NCBI RefSeq assembly: GCF_019977735.1
Contig: NZ_AP025018.1
Location: 10,854,580-10,918,579, forward strand
DNA length: 64,000 bases
Source of the DNA: Calothrix sp. PCC 7716
Lineage (GTDB): Bacteria; Cyanobacteriota; Cyanobacteriia; Cyanobacteriales; Nostocaceae
Reading direction: 5' to 3'
Every line of letters starts with the position of its first letter. Position 1 is the stretch's first letter. The notes below the pieces were generated by a model that was not told the origin of the DNA, did no database searches, and saw nothing but the letters and a program-made list of their open reading frames with translations. The translations under genes were made by a program, and so were the position numbers. Below are positions 1 through 64,000 of the stretch, piece by piece.

Positions 1-1
1 T

Positions 2-436
2 TTTTACAAAAAATTTGCGCTCATGGTTCAGCGTCCAACTGGCGAAATCGTTATGGTTGTAGACTTTCGGTTAACCGACTGGCTTAATTTTAACGATATG
101 CTTGAAAAACTAGCTCCTATTCAAGCAGAACAACTTGTACCTTATACGATGTTGGTAGACTATGAAAATATTTTTATATTTGATTTTAGACTTTCAAATT
201 GGCAAGAACCAATTTTAAAGCTTTCAACACTTGAAATGCTACCAGAGGAAGCAACATTAATTAGAGAAGGAAATGTTTTTGGTTGGTCATTTGTGAAGTT
301 CATTAGATTTTGGCTAGACTATTTAGCTCATCCAAACTATGGGAAAACTGTTCCGGGAGTAAAAGAATTAGAATCAGTTGGATTAATGACACAAATTTTG
401 GGTGCAAAAATTCGTGACTTAGTTCAGGAGGGTTAA
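2..436 (+). CDS. Hypothetical protein, open at left edge (partial)
   Basis: The frame has no stop between the window edge and the ATG at 23, so the gene probably begins outside the window. The first internal Met is at 23. At least 137 residues are visible: a mixed alpha/beta acidic protein with the repeated pattern DFRLTDW / DFRLSNW near residues 10 and 55, and a WSFVKFIRFWLDYL helix. I do not recognise the family. The stop lies 3 bases before the TTG start of the PIN-like gene, so the two are almost certainly co-transcribed. A small protein directly upstream of a PIN-like protein suggests a toxin-antitoxin-like pair, but no DNA-binding motif is visible to support an antitoxin role. Confidence 0.55.
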   Translation, partial: FYKKFALMVQRPTGEIVMVVDFRLTDWLNFNDMLEKLAPIQAEQLVPYTMLVDYENIFIFDFRLSNWQEPILKLSTLEMLPEEATLIREGNVFGWSFVKFIRFWLDYLAHPNYGKTVPGVKELESVGLMTQILGAKIRDLVQEG

Positions 437-439
437 TTT

Positions 440-1042
440 TTGCTCGTTTATATTGAGACTAATTTTATTTTTGGTATTTCAACAAGAAGAGATGTAAATG
501 CCAACAAACTTTTGTCACGAATTAATGCAGAGCGTAGGCTTATTATTCCTTCTGTCTGCTCCTTAGAAGCTTTAGTTGCTCTTGAAGGTCAGCAAAAGCA
601 ACTAAGTAATTTACTAGAGTCTTTAGATACGGTTATAAGTCAACTTGAGCGCAATTCTCTACAGAAAACGTCTAATGAGAATACAGCTTTGATAGCATCT
701 AGAAAAGCAGCTAATATATTGTTTAATCAACTTAAACCAGACCTTAGCGATGCTATAGGAGATGTTCTTAGCGTTGCAGAAGTTATAACACCTTCTACAA
801 ATAGCATACAAAAGACTCTTAAAAATCCTATTTTAATAAGCGATAAAGCTATGCGAGATAATCTTATATTAGAATGTATCTCAGAACATGCAACTGTACA
901 ATCAGATACGAAAAAAGCATTTCTCAGTAGCAATACAAAAGAATTTGGTAGCGAACAAGCACGGTTTACTTTAAGAGCATCCGGTGTTATTTATTTTTCT
1001 GATACAACTAAATTAATTAACTGGATGGATTCACAATCTTAA
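440..1042 (+). CDS. PIN-like domain protein
   Basis: A 200-residue protein with a TTG start at 440, chosen because it follows the upstream stop by 3 bases behind a purine-rich CAGGAGGG sequence. The N-terminus LVYIETNFIFGI resembles the first strand of PIN ribonuclease domains, where the motif is usually D-x-N; here it is E-T-N. The second acidic position may be in SLEAL (about residue 45). The C-terminal FLSSNTKEFG (about residue 155) resembles the last PIN acidic motif. PIN domains are metal-dependent RNases, often toxins. The substitution of the first Asp by Glu leaves activity uncertain. The link with the upstream gene is inferred only from spacing. Confidence 0.55.
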   Translation: MLVYIETNFIFGISTRRDVNANKLLSRINAERRLIIPSVCSLEALVALEGQQKQLSNLLESLDTVISQLERNSLQKTSNENTALIASRKAANILFNQLKPDLSDAIGDVLSVAEVITPSTNSIQKTLKNPILISDKAMRDNLILECISEHATVQSDTKKAFLSSNTKEFGSEQARFTLRASGVIYFSDTTKLINWMDSQS

Positions 1043-1059
1043 ATTCAATAAGGCTGGAA

Positions 1060-1139
1060 TTGTGGGGTGGGCATCCTTGCCCGCCTTTTAATATGTGACA
1101 GCTTGTTTATTTGACGGGCAGGGATGCCCGTTCCACAAG
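1060..1139. repeat. Inverted pair of GGGCATCC-type palindromic repeats
   Basis: One copy (1060-1085) contains TGGGCATCCTTGCCCGCC, and a copy in the opposite orientation (1113-1139) contains GACGGGCAGGGATGCCCG. Each arm is itself a small hairpin, and the two arms can pair with each other. The same family recurs at 24631, 24932 and 42717, always outside intact genes. It lies just after the PIN-like gene and may also work as a transcription end. Confidence 0.75.
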
Positions 1140-1179
1140 AAACTAATTATACATTTCACAAGAAACTAATTATACATTT
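1134..1179. repeat. Tandem direct repeat, 2 x 23 bp
   Basis: Two adjacent identical 23-base units, each beginning CACAAGAAACTAATTA, at 1134-1156 and 1157-1179. A third decayed unit may follow at 1180. It sits in the 300-base gap before the first LRV gene; the rest of that gap (1180-1342) shows no gene. Confidence 0.8.
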
Positions 1180-1342
1180 TATAAGAGATTTATTCTACAA
1201 GAGAGTTTTAAAGACAGGCGCCTTTGTAGCGTATGTGTCTAGTAATACCAACAGTATCTATGTAAAAGAATACACTATAAATATATACGTGTCTGAATGA
1301 CGGCGACTTGACTCACCACTGTAGAGGACAAGGAAAATTACG

Positions 1343-2758
1343 ATGCATCAAACTCCTCTGGAACAGGCTATTGATGTGACGGCGCCACCTGAGTTGCTAG
1401 GGCAGTTGGCTGTTAATGATGATGTTGCTGTTCGTAAAGCTGTAATAGCTAATCCAAATACACCTACTGATGTATTAATAGCTTTAGCGGATGAATTTCC
1501 AAGTGCTTTTTTTAAGAATCCGGTGTTGTCGTTGTTGATACTAGAAAACCCAAATTTTCCCTTAGAAATACCTTATTGGACTTTAATTAATTTATTACGA
1601 CAACCAAATGTGCCTGATTTTTTCTTGTGCGGCGCCGCGAAGCATTCAGACCCAGAAGTGTTACGGGTGGTGGCAAAGCACTATCAAACTCCATTATCAG
1701 CTTTGGAGATGATGGCACGTTGTAAAGACTCTAATTTGGGAATGATTATTGCCCAGCGTCAAGATGTTACAGAACAAATTTTACTTATACTTGCTGAACA
1801 TGGCACTATTGCTGTGCGTTTATATCTCGCAAAATATCATAAATATCCTACCAGTATTTTAGAAACACTCGCTCTTACGCCTGAACCAAATTGGAATTTT
1901 CGGCAACAAATTCATTATAAACTTGCTCAAAATTCAAGCACTCCTTTGGGAGTAATAAAAAATTTACTTAAAGAGGGTGATAAAAAAGTAAAACTCGCAA
2001 TAGCCGCGCGTGCTGATTTACCCTACGACCTAATTGTTGAGTTGGCAGTCGATTATAGGTTACATATGATGAACTCGCTGGCACAAAATACATATATAAG
2101 TGCTAGCGTACTATGTAAATTAGCAAATCATGGTACACTACGAGTGCGACAAATGGTAGCAAGGCACCCAAATACATCGCAAGCTGTGTTAGTTAATGCA
2201 GTTTCCGAACCAGAACTGTGTAGGTTTGTTGCTGCAAATCCGAGCGCGGAGGAAAATTTACTTTACCAGTTAGCTCAAAATAATCAACATGAGGTTTTAG
2301 AAGCTATTGCAGCAAACCCCAGTACTCCTGCATCTGTTCTAAAATATATAGCTGAGACTCGCGCGCACGATTTATTAGTTGCACAGCATCCAAATGCAAA
2401 TCGTGAAATATTACAGCAAGTATTATGGCGCCTAGCAATAGATGAGCGGTTGTCAGTTCGCAAGTACGTTGCCAAGCAGGCCCATACACCTATAGATATT
2501 TTAAGAATGTGGATGCGAAAAGAACCGCAACTGCGTGTGTGGATAGCTCAAAATCCGAGTCTCCCTTTAGATATGCTTGAAGTTTTAGCACGCGATATAT
2601 CACCAAACGTTCGGTTATCTGTAGCTTGCAATCCTGGTACCCCAGATTCTGTACTAGAGAAATTATCTTTTGATACAGAAGTAGAAGTTAGACGGGCAGT
2701 AGCGAGCAATATTAAAACTCCTGGTAATGTTTTAGAAATATTAGTAAAAGATAGGTAA
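1343..2758 (+). CDS. Leucine-rich-repeat-variant (LRV) protein, shortened by an in-frame stop
   Basis: A 471-residue protein built from about 24-26-residue units with the signature VRxxVAxNPNTPxxVLxxLA, the LRV/HEAT-like pattern of two short helices per unit. The first about 130 residues form a module shared with the other two LRV proteins here: one LRV unit, then EFPSAFF, then LLILENPNF. Such solenoids bind proteins or nucleic acids. The Cys cluster of the Azotobacter LRV protein is absent. No signal peptide is visible, so the protein is probably cytoplasmic. The TAA at 2756-2758 falls inside a repeat, and two further units continue in the same frame to 2956, so this copy looks truncated. 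It lies upstream of the MoxR and VWA genes. Confidence 0.85.
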   Translation: MHQTPLEQAIDVTAPPELLGQLAVNDDVAVRKAVIANPNTPTDVLIALADEFPSAFFKNPVLSLLILENPNFPLEIPYWTLINLLRQPNVPDFFLCGAAKHSDPEVLRVVAKHYQTPLSALEMMARCKDSNLGMIIAQRQDVTEQILLILAEHGTIAVRLYLAKYHKYPTSILETLALTPEPNWNFRQQIHYKLAQNSSTPLGVIKNLLKEGDKKVKLAIAARADLPYDLIVELAVDYRLHMMNSLAQNTYISASVLCKLANHGTLRVRQMVARHPNTSQAVLVNAVSEPELCRFVAANPSAEENLLYQLAQNNQHEVLEAIAANPSTPASVLKYIAETRAHDLLVAQHPNANREILQQVLWRLAIDERLSVRKYVAKQAHTPIDILRMWMRKEPQLRVWIAQNPSLPLDMLEVLARDISPNVRLSVACNPGTPDSVLEKLSFDTEVEVRRAVASNIKTPGNVLEILVKDR

Positions 2759-2956
2759 TGTTATACATTTGTGGCTCAAAACAAGAATGCACCTGCTAAG
2801 GTGTTGGAGTATTTAGCAGGTTTGACAGAATTTAATTGGCTGTTGCTTGCACATCCAAATACTTCAGTAGAAATGCGGCAGACATTAATCACAAGGTTCG
2901 CTAAAAGTTACATTGAGTCCGACCGTCTTTATGCTGCCCAACACCCTGATACATGA
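2759..2956 (+). pseudogene. Detached C-terminal repeats of the upstream LRV gene
   Basis: After the TAA at 2756 the same frame continues for 65 codons, with VAQNKNAPAKVLEYLA and LLAHPNTSVEMRQTLI, which are clearly further LRV units, and ends at the TGA at 2954. Counting the stop codon as one residue, the distance from NIKTP to NKNAP is 24, the normal unit length, so a single nonsense change explains the break. A GTG at 2771 could start a 61-residue peptide, but an independent gene is unlikely. Confidence 0.7.
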
Positions 2957-2967
2957 TTCTGCGTCGT

Positions 2968-2995
2968 GTAGAGACGCGATTAATCGCGTCTCTAC
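2968..2995. repeat. GAGACG-family perfect palindrome
   Basis: A perfect 28-base palindrome, GTAGAGACGCGATT followed by its reverse complement. It follows the decayed LRV end and precedes the MoxR gene. Related palindromes with GAGACG/CGTCTC arms lie at 6664, 29741, 36213 and 48008. Any transcription-end role is unproven. Confidence 0.75.
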
Positions 2996-3061
2996 GTATA
3001 TAAATTCGGAGTGCAGCACTTCAGGCTCTTAAAAAACCCAATATCTAATTGAAATTAACAT

Positions 3062-4072
3062 ATGACCCCTAGCCAACTCAAAACATATTTAAATAGCTTA
3101 GTTGCCAAAAATCTACAAATCAGCACCATGATTTGGGGTCCTCCGGGTATTGGTAAATCTAGCATTGTCGGGCAACTCACACGAGAACACGATATTGATT
3201 TTGTTGATGTGCGTTTGTCACAACTGGCGCCTACTGATTTACGTGGACTACCCGTTGCAGAAGATGGAATTTCTAAGTGGTTTCCACCGGAATTTTTACC
3301 TCGCGATGGTAAGGGTATCTTTTTTCTGGATGAACTAAATATGGCGCCTCCTGCGATGCAAGGTGTAGCGCAGCAATTAATTTTAGACCGTCGAGTCGGT
3401 AGTTATACTGTCCCAGAAGGATGGTTTATTTGGGCTGCTGGAAACCGTAAAGAAGACCGTGCAGCAGTATTTGATATGCCGGCGCCGTTAGCAAATAGAT
3501 TTTTGCATCTGGAAGTCGAAGTAGATTTTGATAGCTTTAAAGCCTACGCATTAGAAAAAGGAATACACGAGCAGATTATTGCGTTTCTCTCGTTCCGCTC
3601 TACACTGCTACACAAAATTGACCCTCAGCAACCAGCGTTTCCAACTCCACGTTCTTGGGAAATGGCAAGTCATTTACATTATGCCGAACTTGATACTTCA
3701 CCTGCTGTTGGTAAGGGTGCAACTGCTGAATTTATGGCTTACTTGGAAGTTTACCAAACTTTACCAAGCTTGGCGCCTATTCTCGAAGGTAAAGGTAGTA
3801 AAATAGCTTTTCCTAAAGAACCAAGCGCACGGTATGCAACAGCTATTGGTTTAACAGTACGCGCAGCAGATGCAAAACAAGGATATAACGCTTATAAATG
3901 GCTGAGTAATAAAGCTACAACCGAGTGGGTACAATTTTTTATTGCTGACTTGCTACCAATAATGCGTAGTAAAGGACATATGGGTGTTTTTGCGACTTTA
4001 GCTAAAGAAGACAACGATTTACAGAAATTTATTCAGGAATATTACCAATTAATCGGCATGAGCAAGTCCTAA
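3062..4072 (+). CDS. MoxR-type AAA+ ATPase
   Basis: A 336-residue AAA+ ATPase. Walker A is GPPGIGKSS (about residue 25), Walker B is GIFFLDELN (about residue 88), the sensor-1 region is AAGNR (about residue 126), and APLANRF carries a likely arginine finger. The arrangement PTDLRGLP between Walker A and B is usual in MoxR-type ATPases, which act as chaperones or remodelers with VWA partner proteins. The VWA partner starts 12 bases downstream, so the two are surely one transcript. LRV genes flank the pair on both sides, suggesting that the ATPase/VWA machine acts on, or is recruited by, the repeat proteins. That role is inference. Confidence 0.9.
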   Translation: MTPSQLKTYLNSLVAKNLQISTMIWGPPGIGKSSIVGQLTREHDIDFVDVRLSQLAPTDLRGLPVAEDGISKWFPPEFLPRDGKGIFFLDELNMAPPAMQGVAQQLILDRRVGSYTVPEGWFIWAAGNRKEDRAAVFDMPAPLANRFLHLEVEVDFDSFKAYALEKGIHEQIIAFLSFRSTLLHKIDPQQPAFPTPRSWEMASHLHYAELDTSPAVGKGATAEFMAYLEVYQTLPSLAPILEGKGSKIAFPKEPSARYATAIGLTVRAADAKQGYNAYKWLSNKATTEWVQFFIADLLPIMRSKGHMGVFATLAKEDNDLQKFIQEYYQLIGMSKS

Positions 4073-4084
4073 ATCTTATATTTT

Positions 4085-5251
4085 ATGACACAAGACATCC
4101 AGAAACTTATTAGTGCTTCACTTATTAGGTTGCGAACAAAGTCACCGTTTTTTGCGACTTTGGCATTGTTCGCACGTTTTATTAATACTCCTCATTATCA
4201 AACTGCTGCAACTGACGGTAAGGATATATTTTACAATCCTGAATTTTTCCTGGCTTTACCACCTGCACAACTTGATGGAGTCTTGCTACACGAGGTATTG
4301 CACGCTGCATTACTTCATGTACCGCGTCGAGGTGTCCGCGATGCTATATTATGGAACTTTGCTGCTGATATTGTTATTAACGGTATTATTATGCAGCAAG
4401 GTCATTTTGAACTACCAGCAGGTGGTTTACGTGACCAGAAGTTAGAACATCTTAGCGTTGAGGAAATATACGAAATTTTTTCTAAAGACGCAGAAAAGTA
4501 TAAAAAGATGTGGGAAGCTGCTGGTGGTGATGGGCTAAGTGATTTACTTGAAGGTTCAGGAGAAGGTTCAGAAGAAGGTGACGAAAACGATAGTATGTCT
4601 AGCGCGCGTAGAGCAGCACTAGAAGCACATTGGCGTAATGCGCTACAACAAGCAGCAGTAATTGCTCGGTCATCGAAACAAGGTACAATACCCGCAGGTA
4701 TTGAGCGCGAATTAATGAACGCTACAACACCACAAATAGACTGGCGCTCGTATTTATGGCGTTATTTAGTTCAAACACCAAATGATTTTACTGGTTTTGA
4801 CCGTAGGTTTGTAGGACGTGGACTATATTTAGAAGCACTACAAGGTGAATCTGTAATAGTGTACGTTGCAATTGATACTAGTGGTTCAATTGGCGGTCGA
4901 GAACTGAAGTTATTTTTGAGCGAAGTTAGTGGTATCTTGCGCTCTTATCCTCACCTCAAGTGCGAATTATATTACGTCGATGCTGATGCTTACGGCCCCT
5001 ACGAACTTAGTCCTGATAGTGACTTTCCGAAACCGGAGGGAGGAGGAGGCACATCATTTATACCATTTTTTGACAAAGTATCCGAACGTTGGGACGGACA
5101 CGCACAAGCGGTATGCGTTTATTTAACTGATGGATATGGGTGTTTCCCAGAAAAGGCGCCTCAACTACCAGTATTATGGGTAGTCACACCAGGTGGAATG
5201 AATTTAGAACAATTTCCATTTGGCGAAAGCGTTCGTTTATTATCTGCCTAA
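4085..5251 (+). CDS. Metallopeptidase-like/VWA protein (COG3864 type)
   Basis: A 388-residue protein of the DUF2201/COG3864 type. The N-terminal part holds HEVLH at residues 69-73, with a further His at 78, a zinc-protease-like HExxH motif. A Glu/Asp/Gly-rich linker lies at about residues 150-175. The C-terminal VWA-like domain begins with AIDTSGSIGG (about residue 264), a MIDAS motif (DxSxS), followed by TDG later. Such proteins pair with MoxR ATPases, and here the ATPase is immediately upstream. Whether the HExxH is catalytic cannot be read from sequence. The stop is followed within 11 bases by a palindromic repeat pair. Confidence 0.88.
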   Translation: MTQDIQKLISASLIRLRTKSPFFATLALFARFINTPHYQTAATDGKDIFYNPEFFLALPPAQLDGVLLHEVLHAALLHVPRRGVRDAILWNFAADIVINGIIMQQGHFELPAGGLRDQKLEHLSVEEIYEIFSKDAEKYKKMWEAAGGDGLSDLLEGSGEGSEEGDENDSMSSARRAALEAHWRNALQQAAVIARSSKQGTIPAGIERELMNATTPQIDWRSYLWRYLVQTPNDFTGFDRRFVGRGLYLEALQGESVIVYVAIDTSGSIGGRELKLFLSEVSGILRSYPHLKCELYYVDADAYGPYELSPDSDFPKPEGGGGTSFIPFFDKVSERWDGHAQAVCVYLTDGYGCFPEKAPQLPVLWVVTPGGMNLEQFPFGESVRLLSA

Positions 5252-5261
5252 ACGTGTCCCT

Positions 5262-5327
5262 AGAAACCGGGTTTCTACGCAAAATCGTCATTTTTATTAC
5301 AGATATTGATAAAGAAACCCGGTTTCT
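5262..5327. repeat. Inverted pair of AGAAACCGGGTTTCT elements
   Basis: AGAAACCGGGTTTCT at 5262-5276 and its reverse complement at 5313-5327 are separated by 36 bases. The same paired arrangement recurs at 41925/41977 and 59983/60035, a degenerate pair lies at 12781-12817, and single copies are at 41076 and about 48051. The structure suggests a small non-autonomous mobile repeat or a hairpin terminator. Confidence 0.8.
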
Positions 5328-5448
5328 TGAAAATTTGATGAAATTATATTCTCGACTTTGTAAAACTTGTCGGGAATATAATTATTATTAAAATTCCTGG
5401 GAATAATAAAGGGTAAGACCAACCAAACCCTTAATTATTACTCATAAA

Positions 5449-6444
5449 ATGAAACAAGCTATTGATGCGACTACCTCTTCTGAGGAACTTAGAAAACTAG
5501 CGGACACTTATAGCGGAGTAGTTCGTAAACTCGTTGCTAGCAACCCGAATACACCACCAGATTTACTTATAGAATTATTTATCGAATTTCCGCATCAAGT
5601 TCTAAATAATCCTGTAATTGAGTTAATTTTGCTTGAAAACCCTGATTTCTTTAAAGAATTATACGAAAATAACCCTTATATCTTCAACGAAGACGCATTA
5701 CCTTCTTTATTTATTGAATGGGCTGTAAATTGTTCAGATGAAGGAATACGTAAAACTATCGCCAGCAATGAAAACACGCATCCATCATTTTTAGAGAAGC
5801 TTGCTAAAGATACAAGTATAGATGTCCGCTCTCACGTCGCCGAAAACCATCGCACCAACACTAATACTTTACAAAAGCTAGCAGAAGACAAAAGTAAAAA
5901 AGTTCGTCTTGCCGTTGCAGAAAATTCAAATACTTCCAAATGCGCGCTGTTAAAGTTAGCAACAGACAAATGTTACGAAATTCGTAGCAAAGTAGCAGCA
6001 CACACTAAAACACCTACTGATGTACTAGAAAAACTAATTCAAGATAGTAACGGTATAGTACGCTTTGGCGCCGCAAGAAATCCTAATACTCCGCAACATT
6101 TAGTTAACAAATTACTTGAAAAGTTAATTAAACATGAGACTAGTATAATTCAAGAATATAAACTACCCGAATCATTTTTAGAATGGGCAGTCAATCATCA
6201 AGACACAAATATACGTGTAGCTGTAGCGTGCAATTCTAACACACCCCAAAACTTATTAATGCAGCTAGCACAAGATGAAGAAACTTGCGTGCGTACTGCT
6301 GTTGCTAAAAATTCTAAATCTAGTCGTAAAACTTTAACCAAACTTGCTCAAGATGAAAACGAAACGATTTGTTTTATAGCCGCTTGGACACTTAAAGAAC
6401 GTTCTGACTATTACTACTTTGATTATGACGAAAATCAATTTTAA
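5449..6444 (+). CDS. LRV repeat protein
   Basis: A 331-residue solenoid protein. Residues 1-130 match the N-terminal module of the neighbouring LRV proteins (VRKLVASNPNTPPDLL, then EFPHQVL, then LILLENPDFF). About seven further LRV units follow (for example VRLAVAENSNTS and IRVAVACNSNTP), ending in an acidic, Tyr-rich tail. No signal peptide or membrane segment is visible. It is the shortest of the three paralogues and directly follows the MoxR/VWA pair, separated by 197 bases that include a repeat. The start is the ATG at 5449, giving MKQAIDATTSSEEL, parallel to the start of the first LRV protein. A scaffold or binding role is inferred. Confidence 0.85.
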   Translation: MKQAIDATTSSEELRKLADTYSGVVRKLVASNPNTPPDLLIELFIEFPHQVLNNPVIELILLENPDFFKELYENNPYIFNEDALPSLFIEWAVNCSDEGIRKTIASNENTHPSFLEKLAKDTSIDVRSHVAENHRTNTNTLQKLAEDKSKKVRLAVAENSNTSKCALLKLATDKCYEIRSKVAAHTKTPTDVLEKLIQDSNGIVRFGAARNPNTPQHLVNKLLEKLIKHETSIIQEYKLPESFLEWAVNHQDTNIRVAVACNSNTPQNLLMQLAQDEETCVRTAVAKNSKSSRKTLTKLAQDENETICFIAAWTLKERSDYYYFDYDENQF

Positions 6445-6485
6445 TATTTATTTAGTAATTAAAATTTATTAAAATATCTTTAGAG

Positions 6486-6644
6486 ATGTTCAAATTATTA
6501 ATTAAAGATAAAGACAGCTTTATTTGTTTTAAATCGACACAAAGATTACTGGCATTAATTAATATATCACACAATGAAGATGATATGCATTATGTAAAAA
6601 TTTCAGAGAATATTCTTAAACATTTTAACTCTCGTTTTAAATAA
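6486..6644 (+). CDS. Small hypothetical protein (52 aa)
   Basis: A short open frame begins MFKLLIKDKDSFICF and ends SRFK. It lies in the 437-base gap between two LRV genes, on the same strand. Composition is coding-like (Lys/Asn/Ile/Ser mixture without long homopolymers), but I see no family signature and only a weak ribosome binding site. It may be a small gene or chance. The remainder of the gap (6690-6881) is AT-rich with nothing recognisable. Confidence 0.3.
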   Translation: MFKLLIKDKDSFICFKSTQRLLALINISHNEDDMHYVKISENILKHFNSRFK

Positions 6645-6663
6645 TAACTAACATTCTGTGGAG

Positions 6664-6685
6664 GAGACGTTACATGTAACGTCTC
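6664..6685. repeat. GAGACG-family palindrome
   Basis: A perfect palindrome, GAGACGTTACA then TGTAACGTCTC, of the same type as those at 2968 and 29741. It is intergenic, downstream of the small frame. Confidence 0.65.
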
Positions 6686-6881
6686 TACATTGATAATTAT
6701 ATAACTAACTAATGAGGTTGGGAACTTAATTTAATTATAGTTTGTCGTAATATTGCGTAGATTAATATTCTTGATATTTATCAACATATTATATTTCCGT
6801 AAAAATACAAAGGTGATTTGAATGAATATATGACAACTTAAAATCACGGGCTTTGTTATATATTATTTTTGATTTTTGTTT

Positions 6882-9575
6882 ATGTTGAACTCTTCCAATT
6901 TGCTTGCACTCGTACATGAAGCAGCTAGCGAAACCACATCACATATCAGCTTGGAAGAGTTAGCGTTTATGACTCCTGAACTCACGCGCGTTATAGCTGC
7001 AAACATATGCACTACTCCAGAAATTTTATTTTCACTCAGCACTAGTAAAGATTATGAGACGCGCAAAGCTGTAGCTAGTAACCCCAATACTCCCACAGAA
7101 ATATTGTTTCAATTAGGGATAGAATTTCCATACGAGTTGCTCGAAAATCCAGTATTCTCACTGTTGTTACTAGAAAACCCGCTCTTTTTTCAAGAATTAC
7201 CCGAAGATACTCAAGCTAGTTTACTTAAATTAAAAGTTATTCCAGATACATATTTACAGTGGGCATTAAGTTATAGGCGCCCGAAAACCATGTTTGCTGC
7301 GGCAATGAATCCGAAATTAACTAGAGATGAATTATGTAAGTTGATATACGAAGCAGGTAGTAACTGGTTAACTTCACAAGTACCAAATGTCGCCAAGTTA
7401 CATGTCAACTGGATAGGGGAAATGAAAGCAGGATGGCAAGAAGCAGCTTTTACGGTAGTTCAAAAACACCAGTTGGTCAAAGATAATATCCTTCACGATG
7501 AAGCATCTGAATATAGATTGTGGCAACTCGGCATTATTCCCCAAGCTTTTTTGATGGGATTACATCGTAATACGTTAGTACAAATTGCCCGTAACCCTGA
7601 TACTGCCCAAGAAATTCTCGAAGTGCTGTTAAAACCAAAAACAGCGACTAAAAAAATGCGTGTAGCAATTGCTAATAATTTAAATACTCCCGTTCATCTT
7701 TTAGAACAGCTTGCGGGTGATGATGATGCGTGGGTACGTCAAACTGTTTTCCAAAATCCCAGTACCCCAAATGCTATCTATAAATTATTTTACGAGTACG
7801 AAGCCGCAATTCAAAATCCTGATACGAATGGCGCCACTTTAAGCGAAATTGTAAAACGTGACTGGGAGTATACGCGAACGGGTGTTGCATCTCATCCAAA
7901 CACCCCTCGCGAAATATTAGTAAAACTTGCCTATAACAAATCATGGAAAGTTCGTGCGGCAGTTGCCAGTAACAAAAGCGTTCCTACAGAAGTGTTGGAA
8001 ATACTTATAGAAGATAAACGCTTAGGAGTTTGTAATGCAGTGGTGCGTAACCCCATAACTCCAGGATGGCTATTAGTAAGAATGCTGAACAATTACAAAT
8101 GCTACCAGCGTCAAGATATTGCCAAGCACCCTAATGCGACACCAGCAATTTTAGAACTACTCGCACGGGATGCAGATTGTTATGTACGTGTAGAAGTAAT
8201 TAAAAATCCCAATACCTCAATTGAACTACTAACGTATTTGGCAAACGATAAAGATTTTTACGTTCGTAATAATGTTGCAGCAAGTTCTAGAGCATCAGAA
8301 ACCTTACTAGCAGAGTTAGCTAACGATGATGAATATATGGTGCGTCAACATGTAGCGTACAATCTTAAAACCCCAATTGAGATTTTGAGAAAATTGGCAA
8401 CCGATGAAGATAATAACGTTCGCTGTGCAGTTGCCGAAAATCCCAACACCCCTGATGATGTGTTAACGCACTTAGAAAAAGATCAAGTCGATTGGGTAAA
8501 AGCTAGGGCAATAATATTTCGTCAAACAAAATCACTCACCCTACACTCCAATTCTTCAACTTGCCAAAATAACACTTCAATTGCCGCAAATCCTAATACC
8601 CCTATCGAAATTTTACTCGAACTGGCGCCGAGCGATAGCTACCAAGTGTATTTACTATCGATTCAAAATATATGTCGGCAAATGACAACACACTCAGATA
8701 TCCCTGCGTATCTTCTAGAAAAATGTGCCACAATCAACACACTTGAAATGCAAATTGCTTTAGCACGACATCCAAATATACCCGAATCTATCGCATCAAA
8801 ATTTGCATCAAGTCAATCAGTACGCTTGCGTCGATTAGTAGCGCGAAACCCTAATCTACCACGAGAAGTGCGAGAAAAACTCTTGCAGGATAAAAACCAA
8901 GATGTGCGATCTTCAGCACTCGTTGGGTTACTCGAAACAAGAAATCATCCACACACCGAGTTTTTACAGCAGTTTTTACAGCAATGGCAAGCAGTGCAAA
9001 ATCTGAATGCATCAACTCAACTACTCATAGAACAAGCACAAAGTCAATGGGTAACAATTAAAGAAGCTGTAGCACTTAACACAACTTCAGCAATGATTGT
9101 CTTTGACACTTCTGAAAAGCAAGACAAATTAAATCACAGCAAAAGCAACGCTCCCGTCACCTTGCTAGAAAAGTTAGCAACAGACGAACATATCTCTGTA
9201 AAATTAGCAGTTGCCAAAAACTCCAACACTCCAGCAAACGTACTAAAAATGCTTGCCAATAACCCCAAATCAAATAACCTAACACACCTTGCAGCAGTAA
9301 AATCTCTAATTCAACATTACCCAGAGCAATGCCAACCATATATAGAAAAATTTATTACTACTACCTCTTACCCTTCACTCTCAAACTTTTTTATATTACT
9401 ACACCATCAGGTGCCAAGCGATCTACTAGTAAAACACCATCGCTCATCATCTTGGTTAGAAAGATACGCTGTAGCAACAAACCCCAACACACCGCAACAC
9501 ATCCGCAAACTCTTAACAGAAGACGCAAATCGTATCGTGCGTGCAGCAGCAAAAGCGAATTTAAGTGCTGAGTAG
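6882..9575 (+). CDS. Large LRV repeat protein
   Basis: A protein of about 897 residues and the largest LRV paralogue of the cluster. I chose the ATG at 6882 (MLNSSNLLALVHEA); a TTG at 6876 is in frame two codons earlier. The N-terminal module is shared with the other two proteins (TRKAVASNPNTPTEIL, EFPYELL, LLLLENPLFF), followed by DTYLQWALSYRR. More than twenty LRV units follow, with several irregular stretches (about residues 150-260 and 560-640). No catalytic motif, signal peptide or membrane segment is seen, so a large binding solenoid is likely. Its stop at 9573-9575 runs straight into a heptamer-repeat hairpin shared with the convergent queF gene. Confidence 0.85.
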   Translation: MLNSSNLLALVHEAASETTSHISLEELAFMTPELTRVIAANICTTPEILFSLSTSKDYETRKAVASNPNTPTEILFQLGIEFPYELLENPVFSLLLLENPLFFQELPEDTQASLLKLKVIPDTYLQWALSYRRPKTMFAAAMNPKLTRDELCKLIYEAGSNWLTSQVPNVAKLHVNWIGEMKAGWQEAAFTVVQKHQLVKDNILHDEASEYRLWQLGIIPQAFLMGLHRNTLVQIARNPDTAQEILEVLLKPKTATKKMRVAIANNLNTPVHLLEQLAGDDDAWVRQTVFQNPSTPNAIYKLFYEYEAAIQNPDTNGATLSEIVKRDWEYTRTGVASHPNTPREILVKLAYNKSWKVRAAVASNKSVPTEVLEILIEDKRLGVCNAVVRNPITPGWLLVRMLNNYKCYQRQDIAKHPNATPAILELLARDADCYVRVEVIKNPNTSIELLTYLANDKDFYVRNNVAASSRASETLLAELANDDEYMVRQHVAYNLKTPIEILRKLATDEDNNVRCAVAENPNTPDDVLTHLEKDQVDWVKARAIIFRQTKSLTLHSNSSTCQNNTSIAANPNTPIEILLELAPSDSYQVYLLSIQNICRQMTTHSDIPAYLLEKCATINTLEMQIALARHPNIPESIASKFASSQSVRLRRLVARNPNLPREVREKLLQDKNQDVRSSALVGLLETRNHPHTEFLQQFLQQWQAVQNLNASTQLLIEQAQSQWVTIKEAVALNTTSAMIVFDTSEKQDKLNHSKSNAPVTLLEKLATDEHISVKLAVAKNSNTPANVLKMLANNPKSNNLTHLAAVKSLIQHYPEQCQPYIEKFITTTSYPSLSNFFILLHHQVPSDLLVKHHRSSSWLERYAVATNPNTPQHIRKLLTEDANRIVRAAAKANLSAE

Positions 9576-9577
9576 AA

Positions 9578-9627
9578 AGTGCTGAGTGCTGAGTGGTAAC
9601 TCATTACTCTACTCAGCACTCAGCACT
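9578..9627. terminator. Heptamer-repeat hairpin between convergent genes
   Basis: The arms AGTGCTGAGTGCTGAGT (9578-9594) and ACTCAGCACTCAGCACT (9611-9627) are perfect complements, 17 bp each, around a 16-base loop. The hairpin is made of short tandem GTGCTGA repeats. It sits between the ends of the LRV gene and queF and could end transcription in both directions. More heptamers of the same type lie near 10100 and 37550. Confidence 0.6.
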
Positions 9628-9636
9628 CAGCACTCC

Positions 9637-10062
9637 TCACTTTGTATGTTTGACTTCAACAACCGTATGAACATTACCACGTGGAGTAAAATCAGCTTTA
9701 ACAGTTACTTCCAAAGGGTCACAAGCAGCAACAAAATCATCAAGAATTAAATTTGCCGACTCCTCGTGAGAAATATACCTATCGCGATAACTATTTATAT
9801 AGAGTTTCAGCGCTTTCAACTCCACCACCCTAGCATCAGGAATATAGCTAATATAAATAGTGGCAAAATCAGGATAGCCAGAAAACGGACACTTACAAGT
9901 AAATTCCGGCAAAGTAATATTAATATTATACCGTCTACCTACACGCGGATTCGGGAACGTAATTAACTGACCCTCAGCAATTTCACGCTCACCATATTTT
10001 ACAGATTGAGTTGGCGCCTCTTCAATAGACTGTGTTGTTATCTCAGGTGATAAGTTACTCAT
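9637..10062 (-). CDS. queF: NADPH-dependent 7-cyano-7-deazaguanine reductase
   Basis: A 141-residue protein of the short, type I QueF class. It reduces preQ0 to preQ1 with NADPH in queuosine synthesis for tRNA, in the cytoplasm. The motif CPFSGYPDFA supplies the catalytic Cys that forms the thioimide with preQ0 together with the following Asp. VELKALKLY is the QueF substrate-binding signature, and the later SHEESAN region matches the family. Length fits type I enzymes. The start at 10062 (MSNLSPEI) is supported by conserved content beginning about 25 residues later. The gene converges with the large LRV gene and is unrelated to it functionally. Confidence 0.93.
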   Translation of the reverse strand: MSNLSPEITTQSIEEAPTQSVKYGEREIAEGQLITFPNPRVGRRYNINITLPEFTCKCPFSGYPDFATIYISYIPDARVVELKALKLYINSYRDRYISHEESANLILDDFVAACDPLEVTVKADFTPRGNVHTVVEVKHTK

Positions 10063-10114
10063 ACTAAATACTGTTTAACATAATTTAATATAATAACTCA
10101 GAACTCAGCACTCA

Positions 10115-10525
10115 TCACTCATAAACGTCTTCTTGTTCCCAGTCAGGACAGGTTGAATCTTCTACACCACTGGGATGCATCCCACAAACTAATAAAGTAC
10201 CACCATACGCATACCCATGATAATGCTTACAACCTATACACGCTGTATTTTTCTCTGTTGTTGCATCTACTGAATATGGAAACGCTGGGTCAAAATTATC
10301 ACTTGGTATATCATCCAATTCCCAATAAATTTCTGAAAGCGGTTCAACAATATCTTGCAAGTACTGGTCAACCTCTGTAGCGATACTGTTGTGTACCTGC
10401 TCACTCAACTCTTCAGTAAATTCAAAAAATGTATCTACCACTTCTGTCATTCCTATAAAGAAACGCTCTACTTCGTCAGTCAGTGTTTCCATTAGTTGCC
10501 ACAAGTCTTTCTGCCAATTTTCCAT
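10115..10525 (-). CDS. Conserved hypothetical protein with C-terminal Cys/His motif
   Basis: A 136-residue acidic protein. The N-terminal two thirds is helical and Glu-rich (TDEVERFFIGMTEVVDTFFE), probably a coiled coil. The last 45 residues contain CIGCKHYHG, then LVCGMHPSG, then STCPDWE. The four Cys and nearby His residues could bind a metal or an Fe-S cluster. I recognise this C-terminal pattern as common in cyanobacterial hypothetical proteins but cannot assign a function. It lies upstream of queF on the same strand, separated by 52 bases of repeat-like sequence, so co-transcription is possible. Confidence 0.7.
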   Translation of the reverse strand: MENWQKDLWQLMETLTDEVERFFIGMTEVVDTFFEFTEELSEQVHNSIATEVDQYLQDIVEPLSEIYWELDDIPSDNFDPAFPYSVDATTEKNTACIGCKHYHGYAYGGTLLVCGMHPSGVEDSTCPDWEQEDVYE

Positions 10526-10701
10526 AGAATTTCAAGTCCTCACCGACTCAATAGCGGAAAAAATAGTATTGTTTGTCTAAATAGTAATTCTACAGACTAT
10601 TTCAACACCAATACAACACTATTACAACACTGCTTTTAAATTCGAGCATGAGGATTACAACCAAATATTTGTATCAAAATACACTTCATATCTTGAACAA
10701 T

Positions 10702-11097
10702 TTACTGTTCACGCTGTAAACGCCGCAATTCCTCTTGCATTTGCTTAACTTGGTCACGTAGATTATCGACTTCTTCCACAGGCGCCTCTTTCGCAGAAGA
10801 TTGAGTTTGAGTTACTTCTTCATCTTCTTCTAAAATTTCTATTCGCCGGGGTTCATTGGTCGAGGTACCCGACTCTTTTGTAGAAGCCTGTTCTTGCTGG
10901 GCTTGCTTCATCATATCTTCGACAAAGCGACGACCTTCTTCGGTAGTCATTTCGCCGCGTGCTACCATTTCATCTGCCAGCTTTTGAACTTGCGAGCGCA
11001 ATTCTGAAAGTTTTCCACCTGCTTTTTCACCTGCGTAAGAAGCTAGTCCCACACCCAGATAAAAAGCTTTTTGTACTAAGTCTCCAAAACCAGCCAT
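10702..11097 (-). CDS. Phasin-like / granule-associated coiled-coil protein
   Basis: A 131-residue protein. Residues 1-70 are an amphipathic helical segment starting MAGFGDLVQKAFYLGVGLAS, followed by EMVARGEMTTEEGRRFVEDM, a pattern seen in phasin-like proteins that coat storage granules or membranes. The middle is acidic and disordered (EILEEDEEVTQTQ), and the C-terminus is a coiled coil (LRDQVKQMQEELRRLQREQ). The family is frequent in cyanobacteria, where its partner is not settled. The downstream gap to the next minus-strand gene is 176 bases with nothing clear. The start is unambiguous at 11097. Confidence 0.65.
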   Translation of the reverse strand: MAGFGDLVQKAFYLGVGLASYAGEKAGGKLSELRSQVQKLADEMVARGEMTTEEGRRFVEDMMKQAQQEQASTKESGTSTNEPRRIEILEEDEEVTQTQSSAKEAPVEEVDNLRDQVKQMQEELRRLQREQ

Positions 11098-11304
11098 TAC
11101 TGACTTTTATCTTTGTATTTAATATAAAATTTTCTTTGGGGACCGGGGTCTACGCCTACTACAAGCATCCCGTATTGCTGCTATCTTCCGATCCTGACAA
11201 AATTTAGGCGTTGCGGTTGCATAGTCCCAGTCTTATCATAACTATAGCATTAAATTTCAAATAATTTCAAATGATTTCAAATAATTTATTTGTACAAAAA
11301 TTAT

Positions 11305-11571
11305 TTATTCTACTACAAGGCGCCATTCATATAGTTGGTAGTCAACGCAGCCGTTTTTAATTAAGGGGTCTTCGGCAACAATAGCTTGGGCTTGTTCCAT
11401 CGACTCTGCCTCAAAAATCATCATTCCCCCACCTTTTTTAGCCCAATATCCACTTTTTGCTTTGTGTCCACGTGCAATAAGTTCACGAACATATGTATGG
11501 TGAGCAGGTACATATTGGTCAAAAGTTGACTTATCAACCTTACCTTCTTCTATCTTGACAAAAATCGGCAT
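11305..11571 (-). CDS. YciI-like protein
   Basis: The most likely start is the ATG at 11571, giving an 88-residue protein beginning MPIFVKIEEGKVDKSTFDQY; the frame stays open upstream to 11637, but that extension is basic and unlike the family. The HHTYVRELIARGHKAKSGYW segment and the C-terminal AQAIVAEDPLIKNG match the YciI-like ferredoxin-like fold, with its conserved His and the DPL/DPF loop. YciI proteins are small dimers of mostly unknown role. A second YciI protein is at 25993. About 190 bases of AT-rich sequence separate this gene from the phasin-like gene upstream of it. Confidence 0.75.
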   Translation of the reverse strand: MPIFVKIEEGKVDKSTFDQYVPAHHTYVRELIARGHKAKSGYWAKKGGGMMIFEAESMEQAQAIVAEDPLIKNGCVDYQLYEWRLVVE

Positions 11572-11762
11572 ATACTTTGTCCTAAATCTAATCCTATATA
11601 ACGTACCAACAGATATCTTAGTAAAGCGTGCCAACACATTTCATAGTAAATGCGTACTCATGAATATCCCCCTAGGCCTGTAAGGGCGTGTTAACAGACA
11701 TCCTAAAACGTAACTAAATATCTCGTAAACCCGCCCATACCAACAAACCCGCCCCACACAAC

Positions 11763-12299
11763 ATGCATAGCTACTATATCGCCCTGATACCGCCAAATTA
11801 CATCCTAGAGCATGTAAACCAAGTCATGCAGTACTTTGCTGACAACTACAACAGTCGTGGCGCCTTAAGGTCTCCACCTCATATCACCTTACAACCTCCA
11901 TTTAAATGGGATGAAGCCAACATTACCAAGTTGGAACAGCATCTAACAAATTTCGCATCCAGCCGAACGCCCGTACCTGTAACATTAAACCAATACGGCG
12001 CCTTTCCACCGCGCGTTATATATATAGATGTAATTAACACTCCAGAGTTGATAGCGCTGCAATCAGATTTAATCACTTATATGGAGTCGATAGGTATTTG
12101 TGACCCAAGCACCAAAACTCGACCTTTTGTACCACATATGACAGTAGCATATCGGGATTTGACGAAACAAAACTTTAAGGTAGCTTGGCAAGAATTTGAG
12201 CATCGTCAGGTAAATTTTGAATTTGGTGCCGATAATATTTGTTTACTACTGCACGATGGCCAGCGTTGGAACGTTTTATCAAAATTCCAATTTAGTTAA
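11763..12299 (+). CDS. 2'-5' RNA ligase family / 2H phosphoesterase
   Basis: A 178-residue protein with the two HxT/S motifs that define the 2H phosphoesterase superfamily: PPHITLQPPFKW at about residue 40 and VPHMTVAYR at about residue 125. The two His and two Thr form the active site, which acts on 2',3'-cyclic phosphates or 2'-5' linkages in RNA. Length agrees with the ThpR/LigT-type family. The natural substrate in cyanobacteria is unknown. The start at 11763 (MHSYYIALIPP) places the expected first strand at the N-terminus. The gene stands alone, divergent from the YciI-like gene, separated by 190 bases with no clear element. Confidence 0.85.
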   Translation: MHSYYIALIPPNYILEHVNQVMQYFADNYNSRGALRSPPHITLQPPFKWDEANITKLEQHLTNFASSRTPVPVTLNQYGAFPPRVIYIDVINTPELIALQSDLITYMESIGICDPSTKTRPFVPHMTVAYRDLTKQNFKVAWQEFEHRQVNFEFGADNICLLLHDGQRWNVLSKFQFS

Positions 12300-12435
12300 A
12301 TTTATCCGTAAATATATACATATAGGTTGTAGTGATTGATATCAAAATTCATACAACAGGAAGTTGATTAATAAAAACTTCTATCTAAAGTAAGAATTTA
12401 TTCGTTCACATTATTATAATTATTGTAAAAATATC

Positions 12436-12693
12436 ATGTTAGATTCAGTAAGACCATCAATGCAAGAATCCGCGACCGATTCTAATACAAAAAAGGTTGC
12501 TATTAAAAATTGGAAAACTACAGCTATCGGTTGTGTATTATGTTGTAGTGGCTTTGTGGCATTTTCACCAAGCACTTTCGGTGGAGAACAGGCGCCTTTA
12601 GTTCAAGTATGTAAATATATTACTTCAGGAGGATTAGCAGTTCTAGGTATAAGTGCCAAAGATTTTAATGTTACTGGTAAAGATAAAGAGTAA
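12436..12693 (+). CDS. Small membrane protein, holin-like (copy 1)
   Basis: An 85-residue protein. After a polar N-terminus of about 25 residues comes NWKTTAIGCVLCCSGFVAF, a hydrophobic segment, then a Gly-Gly-Glu turn, and a second weakly hydrophobic stretch ending GLAVLGISAKDFNVTG. The pattern of one or two short membrane segments ending in AKDxNVTG resembles small phage-type holin or membrane proteins, but no lysis gene is nearby. A close paralogue follows at 12838, so the pair is a tandem duplication. Function is unknown. Confidence 0.6.
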   Translation: MLDSVRPSMQESATDSNTKKVAIKNWKTTAIGCVLCCSGFVAFSPSTFGGEQAPLVQVCKYITSGGLAVLGISAKDFNVTGKDKE

Positions 12694-12780
12694 TTAAACG
12701 TAAAACTTATATTTAGAAATAATTTTAAGGCATTGTATTAAAACCTATTTTATATCGTAAGTAGATATATTATTAATTTT

Positions 12781-12817
12781 AGAAACCGGGTTTATTGTTA
12801 AAAACCCGGTTTATTTC
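12781..12817. repeat. Degenerate AGAAACCGGGTTT inverted pair
   Basis: AGAAACCGGGTTTA is followed closely by AAACCCGGTTTATTTCT, a shortened and diverged version of the pair at 5262-5327. It lies between the two tandem small membrane protein genes. Confidence 0.6.
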
Positions 12818-12837
12818 TAATATTGGGAGCAACAATT

Positions 12838-13104
12838 ATGTCAGACCCAACTAAGCCAACAGTGTCAGAAGATTCTACTCAGACTTCAACAAATGTTGCA
12901 AAAAATGCAGTAGTCAAAAACTGGAAAACAACCTCTGTTGGTATAGTGCTTGCAATAACTGGCTTTATCGCATTCTCACCCAAGAATTTTGGTGGAGACC
13001 AAGCAATTATTGTAGAACTCTCAAAGTACATACATATGGGAGGACTAGCTGCACTTGGTATTGTTGCTAAAGACTATAACGTTTCGGGTGGGAGTAGAAA
13101 TTAG
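12838..13104 (+). CDS. Small membrane protein, holin-like (copy 2)
   Basis: An 88-residue paralogue of the preceding gene. The start is the ATG at 12838 (MSDPTKPTVSEDS); a TTG 15 bases earlier is less likely. NWKTTSVGIVLAITGFIAF, the FGGDQ turn and GLAALGIVAKDYNVSG align without gaps to copy 1, while the polar N-terminal 25 residues differ. Conservation of the core with a free N-terminus suggests both copies are functional. The role is unknown. The lasso cluster starts about 570 bases downstream, and I see no reason to include these genes in it. Confidence 0.6.
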   Translation: MSDPTKPTVSEDSTQTSTNVAKNAVVKNWKTTSVGIVLAITGFIAFSPKNFGGDQAIIVELSKYIHMGGLAALGIVAKDYNVSGGSRN

Positions 13105-13676
13105 TACAATAAGGCAAAAGCAAAAATAAGCTTGTTTAACTGCATTACCTTTGAAAGGTATTACGACAAGAGAATAGCCTGCTCCCGGCAGGCTAAATAT
13201 ACTTAAGCCTGTGAGCTTATTGCAAAATTGGGATGTTCCCGTTTTTGGGCATTTCGATTTCAAGTAAATTTTTCTACGTTTGTATTATTTTAATAATAAT
13301 TTTATAATAAGTTACAGACAAAAGTTACAGATAAACACCTAGGAACAATAATCTATAGGCACTTGGTAATATTTAGGTACTGTGACAAATAAAAATTTTG
13401 TGTATAGTTTGATTTTTAATTGTATCAGTAGTTTTTCTAGTCTATAATGTGATATTATTAACAAAGATAAAATTTGAAAAGCTTAGTCTTAATGCTTTTT
13501 AGGGTCTTTTACCAATAGCAGCGCTTTAAATCAGTCTTTGTAACTAAGCTACAGAGGTGAGAAGTAAGAAAAACTGAGTGGCGCCGTTCAAAAAGCTTTT
13601 TGAAGACAGTTAAAGTTTAACTACTATAGCTGTAAAGAAAATAAGTTTCGCAAACCTTAGTAAATATTGGTTCAAA
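13105..13676. other. 572-base leader region of the lasso cluster
   Basis: The first 150 bases hold a short hairpin, AGCCTGCTCCCGGCAGGCT (about 13177-13195), possibly a terminator for the small membrane protein gene. The rest is AT-rich and contains a sigma70-like promoter candidate (13420-13448), then about 230 bases of untranslated leader before the first lasso gene. No tRNA or known riboswitch was recognised. Confidence 0.5.
13420..13448 (+). promoter_or_regulatory. Candidate sigma70-type promoter for the lasso operon
   Basis: TTGTAT (13420-13425), a 17-base spacer, and a perfect TATAAT (13443-13448). It lies about 230 bases upstream of the B2 gene, implying a long leader. It was picked by eye in AT-rich sequence, so chance is possible. 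Confidence 0.4.
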
Positions 13677-14150
13677 ATGAAGTGGTTTAAGTCACTGCAT
13701 CGTAAAACAATGAACTTAATTTGTCTTTCCCAGCAAGAGCGTTTGCTTTTGGTACAAGCGTTTATTTTGCTGCCTACAATTGCATTTTCTTTACAAATAT
13801 GGGGAATGCAACGAACGCAGACAGTGCTTTTTGACCTAAGCGCTAAAACACTATTATCAATGCCATCTTCATCAGAAGTGCAACATCAAATTAAACAAAC
13901 AGCATTTCTAGTGGAAAAAGCCGCACACCACAGTCGTTTATGGTCAAATTGTCTTAGAAAATCTTTAGTTTTATGGTTCTTGCTACGTCGTCGAGGTGTA
14001 ATTAGTGAATTAAGAATAGGAGTACGGCGAGAGAATGCAAAATTTCAGGCACACGCATGGGTAGAATATCAAGGCATAGTTCTGAATGACCTGCCAAATG
14101 TGCGCGATCAGTTTGTGATGTTTGAAAGTTCCATTGAAGCAATAAACTGA
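13677..14150 (+). CDS. Lasso peptide leader peptidase, B2 protein
   Basis: A 157-residue protein of the lasso peptide B2 family (transglutaminase-like cysteine protease). It cuts the leader from the precursor. The predicted catalytic residues are visible: Cys92 in NCLRKSLVLWFLLRRRG, His126 in QAHAWVEYQG and Asp138 in LNDLPN. The N-terminal hydrophobic LVQAFILLPTIAF segment is normal for the family. Length (about 140-160) fits a stand-alone B2, with its partner RRE encoded separately by the next gene. It is the first gene of the cluster; the 199 bases before B1 contain no further gene. Confidence 0.9.
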   Translation: MKWFKSLHRKTMNLICLSQQERLLLVQAFILLPTIAFSLQIWGMQRTQTVLFDLSAKTLLSMPSSSEVQHQIKQTAFLVEKAAHHSRLWSNCLRKSLVLWFLLRRRGVISELRIGVRRENAKFQAHAWVEYQGIVLNDLPNVRDQFVMFESSIEAIN

Positions 14151-14349
14151 AACATTCGCTTATGCTAATTATCTTTCTTCGCAAATTAAACTTATATGGA
14201 TAATGTAGTAATTAGTTTGAAAATAATCCGGATGAAAAAGTGTACAATTGTAGATTATTTTATAAATGAGCTACAGTTTTAGCGGCTAGACTTGTGGATT
14301 TGAATTCAGGATGAGCTTGCTTGAGCAGCTTTAATAAAAACAGAGTAAA

Positions 14350-14676
14350 ATGAAAGAGATGGAACAAAAATACCGTCAGTTCACAATAGATGACAGTTTT
14401 CTAAAAACAGCTAGCTTCAAGCTAGTAGATGATATCCTTTTTAGCAATGTTGGAAATGAAGGAGTTTTATTGCATCTGAAATTAAGTGAGTATTACAGTT
14501 TGAATGAAACTTGCTTACCTTTTTGGGAAGCCTTGCAAAATCATCAACCTTTTGAGCCTGTAATTGAAAAAATGATTAGTGAATACGACGTTGAGCGAAC
14601 ACAAGTAATTTGTGATTTAAAAGCTTTCTTAACAGATTTGTTCAAGCTTGGACTATTATCGGAAATTTCTAATTAG
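14350..14676 (+). CDS. Lasso peptide RRE / PqqD-like B1 protein
   Basis: A 108-residue PqqD-like RiPP recognition element. It binds the leader peptide and presents it to the B2 protease and the cyclase. The wing and helices are recognisable: GVLLHLKLSEYYSLNETCLPFWEAL, then VIEKMISEYDVERTQVICDLKAFLTDLFKLGLL, the usual pattern of a Tyr-rich beta segment followed by helices and a final GLL. It lies 25 bases before the cyclase gene. The start at 14350 (MKEMEQKY) follows purine-rich sequence; a second ATG at 14359 (MEQKY) is also possible. Confidence 0.88.
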   Translation: MKEMEQKYRQFTIDDSFLKTASFKLVDDILFSNVGNEGVLLHLKLSEYYSLNETCLPFWEALQNHQPFEPVIEKMISEYDVERTQVICDLKAFLTDLFKLGLLSEISN

Positions 14677-14701
14677 GTATTGAGTTAAAGAAGTTGGGTC
14701 A

Positions 14702-16549
14702 ATGAGCGGAATTTTAGGTATTTGGAATAGCCAAAAGCCAACTCCTTGGCAGAGAATGCTAGATGATTTAACGGTATTCGGGCAAGATGGGAGAGGAGAT
14801 TGGCACGATACATCAGTAGGGTTAAGTTTAGGACGAGCGCAGTTTTTTAACACTCCAGAATCTAGTCACGAAGTACCTGTTATTGAGTATGAAGGTTGTG
14901 TTCTCGTTTGGGACGGTCGTATTGATGAACGCGAACCCTTATTAACTGGTCGCTCTAATGTCACCGACGCTCAATTAATTATTGAAAGTTATCGTCGCTG
15001 GGGAATTGAATGCTTACGACATCTCATAGGTGAATTTGTATTCATTTTGTGGGATGCGTCGAATGATTTGCTATTTGTTGGTTGCGATGTCGTTGGGGCA
15101 CGCACTATTGCGTATCACTGGGATGGGCAAACATTACTTTTGTCATCGCGCGTACTAACGTTGTTGTTGCATCCGCAAGTTAGCAAGGAGCTAGATCAAC
15201 TTTATCTGGCTCACACTATTTGTAATTTTTGGACACATCCGCCAGAAAGTACTGCTTTTGATAGTATAAAAAGGCTACTTCCAGGTCATGCACTGATTTT
15301 GAAATCAGGAGAACTACAAAAACGTAAGGTTGCTGAATTATATATAGCAGAGCGCTATCAATTACCCAAATCACAGGAAGACTACTACGAAAAATTTTGG
15401 TATATATTAAACCAATCAACTAAAGACCGCTTACGCAGTTATCGTTCTCCTTGTGTGATGTTAAGTGGAGGGCTAGACTCTACAACTGTCACTGTATCTT
15501 TATTAAATCAACTACCTTCGGTAGATGCGTTTTCTGCCGTAACAGAAGTTCATCCAGAGTTTGATGAGCGAAAACCTATCCAATCTTTCTTACAACGGTA
15601 TCCCCAGGTCAATTGGCATGAAGTTAATTGCGATGATGCTTGGGCATTCTCCGAACCTTGGGAGCGTTTACCTATTACTGATGACCCATATATAAATCCG
15701 ACATCATCAATGAATTTTCGATTGATGGAGCAGATGCAAAAATCGGGTTGTGGTCTTTATTTTGATGGTGAATGGGGAGATGAACTTTTTTATACAACGC
15801 TCTTAGATTTAGCCAAAACTGGTACTTGGCAACCAGTATGGGATTCTTTAAAAAATCAAAAGCCCTGGTACTCTAGTTTATGGCGAGAATTGTTTGTGCC
15901 TAACTTGCCAAAGTATTTGCAGAATAAATGGTTTGCAAGATGCCGACGTAAATATGGCTCGTTACCAACTTGGTTAACTCCAAGCTATCGCAATACACCT
16001 GAGATTAAGACTGCAATTCAACAATACTTTGAAAGTACTTTACCTGCCAGTCCTGGACAGATTGTAGCTCTATTAACGCAATCTGGTGGTTATGTAGGTT
16101 TAAGGCAAGTTGCGAGACTATTTAGCTACGTTCATCAAATGGAATATACTTCTCCTTTGCAAGATAAGCGATTAATGGAATTTACTATCAATCTACATCC
16201 ATCTCTACAAAATGATTCAGAACATTACAAAATTTTCTTGCGTAAAGTAAATAAAAATTACCTTCCTGCTGATGTATTATGGCGCCCAAAAGAAAATTAT
16301 TATGACCCACTTAAATATAATGGGTTAGGCAAAAGTGAATATGCTTTAAAGATGATGGATAAATTACAAAAATATCCAATTTTAGCAAATAGAATAGATA
16401 CAAATTGTCTGAAAAATAAGCTTCATTTCTTCCGCCAAGAATTCAATCAAAATTATAGTCATTGGCAATCATTCCACAATGACTTAGCTAATAAACTTTA
16501 TAAAACGTTAGTTTTGATTGACTGGTATGAAAGAATTCAAGCTTATTAA
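14702..16549 (+). CDS. Lasso cyclase (asparagine synthetase-like)
   Basis: A 615-residue class B asparagine synthetase homologue that activates the ring Asp/Glu side chain with ATP and forms the isopeptide bond with Gly1. The N-terminus is MSGILGIW: the usual glutaminase Cys at position 2 is Ser, so ammonia release from glutamine is not expected, as is typical of lasso cyclases. The PP-loop for ATP is SGGLDSTT (about residue 255). A conserved DGEWGDELFY-type segment (about residue 355) follows. Length fits the family. It sits between the RRE and precursor genes, the canonical neighbours. Confidence 0.92.
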   Translation: MSGILGIWNSQKPTPWQRMLDDLTVFGQDGRGDWHDTSVGLSLGRAQFFNTPESSHEVPVIEYEGCVLVWDGRIDEREPLLTGRSNVTDAQLIIESYRRWGIECLRHLIGEFVFILWDASNDLLFVGCDVVGARTIAYHWDGQTLLLSSRVLTLLLHPQVSKELDQLYLAHTICNFWTHPPESTAFDSIKRLLPGHALILKSGELQKRKVAELYIAERYQLPKSQEDYYEKFWYILNQSTKDRLRSYRSPCVMLSGGLDSTTVTVSLLNQLPSVDAFSAVTEVHPEFDERKPIQSFLQRYPQVNWHEVNCDDAWAFSEPWERLPITDDPYINPTSSMNFRLMEQMQKSGCGLYFDGEWGDELFYTTLLDLAKTGTWQPVWDSLKNQKPWYSSLWRELFVPNLPKYLQNKWFARCRRKYGSLPTWLTPSYRNTPEIKTAIQQYFESTLPASPGQIVALLTQSGGYVGLRQVARLFSYVHQMEYTSPLQDKRLMEFTINLHPSLQNDSEHYKIFLRKVNKNYLPADVLWRPKENYYDPLKYNGLGKSEYALKMMDKLQKYPILANRIDTNCLKNKLHFFRQEFNQNYSHWQSFHNDLANKLYKTLVLIDWYERIQAY

Positions 16550-16713
16550 CAGTTATATGTTCAGATTAATTATTATATTTAACCTATATAAATCAGGGTG
16601 CTGTTTATATGAACTTAATATTTAAATAATCTTTCCTCGTCATAGAGAAAGATTAAATAAACGGTGCATCTACATTAATTACTGAATTAACCATTACTTA
16701 AGGAATCTCAATC

Positions 16714-16923
16714 ATGATTTACGGAAACAATAACCCATCTGATTTGTCCTCAGCTTCATTGAAGAAAAGCTACTCAGCAATGCAAATTTCAAAGTTAGGT
16801 AGCCTTGCTGAAATGACTCTAGGTGGAACTGGAAGCAGAGGCGATGGAGGAAATACTGGATTCAATATGGGCATGGGCGGTGGCGGTGGTGGTATGAATA
16901 ATGACAATGATGACAATGATTAA
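16714..16923 (+). CDS. Lasso peptide precursor
   Basis: A 69-residue precursor. A leader motif of the YxxPxLxxxGxxxxxT type is present as Y20, M23 (in place of Pro), I25, G29 and T35. With T35 at the -2 position, cleavage after L36 releases a core starting GGTGSRGD (37-44). Asp44 is core residue 8, giving a predicted 8-membered macrolactam with Gly37. The tail is Gly/Met-rich with F50 as the only bulky aromatic, then a Gly6 run and an acidic Asn/Asp end. R42 is the only Arg in the whole peptide. A ribosome binding site (AAGGAA) precedes the ATG. The cyclase ends 164 bases upstream; the kinase follows 54 bases downstream. Confidence 0.85.
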   Translation: MIYGNNNPSDLSSASLKKSYSAMQISKLGSLAEMTLGGTGSRGDGGNTGFNMGMGGGGGGMNNDNDDND

Positions 16924-16977
16924 GTGTCAAATGATTTTATTGGAATAGATTAGCAAATTTTATGTTATGGGGGACTA

Positions 16978-17853
16978 ATGATGTTTACTAAGATTTTTGA
17001 AACAGCTGCGAGTGAACTGAATTATATCCCCCTTAGCATTGAGTTATCTTTAACGTCTGTTCCTACTTTGCCAGTCGCATATCATCCAGATTGCCTGCAA
17101 ATAGTCTGCCCGCAGCAATGCGGTGCAGACCAATACTGGATTCCTTGGACTGAGCAGCAAGGAGCTTGGATTTCTCCCGATGGTCGGAGTGCCGAAATTG
17201 TCGTTACTGAAAATACGCGAGATGCTGATTTTAGCCGTTCGATGACGATTGCTCTTGCAAATGTAATCGCAGGCGCCTGTTTAAATTTACAAAGACAAGT
17301 TGCAATTCATGCTAATGCTGTATCAATAGAAGGACGAGCCGTAGCATTTGCTGGTCACTCTGGCATGGGTAAATCAACTTTGACAGCTTTTTGCGTGAAT
17401 CAAGGTGCAGGATTCATCACTGATGATATTGTTACTGTAGATTCAGAAGGTTTAGTATATCCAGGCAATAACCGCATCAAGCTGTTTCCGCATACTGGAG
17501 AAAGTCTAGGCTTAGATACTTCATATGAGTTAGATTATAAAATTCACTATAATCCAGTGCAATTAGGTGTTAATGTACTACAAGGACCTGTTCCTTTGGG
17601 TATTTTGTATCTGTTAGCTGAGAGTAAAGGTGATAATATCTACTCGGAACAAGTTTCACCCAGCCAAACTGTATTTAATGTTTTACTCCATAGTTACTAC
17701 GCTAGCGAATTAATTCCTAATCATCCAGTATTACTTAATAGTTATGTACGCTTAGTCAATCAAGTTCAAGTACGAAAGCTGTACTATCCAAGAAACTTCG
17801 GGTTGTTACCCAAAGTATATGAATTTCTTACAAAGGAAGTATATAGATTATGA
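16978..17853 (+). CDS. HPr-kinase-like lasso tailoring kinase
   Basis: A 291-residue protein. The Walker A motif AGHSGMGKSTL (about residue 125) followed by GFITDDIVTVD (about residue 145) is the pattern of HPr(Ser) kinase C-terminal domains; the two Asp residues are expected to bind metal or phosphate. Homologues in lasso clusters phosphorylate the precursor, in known cases on a C-terminal Ser. This precursor ends DDND with no Ser/Thr near the end, so the target must be elsewhere (S41, T39, T48 or the leader) or the role differs. A strong GGGGGA binding site precedes the ATG. The stop overlaps the methyltransferase start (ATGA), suggesting translational coupling. Confidence 0.82.
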   Translation: MMFTKIFETAASELNYIPLSIELSLTSVPTLPVAYHPDCLQIVCPQQCGADQYWIPWTEQQGAWISPDGRSAEIVVTENTRDADFSRSMTIALANVIAGACLNLQRQVAIHANAVSIEGRAVAFAGHSGMGKSTLTAFCVNQGAGFITDDIVTVDSEGLVYPGNNRIKLFPHTGESLGLDTSYELDYKIHYNPVQLGVNVLQGPVPLGILYLLAESKGDNIYSEQVSPSQTVFNVLLHSYYASELIPNHPVLLNSYVRLVNQVQVRKLYYPRNFGLLPKVYEFLTKEVYRL

Positions 17854-18878
17854 GTTATTGGCTGGTTCAAGGTCATCAATCAATGACCTTTGATGCCCGA
17901 CGCAATCAAACTTACGCGGAAGCATTAGAAAAAATTATTACTCCTGAAAGCGTTGTCCTCGATTTAGGTGCAGGGCTTGGGATACACGGACTTTTAGCAG
18001 CCAAATTAGGAGCAAAGCGCGTTTATTTAGTTGAACCAGAAGATATTATTAGCCTTACTGATAAAATTGTCCAAGCCAATGGGTACAGCGCGCGTATTCA
18101 GTGTTTGCAGGGAAAAATCGAAGAAATTAATCTGCCCGAAAAAGTTGACGTAATAATCTCAGTGTTTACAGGAAATTTTCTTTTAGAAGAAGATTTATTA
18201 CCTTCGTTATTTTACGCCAGAGATAAATATTTAAAACCTGGCGGAGTGTTAATTCCTCAAGCAGCAGTAATGGAAGCTGTACCTGTATCTGCTCCAGAAC
18301 TATATGAAAAAAACATTGCTTGCTGGTCTGAACCTCATATGGAAATTGACCATAGTCCTGCGCGCGCTTTTGCCAGTCAATCAATTTACTACCGCGAAGA
18401 TTTAAAAAAAGCTAGATATTTAGCAGCACCCGCAAGCTTGTTAACACTAGATTTTCATGAAGCTAACAGCACTCACTGTGAATCAGAAGTGAAATATACT
18501 GTTACTGAATCGGGATTGTGTCATGGGTTTGCTGGTTGGTTTAAAATGCAGTTAGGTGATACTTGGCTTTCGACGGCGCCTCACGAACCTCCGTTACACT
18601 GGTCAGCAGCTTTTTTACCTCTTGACCCTCCAATTTATTTAGAAGCTGGTGAGGAAGTAACATTTAAACTTCAACGTCCACTCTATGGAGATTGGACTTG
18701 GCAAGTTAAAAATAATACCACTCAGCAAGTACGCTCGACTTTTTTAGGGGCGCCAAGAAGTATAAAAACTATTAAAAAACTTGGGTTAAATTACCAACCT
18801 CAAATTAATGAAAAGGGCAAAGCAGCACTTTACGTTTTATCCCATTGTGATGGCAGTTTATCAGTCGAAGAATTGTAA
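17850..18878 (+). CDS. PRMT-like SAM methyltransferase, C-terminus truncated by IS66
   Basis: A 342-residue class I methyltransferase resembling protein arginine methyltransferases. The SAM motif is VVLDLGAGLGIHG (residues 35-47) and the acidic loop is VEPED. SVFTGNFLLEED (104-115) aligns with the PRMT double-E loop: V105 replaces the first Glu, E114 keeps the second. YARDKYLKPGGVLIP follows exactly as in PRMTs. LHWSAAFLPL (about 249) matches the THW loop. The last normal codons are GAA GAA TT; an IS66 element then supplies G-TAA. Without the insertion the frame would continue 30 codons to 20811 (372 residues), completing a small PqqD-like helical domain. Activity of the shortened protein is uncertain. 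Confidence 0.85.
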   Translation: MSYWLVQGHQSMTFDARRNQTYAEALEKIITPESVVLDLGAGLGIHGLLAAKLGAKRVYLVEPEDIISLTDKIVQANGYSARIQCLQGKIEEINLPEKVDVIISVFTGNFLLEEDLLPSLFYARDKYLKPGGVLIPQAAVMEAVPVSAPELYEKNIACWSEPHMEIDHSPARAFASQSIYYREDLKKARYLAAPASLLTLDFHEANSTHCESEVKYTVTESGLCHGFAGWFKMQLGDTWLSTAPHEPPLHWSAAFLPLDPPIYLEAGEEVTFKLQRPLYGDWTWQVKNNTTQQVRSTFLGAPRSIKTIKKLGLNYQPQINEKGKAALYVLSHCDGSLSVEEL

Positions 18879-20709
18879 GGATTCAGGTGACCAGTGGGCA
18901 CCTCCTCCACAAAACTTTAAGCGAGTGACACCCGAAGGGTGTCACGGTGCCATAAAAATTAAATAAACAAGTACGTAAAAAACGCTGCGGTTGGTCTGGT
19001 GGGTCTTGACAAAGGTAACATGAGGGCAGATTATCTTTCATTATGGATAAAAACGAGCCTCTCAAACTAAGTCGCGAAAACCTCTTCCAGTTGCCACAGG
19101 AACAACTGGTGGATATGGTAATTGAGCAGGGCGAGTCAATTCAAGAATTAAAAAAAGTAATTACAGAGCTTGAAGCCGAAGTAAAGCGGCTAAAAGTAAG
19201 TCAAAGCCTAGATAGCAAAACCTCATCAAAACCTCCATCTGGAGATATCCTTAAAAAACCAGAAAAGAAAGAAGATAATACCAACTCAGACCCAGAGGCG
19301 CCAAAACGTAAACCAGGAGGTCAACCAGGTCACGTGGGTAAAACCCGTAAGGGTTTTGGCAGAGTTGACCGTTTGGAAATTTTACGCCCAGAAGTTTGTA
19401 GCTGCTGCGGCAATGCGTGTTTTGTAACAGAGCCAATAAAAATTGAAACACAGCAAGTAGCGCAGTTGGTGGAGCGCCCAATTGAAATAGTTGAGTATCA
19501 TCGCCATACATGTTTATGCGGGAATTGCGGTACCGAGCAAACTGCAGACTGGTCTATTAATATGGTTCCGGGTCAAGACTTAGGAATAAATTTACAGGCT
19601 TTGTTGGGGTGGATGAATAATTATGGACATTTGTCCTATGAAAAGCAACAAGAGCTTTTGTGGGAGTTAGGGAAGATTGAAATTGGGGTTGGAACCCTTG
19701 TTACTACAAATGAAAGAATAGATGCAGCAATCAGTAAAAGCGTCTCAGACCTTAAAGACTGGATACAAGATAATCAACCAAACATACATTCTGATGAAAC
19801 ACCTTGGATTGTTAAAGGTGTAAAAGAATGGTTGTGGATTTTTGCAAATACTGATTTTGCCTTGTTCCATGCGGCAGACACTCGCTCGCGCGCGGAGCTA
19901 GAAATGATTCTTGGACCAAATTATAATGGTGTGCTTAGTTCTGACGATTATAGTGTTTATAACGGCTATGATGTAAAAGCCCAACAAAAATGTCTAGCGC
20001 ATTTACGGCGCCACTTCAAAAAATTAATGAAACTTCCTGGCTTAAACAACCTAAAAATAGGGGAAGCTTTTGTCAAGTTAATCGATGAAGCGTTTAGACA
20101 CTACGCGGAGTTCCAACAAGAACAAGATATTTTGGATTTCTTTAGTTGGGCATCTGAGTTTAAAGTAAAAGTCGAATCTTCCATAAATGAATGGATTGAT
20201 ACAGCGGGAGGCGAAGCGGGCAAGCTTTTACGTTGTTTGCGAGACAAAGCACATCAATGGTGGTACTTTTTAGAACATCCAGAGATACCACCTGATAATA
20301 ATCAAGCGGAACGAACGTTACGTTTAGCTGTAACAAAAAGAAAAGTTAGTGGAGGTTCTCGTTCTATGGAGCGGTTCCAACATACTGCTAATTTATTGAC
20401 GATTGTACAAACTTGTCGGCGCCAAGGGCGTTCCGTGATTGAATTTTTTGAGCAAGCTCTACAAGCAATCGTCAACCCAAAAATACAAGCACCATCTTTA
20501 ATTCCTTAAATTACGACCTTGATTATGGGTAAAATTTCTGTACCTATATACGTTTTGTTAAAACGTGCGCCTTAAAGTAATTGTTATCTTTTCTCTTAAG
20601 TTCTGTTTATACTTTTTTATGAGCGTTTTTATGGCGCCGTGACACCCTTCGGGTGTCACTCGCTTAAAGTCTTGGAGAGGAGGCACCCACTGGTTACCTG
20701 AATTCTTAC
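18875..20709. mobile_element. IS66-family insertion sequence, 1835 bp
   Basis: The left end GTAAGGATTCAGGT and the right end, read inward, GTAAGAATTCAGGT are imperfect inverted repeats that stay aligned without gaps for about 80 bases. Both arms contain the internal hairpin GTGACACCC-GAA-GGGTGTCAC (18925-18945 and 20639-20659). The ends begin with GTAA, as usual for IS66. It is flanked by an 8-bp target duplication, GAAGAATT, at 18867-18874 and 20710-20717, again the IS66 size. It carries only a tnpC-type transposase. The element is complete and its transposase is intact, so the insertion appears recent. Confidence 0.93.
19043..20509 (+). CDS. IS66 family transposase (TnpC)
   Basis: A 488-residue intact DDE transposase. 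The N-terminus has a coiled coil (EQGESIQELKKVITELEAEV), then a Lys/Pro-rich linker with GGQPGHVGKTRKG, then a zinc finger (CSCCGNACF and CLCGNCG). The catalytic acids are placed in HSDETPW (about 251), SSDDYSVY (about 301) and NNQAERTLR (about 423), followed by the family C-terminus. The accessory tnpA and tnpB genes of larger IS66 elements are absent, as in the single-gene (ISBst12-like) group. Transcription runs with the lasso genes, so read-through could still reach the downstream exporter. Confidence 0.93.
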   Translation: MDKNEPLKLSRENLFQLPQEQLVDMVIEQGESIQELKKVITELEAEVKRLKVSQSLDSKTSSKPPSGDILKKPEKKEDNTNSDPEAPKRKPGGQPGHVGKTRKGFGRVDRLEILRPEVCSCCGNACFVTEPIKIETQQVAQLVERPIEIVEYHRHTCLCGNCGTEQTADWSINMVPGQDLGINLQALLGWMNNYGHLSYEKQQELLWELGKIEIGVGTLVTTNERIDAAISKSVSDLKDWIQDNQPNIHSDETPWIVKGVKEWLWIFANTDFALFHAADTRSRAELEMILGPNYNGVLSSDDYSVYNGYDVKAQQKCLAHLRRHFKKLMKLPGLNNLKIGEAFVKLIDEAFRHYAEFQQEQDILDFFSWASEFKVKVESSINEWIDTAGGEAGKLLRCLRDKAHQWWYFLEHPEIPPDNNQAERTLRLAVTKRKVSGGSRSMERFQHTANLLTIVQTCRRQGRSVIEFFEQALQAIVNPKIQAPSLIP

Positions 20710-20811
20710 GAAGAATTAAGCCATTATATAGTAAAAGATTTTCCTAATTTATTTTCTGACTCTCGGCAAGCTACCAAGTTTGTTCAAGGTTTAGTAGGCA
20801 GGTTTTCGTGA
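20710..20811 (+). pseudogene. Severed 3' end of the PRMT-like methyltransferase gene
   Basis: Right of the IS66 element, GAA GAA TTA AGC CAT reads EELSHYIVKDFPNLF and on to GLVGRFS and TGA (20809-20811). Joined to the left part after removing the element and one target duplication, it extends the methyltransferase in frame by 30 residues. The exporter starts 16 bases later behind AAAGGAAGAAAGC, confirming the original operon. Confidence 0.88.
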
Positions 20812-20827
20812 AAGGAAGAAAGCTGGA

Positions 20828-22630
20828 ATGACCTCCCTAAAAAAAGTTAAACAAGCATTACGTCTATTACCAGCGCTGCGTTTAGTATGGCAAGCTGCTC
20901 CTAATTGGACGCTAGTTTATATTATTGTGCTTGTTATTCAAGGTATTTTACCTTTGGTGCTGCTATATCTCACCAAACTAATTATCGATACAATTGTTGA
21001 AAGTGTTAATATTGTTGATAAAATAAGTAATTTTCAGCAGTTAATTACCCTAATAGCATTAACTGGATTAGTCACGCTAGCCACAGTTATTTGTAACTCA
21101 GGAGCAGAATTAGTTAATACCGCTCAATCACGGCGCGTTGCTGACTATATGAGCAGCATTCTTCACGCTAAATCAATTGAAGTAGACTTAGAATATTACG
21201 AAAATCCGCAATACTTTGATACTTTACAACGTGCCCAAAACGAAGCAACTTACCGACCCAATCGCATCCTTAATAATTTAGTATGGGTTGCTCAAAATCT
21301 AATTTCCCTAGTTACAATGGTAGGGTTATTGCTTTCACTCCATTGGGGTATAGCAGGTGTATTATTTGTTGCTGCCATACCAACAGTATTAGTGCGGGTT
21401 AAATTTTCCAAAATTCTTTACACTTGGCATCGAAAAAAAACAGCGATGGAGCGGCAAGCGGAATATCTCAGTTGGCTACTTATAGGAGATATTTTTGCTA
21501 AAGAAATTCGCTTGTTTAATTTAGGTACTCTTTTCAGCCAAAGGTTTGACCGTTTGCGTTTTCAATTGTACAAAGAGAATCTCGCTATTTCTAGCAAACG
21601 CGCGGTAGCTACGTTAATAGCTCAAGCTTTGGCAACTATTTTGATGCTCTCTGCCTACACATTTATAATTTATCAAGCATACCAAGGTATTATTCGTATA
21701 GGTGATTTAGTTCTTTATTACCAAGCGCTGCAACGTGGGCAAGATTCACTTAAAAGTGTATTAGGTAGTTTTTCTGCACTATATGAAGACAATTTATTTA
21801 TTGCAAATCTTTACGAATTTTTAGAGTTAGAACCAAAAATTATTCAACCAGCACATCCCCAACCTTTTCCTCAAATGCAGGATGGTATTAGATTTACTAA
21901 CGTTAGTTTCCAATACTCTACTACTACAAGGCAAGCATTAAAAGATATTAACCTGACGATTAAACCAGGGGAAGTAGTGGCATTGGTGGGAGAAAATGGT
22001 TCTGGAAAAACAACTTTAATTAAACTTTTATGTCGCTTGTACGACCCAACTAATGGTAGTATTACTATTGATGGTATTGACTTGCGTGACTTAGATGTCG
22101 TTGACCTACGGCGCCAATTTAGCGTGATTTTTCAAGATTACGTAAAGTATAATTTTACAGCACAGGAAAATATTTGGTTAGGAAATACTGACCTACCACC
22201 CACACAAGACAGTATAGCAGCAGCAGCACAGCGTTCTGGCGCCTATGATGTAATTAAACGATTACCTCAAGGTTACGATACAATGCTAGGAAAATGGTTT
22301 GACCAAGGTGAAGAACTTAGTATTGGTCAGTGGCAAAAAGTAGCATTAGCGCGGGCTTTTTTGAGAAATTCCCAAGTTATTGTTTTGGATGAACCAACTA
22401 GTGCAATGGATCCAAAAGCTGAAGCTGAGGTTTTTGATGGTTTTCGCAAGCTAATAAAAGGGCAAACTGCGATTCTTATTACCCATCGTCTAGCAACTGT
22501 GAAAATGGCAGATCAAATATTTGTAATGGACAAAGGCACAATTGTTGAGACTGGTACTCACGAGGAATTAATGCTTCGGGGAGGTACTTATGCTATTTTA
22601 TTTGAAACCCAAGCACAACACTACAGATAA
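20828..22630 (+). CDS. ABC exporter of the lasso cluster (D protein)
   Basis: A 600-residue half-size ABC exporter: an N-terminal membrane domain of about six helices (residues 20-310) fused to an ATPase domain. Walker A is ALVGENGSGKTTL (about 387), the signature is ELSIGQWQKVALARA, with Ile for the usual Gly in LSGGQ, and Walker B is VIVLDEPTSAMDP. No N-terminal C39 peptidase is present, in line with a separate B2 protease. The family exports mature lasso peptides and gives self-immunity. It is the last gene of the cluster, formerly 16 bases behind the methyltransferase and now separated from it by IS66. A strong ribosome binding site (GGAAGAAAG) precedes the ATG. Confidence 0.9.
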   Translation: MTSLKKVKQALRLLPALRLVWQAAPNWTLVYIIVLVIQGILPLVLLYLTKLIIDTIVESVNIVDKISNFQQLITLIALTGLVTLATVICNSGAELVNTAQSRRVADYMSSILHAKSIEVDLEYYENPQYFDTLQRAQNEATYRPNRILNNLVWVAQNLISLVTMVGLLLSLHWGIAGVLFVAAIPTVLVRVKFSKILYTWHRKKTAMERQAEYLSWLLIGDIFAKEIRLFNLGTLFSQRFDRLRFQLYKENLAISSKRAVATLIAQALATILMLSAYTFIIYQAYQGIIRIGDLVLYYQALQRGQDSLKSVLGSFSALYEDNLFIANLYEFLELEPKIIQPAHPQPFPQMQDGIRFTNVSFQYSTTTRQALKDINLTIKPGEVVALVGENGSGKTTLIKLLCRLYDPTNGSITIDGIDLRDLDVVDLRRQFSVIFQDYVKYNFTAQENIWLGNTDLPPTQDSIAAAAQRSGAYDVIKRLPQGYDTMLGKWFDQGEELSIGQWQKVALARAFLRNSQVIVLDEPTSAMDPKAEAEVFDGFRKLIKGQTAILITHRLATVKMADQIFVMDKGTIVETGTHEELMLRGGTYAILFETQAQHYR

Positions 22631-22733
22631 ACTTTTAAGATTTGATTTTAATAAGCAAGATGTCTAAATGGAAGTAAAAGATAAGCTATTACCAACGTAA
22701 TACTACTTCGTTAAGCTAAAAATGCAAAAATTA

Positions 22734-22757
22734 GTAGGTTGGGTTTACCCAACCTAC
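22734..22757. terminator. Palindrome between convergent exporter and rca genes
   Basis: GTAGGTTGGG, TTTA, CCCAACCTAC forms a perfect 10-bp stem. It lies between the ends of the exporter and Rubisco activase genes. It resembles other GTAGG(G)TGGG repeats here (56031, 62202), so it may be a dispersed repeat that also works as a terminator. Confidence 0.5.
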
Positions 22758-22804
22758 AATCATTCAAAACCGGGAGCAGTATTGCAATGGAACGTCTTTA
22801 CAAA

Positions 22805-24427
22805 TTACCTGGCCCCGTTTGGACGTTGAATAATTGTTTCCATAACTCGGCGCCTATTTTTTGGGTCGATAGCAACTAATCGAATATATTCATTGCTAAA
22901 GTCACCCAAAGATGACTCGATAGCAGAAACTAAATCGGACGCAGCGCTAATTTCTCCAACTGAACAGCTTTGCCATGAACCCATTTTAAAACGGCGTTCG
23001 TCAACGTGTTCAATACCTATTTTGTAACCCTTAGACAAGATTTCGCGAACTAGTTCTTGAGTCTCTAAGGTCAGATGGGTGCTGGGTGCTTGCTGTGTAT
23101 TTTCTGTGTATTGCTTGTAGTATTCTCCGTTATTTATAAGGGGTGTTGTAACTTGGTTTAAAGATGGTGCATTTGAAGGTGAATGATATGGTGTGCCAAT
23201 TGGTAGTTTAGGCGCCGACTTACTTAGCATTCCAACACCAGCTACAACTGGCGCCATAATAGGGGCGTGATTAGTTGGTTCCTCAACTACCTCTACAACA
23301 TGTTGTGTGTATGGTGTACCAAGAGGGGTTGCAGTCGGTTGTTTGTATGGTGTACCAGATGGCAAACTCGGCGCCGAATTAGCTAGCGTTCCAACACCAG
23401 CTACAACTGGTGCCATAATAGGCGCCGACCTATCTGGTGCTACAGATGGTGTGTTAAATGTTGTTGTTACAACTTCTGTAACACCCACATCATTACTATA
23501 AATTGGCGCTGGTAATGCTTCTACCCTAGATACAGCTTTACGCGAAAACAATCCACGATTATATTCTTCTACTAATTTAGAATTTTGTACGCGCTGTTGT
23601 TCTCCCACCATCAAATTACCCATTTCAATCAAATACGGTAATTTAAAGTTGGGTTTTCTAAATTGTGGCGGACCTTCAACACTGTTAACTACCCGCTGCG
23701 ATACCTTCTCTATACCAATTTCATGAATAAAGTGGCGGATTTGTTCGTCGTAAATGCGAGAACGCAAGGCGCTGAAAAAGTCAATAGACTGATTAATAAA
23801 GGTATCAACAAACTGTTCAATTTCACGACGCGATAATCCATCAGGCTCATAAATTCCACCGACAATACCAACTTTGTCATCACGGTCAGGTTCCCAATAG
23901 AACTTCTCCATGCGTCCATCGCGTACTAAAGGCGCATACAGCGTAGAGAAATCATTACCCGTAACAATAATTGGTATTCTGGGTAATGGTGTTGAGTCGT
24001 AACTACCCGGAAGTTGTACATCTGTTGGATTATCCGCAATATTCATCAATGTCGCGTTGACCAACTGCGTATTAACGGTGTACTGTGTTCCTTCATCAAA
24101 ACGTCCGGCGCCTGCATCCAAATCATTAATCATTAGTACGCACATCTTACCGCGTACTTTAGTTAACTCAGCAGTTTCTCTATAACGTAACCGAATCAAG
24201 CGCGCAGGGTCGCCAGCATCAGGACTTTCTAACTCCCCCCCAGATATCAGGGTGAATTCAATACCCATTCTCTCAAAAACTAATTCGCATTGGAACGATT
24301 TTCCTTCACCCTTACGTCCGTGAATACCCAAAATCAACGGAACGCGCACAGCAGGTAGATTTAAGAAATTTTTAGTAATGTGTACGGCAAGTTTATCTAG
24401 AAATTTCGGAGCGATGTAATAACCCAT
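22805..24427 (-). CDS. rca: Rubisco activase with C-terminal small-subunit-like domain
   Basis: A 540-residue protein. The AAA+ domain has Walker A HGRKGEGKSFQ (about residue 38) and Walker B CVLMINDLDAGAG (about 97); AAA+ activases remodel inhibited Rubisco to release sugar phosphates. The N-terminus MGYYIAPKFLDKLAVHI and the region to about residue 300 match cyanobacterial activase. A Pro/Thr/Ser-rich linker follows (about 305-445). The last 90 residues (from LETQELVREIL, through RFKMGSWQSCS, to RRVMETIIQRP) form a RbcS-like domain as in CcmM, which tethers the protein to Rubisco in carboxysomes. The linker contains two copies of an APIMAPVVAGVG block. It is convergent to the lasso exporter. 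Confidence 0.92.
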   Translation of the reverse strand: MGYYIAPKFLDKLAVHITKNFLNLPAVRVPLILGIHGRKGEGKSFQCELVFERMGIEFTLISGGELESPDAGDPARLIRLRYRETAELTKVRGKMCVLMINDLDAGAGRFDEGTQYTVNTQLVNATLMNIADNPTDVQLPGSYDSTPLPRIPIIVTGNDFSTLYAPLVRDGRMEKFYWEPDRDDKVGIVGGIYEPDGLSRREIEQFVDTFINQSIDFFSALRSRIYDEQIRHFIHEIGIEKVSQRVVNSVEGPPQFRKPNFKLPYLIEMGNLMVGEQQRVQNSKLVEEYNRGLFSRKAVSRVEALPAPIYSNDVGVTEVVTTTFNTPSVAPDRSAPIMAPVVAGVGTLANSAPSLPSGTPYKQPTATPLGTPYTQHVVEVVEEPTNHAPIMAPVVAGVGMLSKSAPKLPIGTPYHSPSNAPSLNQVTTPLINNGEYYKQYTENTQQAPSTHLTLETQELVREILSKGYKIGIEHVDERRFKMGSWQSCSVGEISAASDLVSAIESSLGDFSNEYIRLVAIDPKNRRRVMETIIQRPNGAR

Positions 24428-24630
24428 GACCTAACCAAGAAATAGCAGTCTTAAAACAATGTTAAGTTGTATCGGCAGCTACCGCTCATTTTATTTTTTG
24501 GCGCGGAGTTAAGTTATGTGTCTCAAGGGCGCCTACCCAACTTGAAATTTCTAACAACTACTCCTGGCTAGAGACCTTCAAATAAATATATATGCCTTAT
24601 GGAATATTGTGCCTTGTGGGATATATACTC

Positions 24631-24659
24631 TTGTGGAATGGGCATCCCTGCCCGTTCCA
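24631..24659. repeat. GGGCATCC-type palindromic repeat
   Basis: TTGTGGAATGGGCATCC followed by CTGCCCGTTCCA belongs to the same family as 1060-1139. It lies in the gap between the end of the nuclease remnant and the rca promoter region (24428-24704), where I see nothing else. Confidence 0.7.
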
Positions 24660-24704
24660 TAATCAACATAGAGAAGCTCACCCTAAAGAACATAGTATTC
24701 ACAA

Positions 24705-24931
24705 CTATTGTTTCTGGCTAGCAATTTGACGAACTTGCTCAATTTCTAACTCCATGATTTCAGCAACATCTTCAACTGTAATTTCATAATTAAGTAACCT
24801 AGCTGCCATTTTCAGTTTAATCTTCTTTTCGGCAAGCTCTTCTCCTTCCTTGAATCCTTCTTGATAAAACTTGGTGTGTTTTAGGTAACTAAACCTAGAC
24901 ATATTTTCAATCTTCTTTCTGTCCGAGTTTA
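24705..24931 (-). pseudogene. C-terminal fragment of a DUF2887/Rpn-type nuclease gene
   Basis: The fragment encodes RKKIENMSRFSYLKHTKFYQ, then EGFKEGEELAEKK, then VEDVAEIMELEIEQVRQIASQ. It is the same C-terminal tail as in the neighbouring pseudogene (24977-25520). The upstream part is missing: a palindromic repeat at 24932-24958 begins exactly where the family resemblance ends. Short peptides could still be translated from 24950, but the nuclease core is gone. Confidence 0.75.
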
Positions 24932-24958
24932 GGCGGGCAAGGATGCCCACCCCACAAG
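24932..24958. repeat. GGGCATCC-type palindromic repeat at a gene break
   Basis: AGGCGGGCAAGGATGCCCACC is the inverse orientation of the copy at 1060. It abuts the broken end of the nuclease fragment on its left and lies 18 bases from the stop of the next remnant, suggesting association with the breakpoint. Confidence 0.7.
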
Positions 24959-24976
24959 ATATAAAGTTTACAATTA

Positions 24977-25520
24977 TTAGTCCTGGCTAGCGATTTGACG
25001 GACTTGCTCAATTTCTAACTCAGTAATTTCGGCAACCTGGTCAACTGTCATACCAAGGTTGAGTAACTTAGCTGCCATTGCCAGTTTAGTTTCCTGCTTG
25101 CCTAGTTGTTTGCCTCGTTTTTCGCCTCGTTTTTCGCCAATGTCTTCTCCTTCTTTCAGTGCTTCTTGATACACCTTGGTGTTTTTGAGGTCATTCAGTC
25201 CAAGCATGTCTTCTATCTCCTTTCTGCCTATATCAGGGAATTTGTAAACAATTACGGTTTCAATTAATTCTATTATGGCTCTTTGAAAGTTAAGGTTAGG
25301 CGCCTCTCGCTTGGCTCTATCGATTAAAATTCTAGCTTGTTGCCCAGCGATGTTTTCTTTAACTCCAACCAGTCGAAGCACTGAAAGGCTTAAAGACTTG
25401 TCGGTAACTTGCGGGTCAAGTTCTATAGGTTGAGGCTCTCGGTGATGTATTACCTATCAATTCAAAGAAAAATTCAGGGAATGTTTGAAAAATCTCGTAA
25501 AAGATACTGTCTGTTTTCAC
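24977..25520 (-). pseudogene. DUF2887/Rpn-type nuclease gene with internal deletion
   Basis: A GTG at 25520 starts KTDSIFYEIFQTFPEFFFEL, the recognisable N-terminus of cyanobacterial DUF2887 (PD-(D/E)XK, Rpn-like) proteins. About 35 codons later the frame meets TGA; in the next frame QPIELDPQVTDKSLSLSVLR joins the normal C-terminal part (VYKFPDIGRKEIEDMLGL, a Glu/Lys/Gly-rich tail, VRQIAS). The middle, which carries the catalytic residues, has been lost. The last 134 codons (24977-25381) remain open. These proteins are linked to DNA cleavage and mobile behaviour. This copy should be inactive. Confidence 0.8.
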
Positions 25521-25924
25521 TGTTGGCTAATTGGTAGAAACTAATTTATATTAATATTATCTCATCAAAAAATATTTTACAAATTCAATGTTTACAATAT
25601 TTTACTTACTAAAAGTTTATATATATCAATTTTAAATAAGTTTTCTTTATTAATTTTTTATATAAAGTTCAGTATTTATATTGACGATATTTTCTTGAAA
25701 AAAATATTGTGTAGACATAAATCAGGGAATAAGGTTGAAAACAATTATTACAAATATCTTTGCAAAGTCAGTTTCAAAATTTTTAGCGCCTGTTGTTTTG
25801 TTTTCCTAGTTAATTACAATGTCAATGCAAGCAGCTAGAACGGATAAACACAATTTTACAGTTGTAAATAAAACTGACTGATACGTATACTTTAACTGAG
25901 AAATAGGTAATTGAGAAGGTAGAG
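25521..25924. other. AT-rich noncoding gap
   Basis: About 400 bases of low-GC sequence with no supported gene, RNA or repeat on either strand. It separates the decayed nuclease gene from the terminator of the YciI gene. Confidence 0.5.
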
Positions 25925-25964
25925 AAGAAAAAAGGCGCCATTCTTATTTAACTAGAATGGCGTC
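25925..25964 (-). terminator. Rho-independent terminator after the YciI/pheT genes
   Basis: Read on the minus strand: GACGCCATTCT, a 9-base loop, AGAATGGCGCC, then TTTTTTCTT. The 11-bp stem has one G-T pair and is followed by a T run, 29 bases downstream of the YciI stop. This is the clearest intrinsic terminator in the window. Confidence 0.78.
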
Positions 25965-25992
25965 TCTTTGTATTTACCAAGTGTAATTGTTA

Positions 25993-26262
25993 TTAAAAAG
26001 CTTGAATCCACTCTTTAATAGTGTACTCAGTCCAAATGCCATTTTTCCAGTATGGGTCATTTTCGACTAATTGACGCACGATGTCTTCGCTTTCAGCTTC
26101 GTAAATACCAAAAACTTTTGTGACATCTTTTGTAGGGCCAATTGTAATTAGTACACCCGATTCTTTTTGTTGTGCTAGTCCATCAAGATGCGCTTGACGA
26201 TAAGGCGCCCGTTTTTCTAAAACGTCTTCGCAGTAACTTCCCCACATGATATATTTAGTCAT
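25993..26262 (-). CDS. YciI family protein
   Basis: An 89-residue protein, MTKYIMWGSYCEDVLEKR, with RQAHLDGLAQQKESGVLITIGP and the conserved NDPYWKNGIWTEYTIKEW segment. The His of AHLDGL and the Asp of NDPYW are the family's putative active-site pair. YciI proteins are small dimeric ferredoxin-like folds of mostly unknown function. It lies 5 bases downstream of the pheT stop on the same strand, so the two are co-transcribed, and a strong terminator follows. No functional link to tRNA synthesis is evident. Confidence 0.85.
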   Translation of the reverse strand: MTKYIMWGSYCEDVLEKRAPYRQAHLDGLAQQKESGVLITIGPTKDVTKVFGIYEAESEDIVRQLVENDPYWKNGIWTEYTIKEWIQAF

Positions 26263-26267
26263 GATTC

Positions 26268-28721
26268 CTAACTCCTTAAATTAACGCCAAATTTTTCAAC
26301 CAAGGTGTCACGAACTTTTTGGTGTACAGGTTCGATATCTTTGTCGGTGAGTGTCCGTTCGTTTGACCGATATACGAGACGAAATGCTAAACTTCGTTGT
26401 CCTACGGGGACGTTTTCTCCTCGGTATTCGTCGAATAATTCTACTGACTCTAATAAGTCTTTACCTGATGCTCTAATTGCACGTTCTATTTTTGCAACGG
26501 TAAGTTCAATAGGAGCAAAGAAAGCTATATCACGGTCGGATGCTGGGTAGGTTGAGTATGGCTTGAAGCCTGGAACTAATATTTCTTCACTATCTAATGC
26601 ATCTAGTAATACATTTAAATCGAGTTGAAATACGTAAACTGCATCTGGGAAGTTCCTTTCTTTGCGTAATTGAGGATGTAGTTGTCCGAATGTACCGAGT
26701 CTATTGCTACCAACCCATAGTGAAGCTGTACGTCCAGGATGTAAGCGAGCGTCGCGATTATCTGGTTGGTATTCGACGTGCAAGCTCATTTGTTGGAATA
26801 TATTTTCTAGTACTCCTTTGGCTTCGTACCAAGTTATCGGCGCCTCAGAACCTCCACGCGCCCATTTACCAACGCTACTATCACCGCCGAGAATTCCACC
26901 TATTGCTTCGGCTTCTTGCAACCCATTTTCTTCTTGCCAGAAAATTTCTCCAATTTCAAACCCATTAAGGGCGCCGTTTCCTTGTTCGAGGTTAAATTGA
27001 AACGCATTAATTAAACCATTTATTAAATCGGTTCGCAATGCTGAATACTCAGCAAGTAAAGGATTGCTTATTACTATTTGACGTTCTTCTCCTGGTTTGA
27101 CGAGCGAATAATGAATTAACTCGGTTAAACCGGCGCCACGCATTGCATAACGTAATTTGCGTAGCATTTCCTGCTCGAACGGCAAATAACCACCTTCTGC
27201 TGTTTCTGGCAAAGTATCACAAAAATTATCGTAACCGTAAAGGCGAGCAATTTCTTCAATCAAATCGATTTCTCGTTCTAAGTCGCGGTAACGATATGGT
27301 GGAACGACGACATTCCAAGTTTTATCTCCTGAAACAGTCAACTGACACCCTAACGCTGTTAAAATTCTTTCTACATCACTCGCTTGTAGCTCGCCACCCA
27401 GCTCGCCACCCATATCAGCATCGTCACCCGCACGTGTTGGCCCAAGTAACTCATTTACACGGTCTAAACGTAAACTAATTGTGTGACTCCATGTTGAAGG
27501 GTGTGGGCGAGTATCTACTGTTTTTTGAGCAACAATTGTACCGCCAGCAAGCTCAGTAATCATCGTCAATGCACGACGGGTAGCTGTTTCTAAACCTGCA
27601 AAATTTATACCGCGTTCATAACGTGATGATGCTTCGCTTCTTAACCCTACACTTCGCGAAGACCGACGAATTGCTACGTTATCGAATAATGCTGCTTCTA
27701 AAACGAGGTTTTGCGTACCTTCATAAACTTCGCTTTCCTCACCACCCATTACACCAGCAAGGGCAACAGGTTTATCACCAACAGTAATTAATAAATTTTG
27801 CGTGCTGAGAGTGCGGGTTTGTCCGTCGAGGGTTTTAAGAGTTTCACCCGCATTTGCAAATCTAACTCCAATCGTGATGTTGTCACTACCTCCAATTGTT
27901 TTTAAGCGTTCGCGGTCAAATGCGTGTAGCGGTTGCCCCCATTCTAGTAATACGTAGTTAGTAATATCTACAACATTATTAATTGGGCGTGTACCTGCCG
28001 CACGCAGCTTTTGCTGTAACCAATCAGGTGACGGTGCAATTGTAATGTTTTCTATTACCGTTCCAATATAACTAGGGCAAGCCTTAGATTCTTCTACCTT
28101 TAAATTTAAACCTGGCGATGCTGAAGCTGTTATTTCAGGTGGTTCGGGTATTGATAGTTTGGCATTTGTAAGGGCAGCAACTTCACGTGCAATTCCCACC
28201 ATACAAAGTGCATCTGCACGGTTAGCTGTTGCCGTCACATCTAACACGACATCGTCAAGTCCCAATAAAGGACGTACATCACTGCCTAACTGTAAAGCTT
28301 CGTTTTGAAAAATGTGGATTCCATCTACATCTGTAGGTAGTCCCAATTCCTTTAACGAACAAATCATGCCGTTAGAAGGCACTCCGCGTAACTTTGCAGG
28401 CTTTATTTTTAAATTTATATTTGGCAGAAATGTACCAACTACAGCTACTGGTACAAGTATATCGGCACGGACATTTGAGGCGCCGCAAACAATATTTAAG
28501 GTTTCACCTGTACCAATATCAACTTGGCAAACGCTTAATCTATCAGCATCAGGGTGTTGTTCGCGTGCTTTAACACGTCCAACTACAACACCCGATGCCC
28601 ACGTGCGACGGTCTTCAATATCTTCGACTTCAAACCCTGCCATAGTCAGAGTTTGCGCTAATTCTTCTGGAGTTTGTTTTATTTCTACTAGTTCCCGTAG
28701 CCAGTTCAACGAAATACGCAT
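26268..28721 (-). CDS. pheT: Phenylalanine-tRNA ligase beta subunit
   Basis: An 817-residue full-length PheT, which with PheS forms the alpha2-beta2 enzyme that charges tRNA-Phe. Domain order is normal: N-terminus [27 protein letters not shown]-like tRNA-binding domain (about 40-150; [15 protein letters not shown]); B3/B4 editing domain (about 210-385; [25 protein letters not shown]); B5 domain (about 400-480); catalytic-like core; C-terminal anticodon-binding domain (from about 720; [11 protein letters not shown] to the end). pheS is not adjacent, as is common in cyanobacteria. An unusual short Gly/Asp/Glu-rich insertion ([15 protein letters not shown]) is seen near residue 440. Confidence 0.96.
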
Positions 28722-28976
28722 TTGATTTTGCTTGTGCGATTAGGGCAGCTTTAATATTAAGGCACTGTCTATTCTAAAACGATTGGGCGAACGAGCTTCA
28801 TATGTTTGCATTTTTCGCACGCTTCAAAAGGATTATTTGGTGCCACTCGCTAAGGTAAAAAATTTCACCATGATTTACCACATGAGACGTATTTCACTTT
28901 GGGCATCCTTCATCACAAAATTAAATATATATCAAATACAGCGCCTGAATGCCTTTATAGCTACAGGGAGATAAAA

Positions 28977-29732
28977 ATGGCCAGTAAAAAAACAACTAAA
29001 CCACGCACCAAAGCTAAAGACAATCAACATCCTGTAGAATCGAATGACCTTGAAGTTAAAAAAACACTTGATATAGACGGTAAACGTCCGGTTGCTGCCA
29101 GTTCTTTCGAGGTTGTAGATACTTTTAACGTTGAAGAACGTCCTACTGTTGACAGTAAAGCATCATTAGCTACTCAAAATAAAAAAAGTACTGATATAGA
29201 CAATCAACGTCCTGTAGAATCAAGTGACCTTGAAATTACAAAAACGCTTGATATAGATGGTAAGCGTCCAGTTGCTGCTAGTTCTTTTGAGGTTGCAGGT
29301 ACTTTTAACGTCGAAGAACGTTCAGCAATTACAACATCGAATGCCAAAAATAGTAAAACTAAAAAAACTAACAAGACTAAAAAAAGTAAAAAAACTGCTG
29401 ATAGTGATTTAGAATACAATCATACTATAGATGTAGATGGTCGGCGCCCTGTTGACCCAAGTTCTTTTGAGGTACTAAATACTTTTGATGTAGATGGTGA
29501 ACGTCCAATTACCTCGAATAATTCTGAAGTACTAGATACTTTTGATGTAGATGGTGAGCGTCCAATTGTTTCTAGTAATCTTGAATATAATGAAACAATA
29601 GATATAGATGGTCGGCGCCCAGTTGACCCAAGCAATTTAGAATTGGCAGGCTCTCTGAATATTGATGGTGAACGTCCTGTAGGAGCAAGTCAAATTAATG
29701 ACGAACGTATTACGTCTGATTTTATTGATTAG
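28977..29732 (+). CDS. Repetitive acidic protein with DIDGxRPV repeats
   Basis: The ATG at 28977 has a good binding site (AGGGAG) and gives 251 residues. After a basic N-terminus (MASKKTTKPRTKAKDN) come about ten units of roughly 17 residues with the core LxxxxTLDIDGKRPVAASSFEV, varied as FDVDGERPI, IDVDGRRPVDPS and others, interrupted by a Lys/Thr-rich stretch (about 115-135; TKKTNKTKKSKKT). The lack of hydrophobic residues predicts disorder. I recognise no enzyme or binding family. DNA copies of the repeat have partly diverged, so expansion is old enough for selection on the motif. It stands alone, divergent from pheT. Confidence 0.72.
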   Translation: MASKKTTKPRTKAKDNQHPVESNDLEVKKTLDIDGKRPVAASSFEVVDTFNVEERPTVDSKASLATQNKKSTDIDNQRPVESSDLEITKTLDIDGKRPVAASSFEVAGTFNVEERSAITTSNAKNSKTKKTNKTKKSKKTADSDLEYNHTIDVDGRRPVDPSSFEVLNTFDVDGERPITSNNSEVLDTFDVDGERPIVSSNLEYNETIDIDGRRPVDPSNLELAGSLNIDGERPVGASQINDERITSDFID

Positions 29733-29740
29733 TACATCTA

Positions 29741-29768
29741 CAGACGTTACATGTTGTAACGTCTCTAT
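29741..29768. repeat. GAGACG-family palindrome
   Basis: CAGACGTTACATG followed by TTGTAACGTCTCT, 9 bases after the stop of the repetitive protein gene. It is closely related to the copy at 6664. Confidence 0.65.
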
Positions 29769-29952
29769 ATTTCCCTCTGTGGACTCTGCGTCTCTGTGGT
29801 AAAAAATTATTTAACTGTATTTTATGTAGTTATTAATACTTTAATTTTATTAATACAAGTATAATTTTCCTCCGAAGACACTCCGTGAACGCACAAAAGA
29901 CGCTGTTTTACCTGATGAAAATGTGTATTTGATTATTTTTTATACATTTGAC

Positions 29953-29974
29953 TGCACAGGCAGGATGCCTGTGC
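29953..29974. repeat. GCACAGGC...GCCTGTGC palindrome
   Basis: GCACAGGCAGGATGCCTGTGC lies 8 bases beyond the stop of the receiver gene (minus strand). A diverged copy lies at 62238-62258, touching another gene end. It may act as a terminator for the minus-strand operon. Confidence 0.6.
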
Positions 29975-29982
29975 TACAAGAG

Positions 29983-30342
29983 CTAAATTAAAGATTGAAT
30001 TGCACGTAATAATTCTTGCTTACCAAAAGGTTTTGTTAAGTAAAAATCGGCGCCTTGACGCATACCCCAAATTTTATCGATGTCACCGTTTTTGGAGCTA
30101 CAAATGATAATTCTAATGTTTTGAGTAGCTGTGTTTCGCTTCAGAAGGCGACATAACTCAAAACCACTCATTCCAGGCATCACAATATCGGTAATTACGA
30201 TATCAGGTAAATCGTTTAAAGCTTTCTTAAAACCTTCTTTGGCATCGTAAGCTTTAATAACGTTGTAACCTCCGTCTTCTAAATAACAGTTGATTAACTC
30301 TAGCTGAGAAGGCGTATCGTCAACAACTAGAAGTGTTGTCAT
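29983..30342 (-). CDS. Single-domain response regulator (CheY/PilH-like)
   Basis: A 119-residue stand-alone receiver domain. The acidic pocket is VVDDTPSQ (residues 6-9), the phosphoacceptor Asp is in DIVITDIVMPGMSG (about residue 53), the switch Ser is in ICSS, and the conserved Lys is in YLTKPFG (about residue 103). It lies 61 bases downstream of the PatA-like gene and forms with it a PixG/PixH- or HmpA/HmpB-like pair that in cyanobacteria controls type IV pilus motility, phototaxis or hormogonium behaviour. The CheW, MCP and CheA partners found in complete operons are not present here. Confidence 0.88.
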   Translation of the reverse strand: MTTLLVVDDTPSQLELINCYLEDGGYNVIKAYDAKEGFKKALNDLPDIVITDIVMPGMSGFELCRLLKRNTATQNIRIIICSSKNGDIDKIWGMRQGADFYLTKPFGKQELLRAIQSLI

Positions 30343-30403
30343 ATTTACTTATTCCTTTGATTTTACAATATTGATGACGACAGGCTGGGAATCAAATTAT
30401 AAA

Positions 30404-31810
30404 TCAAGTCAAGTGCATGAATACCATTTTGAGTAAATCAGCTTGAGTAAATGGTTTTGTCAAATACCCTGATGCACCAACTAATCGCGCTTTGACTTTA
30501 TCTACCAGTCCTTTGTTACCTGTCACCATAACAATTGGCGTTTTCTTAAACATCGAGTTATTGCGAATAATCTTGCACAGTTCGTACCCGTCTATACCAT
30601 CCATGTTCAAGTCGAGTAAAATCAAGTCTGGTTTGTTACGAATTATCGACATTACTGCCTTCACTGGGTCGTTAATTGTCACGACTGAGAAGTTCTCATG
30701 TTCTAGAAAACGGCTAATCTCTCTCAGAACTGTTGGACTGTCATCAACTGAAACAATTTTATAGACTTTACGATTAGTCGCTGATGCAGATGTATTACTA
30801 GGGGGTTTTGCGATAGCGCTTTCTTTAGAAACGGGTTGGCTAACTGTTTGCTGGTCTTGATATAACTGTCTTGTATTTGGAATTATAACGTTGCTACTTC
30901 CAGCTAGTCTTTGTGTAACTGTCCCGTTGCTAGTGCTATTTAAAGAAGATGCCGAACTTCCTAACTGATTATTAACTATCTCAGTAACATAATTTGGTGT
31001 TTGATTTTCGTCTGGAGTAATTAGGGGTAATTTATCGAATGGTGGGTCTGGTTCATGAAGAACAATTTCTCCACTACTTATATATTGATACAGTTGCCGC
31101 GCCATTTCTACTTCGTCTTGGTTGACAATTACAGCTAAATGACGTAGGCTGAAACCCTTCATCCAAGTTGCCAAATTTTGATGTATAGCTGAGAGCTGAT
31201 GTTTGAGTACTTCTGTTGGTACCCGTAGGTAAGGACGTTGATATGGTGATGAAATGTAGGGAGCTAGCGTCTGCCAACCGCGTAATTGTTGCTCACACAT
31301 TTCAAGTATTTTTTCTGTATCAATTCTGCAAATAACTGGTAATTTATTTACAATACTTATTAATTTGTAATTTCCTGTATTAATTAGTGAAAAAGATTCA
31401 AGAATTTCTTTGACCATTTCTTGAATCAAAATAGCAGCTTGAGTTGGATTGATGTGACGTTGGCTAACCAACCAGCAAATAGCTTGGTATTCGGGCGGTT
31501 GTTCGGGTAATTTGTCTGAGTTAGAGTCCCCGCTTAGGTTTGGTGAGTCAGCTTCAAACATCAAACGCACTTGAACACGAATTTCTGTGCTTAAAGCACT
31601 CAATTGATAGTCTAAACGGCGTAAATGCCTTTCTAGACGGTCAAAAGGTTCGACTGAGTGGGTCGCATAAATAATTTTTCCCTGTTCTAAGTATATTAGC
31701 CAGGTAACTGAATTACTTAATACATGTAAGCAAGTAGTGTCATGACAGTTCGATAAGTGACGTAATAGACTAAGGGAACGTAATCTGGTGAATGTGCCTA
31801 AAATGTTCAT
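30404..31810 (-). CDS. PatA/PixG-type response regulator
   Basis: A 468-residue protein. The N-terminal PATAN/DUF4388-type domain (about 1-110) begins MNILGTFTRLRSLSLLRHLS and includes WLIYLEQGKIIYATHSVEPFDRL. A helical middle region follows to about 265, then a Ser/Asn/Thr-rich linker (265-340). A C-terminal receiver (343-468) has SVDDSPTV, the phosphoacceptor in ILLDLNMDGIDG and the Lys in YLTKPF. This is the architecture of PatA (heterocyst pattern), PixG (phototaxis) and HmpA (hormogonium motility). Which one cannot be told from the sequence alone. The receiver gene downstream completes the usual pair. The start at 31810 is followed directly by family residues. Confidence 0.88.
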   Translation of the reverse strand: MNILGTFTRLRSLSLLRHLSNCHDTTCLHVLSNSVTWLIYLEQGKIIYATHSVEPFDRLERHLRRLDYQLSALSTEIRVQVRLMFEADSPNLSGDSNSDKLPEQPPEYQAICWLVSQRHINPTQAAILIQEMVKEILESFSLINTGNYKLISIVNKLPVICRIDTEKILEMCEQQLRGWQTLAPYISSPYQRPYLRVPTEVLKHQLSAIHQNLATWMKGFSLRHLAVIVNQDEVEMARQLYQYISSGEIVLHEPDPPFDKLPLITPDENQTPNYVTEIVNNQLGSSASSLNSTSNGTVTQRLAGSSNVIIPNTRQLYQDQQTVSQPVSKESAIAKPPSNTSASATNRKVYKIVSVDDSPTVLREISRFLEHENFSVVTINDPVKAVMSIIRNKPDLILLDLNMDGIDGYELCKIIRNNSMFKKTPIVMVTGNKGLVDKVKARLVGASGYLTKPFTQADLLKMVFMHLT

Positions 31811-32419
31811 CTGCTTGGAGTTTTTCCAGTAGATTAGCCACTATAACAGCAATATTGATATGTTGCTCGATACAGTTCTTGTAATTTTTATATCTTCCTA
31901 GAATGAAATATCAGAGGTTGATATGCATATATGTTACAAGCGACAAAAATTATCGTGACTATTGTTTTGTTACATTTTACATAACTACCTTTTTTTTCGC
32001 AGTTTGTTAAATTGCAATTTTACCTACTGCAACGCCCGATATAATAATGGTATCTTGCCAACCTAAATTTGTGATTTCACCAAACACACAAAGCTTCTAT
32101 ATGAAAAATTTAAAAAGTCCAAAGCGAGAAACTATAAAATTACTGTATTGTAGATGTTTATCTGGTCTAATTGCCAAATAGGTTACAACAGACAATCTTG
32201 ACAAGAGTTAAATTCTTTTTACTCAAACTATTTATGCTAATTCCGAATTTACTCAGTATATTTGTATTATCGAAGATGCGTTTGGCTAGTTGCTTAGTAT
32301 AAGGCATCCGAGACAACCCACAATAAAAGGGTAAATTCGCAGTTTAGGAAAACTTGCTAAATAAAGACTATTACACTTGGTAGAACACAATTTTGGAATC
32401 TATTATAACACGAAAAGTT
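31811..32419. other. 609-base divergent intergenic region
   Basis: Divergent promoters for the PatA-like operon (minus) and the VWA-PP2C-kinase operon (plus) must lie here. An AT-rich TATAATAATGG stretch near 32040 is a possible -10 element. I see no gene, tRNA or dispersed repeat. Confidence 0.45.
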
Positions 32420-33094
32420 ATGTCTGATACATTAAGGCTTGATGAAGTTGTGGAATTCGCTGAGAACCCAGAACCAAGGTGTCCGTGTGTACTGTTACTC
32501 GATACTTCTGGCTCTATGCAAGGCACAGCGATTAATGCTCTCAACGAAGGATTACAAACTTTTAAAGAAGAGTTAGTAAAGAATAGCCTAGCTGCCCGAA
32601 GAGTCGAAGTTGCAATAGTAACATTTGATAGCAGCGTAAATATAGTACAGGATTTTGTCACGGCTGATTTATTCAGTCCTCCAATGCTTTCTGCACAGGG
32701 TCTTACAACTATGGGCGCCGGAATTCACAAAGCCTTAGATTTAATAACAGAACGTAAGAATTTATACCGTGCGAATGGAGTTGCATACTACCGTCCTTGG
32801 ATATTCATGATTACCGATGGCGAACCACAAGGAGAATTTGAAGACGTTGTAGAACAAGCATCGTTACGTTTACAGGCAGATGAAGCCTCAAAGCGTGTTG
32901 CTTTTTTTACCGTAGGCGTGGAAAATGCTAATATGATGCGGTTGGGTCAAATTGGGGTCAGGAGTCCTTTAAAACTCCAAGGCTTGAATTTTGTAGAGAT
33001 GTTTGTGTGGCTGTCGGCAAGTATGTCAGCAGTATCACAGTCGAAAGTGGATGATCAGGTTGCACTACCGCCTATTGGCTGGGGTACTGTTTAG
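32420..33094 (+). CDS. VWA protein of TerY type
   Basis: A 224-residue protein from the ATG at 32420 (MSDTLRLDEVVEFAENPEPR); a TTG nine codons earlier is less likely. It is a single VWA domain: MIDAS motif LLDTSGSMQG at about residue 33, second-shell Thr in TTMGAGIHKAL, and Asp in MITDGEPQG. TerY-like VWA proteins bind metal and partner proteins in the cytoplasm. The next two genes encode a PP2C phosphatase and a protein kinase, giving the TerY-P triad described from comparative genomics as a phosphorylation-controlled stress or conflict module. No tellurite-resistance TerD-type genes are seen nearby. Confidence 0.88.
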   Translation: MSDTLRLDEVVEFAENPEPRCPCVLLLDTSGSMQGTAINALNEGLQTFKEELVKNSLAARRVEVAIVTFDSSVNIVQDFVTADLFSPPMLSAQGLTTMGAGIHKALDLITERKNLYRANGVAYYRPWIFMITDGEPQGEFEDVVEQASLRLQADEASKRVAFFTVGVENANMMRLGQIGVRSPLKLQGLNFVEMFVWLSASMSAVSQSKVDDQVALPPIGWGTV

Positions 33095-33145
33095 TTATAT
33101 TAATGAGCTAAACTTACACAGTTGTCAGCGCACGTGAATAACAAT

Positions 33146-33928
33146 ATGAGTACTACTTTAAAGCAAATGGTTCACTGGCGGGTTGTTGCCGCTTCTGTAT
33201 GTGGCACGAGTCATGTAAAAAATGAGCAGCTGTGTCAAGATGCACATAATTGGCAAGTTTTACCTGATAATATTTTAGTAGCTGCTGTTGCAGATGGCGC
33301 CGGCTCTGCCAAATTAGGTAAAGTCGGATCGATGATCGCTACTACCGCTGCGGTAGAGAGTGTTCAAAAGCATGAAATTAGCCGACGTGCCCTTAGTAGT
33401 GATGATTTTGTTCGTTCGCTTCTAACGAATGCGATGGTGGCAGCTAAAAAAGCAGTCGAGGAAGAAGCAGAAGCAACCTCATCATCATATGATGACCTAG
33501 CGACAACTTTGATAGTAATGGTCGCAACACCCGAAGGAGTGGCTGTAGCTCAAATAGGTGATGGTGTTGCCGTAGCTCGTGATTACCAGGGAAACTTACT
33601 CGCACTTACCATGCCCGATAGTGGTGAATATATTAATGAAACCACTTTTTTAACGTCGTTTGATTCTATCGATAACGCACAACTTCGTTTATGGCGCCAA
33701 CCAATTGTGAATGTTGGTGTACTAACTGATGGACTACAAATGTTAGCTATTAACATGGCAGTAGGCGCCCCGCATAAACCATTCTTTTTTCCGCTATTTG
33801 AATTTGTCGCGAATATCGACGACAAATCAGTCGCGAAAGAACAGTTAGTCAAGTTTTTGCGTTCGGAGCGAATTACGCAACGTACTGACGACGATTTGAC
33901 GCTGGTTTTAGCGGCGTTGCATGAGTAA
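33146..33928 (+). CDS. PP2C-type Ser/Thr protein phosphatase
   Basis: A 260-residue protein from the ATG at 33146 (MSTTLKQMVHWRVVAASVCG); the frame extends to a TTG at 33122 and a GTG lies between. PP2C motifs are visible: HVKNEQLCQDAH, VAAVADGAGSAKLGKVGS (metal-binding Asp-Gly), DDLATTLIV, AQIGDGVAVA, VLTDGL and TDDDLTLVLAAL. It matches the phosphatase partner in TerY-P triads, expected to reverse phosphorylation by the kinase encoded 68 bases downstream. It lies 51 bases from the VWA gene. Confidence 0.9.
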   Translation: MSTTLKQMVHWRVVAASVCGTSHVKNEQLCQDAHNWQVLPDNILVAAVADGAGSAKLGKVGSMIATTAAVESVQKHEISRRALSSDDFVRSLLTNAMVAAKKAVEEEAEATSSSYDDLATTLIVMVATPEGVAVAQIGDGVAVARDYQGNLLALTMPDSGEYINETTFLTSFDSIDNAQLRLWRQPIVNVGVLTDGLQMLAINMAVGAPHKPFFFPLFEFVANIDDKSVAKEQLVKFLRSERITQRTDDDLTLVLAALHE

Positions 33929-33996
33929 TAATACTCTAAGCAACACGTTTCCAGCAACATATTAAATAAAATTATTCCCCTATTGTAATCCTCGAA

Positions 33997-36183
33997 ATGC
34001 AGGTAATACGTTGTCTTCCCAACCAACAAAATCTTACTATTAACCTCACCGTAAGTTTGGGGCGTGGCGGTGAAGCATGTATCTACACGGTACCAACCGA
34101 TGCGAATTTAGTGGCTAAGATTTATCACAAGCCTAAAGACGCTCAGGATAACAAGCTATCTGTAATGCTTGCTCATCCTCCAGAAAACCCCACAGCTTGT
34201 TTAGGTCATATATCTATCGCTTGGCCAACTGAACTACTACACTCAACAGACGGTAGTAACCGCATCACTGGGTTTTTAATGCCGCGCATTCGAGGAATGC
34301 GACCCATTATAGATTTTTATAATCCTAGAACCCGTCGTCAGCATTGCCCCTTATTTAGCTATCAATATTTAATCCGAACTGCACGCAATTTAGCAGCAGC
34401 TTTCGCAGCACTCCATGCACGGGGTTACTGTGTTGGAGATGTGAATGAATCAAATATTTTGGTTAGCGATACAGCACTGGTAACACTCGTTGACACTGAC
34501 TCGTTCCAAGTTCGAGACCCAGACAGTAAAATAGTCTATCGCTGCCCTGTTGGTAAACCAGAATTTACTCCCCCAGAGTTACAAAATAAAACATTTGCCG
34601 AATGCGACCGTATTGTTGCTCATGACTTATTCGGGTTAGGAGTTTTGATTTTCCAACTGCTAATGGAAGGTACACACCCATTTTCAGGTATCTTTCAAGG
34701 TATTGGCGAACCACCAACGTATGAATCACGAATTGCAAGTGGGCATTTTACCTATAGTCAAAGAACTCGTGTTCCATACATCCCTACTCCCATTGCTCCA
34801 GCGTGGGAGATGTTACATCCAGCATTACAAGAATTATTCCGTCGCTGTTTTGAAGAAGGACATCACAATCCTTTAATGCGTCCAAGCGCTGCAACTTGGC
34901 TTTTAACTCTTACCGAAGTAGAAGAATCTTTAATTACCTGTACCGTTAATCCTCAGCACCGCTATAGCAGTCACCTACATAGTTGTCCTTGGTGCGAGCG
35001 CACTTTACGTCTGGGAGGTCGAGACCCATTTCCATCGCAGCGAGCAATAGCAGCGAAAGAACATTTAGCTGCTCATATTCCTCGTAAGAAACCTCGTCCG
35101 ACTGCCGTACCTCGTGTCGCCAAAACGCCTCTTCCCCTTAATTCTCTTAACTATCGCCAACCAAATACTGCTTATAATTATCCTTATTATAAGTCTTCAA
35201 AAAAACAAAGGTATTATCCTGTAGTGTTTTGTTTGCTAGCGTTTGGCTTGCTAGGCTATCTAGATGTGATGATAAAATTTACAAGTCGTCCTTTTGATGC
35301 CGAAAACTCTTACACCCAAACACTTGTTAATCCACAGCAAGTAGCTAGAGACAACCTCAGTTTTGATGATTACTATAAACAAGGTCATGCCTCTTACACC
35401 ATCAAAAACTACGAGGAAGCGATTCGGAAATTTACCAAAGCTATTCAGAAATTACCTTCCCACGCGAAAGCTTACGTCAACCGAGGCAATGCTCACTTCA
35501 ATCTAAAACAGTACGAAGCAGCTTTGTCTGACTATAATCAAGCCATTAAAATTAATCCTTTAGAAACCAAAGCTTATGTAAGTCGCGGTAACACTCGTTT
35601 AATTCTTGCTGAATACAGCAGCGACCCCGATAAAGATTATAAAGGCGCCATTTCTGACTTTAACGATGCCATTCGCCTGAATCCGAGTGAAATTGAAGCT
35701 TTGATTCGACGTGGGATTGTCCGCGCACAAGTAGCTAAGTACAGCGGTGAATCGCAAGATGACTACCGAAAAGCAATTCAAGACTTCAACCAAGCGCTTA
35801 TTCTTAACCCGTCGCGAGCAGAAGCTTACTATCAACGCGGCTTAGTTAGGTATCAAATAGCACAGTATAGTAGCGAATTTGAGAAAGAATATCGAGGCGC
35901 CATTTCTGATTTTAATCAAGCTCTAAGTATAAATCCACAAATGGCGAAAGTTTACCTTAAGCGTGGAATTGTACGTTACGAACTTTCGCAATATGGAGGT
36001 AAAGAATCTAGTCGATACCGAATACAGGCAGTAGAAGATTTACAGCGCGCCGCCAAAATCGCTCTAAAGCAAGAAGACATGGATAACTACCAGCAGGCTT
36101 TAAGCAGTATTTGTGTAGTCATCGAAAACAAATGCGATGCATTCTTTCAACACTCAAACATCATAGACAAAACAAATTACTAA
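33997..36183 (+). CDS. Protein kinase with zinc ribbon, membrane segment and TPR repeats
   Basis: A 728-residue protein. The kinase domain (about 15-310) has Gly loop LGRGGEACIY, Lys in LVAKIYHKP, catalytic loop YCVGDVNESNIL (HRD His replaced) and VDTDSF in place of DFG. A Cys/His cluster (HSCPWCERTL, about 325-337) is a probable zinc ribbon. A basic linker leads to one membrane helix (about 406-424; PVVFCLLAFGLLGYLDVMI). Four to five TPR repeats (about 450-690) follow, for example YEEAIRKFTKAIQKLPSHAK. Kinase and TPRs are therefore on opposite sides of the membrane, or the segment is peripheral. It completes the VWA-PP2C-kinase triad. The motif deviations suit the atypical kinases of these triads. 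Confidence 0.88.
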   Translation: MQVIRCLPNQQNLTINLTVSLGRGGEACIYTVPTDANLVAKIYHKPKDAQDNKLSVMLAHPPENPTACLGHISIAWPTELLHSTDGSNRITGFLMPRIRGMRPIIDFYNPRTRRQHCPLFSYQYLIRTARNLAAAFAALHARGYCVGDVNESNILVSDTALVTLVDTDSFQVRDPDSKIVYRCPVGKPEFTPPELQNKTFAECDRIVAHDLFGLGVLIFQLLMEGTHPFSGIFQGIGEPPTYESRIASGHFTYSQRTRVPYIPTPIAPAWEMLHPALQELFRRCFEEGHHNPLMRPSAATWLLTLTEVEESLITCTVNPQHRYSSHLHSCPWCERTLRLGGRDPFPSQRAIAAKEHLAAHIPRKKPRPTAVPRVAKTPLPLNSLNYRQPNTAYNYPYYKSSKKQRYYPVVFCLLAFGLLGYLDVMIKFTSRPFDAENSYTQTLVNPQQVARDNLSFDDYYKQGHASYTIKNYEEAIRKFTKAIQKLPSHAKAYVNRGNAHFNLKQYEAALSDYNQAIKINPLETKAYVSRGNTRLILAEYSSDPDKDYKGAISDFNDAIRLNPSEIEALIRRGIVRAQVAKYSGESQDDYRKAIQDFNQALILNPSRAEAYYQRGLVRYQIAQYSSEFEKEYRGAISDFNQALSINPQMAKVYLKRGIVRYELSQYGGKESSRYRIQAVEDLQRAAKIALKQEDMDNYQQALSSICVVIENKCDAFFQHSNIIDKTNY

Positions 36184-36212
36184 ATCGATTTACATTTTTA
36201 CGAAATTACACA

Positions 36213-36238
36213 TAGAGACGTGATAAATCACGTCTCTA
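36213..36238 (+). terminator. GAGACG-family hairpin after the kinase gene
   Basis: TAGAGACGTGA, TAAA, TCACGTCTCTA gives an 11-bp stem followed by TTTTGTG, 30 bases after the kinase stop. It belongs to the same repeat family as 2968 and probably ends the triad transcript. Confidence 0.55.
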
Positions 36239-36767
36239 TTTTGTGTCTCTATTTCGCGTCTTTACATTTATTTTATATATTTCAAATATATTGTTCAAGT
36301 CTTAACAGTATCTTTATAAACTAACTAGCTACGTCAAGGTAAACTTTTGAATTGTAAGTAATTTATGTTACTTTACAATATAGAGTAACAAACAAATATG
36401 ATTTACAAGCATAGACTTTTGTCATATTATCACCAGATAAATACTGAATATATTAGTAATAAAATAATCGTATTTATCTAAGATTATTAGTGGCGTTAGT
36501 ATGAATAAAAATTCATGTAAATTAGGTAAATTGTTTATTAACGATGAAGTAATGTCCATAAATATTTTGCCATAAAAAACTTTTCCATTTTTTCATAGAT
36601 AAAACTGGTTAATTTATCTTGGCTTTACATGCAAGGGTAGAAATACGGTTAGATTATATACTTAGAAATTGAAAAAAATTGCCTGTTGTCGATGTGGTAA
36701 GCGCTTCATAAAAGTGCAATCAATATTACAGTATCTATCAATTTACCTGAAATTTTAGAGGTATTTC
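36239..36767. other. Promoter region of the HEP island
   Basis: About 530 bases of very AT-rich sequence between the triad and the first HEP-type gene. It includes an NtcA-like site at 36358. No gene or RNA was recognised. A binding-site-like AGAGG precedes rfbF. Confidence 0.45.
36358..36371 (+). promoter_or_regulatory. NtcA-like site GTA-N8-TAC
   Basis: GTAATTTATGTTAC matches the NtcA consensus GTA-N8-TAC. TATGAT, a possible -10, begins 25 bases after it (NtcA-activated promoters usually have about 22). It lies about 400 bases upstream of rfbF, in the island expected to be induced on nitrogen stepdown. Roughly a dozen such matches are expected by chance in 64 kb, so the support is weak. 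Confidence 0.3.
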
Positions 36768-37541
36768 ATGAAAGCAGTGATTTTGGCGGGGGGACTTGGG
36801 ACACGTTTAAGTGAAGAAACAAGTATAAAACCGAAGCCAATGGTAGAAATCGGGGGCAAGCCAGTTTTATGGCACATTATGAAAATCTATTCTGCTCACG
36901 GCATCAATGATTTTATAATTTGCTGTGGTTATAAAGGGTATGTTATAAAAGAGTATTTTGCTAATTATTTTTTGCACATGTCAGATGTAACATTTGATAT
37001 GCGTTTTAACCAAATGAATGTACATGCTGGTAATGCAGAACCTTGGCGTGTCACCTTGGTTAATACAGGCGACAATACTATGACGGGTGGAAGATTAAAA
37101 CGAGTTCGCGAACATGTTGGTAACGAAACTTTTTGTTTTACCTACGGTGACGGTGTTAGCGATGTAAATATTACAGAATTGGTTAAATTCCATAAAGAGC
37201 AAAAAACTTTAGGCACACTAACTGCGGTTCAACCACCAGGACGTTTTGGTGCAATTGTACTTGGACAAGAACAAACAAAAATTTCGAGCTTCCGTGAGAA
37301 ACCAGAAGGTGATGGAGCTTGGATTAATGGTGGATATTTTGTATTAGAACCAGAGGTTATTGACTTAATTACAGACGACACAACAGTTTGGGAGCAAGAA
37401 CCTTTAGAAAAGTTAGCCGAGAAAGAGCAACTTTCTGCTTTCAAGCATAATGGTTTCTGGCAACCTATGGATACTTTACGCGACCGCAACTACCTCGAAG
37501 ATTTATGGAATAAAAACAAGGCGCCTTGGAAAGCCTGGTAA
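36768..37541 (+). CDS. rfbF: Glucose-1-phosphate cytidylyltransferase
   Basis: A 257-residue nucleotidyltransferase making CDP-glucose from CTP and glucose-1-phosphate. The N-terminal MKAVILAGGLGTRLSEET is the nucleotide-binding signature, followed by KPKPMVEIGGKPVLWHIM. GDGVSDVN carries the metal-binding Asp, and INGGYFVLEPEV and the C-terminal FWQPMDTLRDRNYLE are typical of RfbF. Length fits. In Anabaena PCC 7120 a homologous gene opens the HEP island. CDP-glucose 4,6-dehydratase (rfbG), the usual next step, was not found in the window. Confidence 0.93.
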   Translation: MKAVILAGGLGTRLSEETSIKPKPMVEIGGKPVLWHIMKIYSAHGINDFIICCGYKGYVIKEYFANYFLHMSDVTFDMRFNQMNVHAGNAEPWRVTLVNTGDNTMTGGRLKRVREHVGNETFCFTYGDGVSDVNITELVKFHKEQKTLGTLTAVQPPGRFGAIVLGQEQTKISSFREKPEGDGAWINGGYFVLEPEVIDLITDDTTVWEQEPLEKLAEKEQLSAFKHNGFWQPMDTLRDRNYLEDLWNKNKAPWKAW

Positions 37542-37545
37542 GGAA

Positions 37546-37700
37546 TTGAGTGCTGAGTGCTGAGTTTTGAGTGCTGAGTTCTGAGTTCTGAGTTCTGAGC
37601 TATAAAATATAGAATCTGCAATAAAACTCCTAACTTCTAACTCATAACTCCTAACTTCTAACTTCTAACTCCTAACTCCTAACTCCTAACTTTTTCACTT
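37546..37700. repeat. Heptamer short tandem repeats
   Basis: Runs of (GA)GTGCTGA / GTTCTGA units (37546-37600) are followed by a run of CTAACTC/CTAACTT units (37626-37691). They fill the space between rfbF and the lhgO-like gene and are the short tandemly repeated heptamers common in Nostocales. The same GTGCTGA unit forms the hairpin at 9578. Confidence 0.85.
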
Positions 37701-37727
37701 TATTTTAGTTACAGGGTTATTATATCA

Positions 37728-38942
37728 ATGTACGATTTTGCTATTATCGGTGGGGGCATTGTCGGTCTTTCTACCGCAATGACTTTAGGGAAACGTTATC
37801 CCGATGCTCAAATTTTGGTTCTTGAGAAAGAAGGCGCCTGGGCATTTCACCAAACAGGAAACAATAGCGGTGTTATTCACTCTGGTGTCTACTACAAACC
37901 AGGAAGTTTCAAAGCTAAGTTTTGTCGCGATGGCGCCACTTCAATGGTGCAATTCTGCCAAGAACATAATATCGAACACGAGGTTTGTGGTAAAGTCATA
38001 GTTGCTACAAATGAACAAGAACTGCCTCGTCTCGAAAACCTCTACAACCGTGGTTTAGAAAATGGTATTAAGGTAAAGCGAATTACCCCAGAAGAAGTTA
38101 AAGAAGTTGAGCCTCATGTTAAGAGTGTCGGCGGAATTCGTGTTTACTCTACGGGTATAGTAAACTACAAGCAAGTTTGTTTAAAGTACGCAGAAATCAT
38201 CCAAAAGCAAGGTGGAGATTTGCGACTTAATACAAAGGTGTTACGGATTGTACCAAGTGGTAAAAATCAGGTACTTGAAACTAACAACGGAAACTTTGAA
38301 ACAAAGTTTGTAATTAATTGTGCGGGGTTACATAGTGACCGTATCGCAAAACTCAATAATGTTGACCCGAAAGCGAAAATAGTACCTTTTCGTGGTGAAT
38401 ATTATGAACTTGTTCCAGAAAAGCGGTATTTAGTCAAGACTTTAATTTATCCCGTCCCAAATCCAGATTTTCCGTTTTTGGGTGTACACTTTACACGTAT
38501 GATTGACAACAGTGTTCACGCAGGACCGAACGCAGTTCTTAGTCTCAAGCGCGAAGGTTACACCAAAACTGACTTTGATTTAAGAGATTTTGCTGAAGTC
38601 ATGACTTATCCAGGTTTCTGGAAACTTGCAGCAAAACATGCTGATGAGGGTATTAAAGAAATCATTCGTTCTTTTAGTAAAGCAGCGTTTGTAAAAAGCT
38701 TACAGCAACTTATTCCTGAAGTTCAGGCTGCTGACGTAATTCCAACTCATGCAGGTGTACGCGCACAAGCATTAATGGATGACGGCAAACTGGTCGATGA
38801 CTTTTTGATTATTCACGGTCAAAACAGCATTAATGTATGTAACGCTCCTTCACCTGCTGCTACATCTTCGCTCGAAATTGGAAAAGCAATTGTTGCTCAA
38901 ATTCCCGAACAGTCTCATCTAACTTGTTCTGTCACAGCATAA
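37728..38942 (+). CDS. lhgO: L-2-hydroxyglutarate oxidase-like FAD enzyme
   Basis: A 404-residue FAD-dependent oxidoreductase of the LhgO/DAO type. The N-terminus MYDFAIIGGGIVGLSTA is the dinucleotide-binding GxGxxG motif. SGVIHSGVYYKPGSFKA is the LhgO signature, and INCAGLHSDRIA and THAGVRAQAL continue the match. LhgO oxidises L-2-hydroxyglutarate to 2-oxoglutarate and passes electrons to quinones. Its place in a polysaccharide operon is conserved in HEP-type islands, so its real substrate here may be a hydroxy-acid or sugar acid. It lies 186 bases after rfbF and 40 before the epimerase. Confidence 0.85.
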   Translation: MYDFAIIGGGIVGLSTAMTLGKRYPDAQILVLEKEGAWAFHQTGNNSGVIHSGVYYKPGSFKAKFCRDGATSMVQFCQEHNIEHEVCGKVIVATNEQELPRLENLYNRGLENGIKVKRITPEEVKEVEPHVKSVGGIRVYSTGIVNYKQVCLKYAEIIQKQGGDLRLNTKVLRIVPSGKNQVLETNNGNFETKFVINCAGLHSDRIAKLNNVDPKAKIVPFRGEYYELVPEKRYLVKTLIYPVPNPDFPFLGVHFTRMIDNSVHAGPNAVLSLKREGYTKTDFDLRDFAEVMTYPGFWKLAAKHADEGIKEIIRSFSKAAFVKSLQQLIPEVQAADVIPTHAGVRAQALMDDGKLVDDFLIIHGQNSINVCNAPSPAATSSLEIGKAIVAQIPEQSHLTCSVTA

Positions 38943-38982
38943 ACATTTATTACTCTTACTACTAATAAGGAATCAACCTAAC

Positions 38983-40014
38983 ATGAAAGTACTTGTAACA
39001 GGCACCGAAGGTTATTTAGGGTCTTTACTTCCTGCTTTACTTCATGAACGTGGACACGAAGTTCTCGGAGTAGATACTGGCTACTACAAAGTTGGCTGGT
39101 TATATAACGGTACAGAAATTACCGCTAAAACTCTTAACAAAGATATTCGCCATATTACCGCCGAAGATTTAGAAGGGGTTGAAGCAATCGTTCACATGGC
39201 AGAACTGTCGAATGACCCAGCAGGTCAACTTGCACCTAACATAACTTACGATATTAACCATAAAGGCTCGGTACGTCTCGCCAAGTTGGCAAAAGATGCT
39301 GGCATTCGCCGTTTTGTTTACATGTCTTCATGTAGTGTTTACGGAGTAGCGACAGCAGGAGATGTAACCGAAGAGTCCCCAGTTAATCCTCAAACTGCTT
39401 ATGCTGAGTGCAAAACTTTAGTTGAGCGTGATTTGGCGCCTATGGCATCAGATGACTTTTCGCCAACATTCATGCGAAATGCAACAGCTTTCGGCGCCTC
39501 ACCTCGGATGCGGTTTGATATTGTATTGAATAACTTGTCAGGACTGGCATGGACAACAAAAGAAATTAAAATGACCAGTGATGGTACTCCTTGGCGCCCA
39601 CTTGTTCATGCTCTTGATATTTGTAAAGCGATTGTTTGCGCGTTAGAAGCACCTCGCGATATTGTTCACAACCAAATATTTAATGTTGGTGATACCTCTA
39701 ACAATTACCGCGTTAAAGAAATTGCTGAAATAATCGCTGATGTCTTTAAAGGTTGTAAATTGAGCTTTGGTGATAATGGCGCCGATAATCGTAGCTACCG
39801 TGTGTCGTTTGAGAAAATTAATACTGTTTTACCTGGTTTCAAATGCGATTGGAATGCTCAACGTGGCGCCGAACAATTATACGATTTATTTCAACGTATT
39901 GACATGACCGAAGAAACCTTTACTTCGAGAGGTTTTACTAGATTAAAACAGCTAGAGTATCTAATTCGGACTGCTCAAATTGACCAAGACTTTTTCTGGG
40001 CAAAAAAAAGCTAA
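38983..40014 (+). CDS. NAD-dependent sugar epimerase/dehydratase
   Basis: A 343-residue extended short-chain dehydrogenase/reductase. MKVLVTGTEGYLGSLLPAL is the NAD-binding glycine motif (GxxGxxG), VHMAELSNDP follows, SSCSVYG supplies the catalytic Ser, and the YAECK segment gives the Tyr-x3-Lys pair. A nucleotide-sugar substrate is expected; CDP-glucose from RfbF is a candidate. It does not look like RfbG (CDP-glucose 4,6-dehydratase) or RmlB. It is 40 bases after lhgO, in one operon. Confidence 0.87.
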   Translation: MKVLVTGTEGYLGSLLPALLHERGHEVLGVDTGYYKVGWLYNGTEITAKTLNKDIRHITAEDLEGVEAIVHMAELSNDPAGQLAPNITYDINHKGSVRLAKLAKDAGIRRFVYMSSCSVYGVATAGDVTEESPVNPQTAYAECKTLVERDLAPMASDDFSPTFMRNATAFGASPRMRFDIVLNNLSGLAWTTKEIKMTSDGTPWRPLVHALDICKAIVCALEAPRDIVHNQIFNVGDTSNNYRVKEIAEIIADVFKGCKLSFGDNGADNRSYRVSFEKINTVLPGFKCDWNAQRGAEQLYDLFQRIDMTEETFTSRGFTRLKQLEYLIRTAQIDQDFFWAKKS

Positions 40015-40098
40015 TTTCATTCGTTCGTAACACAGTTGCAATAAGTTAGTAGGTGGGGCTATGCCCTACTTACTAAATATATATATAATCTAAACTCT

Positions 40099-41094
40099 AT
40101 GAATCAAAAATTACTGACTATCGCTATTCCCACTTACAACCGCGCGCAATTGTTAGATAGACAAATTGCTTGGCTGATTGAAGCTATTAAAGGATTTGAA
40201 ACAGATTGCGAAATTTTAATTTCTGATAACTGCTCTACAGATAATACCCCGGAAATTGTAAAGAAATGGCAAAGTCAAGTTAGTAATACCACCTTTCGAT
40301 ATAATAGGAATACAGAGAATTTAGGAGTAATAAAAAACATTAACTATTGTTTAAAAACTGCTACGACTAAGTACGTTTGGGCAATTGGTGATGATGACCC
40401 AATTCAAACTCGTGCTGTTAGCTACGTTTTGAAAAAAGTCAAAGAAAAAGAAGATATTTCGCTTATATTTTTAAATTTCTCTGGACGCAATCAAATTACT
40501 GGTGAAGATGTTCATCCACCCACGATTGTTGGAAATCGCTGGTTTGATGCGGGAGCGGATGATGGTAACAGTGATAGCAAAGCAATTTATCAGCATTGCT
40601 TCGAGAAAAGCATCGGCGCCGTAATTTTTCTAACAGCAACAATTTATAAAACGCAGCTTGTCAAAGAAGCGCTTAATTATTGGCAAGAAGCAGAAAATAA
40701 CTGGATATTTTTAGCTTATTTCGCTGGTTACTGTGCTGCACGTGGCAGAATTATCGTTACTAAAGACAACTTTATGGAATGCGTTGTTGGTGTCAGCTAT
40801 TGGCAAAAAGAGACAAAATCAGCACTATTAATGCAGTACAAACATACGCCAGAAGTAATTATCAAGTTAGAGGAAACGGGATATTCCAAACAGTTCTGCC
40901 GAAGAATGATTTTGCACTCTTTTAGAGAAGCAAATTTAAAAGTACTGTTAGGCGCCTTACGTAGATGGCCTCTCTACACGCTTCAAACAGTGATTCCTTT
41001 TTGGCGTTTAGTTGCAGTATCATCACTATATTTAATGAAGCTTAACACACAAGTTGAAAAAACTTTACATCCAATAGAAACCGGGTTTCTTTAA
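40099..41094 (+). CDS. Family 2 glycosyltransferase
   Basis: A 331-residue GT-A fold glycosyltransferase. LTIAIPTYNRAQLLDRQI opens the domain, ISDNCSTDNT is the nucleotide-binding region, and the DxD motif appears as AIGDDDPIQ (about residue 98). The C-terminal 100 residues are helical without a clear membrane anchor. It probably adds a sugar to the HEP repeat unit on the cytoplasmic face. Its last codons (IETGFL-stop) are formed by a dispersed AGAAACCGGGTTTCT repeat at 41076-41090, so the native C-terminus may have been changed by the repeat. Confidence 0.88.
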   Translation: MNQKLLTIAIPTYNRAQLLDRQIAWLIEAIKGFETDCEILISDNCSTDNTPEIVKKWQSQVSNTTFRYNRNTENLGVIKNINYCLKTATTKYVWAIGDDDPIQTRAVSYVLKKVKEKEDISLIFLNFSGRNQITGEDVHPPTIVGNRWFDAGADDGNSDSKAIYQHCFEKSIGAVIFLTATIYKTQLVKEALNYWQEAENNWIFLAYFAGYCAARGRIIVTKDNFMECVVGVSYWQKETKSALLMQYKHTPEVIIKLEETGYSKQFCRRMILHSFREANLKVLLGALRRWPLYTLQTVIPFWRLVAVSSLYLMKLNTQVEKTLHPIETGFL

Positions 41095-41108
41095 GCTATA
41101 GGAATATT

Positions 41109-41945
41109 ATGCTAAAGGCGATTACACATAAACTTACAGAATTAAAATCAGAATTAGCTTACAGAGTTGCCCTCTCAAATCATGCACCTAATTTACCTAC
41201 TTTAGAAGAAAAATATGCTCGCATCGTCAAGACATTAAAAACTGAAGGAGCATGTTTAACTTCACTGTCTGAATTAGAACTTGCATCATCCGATGACTTG
41301 CTTCGCGCATCAGAGCAATATTTAGCTACGATGACTCAGCCAAAATTAACCAGTAAGGGTCAGAAATTACCACAAATCTACACTGTTACAGATATTCCAG
41401 AGTTTTCGCGCTGGGGTAACGAACGCTTATTAGTTGATATTATAGAAAACTATATTGGTCTACCAGTAGCATTTCAGGGTGTACACTTACGCAAAGATTT
41501 TCCTAACTCTAACCAGTTTGGAACCGCGTTGTGGCATAAAGACTCTGAAGACCGTCGTATTATTAAAGCTTTTGTATATTTACAGGACGTAGAACCAGAA
41601 CATGGGCCATTTGAATATGTCCCTTTAAATTTGACTAGCCTATATAGCTTAGACTACTACAAGATTTATTATCAACTATGGCGGTCAGGCTACTTGGGTA
41701 TTGATGATAAAACACTTTTATCGATTATTCCTAAGTCAGCATGGAAATCTTGCCCTGGTAAAGCAGGTACAGTTTTACTAGCAGATACAAAAGCAATTCT
41801 TCATCACGGTACGGCACGCTCGATAGAACGCTCGGCGCTCTTTTACGTTTATACTGCCAATTCTCCCAAAAATCCTCAAGATTGTACCCAATATTGGGAC
41901 GATACTTTTGTGAAACCTAAACCTAGAAACCGGGTTTCTTGCTGA
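41109..41945 (+). CDS. Phytanoyl-CoA dioxygenase-like 2-oxoglutarate/Fe(II) enzyme
   Basis: A 278-residue protein of the PhyH-like dioxygenase group. The iron-binding HxD is in LWHKDSEDRR (about residue 139), the distal His and 2-oxoglutarate-binding Arg are in ILHHGTARSIERS (about residue 235-245), and FVYLQDVEPEHGPFEYVP is the family core strand. It may hydroxylate a sugar, lipid or small metabolite linked to polysaccharide synthesis; the substrate is unknown. It starts 14 bases after the GT2 gene. Like that gene, its last residues (RNRVSC) come from a dispersed AGAAACCGGGTTTCT repeat that supplies the frame into the stop. Confidence 0.8.
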   Translation: MLKAITHKLTELKSELAYRVALSNHAPNLPTLEEKYARIVKTLKTEGACLTSLSELELASSDDLLRASEQYLATMTQPKLTSKGQKLPQIYTVTDIPEFSRWGNERLLVDIIENYIGLPVAFQGVHLRKDFPNSNQFGTALWHKDSEDRRIIKAFVYLQDVEPEHGPFEYVPLNLTSLYSLDYYKIYYQLWRSGYLGIDDKTLLSIIPKSAWKSCPGKAGTVLLADTKAILHHGTARSIERSALFYVYTANSPKNPQDCTQYWDDTFVKPKPRNRVSC

Positions 41946-41991
41946 TATATTGTAATAAAAACGACAATGAATGCGTAGAAACCCGGTTTCT
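41925..41991. repeat. Inverted pair of AGAAACCGGGTTTCT elements, overlapping a gene end
   Basis: AGAAACCGGGTTTCT at 41925-41939 is inside the 3' end of the dioxygenase gene, and its reverse complement is at 41977-41991. A single copy at 41076-41090 overlaps the end of the preceding gene. The spacing (37 bases) matches the pair at 5262. Confidence 0.8.
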
Positions 41992-42043
41992 AATAAATAA
42001 GTAGTTGTACTGAAGAACATATCACTTTAAGGTAATATTTTTT

Positions 42044-42595
42044 ATGATTTTGAAAGAAACCGAACTACAAGGCGCCTTCGTTGTTGACTTAGAAGAAAAG
42101 CACGACCATCGTGGCTTTTTTGCTCGCACATTCTGTGGAAAAGAATTTGAACAGCATGGTTTGAAGCCTGTTGTTGCTCAGTGTAACTTATCCTACAACT
42201 ATAAAAAAGGAACGTTACGGGGAATGCATTATCAAATTGCGCCAGCAGCAGAAACCAAGTTAATAAGGTGTACAAAAGGTTCTATCTACGATGTCATTAT
42301 TGACATGCGTCCAGAGTCACCAACGTTTTTACAACATTTTGGCGTGGAACTAAGCGCAGATAACCGACGTGCATTATATGTTCCAGAAATGTTTGCTCAT
42401 GGTTATCAAGCACTTACCGATGATGCAGAAGTTGTTTACCAAGTTGGAGAATTTTATACTCCAGGTTACGAACGCGGTTTACGTTACAATGACCCTTTTT
42501 TCAATATTCAATGGCCCCTCGAAGTTACTGAAATTTCTGAAAAAGATATGAATTGGCCTCTTTTACGCGCCACAGTTGTAGGTGGCACAGTTTAG
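42044..42595 (+). CDS. rfbC: dTDP-4-dehydrorhamnose 3,5-epimerase family protein
   Basis: A 183-residue RmlC-type cupin epimerase. RGFFARTFCGKEFEQHGL and GTLRGMHYQIAP (catalytic His) are followed by IYDVIIDMRPESPTF (Asp of the dyad), LYVPEMFAHGYQAL and GLRYNDPFFNIQWP (Tyr/Trp region). It epimerises C3 and C5 of a 4-keto-6-deoxy nucleotide sugar. RmlA, RmlB and RmlD are not in the window; they may be elsewhere, or the enzyme may act on a CDP-sugar from the RfbF branch. An equivalent gene is in the same position in the Anabaena HEP island. Confidence 0.9.
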   Translation: MILKETELQGAFVVDLEEKHDHRGFFARTFCGKEFEQHGLKPVVAQCNLSYNYKKGTLRGMHYQIAPAAETKLIRCTKGSIYDVIIDMRPESPTFLQHFGVELSADNRRALYVPEMFAHGYQALTDDAEVVYQVGEFYTPGYERGLRYNDPFFNIQWPLEVTEISEKDMNWPLLRATVVGGTV

Positions 42596-42612
42596 TAATT
42601 TTTTACTGTTAC

Positions 42613-42741
42613 CTTGTGGGGTAGTCTTGTGGGGTAGTCTTGTGGGGTGGTCTGTGGGGTAGTCTTGTGGGGTAGTCTTGTGGGGTAGTCTTGTGGGGTG
42701 GTCTGTGGGGTGGTCTTGTGGGGTGGGCATCCTTGCCCGCC
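42613..42741. repeat. G-rich minisatellite, about 13-bp unit
   Basis: Nine or so copies of CTTGTGGGGTAGT / CTGTGGGGTGGT run from 42613 to about 42724 and lead into one GGGCATCC-type palindrome (to 42741). The unit equals the first part of that palindrome, so the array probably arose by slippage at its edge. The strand is strikingly G-rich, with repeated GGGG. Confidence 0.85.
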
Positions 42742-42815
42742 ACCCTTAACAGTTAATTACTAGAGTTCATGCAATAAACACAATATTAATTTCACAATAA
42801 ACGGAGTAATTGAAC

Positions 42816-44129
42816 ATGATAATTATTGATACCGCATTAAAAGCACGTCAAGAAAGTGGTAATCCTGTCAAAGTCGCAATGATTGGCGCCGGATTTATGG
42901 GACGAGGAATAGCAAATCAAATCGCTAACTCAGTTCCAGGTATGGAATTAGTGGCAATTTCTAACCGTAATATTGATGCAGCCAAACGCGCGTATTCAGA
43001 AGCGGGAATTGAGAATTTTCAAACAGTAACAACTGTAACAGAATTAGAAGACACTATTGCACGTGGTGGATATGCAGTTACTGAAGACGCGATGTTATTG
43101 TGTCGTGCTGAAGGAATTGATGCGCTGATTGAAGTAACTGGCGCCGTCGAATTTGGCGCCCATATAGTTATGGAAGCAATAGCGAATCATAAACATGTGG
43201 TGATGATGAATGCGGAACTTGATGGAACTATTGGCGCCATTTTAAAAGTTTACGCTGATAAAGCTGGCGTTATCTTAACAGCTTGCGACGGGGATCAACC
43301 AGGAGTGCAATTAAATTTATACCGTTTTGTTAAAAGTATCGGCTTAACTCCTTTATTGTGCGGCAACATCAAAGGTTTACAAGACCCATATCGTAACCCA
43401 ACCACTCAAGAAGCATTTGCGAAACGCTGGGGTCAAAAACCTAGCATGGTGACAAGCTTTGCTGATGGAACCAAAATTTCATTCGAGCAAGCTATTGTTG
43501 CTAATGCCACAGGAATGAAAGTTGCCAAGCGAGGAATGTTTGGTTATGACTTCACTGGTCACGTCGATGAAATGACGAATATGTATGATGTTGACCAACT
43601 CAAAGAATTGGGAGGCATCGTTGACTATGTTGTTGGCGCCAAACCTGGGCCAGGTGTATTTGTGTTTGGTTCACATGATGACCCAAAACAGCAACATTAC
43701 TTAAACCTTTATAAATTGGGTGAGGGACCACTTTACAGTTTCTACACACCTTATCACCTTTGTCACTTTGAAGTTCCGCTCTCTGTTGCACGTGTTGTTC
43801 TTTTCGGTGACTATATATTGGCGCCGCAAGGAAAACCACTCGTTGATGTTGTTACCACCGCGAAAATTGACCTGAAAGCTGGTGAAACACTAGATGGTAT
43901 AGGTTATTACATGACATACGGGCAGTGCGAAAATTCGGACATTACTCAACAGCAGAAACTATTACCAATGGGTTTAGCAGAAGGATGTCGTCTCAAGCGT
44001 GATATCGCGAAAGACCAAGTATTGACTTACGATGACGTGGAACTGCCCAGTGGTAGACTTTGTGACAAACTCCGTGCGGAACAAGATGCATATTTTGCTC
44101 CAATGAAAGCAATGGCAGCAGTTGGATAG
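42816..44129 (+). CDS. NAD(P)-dependent oxidoreductase with SAF domain
   Basis: A 437-residue protein from the ATG at 42816 (MIIIDTALKARQESG), which follows CGGAG by 9 bases. The N-terminal Rossmann fold (VAMIGAGFMGRGIANQI) resembles homoserine dehydrogenase (COG4091-type), with EVTGAVEFGAHIVMEAI following. The C-terminal SAF-like segment (ILAPQGKPLVDVVTTAKIDLKAGETLDG, about 330-430) is found in sialic-acid-synthase-type and related enzymes. It probably reduces or oxidises a sugar intermediate for the HEP precursor; the reaction is not known. A homologue is part of the Anabaena HEP island. Confidence 0.82.
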   Translation: MIIIDTALKARQESGNPVKVAMIGAGFMGRGIANQIANSVPGMELVAISNRNIDAAKRAYSEAGIENFQTVTTVTELEDTIARGGYAVTEDAMLLCRAEGIDALIEVTGAVEFGAHIVMEAIANHKHVVMMNAELDGTIGAILKVYADKAGVILTACDGDQPGVQLNLYRFVKSIGLTPLLCGNIKGLQDPYRNPTTQEAFAKRWGQKPSMVTSFADGTKISFEQAIVANATGMKVAKRGMFGYDFTGHVDEMTNMYDVDQLKELGGIVDYVVGAKPGPGVFVFGSHDDPKQQHYLNLYKLGEGPLYSFYTPYHLCHFEVPLSVARVVLFGDYILAPQGKPLVDVVTTAKIDLKAGETLDGIGYYMTYGQCENSDITQQQKLLPMGLAEGCRLKRDIAKDQVLTYDDVELPSGRLCDKLRAEQDAYFAPMKAMAAVG

Positions 44130-44592
44130 TAATCTCACGTAATTCGCGTTGATTTTATGCAGTAATGGCAAATTTTTACATTTGGTAGTCCAAGTTTAAA
44201 ATCTCTGTAAAAATATTGCAAAGAGCAGCCTCAAATACTTGAAGTACCCATATGATAATTAAACAGCTATTTACTGAACGTGTATTGGGATAACGTGGGT
44301 TGGGTTACGCGAAGCGCGTAACCCAACACAAACCTACAACTCTATCTTTATTAAAAGCTTGTATAAAACCAGGAAAGTTGATGCCTGTACTAAAACATGT
44401 AAAATTCTAAGTGATAAATTTATTGAATCTTTACAAGGCATTTATTAAATATAGTATTTAATATTGTATACAAAAAATGCTTTAGTAATCTCAATTAATC
44501 AATTAGATGTATAAAAGTGCTATCAAATTATATTATTTCAAATTTGGTGATATTAATTAAAACAAAAATTATACAAATATCAGGGAAACATT
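44130..44592. other. 463-base gap within the HEP island
   Basis: AT-rich except for one palindrome (44299-44327). It could hold a promoter for the GT4-Wzc genes; CAGGGAAAC just before the ATG is a reasonable binding site. No gene was recognised. Confidence 0.45.
44299..44327. repeat. GTTGGGTTACGCG palindrome
   Basis: GTTGGGTTACGCG, AAG, CGCGTAACCCAAC forms a perfect 13-bp stem. This is a dispersed palindrome type common in Nostocales, 170 bases after the SAF oxidoreductase gene. Confidence 0.75.
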
Positions 44593-45696
44593 ATGAAAAT
44601 TGCTCTTGTCCATGACTACTTAACCCAGTGCGGTGGGGCAGAGCGTGTGTTTGAGTTACTGTGTAAACGCTATCCAGAAGCAGATATTTTTACTTCTGTA
44701 TACGACCGCGAACAAACGATAGACCTGGGTTCTAGAGTTGTTAATACGACTTTTGTACAAAATATTCCCGGCGCCACTAAATACTTTCGACTTATGGCGC
44801 CTTTATATTTCCCAGCATTTCGTTCTTTAGATTTAGAAGCATACGACTTAATTATTAGTAGTAGTACAAGTTTTGCAAAAGCAGTTCGTAAAAGACCAGG
44901 AGCGCGTCATGTTTGCTTTTGCCATAACGTCACCAGATTTTTGTGGGATACCGAAACTTATTTACGTGAGTATGGTGATTATCGGTATTTTGCCCCAATA
45001 ATCGAACAAATTTTTGATATGATGCGTCGTGTTGACTTGACATACGCACAAGAACCAGACCTTTATATAGCTAATTCGAGTGTAGTAGCTCGTCGAATTC
45101 AAAGCATCTACGGAAAAAGAGCAATAGTCATCAACTATCCAATCGATACAGGCAAATTTCTGTTCTCGAATAGTAAAGATGATTACTATCTTGCTTCAGC
45201 CAGGATGATTAGCTATAAACGCCTTGATATAATAGTCGAAGCTTTTAACTGGTTAGGATGGCGCCTGTTGATATCAGGCAACGGTCCAGAACGGGAGAGG
45301 TTAAAATCGAAAGCACTCTCGAATATCGAGTTTGTCGGACACGTTAGCGATTTACAACGCACTCAGTTGTTTGCCAACGCAAAATCGGTTATCGTTGCAG
45401 CATTAGAGGATTATGGATTAGTTCCAGTCGAAGCGAATGCTAGCGGAACCCCTGTAATTGCTTTTGGTGCTGGTGGAGTATTAGATACTCAAGTACCAGG
45501 TAAAACAGGCGTATTCTTTAAACGGCAAACGCCAGAGTCCTTACAAACAGCGCTTTTAGAATCCAGGGAAATCTATTGGGACTACGAAGATATCCGTGAA
45601 CACGCGGTGTCTAATTTTTCAGAACAAGCGTTTTTTAGCAAGGTCGAAAAAGTTATCGACCAAGCATGTTCGTATCAATTATCTAATTGTATTTAA
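44593..45696 (+). CDS. Family 4 glycosyltransferase
   Basis: A 367-residue retaining GT-B glycosyltransferase (mannosyltransferase-like). MKIALVHDYLTQCGGAERVFE is the donor/acceptor-domain start with the GGAE turn. In the C-terminal half, VAALEDYGLVPVEANASGTPVI carries the Glu-x7-Glu donor-binding motif. No signal or membrane segment is present. It probably transfers a sugar to the lipid-linked HEP unit. It is 28 bases upstream of the Wzc-like gene, and the order GT4, Wzc, HepC, HepA agrees with the Anabaena HEP island. Confidence 0.9.
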   Translation: MKIALVHDYLTQCGGAERVFELLCKRYPEADIFTSVYDREQTIDLGSRVVNTTFVQNIPGATKYFRLMAPLYFPAFRSLDLEAYDLIISSSTSFAKAVRKRPGARHVCFCHNVTRFLWDTETYLREYGDYRYFAPIIEQIFDMMRRVDLTYAQEPDLYIANSSVVARRIQSIYGKRAIVINYPIDTGKFLFSNSKDDYYLASARMISYKRLDIIVEAFNWLGWRLLISGNGPERERLKSKALSNIEFVGHVSDLQRTQLFANAKSVIVAALEDYGLVPVEANASGTPVIAFGAGGVLDTQVPGKTGVFFKRQTPESLQTALLESREIYWDYEDIREHAVSNFSEQAFFSKVEKVIDQACSYQLSNCI

Positions 45697-45724
45697 TTGA
45701 TTTGTTCGCTGAGGGGAAGCAAAC

Positions 45725-47977
45725 GTGATACAGACCACAGTTAATCCAATTTTCAATTCACCACCTCCTGACAATAATGACCCAGGATATGGGCAATTGT
45801 TGGCGGTTTTAATCCGCAGACTTCCTTGGTTTTTAGCGGTGTTTTTATCATCGCTAGCCATTACTGCTTTTATTACCAAAAACGCATCACCTACTTTTAA
45901 AAGTTCGATGCAATTTTTGGTCGAACCAAACTATCAAGGAAAAACGCCACAAGGTGGTGGCGCACAAACACAAGAAAACCAATTTACAGACCCTAGTGTT
46001 CAGGTAGACACGGCAACACAGCTTAATTTAATGCGAAATTCCGAGCATATTGAAAAAGCTGTGAAAGAATTAGACCGTGAATATCCGGGTATTACTATTG
46101 GTGATATTAGAAAAGCTTTAGTGCTTTCTCAAGTCAAGGAAAAAGACGATAACCAAGCCACGAAAATTTTTCAGATAGAATACACTGATAAAGATAAAAT
46201 TAAAACACAGCGCGTTTTAGAAGTGCTGCAAAAAGTTTATCTTGATTATAATAAAGAGCAGCAAAAAGACCGTTTGAAGAGAGGTTTAAAAGTAATCAAC
46301 GAACAGTTAGAAAAAGTCCGTAAAGAACTAGCTGATTCAGAAACCAGGCTTTTAAGGTTCCGCAAAACTCAAAATTTGACTGACCCAGAATCTGAAGTCA
46401 AAACCCTAGAACAATCTCTAACAAGTATTCAACAAGATGGACGTAACATTCGCGCGCAGTATCAAGAAGCTGTTGCGCGTTACGAGTCTTTGCAACAACA
46501 ACTCAAGCGGACACCTCAAAACGCTCTTGTTTCTGCGCGGTTGAGTCAGTCTACTCGTTATCAAGCAATGCTAAACGAAATACAAAAAACCGATTTAGCA
46601 CTTGCAAAAGAGCGACTAGTATATACAGATGAAGCTCCAAACGTTAGAAAACTAATTGAGCAAAGGCAACAACAACAGCAGCTTTTACAGCAAGAGGTTG
46701 GCTCAACTTTAGGAGGAAACGCTTCGGCAGTTAACCTTGATCCACAAAATCTTCGCTCTCAAGGTAACGACAGTCAAATAGACTTAAACTTAGCATCTAA
46801 ATTAGTTGAATCTCAAACGGATATACTAGGTTTACAAGCGCGTTATCAAAGCCTTGGTGAAAAAGAGCAGCAATTACGTAACGATTTAAAGCGGTTCCCA
46901 GCACTTTTAGCTGAATACAACCGTTTGCAACCCCTAGTACAACTGAACCGTGAACGTTACAACCAACTTTTAAAAGCCGAACAGCAAGTGCGGCAAGAGC
47001 TTGATAAAGGTCAATTTGACTGGAAAGTAGTAGAGAAACCACAACTAGGCGCCTTTATGGGTCCGTTCATGCAACAAAATTTATTGTTGGGTGGAGTTGT
47101 CGGATTAATTTTAGGAGGAATTGCGGCAGCAGTTCGTGAAGCTTCTGATGATTCGGTACATACAACAGCCGAATTAGAAAAACAAATTGCATTACCTTTA
47201 TTAGGTACAACACCCAAGCTTCCACCAGCCAAGAACAGAGAATCTGTTATTAAACTGCCTTTTGGTAAACCAGAAGTTTTGTCACCTTGGACAATTCAAG
47301 TATTACAATCACCTCCACGCTGGGAATCGTTAGATTTAATATTCAAGAATATCGAACTTTTGAACACCGTTGCAGCACTTAAATCATTGATGGTAACTTC
47401 AGCGTTACCCGATGATGGAAAGTCAGCACTGTCATTAGGCTTGGCAATGAGCGCCGCGCGTTTGCACAAACGAGTATTATTAATAGACGCGAATTTGCGC
47501 GAGCCAACATTACACAAACAGCTTAATTTACCCAACGAGCAAGGACTTTCAAGTTTACTTGCAAGCGACGTAGACTTACCATCGCAAATCAGCATCCAAA
47601 CATCAGGTTCATCGTACATTGATATTTTAACCGCAGGTCCTCTTCCAGCAGACCCAGCTCACCTTTTAAGTTCACCTCGAATGAAACAATTAATGGCAGC
47701 ATTTGAGGCAAACTACGACTTAGTACTTGTTGACGCACCACCAGTATTGGGGTTAGTCGATGCTTTACTAGCTGGTTCAGCCTGTCGCAGCACCGTTATG
47801 GTAGCAAGTATCGGTCGAGTCACTCGTACTCAACTTACCCAAGCAACAGCAATGTTGAACAGATTGAACTTGATTGGGGTTGTCGCAAATGGTGTATCGA
47901 GTACCGCAGCTACATACATTCCATATGCCACTCAACAACAGCAACGTTTAGCTTTAAAACCGGGCGAAGACAATTAA
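45725..47977 (+). CDS. Wzc-like polysaccharide copolymerase with BY-kinase domain
   Basis: A 750-residue protein with a GTG start at 45725 behind GAGGGGAAGC. The Wzz domain has membrane helices at about 33-52 (PWFLAVFLSSLAITAFI) and about 445-465 (LLLGGVVGLILGGIAAA), with a long periplasmic coiled coil between. The cytoplasmic BY-kinase domain has Walker A SALPDDGKSALS (about 560) and Walker A' VLLIDANLREP. PDDGKS replaces the usual PGEGKS. The C-terminal Tyr cluster of classical Wzc is reduced to two Tyr (TYIPYATQ). It controls chain length and export of the polysaccharide together with the Wzy-like protein downstream. Confidence 0.9.
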   Translation: MIQTTVNPIFNSPPPDNNDPGYGQLLAVLIRRLPWFLAVFLSSLAITAFITKNASPTFKSSMQFLVEPNYQGKTPQGGGAQTQENQFTDPSVQVDTATQLNLMRNSEHIEKAVKELDREYPGITIGDIRKALVLSQVKEKDDNQATKIFQIEYTDKDKIKTQRVLEVLQKVYLDYNKEQQKDRLKRGLKVINEQLEKVRKELADSETRLLRFRKTQNLTDPESEVKTLEQSLTSIQQDGRNIRAQYQEAVARYESLQQQLKRTPQNALVSARLSQSTRYQAMLNEIQKTDLALAKERLVYTDEAPNVRKLIEQRQQQQQLLQQEVGSTLGGNASAVNLDPQNLRSQGNDSQIDLNLASKLVESQTDILGLQARYQSLGEKEQQLRNDLKRFPALLAEYNRLQPLVQLNRERYNQLLKAEQQVRQELDKGQFDWKVVEKPQLGAFMGPFMQQNLLLGGVVGLILGGIAAAVREASDDSVHTTAELEKQIALPLLGTTPKLPPAKNRESVIKLPFGKPEVLSPWTIQVLQSPPRWESLDLIFKNIELLNTVAALKSLMVTSALPDDGKSALSLGLAMSAARLHKRVLLIDANLREPTLHKQLNLPNEQGLSSLLASDVDLPSQISIQTSGSSYIDILTAGPLPADPAHLLSSPRMKQLMAAFEANYDLVLVDAPPVLGLVDALLAGSACRSTVMVASIGRVTRTQLTQATAMLNRLNLIGVVANGVSSTAATYIPYATQQQQRLALKPGEDN

Positions 47978-48522
47978 ACAAAAGCAAACAAAATATTTTA
48001 TACAAATGTAGAGACGTGACATGTCGCGTCTTTCTTATTTTTATAAAAAAATAAACCCGGTTTCTGAATATTAAAAAATAACCAGAAAAGACATATTTGA
48101 TATAGCATTGTAAATACCTGCTTAAATTGCTATATGGGCAACTAATATTTAAATGTTAAATATTATTTTGCTGTGCTAGAATAAAATAATTACTTAAAAA
48201 ATATAATCAAGTTAAAATGCAGTTCATAATAGCTTAATAAATGAGGCGAAAAAGCACTATATATTTAAAGAATAAATAAAGAATTGATTTGTGATCTAGT
48301 TATCTTTACGGATTATTATATGCTAGAGATTAAATCTACTCAAAAAAAATAAGAGCAGACTGACTGTAATTATCTGAAATTTTTGTATTTGCATTTTATA
48401 CATACTTATTCGATATATATCTATTTATAAAATGCTTTAATAATGTGGTTCTAAGAGGTTGTTTTAATCATCTCCCACTTTAGCACCTGTGGTTTTTGGT
48501 AGTTTCTCAGTTTGCACTATAA
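47978..48522. other. 545-base region upstream of hepC
   Basis: It contains a GAGACG-type hairpin (48008-48033: GAGACGTGACATGTCGCGTCT, possible terminator for wzc) and one AAACCCGGTTTCT repeat arm at about 48051-48065. The rest is AT-rich and is probably the regulated promoter region for hepC-hepA. No consensus NtcA site was seen here. Confidence 0.5.
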
Positions 48523-49404
48523 ATGCAACTGGCGCCTCGTTGGCACCACTTGCCTTATCACAACAACCTACCACGATTAAAGAAAATCGTTATGACAATA
48601 TCTACTATTCGGAACTTAGAAAATAGTCTCACCGAACCTAGTCTTGAGCAACAGAATAACTCACCTTACTGCACACTTACTTGGCGCCGTGGTAAGTTAC
48701 TAGTTAGACCTGTTGGACAACAAAAACAGCCGTACTTGCCAGCGACGGATAACAAAGAAACTTTAGTTAAGTGTCTTGAACACTCCCCTATAAATTTAGT
48801 ATTGATAGATCCAGAACTGGGTTTTTCAAAGGTAAAATTCTGGGCGGATGCAACGAGTGCTGTAGGCAAATCTATATACTTAAGTATCCCATCACTTAAA
48901 ACACCAAAGCAAAACACTTGGCAATGGTGTCAAGTTATTATTAACTCGATTATCGCGTTCGTTCTTGTAATACTGTTGAGTCCGGTTGCACTAGGACTAA
49001 CTATATTAATACGTATTTATTCACCTGGTTCCTTATTTATACGTGAGTGGTATGTTGGGAAGCGAGGCAAATTATTTCAAGTCGTTAAGTTCCGTACAAC
49101 TGCTATCAATAAAAATGTAGTTGACGATTTCTGTTACCAAAAGAATTTAGTTAATAAATTAAACGCAAATTATACATTCATTGGTAACTTAATGCGTAAA
49201 TATGGATTAGATAATACACCGTTATTGTTAAACTTATTGCGTGGTGAAATTCATTTGTTTGGGCGCCAGTGTATTAAGTTAGAAGATGCCGTTAAATTCA
49301 ATCCAGAAAAATTAAGACAACTTAACAAAACTCCAGGAGTTGCAGGTTTGTGGCAAACCGCATCAAAATCAGAACTACTGCATTTAGATAGCCAACCTCT
49401 ATAA
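48523..49404 (+). CDS. hepC: HepC-type initiating sugar transferase
   Basis: A 293-residue polyprenyl-phosphate sugar-1-phosphate transferase family protein (WcaJ/RfbP group). An N-terminal cytoplasmic part of 140 residues is followed by one membrane hairpin (about 140-167; IIAFVLVILLSPVALGLTIL). The catalytic region has FIREWYVGKRGKLFQVVKFR, the group signature with its essential basic residues, then MRKYGLDNTPLLLNLLRGE and LNKTPGVAGLWQ. It would load the first sugar phosphate on undecaprenyl phosphate. It precedes an HepA-type exporter, as hepC-hepA do in Anabaena PCC 7120, where both are needed for the heterocyst envelope polysaccharide. A second possible start is the ATG at 48592 (MTISTIRN). 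Confidence 0.85.
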   Translation: MQLAPRWHHLPYHNNLPRLKKIVMTISTIRNLENSLTEPSLEQQNNSPYCTLTWRRGKLLVRPVGQQKQPYLPATDNKETLVKCLEHSPINLVLIDPELGFSKVKFWADATSAVGKSIYLSIPSLKTPKQNTWQWCQVIINSIIAFVLVILLSPVALGLTILIRIYSPGSLFIREWYVGKRGKLFQVVKFRTTAINKNVVDDFCYQKNLVNKLNANYTFIGNLMRKYGLDNTPLLLNLLRGEIHLFGRQCIKLEDAVKFNPEKLRQLNKTPGVAGLWQTASKSELLHLDSQPL

Positions 49405-49506
49405 ATGAAATCAAGGTACTTAGTGTAAACTATTGCCTTGATTTAATGAAAATCTTGCATCCGAATAGGAATAGTGCATCGAATTTTGAGAATAATTATT
49501 AAATTT

Positions 49507-51366
49507 ATGAATAACCAAGCATCTAAATCGAAACGAAGTAAGTTAAATATTTGGTTTAAAGCTAGTAAATTTTGGCAAAATAACTATTTAATATTGCGTG
49601 AGTTTAAGCATTTTCGCAAAATAGCAATTTTAGCCGTAGTTTGTTCTTTTTGTGCGGCATTAATGGAAGGGTTAGGAATTGGATTACTTGTATCTTTTTT
49701 ACAAACATTATTGCCAAACTCTCAACCCTTACAAACTGGACTAGGATGGTTTGACGATTCAATTTTAGGACTTCACGAATCGCCAACTAATAGATTAATT
49801 AGAATATGTATACTGATTGCATTAAGTACCTGGATGCGGGCAGGATTCAATTATTTAACAGCAATATATACTGAATTTGCACAGCTAATGCTTGCTGACC
49901 GCTTACGCAAACAAATTTTTGAGCAGTTGCAAGCATTTCCACTTGGTTATTTTAGTAAAACCCGTTCGGGCGAACTAATTAATGTACTGACCGCAGAAAT
50001 TGAAAAAATTAGAACTGGCTTTAGTAGTGCTTCGTTTTTGATGACTAGAGCCATGACGTTAGCAATATATGCGCTGTCGATACTATGGATATCGTGGCAG
50101 ATGACAATTACTTCAATACTTTTATTTAGCTTAATTGCTGTTGGCTTATCAACGATGAATCGCCGCGTTAGAGAGTTAAGCTTTGAAACATCTGCCGCTA
50201 GTGGTAGGTTTACATCAAGAGCAGTAGAATTTATTAATGGAATTCGGACTGTTCACGCATTTGCAACTCATAATATTGAGCGCAAACGATTTTATAAAAC
50301 CAGTGATGATGTAGTTGATGCTGGCAAAAAAATTACCCTTGCTTGGTCGATGGTCAAACCCGTTGCCGATGGAGTTGCTAGTACTGTTTTGGTTGGACTA
50401 ATTATTTTAGGCTACACACAATTTGTTGTACCAGGAATTATTCCAGTTTCTGGTTTACTCGGGTTTTTATTTGTATTAGCGCGTTTAGTTCCTAACGTTC
50501 AAGATATCAATGGAACCCTAGCATATTTAAGTACTTTGCACGGTACAACAGAAACTGTAAAGAACTTAATTAGAACAGATGATAAAGTTTATTTTCAAAA
50601 TGGTTCAATTGAGTTTAAAGGATTAAAGCATTCGATTGATTTTGTTTCTGTAGATTTTGGCTACGATTCAGAAAATCGAGTATTGCATAATATTAAATTA
50701 TCCATCGAACGAGGAAAAACAACGGCATTAGTAGGAGGTTCGGGTGCAGGTAAAACCACATTAGCCGATTTAATCCCGCGCTTCTATGACCCAAATGAGG
50801 GTCAGCTTTTTATTGATGGAATTGACATCCGATTGTTTGAAATTAACTCATTGCGTAGCAAAATTGCTGTAGTTAGTCAAGATACGTTTATTTTTAACGC
50901 GACCGTTTGGGAGAATATTGCATATGGAACACTAAACGCAACTGAAACACAAATTAAAGAAGCTGCTCGACAGGCAAATGCATTAGAATTCATTGAGAAA
51001 ATGCCTCAAGGTTTCGACACTCAATTAGGAGACAGAGGTGTAAATATATCTGGAGGACAACGGCAACGTCTTGCAATTGCGCGTGCATTGTTACGTAACC
51101 CAGAGATTTTGATATTAGATGAAGCCACCAGTGCATTAGATGCTGTTTCCGAACGACTTATTCAAGAATCTTTAGAACAGCTTTCTGTGGGTCGAACTGT
51201 AATTGCCATTGCCCATCGACTTTCAACAATTGCTTCTTCAGATAAAGTTGTAGTTATGGAAAAGGGACGTATTGTAGAGCAAGGACGATATCAAGAATTG
51301 CTAGAACAGCAGGGTGCATTATGGAAATATCACAAAATGCAGCATGAGATAGGTACAATCGGCTAA
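49507..51366 (+). CDS. hepA: HepA-type ABC exporter
   Basis: A protein of about 619 residues, taken from the ATG at 49507; a GTG at 49474 is in frame. The N-terminal membrane domain (about 35-340) has six helices, and a C-terminal ATPase domain follows: Walker A ALVGGSGAGKTTL, signature NISGGQRQRLAIARA, Walker B ILILDEATSALDAVSE. It belongs to the MsbA-like half transporters and matches HepA, which is required for deposition of the HEP layer in heterocysts. The likely cargo is the lipid-linked oligosaccharide or the polymer. It follows hepC by about 100 bases. Confidence 0.88.
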   Translation: MNNQASKSKRSKLNIWFKASKFWQNNYLILREFKHFRKIAILAVVCSFCAALMEGLGIGLLVSFLQTLLPNSQPLQTGLGWFDDSILGLHESPTNRLIRICILIALSTWMRAGFNYLTAIYTEFAQLMLADRLRKQIFEQLQAFPLGYFSKTRSGELINVLTAEIEKIRTGFSSASFLMTRAMTLAIYALSILWISWQMTITSILLFSLIAVGLSTMNRRVRELSFETSAASGRFTSRAVEFINGIRTVHAFATHNIERKRFYKTSDDVVDAGKKITLAWSMVKPVADGVASTVLVGLIILGYTQFVVPGIIPVSGLLGFLFVLARLVPNVQDINGTLAYLSTLHGTTETVKNLIRTDDKVYFQNGSIEFKGLKHSIDFVSVDFGYDSENRVLHNIKLSIERGKTTALVGGSGAGKTTLADLIPRFYDPNEGQLFIDGIDIRLFEINSLRSKIAVVSQDTFIFNATVWENIAYGTLNATETQIKEAARQANALEFIEKMPQGFDTQLGDRGVNISGGQRQRLAIARALLRNPEILILDEATSALDAVSERLIQESLEQLSVGRTVIAIAHRLSTIASSDKVVVMEKGRIVEQGRYQELLEQQGALWKYHKMQHEIGTIG

Positions 51367-51407
51367 TCTCTGCTTAGTGTAGTAATTTAGGGAATCTAAG
51401 TTTATAT

Positions 51408-52565
51408 ATGTCTAATTTTTACCAAAGAGTTTATTTTTATATTGGTCCAGACCTAGATTTATCTAGTTCTGGTGGATATATGGGTTATCCGCACTTATTG
51501 ATAGCTTTAGCAGAAGGATTAAAAACACTAGGTTTAGAAGTTTATACTAATCGTTCATATTGGCGCCTAGCTCCAGACTCAGAGCAATATTTATTTAATC
51601 ACAATCCTGAGATTAGTCCTAATGATTGTTCGATAGTAGTATTTGGTGATGTATTTAATGACAACTTAACTACACCAGAAGAATTATTTAATCCAAATCG
51701 TAAATACACTACAGTATTACTTGAAGACGGTGATGGTTGTGTGACTTTTTCATTTAAACCTGAATATCGAAAAGCTGATTTTGTATTTAAAGCTCACTTT
51801 AATAGCAAATTAAAGTTTCCATCCAATGTATATCCTTGGGCTTTTGGGCTATCAGAAAGAATCATCGAAGCAACTAGCAATACTAAAAATTTTCAAGACA
51901 AAACAAACACATTACTTGTTAACTATAGACACAAGCAATTTGCTCATTCAGTCCGAAAAACAGTTGATAAAGAACTGCTAGATAAAATGGAGAAGTTCAT
52001 ATCTTTAGATAGATTTATTGATAACACTCCTCCTACAAATGCTTACGACTATTGGCAGTGGAACCGAACCGGAGGACGACACTCTTCATCTTATTATCAA
52101 AGGTTAAAAGATTCTGCTGCATGTGCTGCCTTTGGTGGTTTTTTCGTTCCTGCATTTCCGAAAAATCAAGCAAGTATAATCACCCGTGTATTTAAGGCTG
52201 TTTATAGCAAATTCGGCTTAAAGTCTAATCGCATTATTCAGTGGGATAGCTGGCGTTTATGGGAATCACTTGCTAGTGGTTGTGCAACATTTCACGTTGA
52301 CTTTGAGAAATATGGGTGTCAATTACCAGTAATGCCAGAAAACTGGCGCCATTACATAGGCATTGACTTAGATAACATAGACAAAAGCATATCTCGAATT
52401 CGAGATGAACCAGAAATACTAGAAAAAGTATCGATACAAGGAAAACTTTGGGCACTAGAACATTACAGCCCAGTTGCAACAGCTAAACGTTTTCTAAAAA
52501 GTGTTGATCATCCTTATGCAAAAAATTATACTGAACATAACGTTGCTGTTCATCAATATGAATAA
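51408..52565 (+). CDS. Glycosyltransferase-like protein
   Basis: A 385-residue soluble protein. The start MSNFYQRVYFYIGPDLDLSS with GGYMGYPHLLIALAEGL resembles the N-terminal domain of a GT-B enzyme. Near the C-terminus WRLWESLASGCATFHVDF (about 283-300) resembles the donor-site Glu-plus-SG motif of GT families, and HYSPVATAKRFLKSV is the usual final helix. I cannot assign a CAZy family. Position between hepA and two GT2 genes on the same strand (41 and 18-base gaps) supports a role in HEP assembly. Confidence 0.65.
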   Translation: MSNFYQRVYFYIGPDLDLSSSGGYMGYPHLLIALAEGLKTLGLEVYTNRSYWRLAPDSEQYLFNHNPEISPNDCSIVVFGDVFNDNLTTPEELFNPNRKYTTVLLEDGDGCVTFSFKPEYRKADFVFKAHFNSKLKFPSNVYPWAFGLSERIIEATSNTKNFQDKTNTLLVNYRHKQFAHSVRKTVDKELLDKMEKFISLDRFIDNTPPTNAYDYWQWNRTGGRHSSSYYQRLKDSAACAAFGGFFVPAFPKNQASIITRVFKAVYSKFGLKSNRIIQWDSWRLWESLASGCATFHVDFEKYGCQLPVMPENWRHYIGIDLDNIDKSISRIRDEPEILEKVSIQGKLWALEHYSPVATAKRFLKSVDHPYAKNYTEHNVAVHQYE

Positions 52566-52583
52566 TTTAGGATTAAAATTAAA

Positions 52584-53579
52584 ATGCTGGAAAACTCGTA
52601 TCAACAACCTTTAGTTAGCGTAATTACTCCCACTTATAACCGACCAGAATATCTAAAGCAAGCGCTAACAAGTGCCGTCAATCAAACATATCGCAATATT
52701 GAAATAATTGTCTCCGACAACTGTAGTCCACAAGACCCCCAAGCAATCGTCGAGTCATTCAACGACCCTAGAATTCGTTATTATCGTAACTCCAGTAATT
52801 TAGGAATGCTGGTAAATACAATTCAGACTTTCAAGTACGCACGCGGCAAGTATGTTGCGAGCTTGCTTGATGATGATATGTGGGAACCGGATTTTTTAGC
52901 AAAACTAGTTCCTATACTTGAAGAAAACTCAGATTTAGCTTTAGCTTTCTGCGACCACTATATGATGAATGCTGCGGGCGAAATTGATATGGCTGCAACC
53001 GAAAAAAGTACGCACGCTTACAAACGTCATAATCTCCAGGAAGGAATATACCAGCCTTTCGCTTTACACGCATTAATTAATCAATCAGCTTGCCCTGCGA
53101 TTGCCGCAGTAGTCAGAAAAGAAATTGTGAATTGGGATGAGTTTACAAATGAAATCGCAGGAATGTGGGATGTATATCTAGCTTACATATGTTGTCGTGA
53201 TGGAAAAGGAGCTTATTATTACCCAGAACGATTAACCCGCTACCGTGAACACGAACAAACTGACACAATGCAAAGTGGGAGTCGCAATGCGGAAGCTAAA
53301 ATCCGTAAAGCCAGGTCAGAAATTTTTTGTTACGGTAGATTTCTTCAAGACCAAAGTCTAGCTGAGTTTCATCCATATTTTAAGCAAAAATGGTTACATG
53401 CTCACACGACTTTAGGCATTGGCTTGATGCGAATTCAACAAGTTAAACAAGCACGCACATACTTTTGGCAGGCTTTAACTCAACAAAAGTTTAATTTACG
53501 CACTTTGGCTGCACTTGGTCTCAGTTACCTACCACAAAAATTAAACAAACCCAAAAATTTAGCTGGCATTGCCCGCTGA
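52584..53579 (+). CDS. Family 2 glycosyltransferase
   Basis: A 331-residue GT-A enzyme. VSVITPTYNRPEYLKQAL and IIVSDNCSPQDPQ are the opening motifs, and the DxD-like metal site is SLLDDDMWEPDFL (about residue 98). The C-terminal 80 residues include a helical basic tail without a membrane anchor. Expected to act on the cytoplasmic face on the lipid-linked unit. The next gene follows closely, with a strong GAGGAGG binding site beginning at this gene's stop codon. Confidence 0.9.
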   Translation: MLENSYQQPLVSVITPTYNRPEYLKQALTSAVNQTYRNIEIIVSDNCSPQDPQAIVESFNDPRIRYYRNSSNLGMLVNTIQTFKYARGKYVASLLDDDMWEPDFLAKLVPILEENSDLALAFCDHYMMNAAGEIDMAATEKSTHAYKRHNLQEGIYQPFALHALINQSACPAIAAVVRKEIVNWDEFTNEIAGMWDVYLAYICCRDGKGAYYYPERLTRYREHEQTDTMQSGSRNAEAKIRKARSEIFCYGRFLQDQSLAEFHPYFKQKWLHAHTTLGIGLMRIQQVKQARTYFWQALTQQKFNLRTLAALGLSYLPQKLNKPKNLAGIAR

Positions 53580-53592
53580 GGAGGAAGCTCAA

Positions 53593-54579
53593 ATGAAAAT
53601 CACAGTTGTTGTTCCTACATATCGCCGTCCTCAAGATTTAAAACGTTGTTTAGAGGCATTGCAACAACTTTCGCGGCACCCTGATCAAGTTTTAGTGGTG
53701 GTGCGTGACACAGATGCATCGACATGGACATTTCTTGAAAGCTTCGATTCTGGCTTACCACTAAGTGTTTTGACTATAAAGGTTACAGGGGTAGTAGCAG
53801 CAATGAATTTAGGGCTTGATGCTGCTTTTGGTGACATAATTGCCTTCACAGATGATGACGCAGCACCTCACACTGACTGGCTTGAACGCATTGAAGCAAC
53901 ATTTCTTTCAGATAGCCGTATTGGAGCAGTTGGTGGGCGAGATTTTACTTACTATGGCTCAGTTCTAAAAGATTTTAGTAGTCATCCAGGTGCCAACGAT
54001 ATTGTTGGACGGTTACAGTGGTTCGGACGAGTAATTGGTAATCATCACATCGGTGAGGGTACACCTCGCGAGGTTGATGTTCTTAAGGGAGTAAATGTTA
54101 GTTATCGCGCTAACGCGATTCATAAATTACGCTTTGATGAACGAATGAAAGGTACAGGCGCCCAAGTACACTTTGAGTTAGCGTTCTGTTTGGCATTAAA
54201 ACGAGCAGGTTGGAAGCTGATATATGACCCTTTAATAGCGGTAGACCACTTTCCGGCGCAGCGGTTTGATGAAGACCAACGAAACAGTTTTAATAAGATT
54301 GCTGCCATTAATTTGGCACACAACGAAACCCTAGCTCTACTTGAACATTTACCACTCATTAGAAGATGGATATATCTTTTGTGGGCAGTGCTAATAGGAA
54401 CAAGAGATGCGTATGGAATAGTGCAAGTTATAAGGTTCTTTACTCTAGAAAAAACCATAGCATTAGAGAAATTCCTAGCCTCAATGAAAGGACGATGGCA
54501 GGGTTGGCAAACGTGGCTAGAGCGCGACCTTTTTAATGAAACTCAGTCTAAAACTTTGAGTATGGGTGATTTGGAATGA
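53593..54579 (+). CDS. Family 2 glycosyltransferase
   Basis: A 328-residue protein from the ATG at 53593 (MKITVVVPTYRRPQDLKRCL), preceded by GAGGAGGAAGC at the right distance; a TTG at 53569 is in frame but would overlap the upstream gene. The metal site is AFTDDDAAPHTDWLE (about residue 90), and VDVLKGVNVSYR and FELAFCLALKRAGW are the acceptor and catalytic-base regions of GT2. The C-terminus holds a weak hydrophobic segment (WIYLLWAVLIGT). Its stop overlaps the start of the Wzy-like gene (ATGA), so translation is coupled. Confidence 0.9.
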   Translation: MKITVVVPTYRRPQDLKRCLEALQQLSRHPDQVLVVVRDTDASTWTFLESFDSGLPLSVLTIKVTGVVAAMNLGLDAAFGDIIAFTDDDAAPHTDWLERIEATFLSDSRIGAVGGRDFTYYGSVLKDFSSHPGANDIVGRLQWFGRVIGNHHIGEGTPREVDVLKGVNVSYRANAIHKLRFDERMKGTGAQVHFELAFCLALKRAGWKLIYDPLIAVDHFPAQRFDEDQRNSFNKIAAINLAHNETLALLEHLPLIRRWIYLLWAVLIGTRDAYGIVQVIRFFTLEKTIALEKFLASMKGRWQGWQTWLERDLFNETQSKTLSMGDLE

Positions 54580-56015
54580 ACACTAACCAATCGTTATTAT
54601 CTTATCCTTACCAACAAAATGCTCCTAAAGAAAATTCATCATTGTTTGCATGGCTTGCCATTGGTTCATTAATACTGTTTACTATAGTTTGCTATTTCGG
54701 CGCTGCGAGCTTATTAAGACAAGCTTTTCCGGCGTTTTCCTTTTTTGTGGGTCTTTTTCTTTACTTTCGATACCCAGCACTTTACATTGGTTTTAATTGG
54801 TGGATATGGTTTCTTATTCCTATAATTAGGCGCCTAATTGATTTTAAAGTTGGTTGGGACACCAACGGCTTTATTTTAATTACGCCATATTTAGTAACAT
54901 TAATTACGTTTTGGACATTTGTAAAGGAATTGCCCAGGTCACTACGCATAGGTGGCTTTCCCTTTGTTATAGCAATAATGTCAGTATTTTATGGAATGGC
55001 AGTTGGATTAATAAGTTACGATAGAGTAGTAGTATTTCGTACAGCACTCGACTGGTTGGCGCCAGTTCTTTATGGGTTCCATGTATTTGTAAAGTGGCGT
55101 GATTATCCTTCATACCGCAAAAATATTCAAAAAGTATTTCTTTGGTGTGTACTAATAACTGGCGCATATGGAATATATCAATATTTAGTGGCGCCTGAGT
55201 GGGATAAATTTTGGTTAATTCAAACCAAACTAAATTCGATGGGAAATCCCAAACCACTAGGAATTCGTGTTTGGAGTACTATGCACTCTCCAGGCCCATT
55301 TGCGAATATAATTATGGTGGGTTTATTAATATTGCTTAATAACGTCCGCCCGATTGGTTTTGCTGCATCAATTGTAGGCTACATAGCATTTCTACTAACT
55401 GTTGTACGTTCAGCATGGGGCGGTTGGATAGTTGGAGTAGTTAGTTTAATAACAAATCTTAGACCCAAGTTACAAATACGACTTGTAGTCACAGCAATTA
55501 TACTTGTGCTTTGCGTAGTACCGCTAGCAACAATTGAACCATTTGGGAAAGTAATTACCGAACGTATAGAATCTATAAATAACCTTGAAAAAGACCAAAG
55601 TTTTAACGACCGCTCAAATACTTACGACCGTAAATTAGGTATTGCATTGTCTTCTGTACTTGGGCAAGGAATTGGTGGTACATGGATAGTAGATAAAGAT
55701 GGTAAGTTAGTCAATATCGTTCTCGATAGTGGTATTTTAGATACTTTTTTTGCACTCGGTTGGTTTGGCGGCATTCCATACCTAGGCGCCATGATATTCA
55801 TTTTATATAGCAGCTTTTTAGGTTCAGAAAGTCGTAATGATTCATTTGCTTGTACCGCACGTTCGATTAGTTTAGCAATATTTTTTCAAATGATTTTTAG
55901 TAGTTTAATGCTTGGACTATCGGGTATAACATTGTGGGGATTTATGGGAATAGCAATGGCAGCTAAGAAATATAACTCTTCACAGATTGCCAATAGTTTC
56001 CCGTATCAAAAATAA
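54576..56015 (+). CDS. Wzy-like O-antigen polymerase/ligase family protein
   Basis: A 479-residue membrane protein with about ten to twelve hydrophobic helices (for example FAWLAIGSLILFTIVCYFGA near the start and YIAFLLTVVRSAWGGWIVGV around 275). A large loop (about 330-390; RIESINNLEKDQSFNDRSNT to GQGIGGTW) matches the periplasmic loop of O-antigen polymerases and ligases. It would polymerise HEP repeat units in the periplasm in a Wzx/Wzy-like route together with the Wzc-like protein. It starts within the stop of the GT2 gene. Confidence 0.85.
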   Translation: MNTNQSLLSYPYQQNAPKENSSLFAWLAIGSLILFTIVCYFGAASLLRQAFPAFSFFVGLFLYFRYPALYIGFNWWIWFLIPIIRRLIDFKVGWDTNGFILITPYLVTLITFWTFVKELPRSLRIGGFPFVIAIMSVFYGMAVGLISYDRVVVFRTALDWLAPVLYGFHVFVKWRDYPSYRKNIQKVFLWCVLITGAYGIYQYLVAPEWDKFWLIQTKLNSMGNPKPLGIRVWSTMHSPGPFANIIMVGLLILLNNVRPIGFAASIVGYIAFLLTVVRSAWGGWIVGVVSLITNLRPKLQIRLVVTAIILVLCVVPLATIEPFGKVITERIESINNLEKDQSFNDRSNTYDRKLGIALSSVLGQGIGGTWIVDKDGKLVNIVLDSGILDTFFALGWFGGIPYLGAMIFILYSSFLGSESRNDSFACTARSISLAIFFQMIFSSLMLGLSGITLWGFMGIAMAAKKYNSSQIANSFPYQK

Positions 56016-56030
56016 ACTGTTCTGTATGAT

Positions 56031-56055
56031 GTAGGGTGGGCAGTGCCCACCTTAC
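56031..56055. repeat. GTAGGGTGGGCAGTGCCCACC palindrome
   Basis: GTAGGGTGGG, CAGTG, CCCACCTTAC has a 10-base near-perfect stem. It sits between the convergent wzy-like gene and the propeller gene, 9 bases from the latter's stop. A close copy is at 62202-62226. Confidence 0.7.
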
Positions 56056-56064
56056 AAATCACCT

Positions 56065-58263
56065 TTATGATGCCTTCATTGGCTGAATTTTCTTAGGCAA
56101 CTGATACATAATCACTTTAGCTTTCGCATCTTCTTCGACAAAAACTAAATATTCACCATTAGCGCGACGGAATGCTCTAATACCATAAGGAATATCAATC
56201 CAACCGCTTTCATTTGCCACTTCTGGACCCGGCTTGAACTTAGTAACAAAAGTTCCAGTCGTTTTGTTATATACATATACTTCAGCCTGCTTAACTGTCA
56301 CAAAAAATACGTAATCACCAGCTATATCCATCGAAGCTGTAAGAACTTCAGGATTAGCTTTGGTATCATAAGGAACGCCAATTCGCCAGCGTTCTTTGCG
56401 GTTTCCCTTACTCCAATTATCGTAGCGGATGATTTCGCTGCCAAATGCTTTGCCATCATCGTAAGCAGCAGGGTATTTTTCTGTGAAGCCAGACAAGTAC
56501 ATTGTATCGGTATCAGGAAAATACTGGATTCGACGAATATCTTTGATAATCTCTGGAGTCGCAAATTTTTTCATCGAACTGTAAGTGTAGATAGGATTTC
56601 CCTTGGCATCAAGACCTTGTAAAGGAAAATGGCGAATTCCTTCGGGTATCCGTAAAGTTTTCCACACGTCACCTTTGCTATCTACCCACCATCCACCTTT
56701 ATAAGGATAATCACGCTTACTTGCATCAAACTCACCTTTATCAAAGGCGCCATTACCGTTTTTATCTTGCCATATCCAATCTCCAATTTGTGGTTGGTTA
56801 GGGGGCCAACTATCTGGCTTTACTTTTTCGTCTTGATTTGTAGGTGTTCCTTGAAACATCGCTGATGGAATAGCGACTTCACCATCTGTAGCAGAGTTGA
56901 AGCGATATGCATGGAGGAACCCGCCAAACATATCAGTATAGTAAATAAAAGGTTTACCTTGAATACGACGAAAAAATACTGAACCGTGGGCAACACGTAA
57001 GCGTATATCTTGAGGGTATTTGAAAGGATTTAAAGTATAACCTTGATAATTCCATTGCTTACCAGCAGACTTGCTATAATCCATCACGTAATGGTCATGA
57101 ATTGTATACACATGTACGCCATCAAACTTTGGGTCAGCATCAGCGTTATCTACAAATGGTAAACCAACAACACGCCACTGCATGACACCCGACGGTGAAA
57201 ATTTTCTGATGTCAGTACCAGTCTTAACTCGCTGTGTACTCTCACCTTGGTTGAAACCGCTACTGTTAACGTAGATATTTCCACTCGCATCAGCACCAAC
57301 ACCAGTAATTCCGTAAAACTTTAAATCTCCAATTTCTCCAGGTTTTCCTGCATAAACACCACCCGTCACTCCGAATGTACCAACTTTAACTGGTTGGTTT
57401 TTAATGTTATAAATTAAAATTTGCTGATTTTGACCATTATCTGCAATTAATAATCTATTTTGGTTATCTACCGCAATCGCATTAGCTTTGGGAACATTAT
57501 TTATTACTTGCGGTAGAAGATCTCCTTGTTTTGTATAGCGTAATATATTGGAATTTGCACTCTTCGGATGTTGCATAATCCACAAAGTTTTACGCTGGTC
57601 AACCGCAATTTTGGTTGGACTCTTAGCTGCGAAACTACGAACTTCTTTTAATGTTTGTGTATCATACACACGTACTAAATTTTCATCGCGAATTGCTACG
57701 TATAATTCCGAGTCACTAACTGCTAATCCAGAAACTTCATTTTTCTCACTCACAATCAACATACTTTTATCCCAACCTTTACCGTTTGTAAATGGCGCCG
57801 GTTTTCCAGATAAATCGAAACGTCGCACACAAAACCAAGTAGTTTTAGGTGGAGGGTAATCATTATTTTTACCATCCACATGCCCTTGTCGCATCGCTAC
57901 ATACATGTATTTTTTATCGGCAGTAACAGCAATACCACCAGACCTTTCCCACCCATGTATATCTTCTGCTCTTGCAATGGCATCTCCATCTTTATAGACT
58001 CCAGCTTCCCTACCGCTTTCATCCCAAGGACTGTTTGTATAAACAGTACCATCTGGAGCAACATACATGTCTAGAACCTGGTTTTGCACCCACTTTTCAC
58101 CACCACCAAAAGTGTTACCAATCCAAGAGGTTTTATAAGCCTTAGCTGATGTACCACCTGCTACCCAATAAAATGCGATTATTAATATAGCAACTAAGGC
58201 GCCAACTAAACCCGAATAAAACTTTGTGCTTTTGAAAATCCTACTTCTGTTATTTATTATCAT
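56065..58263 (-). CDS. Membrane-anchored beta-propeller (NHL-like) protein
   Basis: A 732-residue protein. After a short basic N-terminus (MIINNRSRIFKSTKFYSG) one hydrophobic helix (about 18-35; LVGALVAILIIAFYWVA) acts as signal anchor or uncleaved signal. The remainder is periplasmic or extracellular with repeated propeller blades (SGGIAVTADKKYMYVAM, SGLAVSDSELYVAIRD, KANAIAVDNQNRLLIADNG, ITGVGADASGNIYVNSSG), like NHL/SMP-30 domains. An EF-hand-like DKNGNGAFDKGEFD loop at about residue 500 may bind calcium. It lies antisense to, but inside, the HEP island. A role in polysaccharide binding or processing is possible; I cannot assign an enzyme activity. Confidence 0.72.
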   Translation of the reverse strand: MIINNRSRIFKSTKFYSGLVGALVAILIIAFYWVAGGTSAKAYKTSWIGNTFGGGEKWVQNQVLDMYVAPDGTVYTNSPWDESGREAGVYKDGDAIARAEDIHGWERSGGIAVTADKKYMYVAMRQGHVDGKNNDYPPPKTTWFCVRRFDLSGKPAPFTNGKGWDKSMLIVSEKNEVSGLAVSDSELYVAIRDENLVRVYDTQTLKEVRSFAAKSPTKIAVDQRKTLWIMQHPKSANSNILRYTKQGDLLPQVINNVPKANAIAVDNQNRLLIADNGQNQQILIYNIKNQPVKVGTFGVTGGVYAGKPGEIGDLKFYGITGVGADASGNIYVNSSGFNQGESTQRVKTGTDIRKFSPSGVMQWRVVGLPFVDNADADPKFDGVHVYTIHDHYVMDYSKSAGKQWNYQGYTLNPFKYPQDIRLRVAHGSVFFRRIQGKPFIYYTDMFGGFLHAYRFNSATDGEVAIPSAMFQGTPTNQDEKVKPDSWPPNQPQIGDWIWQDKNGNGAFDKGEFDASKRDYPYKGGWWVDSKGDVWKTLRIPEGIRHFPLQGLDAKGNPIYTYSSMKKFATPEIIKDIRRIQYFPDTDTMYLSGFTEKYPAAYDDGKAFGSEIIRYDNWSKGNRKERWRIGVPYDTKANPEVLTASMDIAGDYVFFVTVKQAEVYVYNKTTGTFVTKFKPGPEVANESGWIDIPYGIRAFRRANGEYLVFVEEDAKAKVIMYQLPKKIQPMKAS

Positions 58264-58768
58264 TGTTCAGATTACTCTTGAATTCATTCAGCTTATTAAA
58301 CGACTAGCATGATTATTGAAAACCAATTTATATTTTCTATTTTCAGCATAGACATTAATCACTAGATAATTAATTAACTATAAGTATATTCATGTATAAA
58401 ATAATCATCTTAATGAAATTCATTTTTAGAATAGAGATATTTGTACGTAAATTAGCAAAAAGATTTGCTGCCCGTTCAAAGTTTACTAAAACTTTATATA
58501 GATAATACTAAAGCTTAAAATTAAATAATTTAAAATTACATTGGGTAAAGAATATTTTATGTAAAGTGGCTTTTGTTTTTTAATTGCGTTATAGGAATTA
58601 TAGACGAAATACTTTTGGCTTATCTTCGTTCTGACATTAGAAAAGGATGATAAGTGCTAAAAAACCTGGTTCCTATAAAGTATAAAGTAGTACATGGTAG
58701 TGGAAATTAATCACTACTAATTAGCTGAAATATTTAATCTCACATTAATCTCACACTTAGGCTCTATT
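58264..58768. other. 505-base divergent gap
   Basis: AT-rich sequence between the divergent propeller and GT4 genes. One weak AAAACCTGGTTCCT sequence near 58660 resembles a decayed AGAAACCGGGTTTCT repeat. No gene is seen; promoters for both neighbours are expected. Confidence 0.45.
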
Positions 58769-59956
58769 ATGAAATTTTGTATAGTAACTCCATACGTTAT
58801 TAAAGGTGATGGTCAAGGTCGGGTCAACTACGAAATTGTCTGGGAAGCTATTCGTCGCGGTCACGAAGTAACTTTAGTAGCGAGAAAAATAGCCCCAGAG
58901 CTTCAGGAACAAAGCTTAGTCAAGTTTATAAATTTTGATGTAGAGAAGTTTCCAACGGCATTAGTTAAAGAAATGATGTTTTCGAGTCAAAGTGCCGCAT
59001 GGTTGTATAAACATCGTCACGAGTTTGACTTAGTACAAATTTGTGGTGCAGTAACTTCATTTCCTGCCGATGTAAACACCTCGCACTTTGTCCATACATC
59101 ATGGCGCCGTTCTCATGTACATACTGCCCGTATGAATCTAAATTTTTATGGGCTTTATCATTGGGTTTATAGCACATGCAACGCTTACTGGGAAAAGCAA
59201 GCGTATCGAAAAGCGAAGGTATCGATTGCAGTATCAGACAAAGTTAAACAAGAATTAATCAATGACGTTGATATAGAAGCTAAACGCATTCGCGTCATTC
59301 ATAATGGCGTTGATGTAAATGAATTTTTTCCTGGAGTTAGTGACCGTGAGCAACTTGGGTTGCCAGTTGAGAAAAATTTGGCACTTTTTGTAGGTGACAT
59401 TCGCACAAATCGCAAAAACTTGGACACGGTATTGAAAGCTCTTGTCAGAGTACCCTCATTACATTTGGTTGTTTTAGGAGATACATCTGGTAGTCCGTAT
59501 CCTAAAATCGCAGAAAATTTAGGGTTGAATGACCGTGTATATTTTGCTGGTTTCCGTCGCGATGTTGCCAAAATTATGAGAGCGGTCGATTTTTTTGTAT
59601 TACCATCGCGGTATGAAGCATGTACTTTAGTATTGCTTGAGGCAATGGCATCAGGACTTCCTGTCATTACAGCAGCAAGTGCTGGAGGAGCAGAGCTAGT
59701 TACACCCGAATCTGGTTTTGTATTAGCAGACTCAGATGATGTAGAAACATTAGCGATTGCGCTTAATACTTTAGCTTTGGATACCGAACTTAGAACTAAA
59801 ATGGGTGAAACTGCTCGTATAGTAGCTGAACAAAATACCTGGGAAAGTAAAGCACAGCATTACATCAACTTATTTGAACAATTCGTTAATGACGAACATT
59901 ATCGTAATTGTTGTGATACATCACCTGTTGAACAGCGTATTATGCTAAAAGCCTAA
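58769..59956 (+). CDS. Family 4 glycosyltransferase
   Basis: A 395-residue GT-B glycosyltransferase. The N-terminal MKFCIVTPYVIKGDGQGRVN is the acceptor-domain start; VIHNGVDVNEFFPGV is the hinge motif. LALFVGDIRTNRKNLDTVLKAL and PSRYEACTLVLLEAMASGLPVI supply the donor site with the Glu-x7-Glu pair. It is the last glycosyltransferase of the HEP-type region and is transcribed alone. It probably adds one of the later sugars or side branches. The gene is followed within 30 bases by an inverted repeat pair. Confidence 0.9.
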   Translation: MKFCIVTPYVIKGDGQGRVNYEIVWEAIRRGHEVTLVARKIAPELQEQSLVKFINFDVEKFPTALVKEMMFSSQSAAWLYKHRHEFDLVQICGAVTSFPADVNTSHFVHTSWRRSHVHTARMNLNFYGLYHWVYSTCNAYWEKQAYRKAKVSIAVSDKVKQELINDVDIEAKRIRVIHNGVDVNEFFPGVSDREQLGLPVEKNLALFVGDIRTNRKNLDTVLKALVRVPSLHLVVLGDTSGSPYPKIAENLGLNDRVYFAGFRRDVAKIMRAVDFFVLPSRYEACTLVLLEAMASGLPVITAASAGGAELVTPESGFVLADSDDVETLAIALNTLALDTELRTKMGETARIVAEQNTWESKAQHYINLFEQFVNDEHYRNCCDTSPVEQRIMLKA

Positions 59957-59982
59957 AAGTAGACATTACAAAATAAAATCTT

Positions 59983-60049
59983 AGAAACCGGGTTTCTTTG
60001 TTTAAATCTGTGATAAAAAATCACGATTTGACGTAGAAACCCGGTTTCT
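59983..60049. repeat. Inverted pair of AGAAACCGGGTTTCT elements
   Basis: AGAAACCGGGTTTCT at 59983-59997 and its reverse complement at 60035-60049 have the same 37-base spacing as the pair at 41925. They lie in the 342-base gap before tolC; the rest of the gap holds only a small GTTAGCAGCTAAC palindrome near 60126. Confidence 0.8.
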
Positions 60050-60298
60050 TTAGATTGAGTTTATACATAATTTACATAGCATACAAAATTACTATTGTAT
60101 TTAAGAATGTGTTTAAAATCTAATAGTTAGCAGCTAACAGTTAACAAAGCCATTTTGAGATTAGCTTATAGTTTATTTCGCTTATGAATGTGCATCATTA
60201 TAAACCAGCAACTAGATTGACTTCAAATGTCGCTACACCTTGAAGTTAGTTTCTGTAAGTTCTCCACATATCGCTGATACACCCAACACGCACCGTCT

Positions 60299-61864
60299 AT
60301 GAATCTATACCGATTTCTGCTGCATTCTTCTTGGGTTGCTATTGCCTTAGCTTTTTTGTTCCCCACATCAATTAAAAATGCTGAAGCTAAAACTGTAACA
60401 GCACAAAAAAGTAAAGTTGGGGAAATAGATAGGGATAATATAAAACTTAAAAAAGAAGAAATCAAACCTATCACACAAGAAGCAGCAAAACTAGGAGGAA
60501 TAGTTTCTCTGTCTCCTGCTCCCTCTTCTCCTGATAACCTTTCTGTTCCCTCTACCCCTCCTCTACCTGCTTCACCCCCTGAGCTACTGTTTCCAAGTAA
60601 AGCAGAAGAAGTTCAAATTCGACAAAACCAAGCAATAACGCTGACTCAAGCATTAGAAATTGCGCGTCGAAACAATCCTCAACTGCAAACCTCGCTACTC
60701 GAACTTGAGCGCAGTCAAGCATCACTACGAGAGTCGCAAGCTGCACTGTATCCAACTATTGGTATAAACGGTAGCATTACAAACAGTAAATCTGCTAGTG
60801 ACCAACTTTCTGTAGACTCAGGTGTGGCGCCTCCAGGTAGTGATAAAGCGAGAACTGCTTTTAACGGTAGAGCCGAAGTTAATTACAACATTTATACTTC
60901 AGGTCGCAGAGCAGCAAGCATTCGTCAAGCAGAAGAACAGCTAAGAATTGACGAGTTGAGTGTAGAAACGCGGTATCAAGAAATTAAGCTGCAAGTAACT
61001 AGTCGTTACTATGATTTACAAGCTGCTGACGAACAAGTTCGTATTAGTAGTGCAGCAACAGAAAACGCAAGTGCGAGTTTACGTGATGCTCAAGCACTTG
61101 AACGTGCGGGTGTTGGTACAAGGTTTGACGTACTGCGTTCGCAGGTAAATTTTGCCAATGCTCAACAAGATTTAGCAAACGCGCGTGCTAGACAGCAAAT
61201 ATCACAGCGGCAATTAGTTGCACTACTAAACATACCGCAAACACTCAATATAACTACTGCCGACCGAGTAGAAATAGCAGGGTTATGGAACCAAAAATTA
61301 GAACAAACAATAATTCAAGCGTTTCAAAACAGACCTGAGTTACAACAGCGTTTAGCAGAACGTAATATAGGTGAACAACGACGTAAATTTGCTTTAGGAC
61401 AACTTGGTCCACAAGTTGCCTTAGTTGCCAGTTACGACGTATTAGACCAGTACAACGACAATGTTGGCGCCACAGATGGATACTCAGTAGGAGTACGTGC
61501 AAATTGGAACTTATTTGATGGAGGAGCAGCAAGAGCGCAAGCAGCACAAGCAAAAGCAAATATTGCTATAGCAGAAAGCAACTTTGCAAACCAACGTAAC
61601 CAAATACGCTTTGAAGTCGAACAATACTATGCTCAATTACAATCAAATTTAGACAACGTGCAAACCGCAACAGCAGCAGTAGACCAAGCAGTTGAAGCAC
61701 TACGACTCGCACGTTTACGCTTTCAAGCTGGTGTTGGTACTCAAACCGACGTTATCGCAGCAGAAAACGACCTCACGCGCGCACAAGGTAATCGCATCAC
61801 TGCTATCTTAGACTACAACCGCGCGTTCGCAAACCTACAACGTTCCGTTTCCGCTAAAACCTAA
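60299..61864 (+). CDS. TolC family outer membrane efflux protein
   Basis: A 521-residue protein. A signal peptide (residues 1-30; LHSSWVAIALAFLFPTSIKNAEA) is followed by a variable, Pro/Ser-rich region (about 60-100; SPAPSSPDNLSVPSTPPLPA), then two OEP repeats (about 120-310 and 320-515) with TLTQALEIARRNNPQLQTSL, AGVGTRFDVLRSQVNFANAQ and AGVGTQTDVIAAENDLTRAQ. Each OEP repeat contributes coiled-coil helices and beta-strands to the trimeric channel. The Anabaena homologue HgdD works with the DevBCA exporter in heterocyst glycolipid deposition and with multidrug pumps; this gene's partner pump is not in the window. The start ATG at 60299 gives a complete signal peptide. Confidence 0.92.
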   Translation: MNLYRFLLHSSWVAIALAFLFPTSIKNAEAKTVTAQKSKVGEIDRDNIKLKKEEIKPITQEAAKLGGIVSLSPAPSSPDNLSVPSTPPLPASPPELLFPSKAEEVQIRQNQAITLTQALEIARRNNPQLQTSLLELERSQASLRESQAALYPTIGINGSITNSKSASDQLSVDSGVAPPGSDKARTAFNGRAEVNYNIYTSGRRAASIRQAEEQLRIDELSVETRYQEIKLQVTSRYYDLQAADEQVRISSAATENASASLRDAQALERAGVGTRFDVLRSQVNFANAQQDLANARARQQISQRQLVALLNIPQTLNITTADRVEIAGLWNQKLEQTIIQAFQNRPELQQRLAERNIGEQRRKFALGQLGPQVALVASYDVLDQYNDNVGATDGYSVGVRANWNLFDGGAARAQAAQAKANIAIAESNFANQRNQIRFEVEQYYAQLQSNLDNVQTATAAVDQAVEALRLARLRFQAGVGTQTDVIAAENDLTRAQGNRITAILDYNRAFANLQRSVSAKT

Positions 61865-61890
61865 AACCATATTTGTCATTCGTCCTTATT

Positions 61891-61964
61891 TGTCATTCTG
61901 AGCAAAGCGAAGAATCTTAAAAATTTCGAGACTTACGAGATGCTTCACTGCGTTCAGCATGACA
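61891..61964. repeat. TGTCATTCTGAGC...GCATGACA dispersed hairpin
   Basis: TGTCATTCTGAGCAAAGCG (61891-61909) and the roughly complementary CACTGCGTTCAGCATGACA (61946-61964) form an imperfect inverted repeat, a dispersed type seen in many bacterial genomes. It lies just after tolC and may act as a terminator. A shorter TTTGTCATTC stretch precedes it. Confidence 0.6.
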
Positions 61965-62051
61965 ATGAATTGATATTTTTCAATATAGCTGATGAGGTTA
62001 TAAAATTACTTCAAGAGTTTTCAAGCTGAAATAATATCTCATGTGCAAGCA

Positions 62052-62199
62052 TTAGCTGTTTAGTCTTGATTGTAATTCTTGTAATTGTTCTAATAATGGT
62101 GGTAAATCTCTTTGAATCGTCTCCCAAATAATTTCTAAATTCATTTCGCGCGCGTCGTGTATGTCAGAAATTAATCTTACACAACTTAATCCTGGTTCA
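62052..62199 (-). pseudogene. Remnant of a HepT-like (DUF86) gene
   Basis: On the minus strand the frame reads EPGLSCVRLISDIHDARE then MNLEIIWETIQRDLPPLLEQ and LQELQSRLNS and stops at 62052. The second half is the C-terminal helix of HepT/DUF86 proteins (MNT-HepT toxin-antitoxin RNase family). The preceding active-site region is missing or scrambled, and a palindromic repeat (62202-62226) begins at the broken end. It should be non-functional. Confidence 0.6.
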
Positions 62200-62201
62200 A
62201 A

Positions 62202-62226
62202 GTAGGGTGGGCAGTGCCCACCGTAC
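62202..62226. repeat. GTAGGGTGGGCAGTGCCCACC palindrome
   Basis: GTAGGGTGGG, CAGTG, CCCACCGTAC is almost identical to the copy at 56031. It lies at the break of the HepT remnant. A further palindrome, GCACAGGC-TAGAA-GCCTATGC (62238-62258), follows and reaches the stop codon of the P-type ATPase gene. Confidence 0.75.
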
Positions 62227-62257
62227 AAATGTATACTGCACAGGCTAGAAGCCTATG

Positions 62258-64000
62258 CTACATGACAACTGCTGGTTGTAACTCGTGTTCTTTGGTGGGT
62301 GTGTATGTGTAATTGGATTTGTCTTCGCTATTGGGCAGAATTGTGATGTATTTGCCGTCTAAGTTGCGATTACGTGATACCAATTCTTTACGACCCTCGT
62401 TAACTAAGAACGGAAGCACTGCACTGGCGCCAATAACCACCATATCTACTACGTTAATTGGTGCGATTTGCAACAAACCTTTGAGTCCAGGTACGGTTGC
62501 GGCAGCGATTTGTAGTGCAAAAGAACCACCCAAGGCAATATTTAGATATTTGTTTTGTGGTAGTCTCTTACCGCTAAATATGCTGTGGGTTTGCGAACGG
62601 CAACTGAGCGCGTACATTAACTGTGCCATTGTCAAGCTCATAAAGCCAATGGTGCTGGCAGTTGCTCCCATACCATAACGGTTAATAGCATAACCATAGG
62701 CGCCTAAAGCACTTGCTGACATTATCGCTGACTCGCCAACAATGCGTCGGAAGTCAGAATTTTTGATAATTGGTTCAGATGGGTCACGGGGTGGCGCCAG
62801 TAATACATCTGGTTCAGGAGCTTCCATTGCCAGTCCGAGCGCAGGGAAGATATCTGTTACTAAGTTCAACCATAGTAACTGCATAGCTGTCATTGGTTCA
62901 CCTATACCAGCAGCAGTTGCAGCGAGCATCACCATAATTTCACTGGTGTTGGTTGATAGTAAAAAGTGAACCGATTTACGAATGTTGTTGTAAATTGTAC
63001 GTCCATGACTAACGGCTATAATCATGGTTTCGAGGTTGTCGTCTTCGAGGATAATATCCGCCACTTCACGGGCAACATCGGTGCCACTATGTCCCATTGC
63101 AATACCAACATTAGCAGCTTTGAGCGCGGGAGCATCATTAATTCCATCCCCGGTCATTGCTACTATTTTACCTGTGCTTTGCTGTGCTTGGACGATTTGC
63201 AATTTGTTCGCAGGACTAATACGTGCAAAAACATTTACTCGGTCGCACAGTCCTTTAACAACTTCTGGGTCAACTTGTTCGAGGTGGGTTGAGTCGAGAA
63301 TTTCTAGCTGTTTGCCTTGGCTAAGATTTAGTTCTTTACCAATAGCATAAGCTGTTGGACTTTGATCCCCAGTAATCATTACGGTGTTGATACCTGCTGA
63401 GTGGAAATCTCCCATCAATTCCTTCACACCTTTACGGATGGGGTCTGCCATTCCCACAAGTCCCAACCAAATTAATTCACTTTCAGTGTTAATTTCATCC
63501 GAATCTTGAATTAAATAAGCAATTCCAAGAACACGCAGTGCTTTACCTGCCATGTCCTCGTTATCGTTCTCAATTAACTGTCTATCAGCATTGGTTAAAG
63601 GTATTTGCTGACCGTTTTTGAGTTGATGACTACATAGCGCTAATACTTCAGATGGACTACCTTTAACTGCAACAAGTTTTTGATTGTTGTCAGGAGTATT
63701 ATGTAGCGTCACCATGTAGTTACGCGCTTGCGAACGGTGACTAATTTTCTGCAACGGATAATTTTCGCGCAGACTATTTACATTCACTCCAGCATTTATT
63801 GCTAAGTCGATAAGCGCGTTCTCTGTTGAAGAACCTTTTACAGTGTAATTGTGTTCTTTGTTTTCCTTTTTCTCTTTAACCTTTTCCTTTTCTTCAATAA
63901 TGCTTTCGTTGCAAAGTACCAAGACATGCATTAACTTCAGCACTTGCTCGTTGCTATAAGGATTAATAGACTCATCCCCATCGCGCAACTTATCTTCTGC
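62258..64000 (-). CDS. P-type cation-transporting ATPase, C-terminal part (open at right edge)
   Basis: About 580 residues of a P2-type ATPase (Ca2+/cation, PacL-like). The frame stays open to the window edge, so the N-terminal actuator, first membrane helices and phosphorylation-site DKTGT lie outside. Visible are the nucleotide-binding KGSPSEVL, the P-domain VMITGDQSPTAYAIG and the hinge TGDGINDAPALKAANVGIAMG. Helices M5-M6 contain LLSTNTSEIMVMLAA and LLWLNLVTDIFPALGLA, with the N-x-x-D of M6 used for cation binding. The C-terminal helices and a polar tail follow. A stretch of Lys/Glu (EEKEKVKEKKENKEH) near the visible N-terminus is an unusual insertion. Ion specificity is not certain. Confidence 0.9.
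   Translation of the reverse strand, partial: AEDKLRDGDESINPYSNEQVLKLMHVLVLCNESIIEEKEKVKEKKENKEHNYTVKGSSTENALIDLAINAGVNVNSLRENYPLQKISHRSQARNYMVTLHNTPDNNQKLVAVKGSPSEVLALCSHQLKNGQQIPLTNADRQLIENDNEDMAGKALRVLGIAYLIQDSDEINTESELIWLGLVGMADPIRKGVKELMGDFHSAGINTVMITGDQSPTAYAIGKELNLSQGKQLEILDSTHLEQVDPEVVKGLCDRVNVFARISPANKLQIVQAQQSTGKIVAMTGDGINDAPALKAANVGIAMGHSGTDVAREVADIILEDDNLETMIIAVSHGRTIYNNIRKSVHFLLSTNTSEIMVMLAATAAGIGEPMTAMQLLWLNLVTDIFPALGLAMEAPEPDVLLAPPRDPSEPIIKNSDFRRIVGESAIMSASALGAYGYAINRYGMGATASTIGFMSLTMAQLMYALSCRSQTHSIFSGKRLPQNKYLNIALGGSFALQIAAATVPGLKGLLQIAPINVVDMVVIGASAVLPFLVNEGRKELVSRNRNLDGKYITILPNSEDKSNYTYTPTKEHELQPAVVM

Follow-up and report, generated by a model that had tools for sequence, protein, structure and literature searches.

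A predicted lasso peptide cluster with a kinase and a PRMT-like methyltransferase gene, interrupted by an IS66 element, in Calothrix sp. PCC 7716

Organisation of the lasso peptide locus

The window, by which we mean the whole stretch of 64,000 nucleotides analysed here, is set in the 12.37-Mb genome of Calothrix sp. PCC 7716 (G000:C1:10854580-10918579). Positions 13677-22630 hold seven lasso peptide functions in the order B2, B1, C, A, K, M and D, all on the forward strand (Table 1). A first-pass annotation made from the sequence alone had called this a complete lasso cluster with its genes in this order. The lasso call is borne out by family or motif matches for the seven functions and by homologous precursors in relatives, and the gene order is correct, but the annotation left out the IS66 transposase reading frame that stands between M and D. 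The word complete does not hold, since the IS66 element lies within M, costing it about 30 C-terminal residues, and stands between D and the other genes. The region quite probably encodes the making and export of a lasso peptide and has been damaged by a recent IS66 insertion, its activity being predicted from the genes present.

In B2, the catalytic residues were found as Cys92, His126 (in HAW) and Asp138. B1 scores under the cut-off of model NF033536, and C scores under that of NF033535, the NCBI cyanobacterial lasso cyclase model (237.5 bits, cut-off 525). The N-terminus of C is Met-Ser, so that it is without the N-terminal Cys that is a feature of glutamine-using enzymes. The reading frames of K and M share 4 bases, and AAGGAAG precedes the ATG of D. 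Apart from M, the cluster has open reading frames throughout, and motifs were found wherever these were checked. Adjoining the left side of the cluster, at window positions 12436-12693 and 12823-13104, are two tandem, related small-protein genes, in a flank that is syntenic in congeners.

The closest clusters are those of genomes G091, G538 and G185 (Myxacorys californica WJT36-NPBG1, a cyanobacterium placed in the class of the window's strain), which have the leader stretch YSA[MI] in common with the window and whose proteins are 54-60% (C; 60% for G091 and 54% for G185), 46-54% (K) and 65-76% (D) identical to those of the window. M is also present, uninterrupted, in G538 (73%) and G185 (66%), whereas in G091 it is absent from the fetched stretch. 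Unlike the window, which has B2 in the cluster, G538 has no B2 at its lasso locus and two B2 genes elsewhere in the genome.

Table 1 Features of the lasso peptide locus, in window coordinates.
Feature	Position	Strand	Evidence or remark
Segment missing at the locus in 6/6 congeners, one with a 79-bp B1 relic	13097..22809	.	
B2, leader peptidase, transglutaminase-like cysteine protease	13677..14150	+	NF033537, 86.7 bits (cut-off 33); PF13471
B1, RiPP recognition element, PqqD family	14350..14676	+	PF05402, 48 bits (cut-off 23.4)
C, lasso macrolactam synthetase, asparagine-synthase-like	14702..16549	+	PF00733; SGGLDS motif
A, precursor peptide, 69 aa	16714..16923	+	Homologous precursors in relatives; AAGGA nine bases 5' of ATG
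Leader of A, residues 1-36, KKxYxxMxIxxxGxxxxxT	16714..16821	+	Comparison with relatives' precursors
Core of A, residues 37-69; predicted Gly1-Asp8 isopeptide ring; Gly6 tail, Asn/Asp end	16822..16920	+	
K, HprK/PEPCK superfamily, probable lasso precursor kinase	16978..17853	+	HKDD motif
M, PRMT-like methyltransferase, cut short by IS66	17850..18878	+	PF22528, 49.6 bits (cut-off 27)
Left copy of 8-bp target-site duplication	18867..18874	.	
IS66-family element, imperfect inverted ends	18875..20709	+	1835 bp
IS66 transposase	19043..20509	+	NF033517, 289 bits (cut-off 180)
Right copy of 8-bp target-site duplication	20710..20717	.	
Severed 3' end of M, beyond the IS	20718..20811	+	G538 M piece matches window 20704-20808
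D, ABC exporter	20828..22630	+	PF00005; Walker A

Precursor leader and predicted ring

Neither Pfam nor NCBIfam gave a model match for A. A precursor that occupies the same gene position in G538 is 51% identical to it across 43 residues (E 1e-10 in a two-sequence BLASTP, a single comparison), and A was also found in G091 by tblastn (L083, E 3e-4). Because of these related precursors, A is not a chance ORF. Its leader carries Y20-M23-I25-G29-T35. When set against the motif YxxPxLxxxGxxxxxT, Tyr(-17), Gly(-8) and Thr(-2) are kept, while Pro(-14) is replaced by Met and Leu(-12) by Ile, which agrees with the partial fit described earlier. The closest precursors have Met (G538), Met (G185) and Ile (G091) at -14, and Ile, Val and Ile at the motif's Leu place. 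The leader without Pro, common to the three closest relatives, seems to be characteristic of the subfamily and not a flaw.

The core consists of GGTGSRGD followed by 25 residues (33 aa in all), with a Gly6 run and a single aromatic residue, F14. Asp8 is the first acid and the sole one within positions 1-27, the others being at 28, 30, 31 and 33. The hydroxyl residues are Thr3, Ser5 and Thr12; there is no Ser past position 5, and the C-terminal residue is Asp. Among the closest precursors, the core reads GMSGNYPD plus 26 residues in G538, GNGGYLCD plus 19 in G091 and NMNVGRYTD plus 20 in G185, which places the ring acid at Asp8 in the first two and at Asp9 in the third. Ring closure at Asp8, as first proposed, therefore gains support from two of the three closest precursors, and a Gly1-Asp8 ring is a well-supported prediction.

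The core among cyanobacterial lasso precursors

The long core with one bulky aromatic residue had been called unusual for a threaded peptide. For comparison, a B2 search of 386 genomes in the phylum gave 37 with a match, 32 of them above the cut-off; 46 B2 places were listed, and regions were fetched only around those above the cut-off. The loci compared comprise 37 fetched regions, 10 regions around M matches, the G538 locus and the window. A relaxed motif scan of these loci yielded 60 candidate precursors, 9 of which were removed by eye as chance ORFs, leaving 51 with the window's included. For counts by position we removed three rows without K and one mis-split row (L070), and then three near-duplicates, giving 44 non-redundant K-cluster precursors. 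The 48 K-cluster precursors include eight from four loci without a cyclase match (L060, L061, L062 and L065).

The core is at least 33 aa long in 18 of the 51 candidates, the longest having 63, and 19 of 51 (one being a mis-split row) have at most one F, W, Y or H. This cyanobacterial sample thus contains many long cores poor in aromatic residues, and within it the earlier remark does not hold. With a Gly fraction of 0.42, the window's core ranks first among the 51. An acid stands at core position 7-9 in 30 of the 44 non-redundant precursors, and at position 8 in 12 of them; Asp also occupies position 8 in three G382 (L058) precursors, preceded in two by a Gly/Ser-rich stretch.

According to a 2026 review in its available text, pandonodin, at 33 aa, has the longest tail among characterised lasso peptides (PMC13352647), a total length that the core of A would equal if untrimmed. 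Sample cores of up to 63 aa go beyond this value and make it plausible that long tails are trimmed after maturation, so that a 33-residue lasso would not be the final product here, or the ring might close at another residue. We regard such an outcome as unlikely, in view of Asp8 being the only acid in core positions 1-27 and of Asp also occupying position 8 in G538 and G091.

Two other groups of loci came to light in this sample. L060, L061, L062 and L065 are B1-K-B2-D loci with normal lasso leaders and cores of the form [QA]VGGS[GR]GFxTT without an acid at 7-9, and no cyclase match was found within their fetched stretches; they are perhaps another RiPP using the lasso leader and protease. L067 and L074 have a cyclase and cores of the form QVKPKKLG[AS]SDDF, also without an acid at 7-9.

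The kinase and its candidate acceptor

K matches the HprK_rel and Hpr_kinase_C profiles under the cut-off, and its predicted structure (pLDDT 86.4) has PEP carboxykinase and HPr kinase as nearest Foldseek matches. His-Lys-Asp-Asp is present in K and is kept in 32 of 33 cyanobacterial K rows, the window's included; one row (L075) is a misread fragment. The kinase is common, being found in 26 of the 31 fetched loci with a cyclase-like match.

Reviews, in their available parts, describe lasso kinases as targeting a C-terminal Ser (PMC9266682, PMC8498205). Such a residue ends only 4 of the 48 K-cluster precursors (4 of 29 loci), or 4 of 40 when the loci without a cyclase match are left aside, and A does not offer this PadeK-type acceptor, its core ending in Asp. 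A common lasso kinase with 44 of 48 candidate precursors not ending in Ser makes the acceptor a testable question. The one exception that we found to the C-terminal-Ser descriptions is BsfK, whose precursor, in the account available, ends in Asp and has a Gly1-Asp8 ring, and which phosphorylates Ser3 and accepts Thr3 (PMC10368454). With Thr3, the core of A carries a candidate acceptor at the position used by BsfK. Ser or Thr occupies this position in four of five M-bearing lasso cores (window, G538, G213 and G314), the exception being G185, whose core starts with Asn; G091, among the closest relatives, has Gly there. Across the 44 non-redundant precursors, position 3 is not enriched in Ser/Thr (8 of 44 have one there, compared with 13 for position 5 and 16 for position 10), so that the choice of Thr3 rests on analogy with BsfK; with modest confidence, we propose Thr3 as the acceptor of K. 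We rejected the idea of the acceptor as a conserved Ser/Thr column, no column being prominent in the 44 precursors.

The PRMT-like methyltransferase

The PRMT fold with its C-terminal barrel domain is found in the window's M through PF22528 and in the G538 homologue through sequence (E 3.6e-37 against PRMT6) and a model (pLDDT 85.9) with structural matches to PRMTs. In the double-E loop, where PRMT6 reads SEWMG...HESM, M reads SVFTG...EEDL, with the first Glu replaced by Val and the second kept. The first Glu is Val in the window, G185 and G538, and Asp in the more distant lasso-linked G213 and G314 and in the lasso-unlinked G116; of these last three, only G213 retains the second Glu. Loss of the first double-E Glu should impair arginine binding, and arginine is probably not the target of M. 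An active arginine methyltransferase working on core Arg6 would fit the resemblance of the G538 homologue to PRMTs in sequence and model, and the presence of Arg in four of five M-bearing lasso cores. However, the first Glu is Val or Asp in the lasso-linked M proteins and the G213 core has no Arg, and we hold arginine methylation to be improbable.

All four lasso-linked M proteins free of an IS have a tail of about 60 residues; among seven other aligned homologues, a weakly similar tail was seen in G053 only. In the AlphaFold model of G538 M, helices span 309-318, 325-335, 343-353 and 361-375; the link that precedes or overlaps them is poorly predicted, with pLDDT under 50 at 303-321. About half of the tail is gone from the window's M. 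As a tentative proposal, plausible but short of probable, M may be a PRMT-fold enzyme taken over by lasso clusters, which would have lost the first Glu and acquired a helical domain at its C-terminus, with precursor binding as a possible role, acting on a non-arginine target beside a ring-acting kinase. The tail as a second RRE is not supported (hhalign probability of 1.1% against B1), and intact M gave no PqqD match. The open-access literature searched contained no lasso peptide with an arginine methyltransferase or PRMT, save for a lasso mention in a reference list, and M might represent a new tailoring reaction.

The IS66 insertion in M

The transposase belongs to the DDE_Tnp_IS66 family by profile match. 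The element is flanked on either side by GAAGAATT, a target-site duplication of 8 bp, the length expected for IS66 elements; the first 60 bases and the reverse complement of the last 60 agree at 53 places. The reading frame of M ends 4 bases inside the left end of the element, making the protein about 30 aa shorter than intact M (373 aa in G185, 376 aa in G538). The empty site was shown by joining the flanks of the element, for display only. A second copy at G000:C1:4775629-4777462 is 100% identical across the 1834 bases searched, which suggests that the insertion is recent.

Congeners and distribution

Both flanks of the cluster are adjacent in six of six congeners (G431-G436), and a search with C at E 1e-60 found no cyclase in them. 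In G431 and G432, window position 13096 is followed by 30 bp and then by window position 22810. G436 retains, at the syntenic locus (G436:C79:61937-62015), a 79-bp relic of B1 that is 98.7% identical to window 14505-14583, and G433 has a 52-bp match to window 13143-13194, upstream of B2; a DNA search of the congeners with 13100-18870 gave nothing beyond these two matches. Given the B1 relic, the G436 lineage either carried all or some of the cluster in the past or gained and lost it through recombination, and loss is the simplest reading. The relic at the same place also weakens the notion of a fresh island confined to the window's strain.

These data bear on whether the window's cluster is itself a decaying remnant without product, in which the breaking of M by IS66 and the uncoupling of D would lead on to a near-total deletion such as that of the congener. 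The insertion within M with its target-site duplication, the identical second copy that points to recent transposition, the 79 bp that are all G436 retains and the absence of the cyclase from all six congeners are in line with decay. On the other hand, the remaining cluster genes are open, with motifs kept where checked and AAGGAAG before the ATG of D, and the sister cluster of G091, without M in its fetched stretch, indicates that M is not essential to the type. A promoter scan gave 25 promoter-like sites where 28.9 are expected by chance, a frequency that cuts neither way on a promoter for D. Taken together, we consider a remnant without product somewhat unlikely, and keep to a damaged cluster with predicted activity.

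Farther afield, a plasmid search with C returned 243 records, all below 60% identity. A genome-contig scan found no relative of M and, for C, the Myxacorys locus as the only match. The window's genome has a second lasso locus at G000:C1:7052000-7071500 (L071), with tandem sets B1-C-A-K-D and B1-B2-C-A-K-D, a single B2 and cores beginning ILGSSSRRD and GGSTGNFLD.

Proposed pathway and comparison with known systems

From the gene content we infer a pathway in which B1 would hold the leader of A, K would probably phosphorylate a hydroxyl group in the ring part of the still linear precursor, Thr3 being the likeliest site, and M would methylate a group that is probably not arginine. B2 would then cleave after residue 36, C would link Gly1 to the side chain of Asp8 around the tail, and D would export the product. 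With the recent entry of IS66, M has lost the last part of its C-terminal tail and D is severed from the genes before it, and the product may arise without the modification by M or be poorly exported. The cluster would thus combine two tailoring enzymes, K and M, whose predicted targets depart from the textbook.

The bsf cluster of Bradymonas sediminis, as far as the available account describes it, shares with the window the split B1 and B2, an HprK-like K and D, as well as the Gly1-Asp8 ring (predicted here), a C-terminal Asp and a hydroxyl residue at core position 3 (PMC10368454). The two differ at -2, with Ile in bsf and Thr in the window; bsf also includes an N gene, which is lacking among the ORFs of the window cluster, and that account lists no methyltransferase, whereas the window has a PRMT-like M that carries IS66. 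Paeninodin-type clusters share the lasso genes and an HprK-like kinase with His-Lys-Asp-Asp; in the parts of the review available, PadeK and ThcoK use a C-terminal Ser (PMC9266682), whereas the window's core ends in Asp with no Ser after position 5. The same source describes lassomycin-like clusters with the O-methyltransferase StspM or LasF, which have a methyltransferase gene in a lasso cluster in common with the window; StspM was modelled on mitomycin-7-O-methyltransferase (PMC9266682), whereas M resembles PRMTs, with an extra tail in its intact homologues. Finally, L018:13228-14988 and L020:9726-10925, adjoining the lasso clusters of G185 and G213, were noted by eye as a putative N nucleotidyltransferase of phosphoglycosylated lasso clusters.
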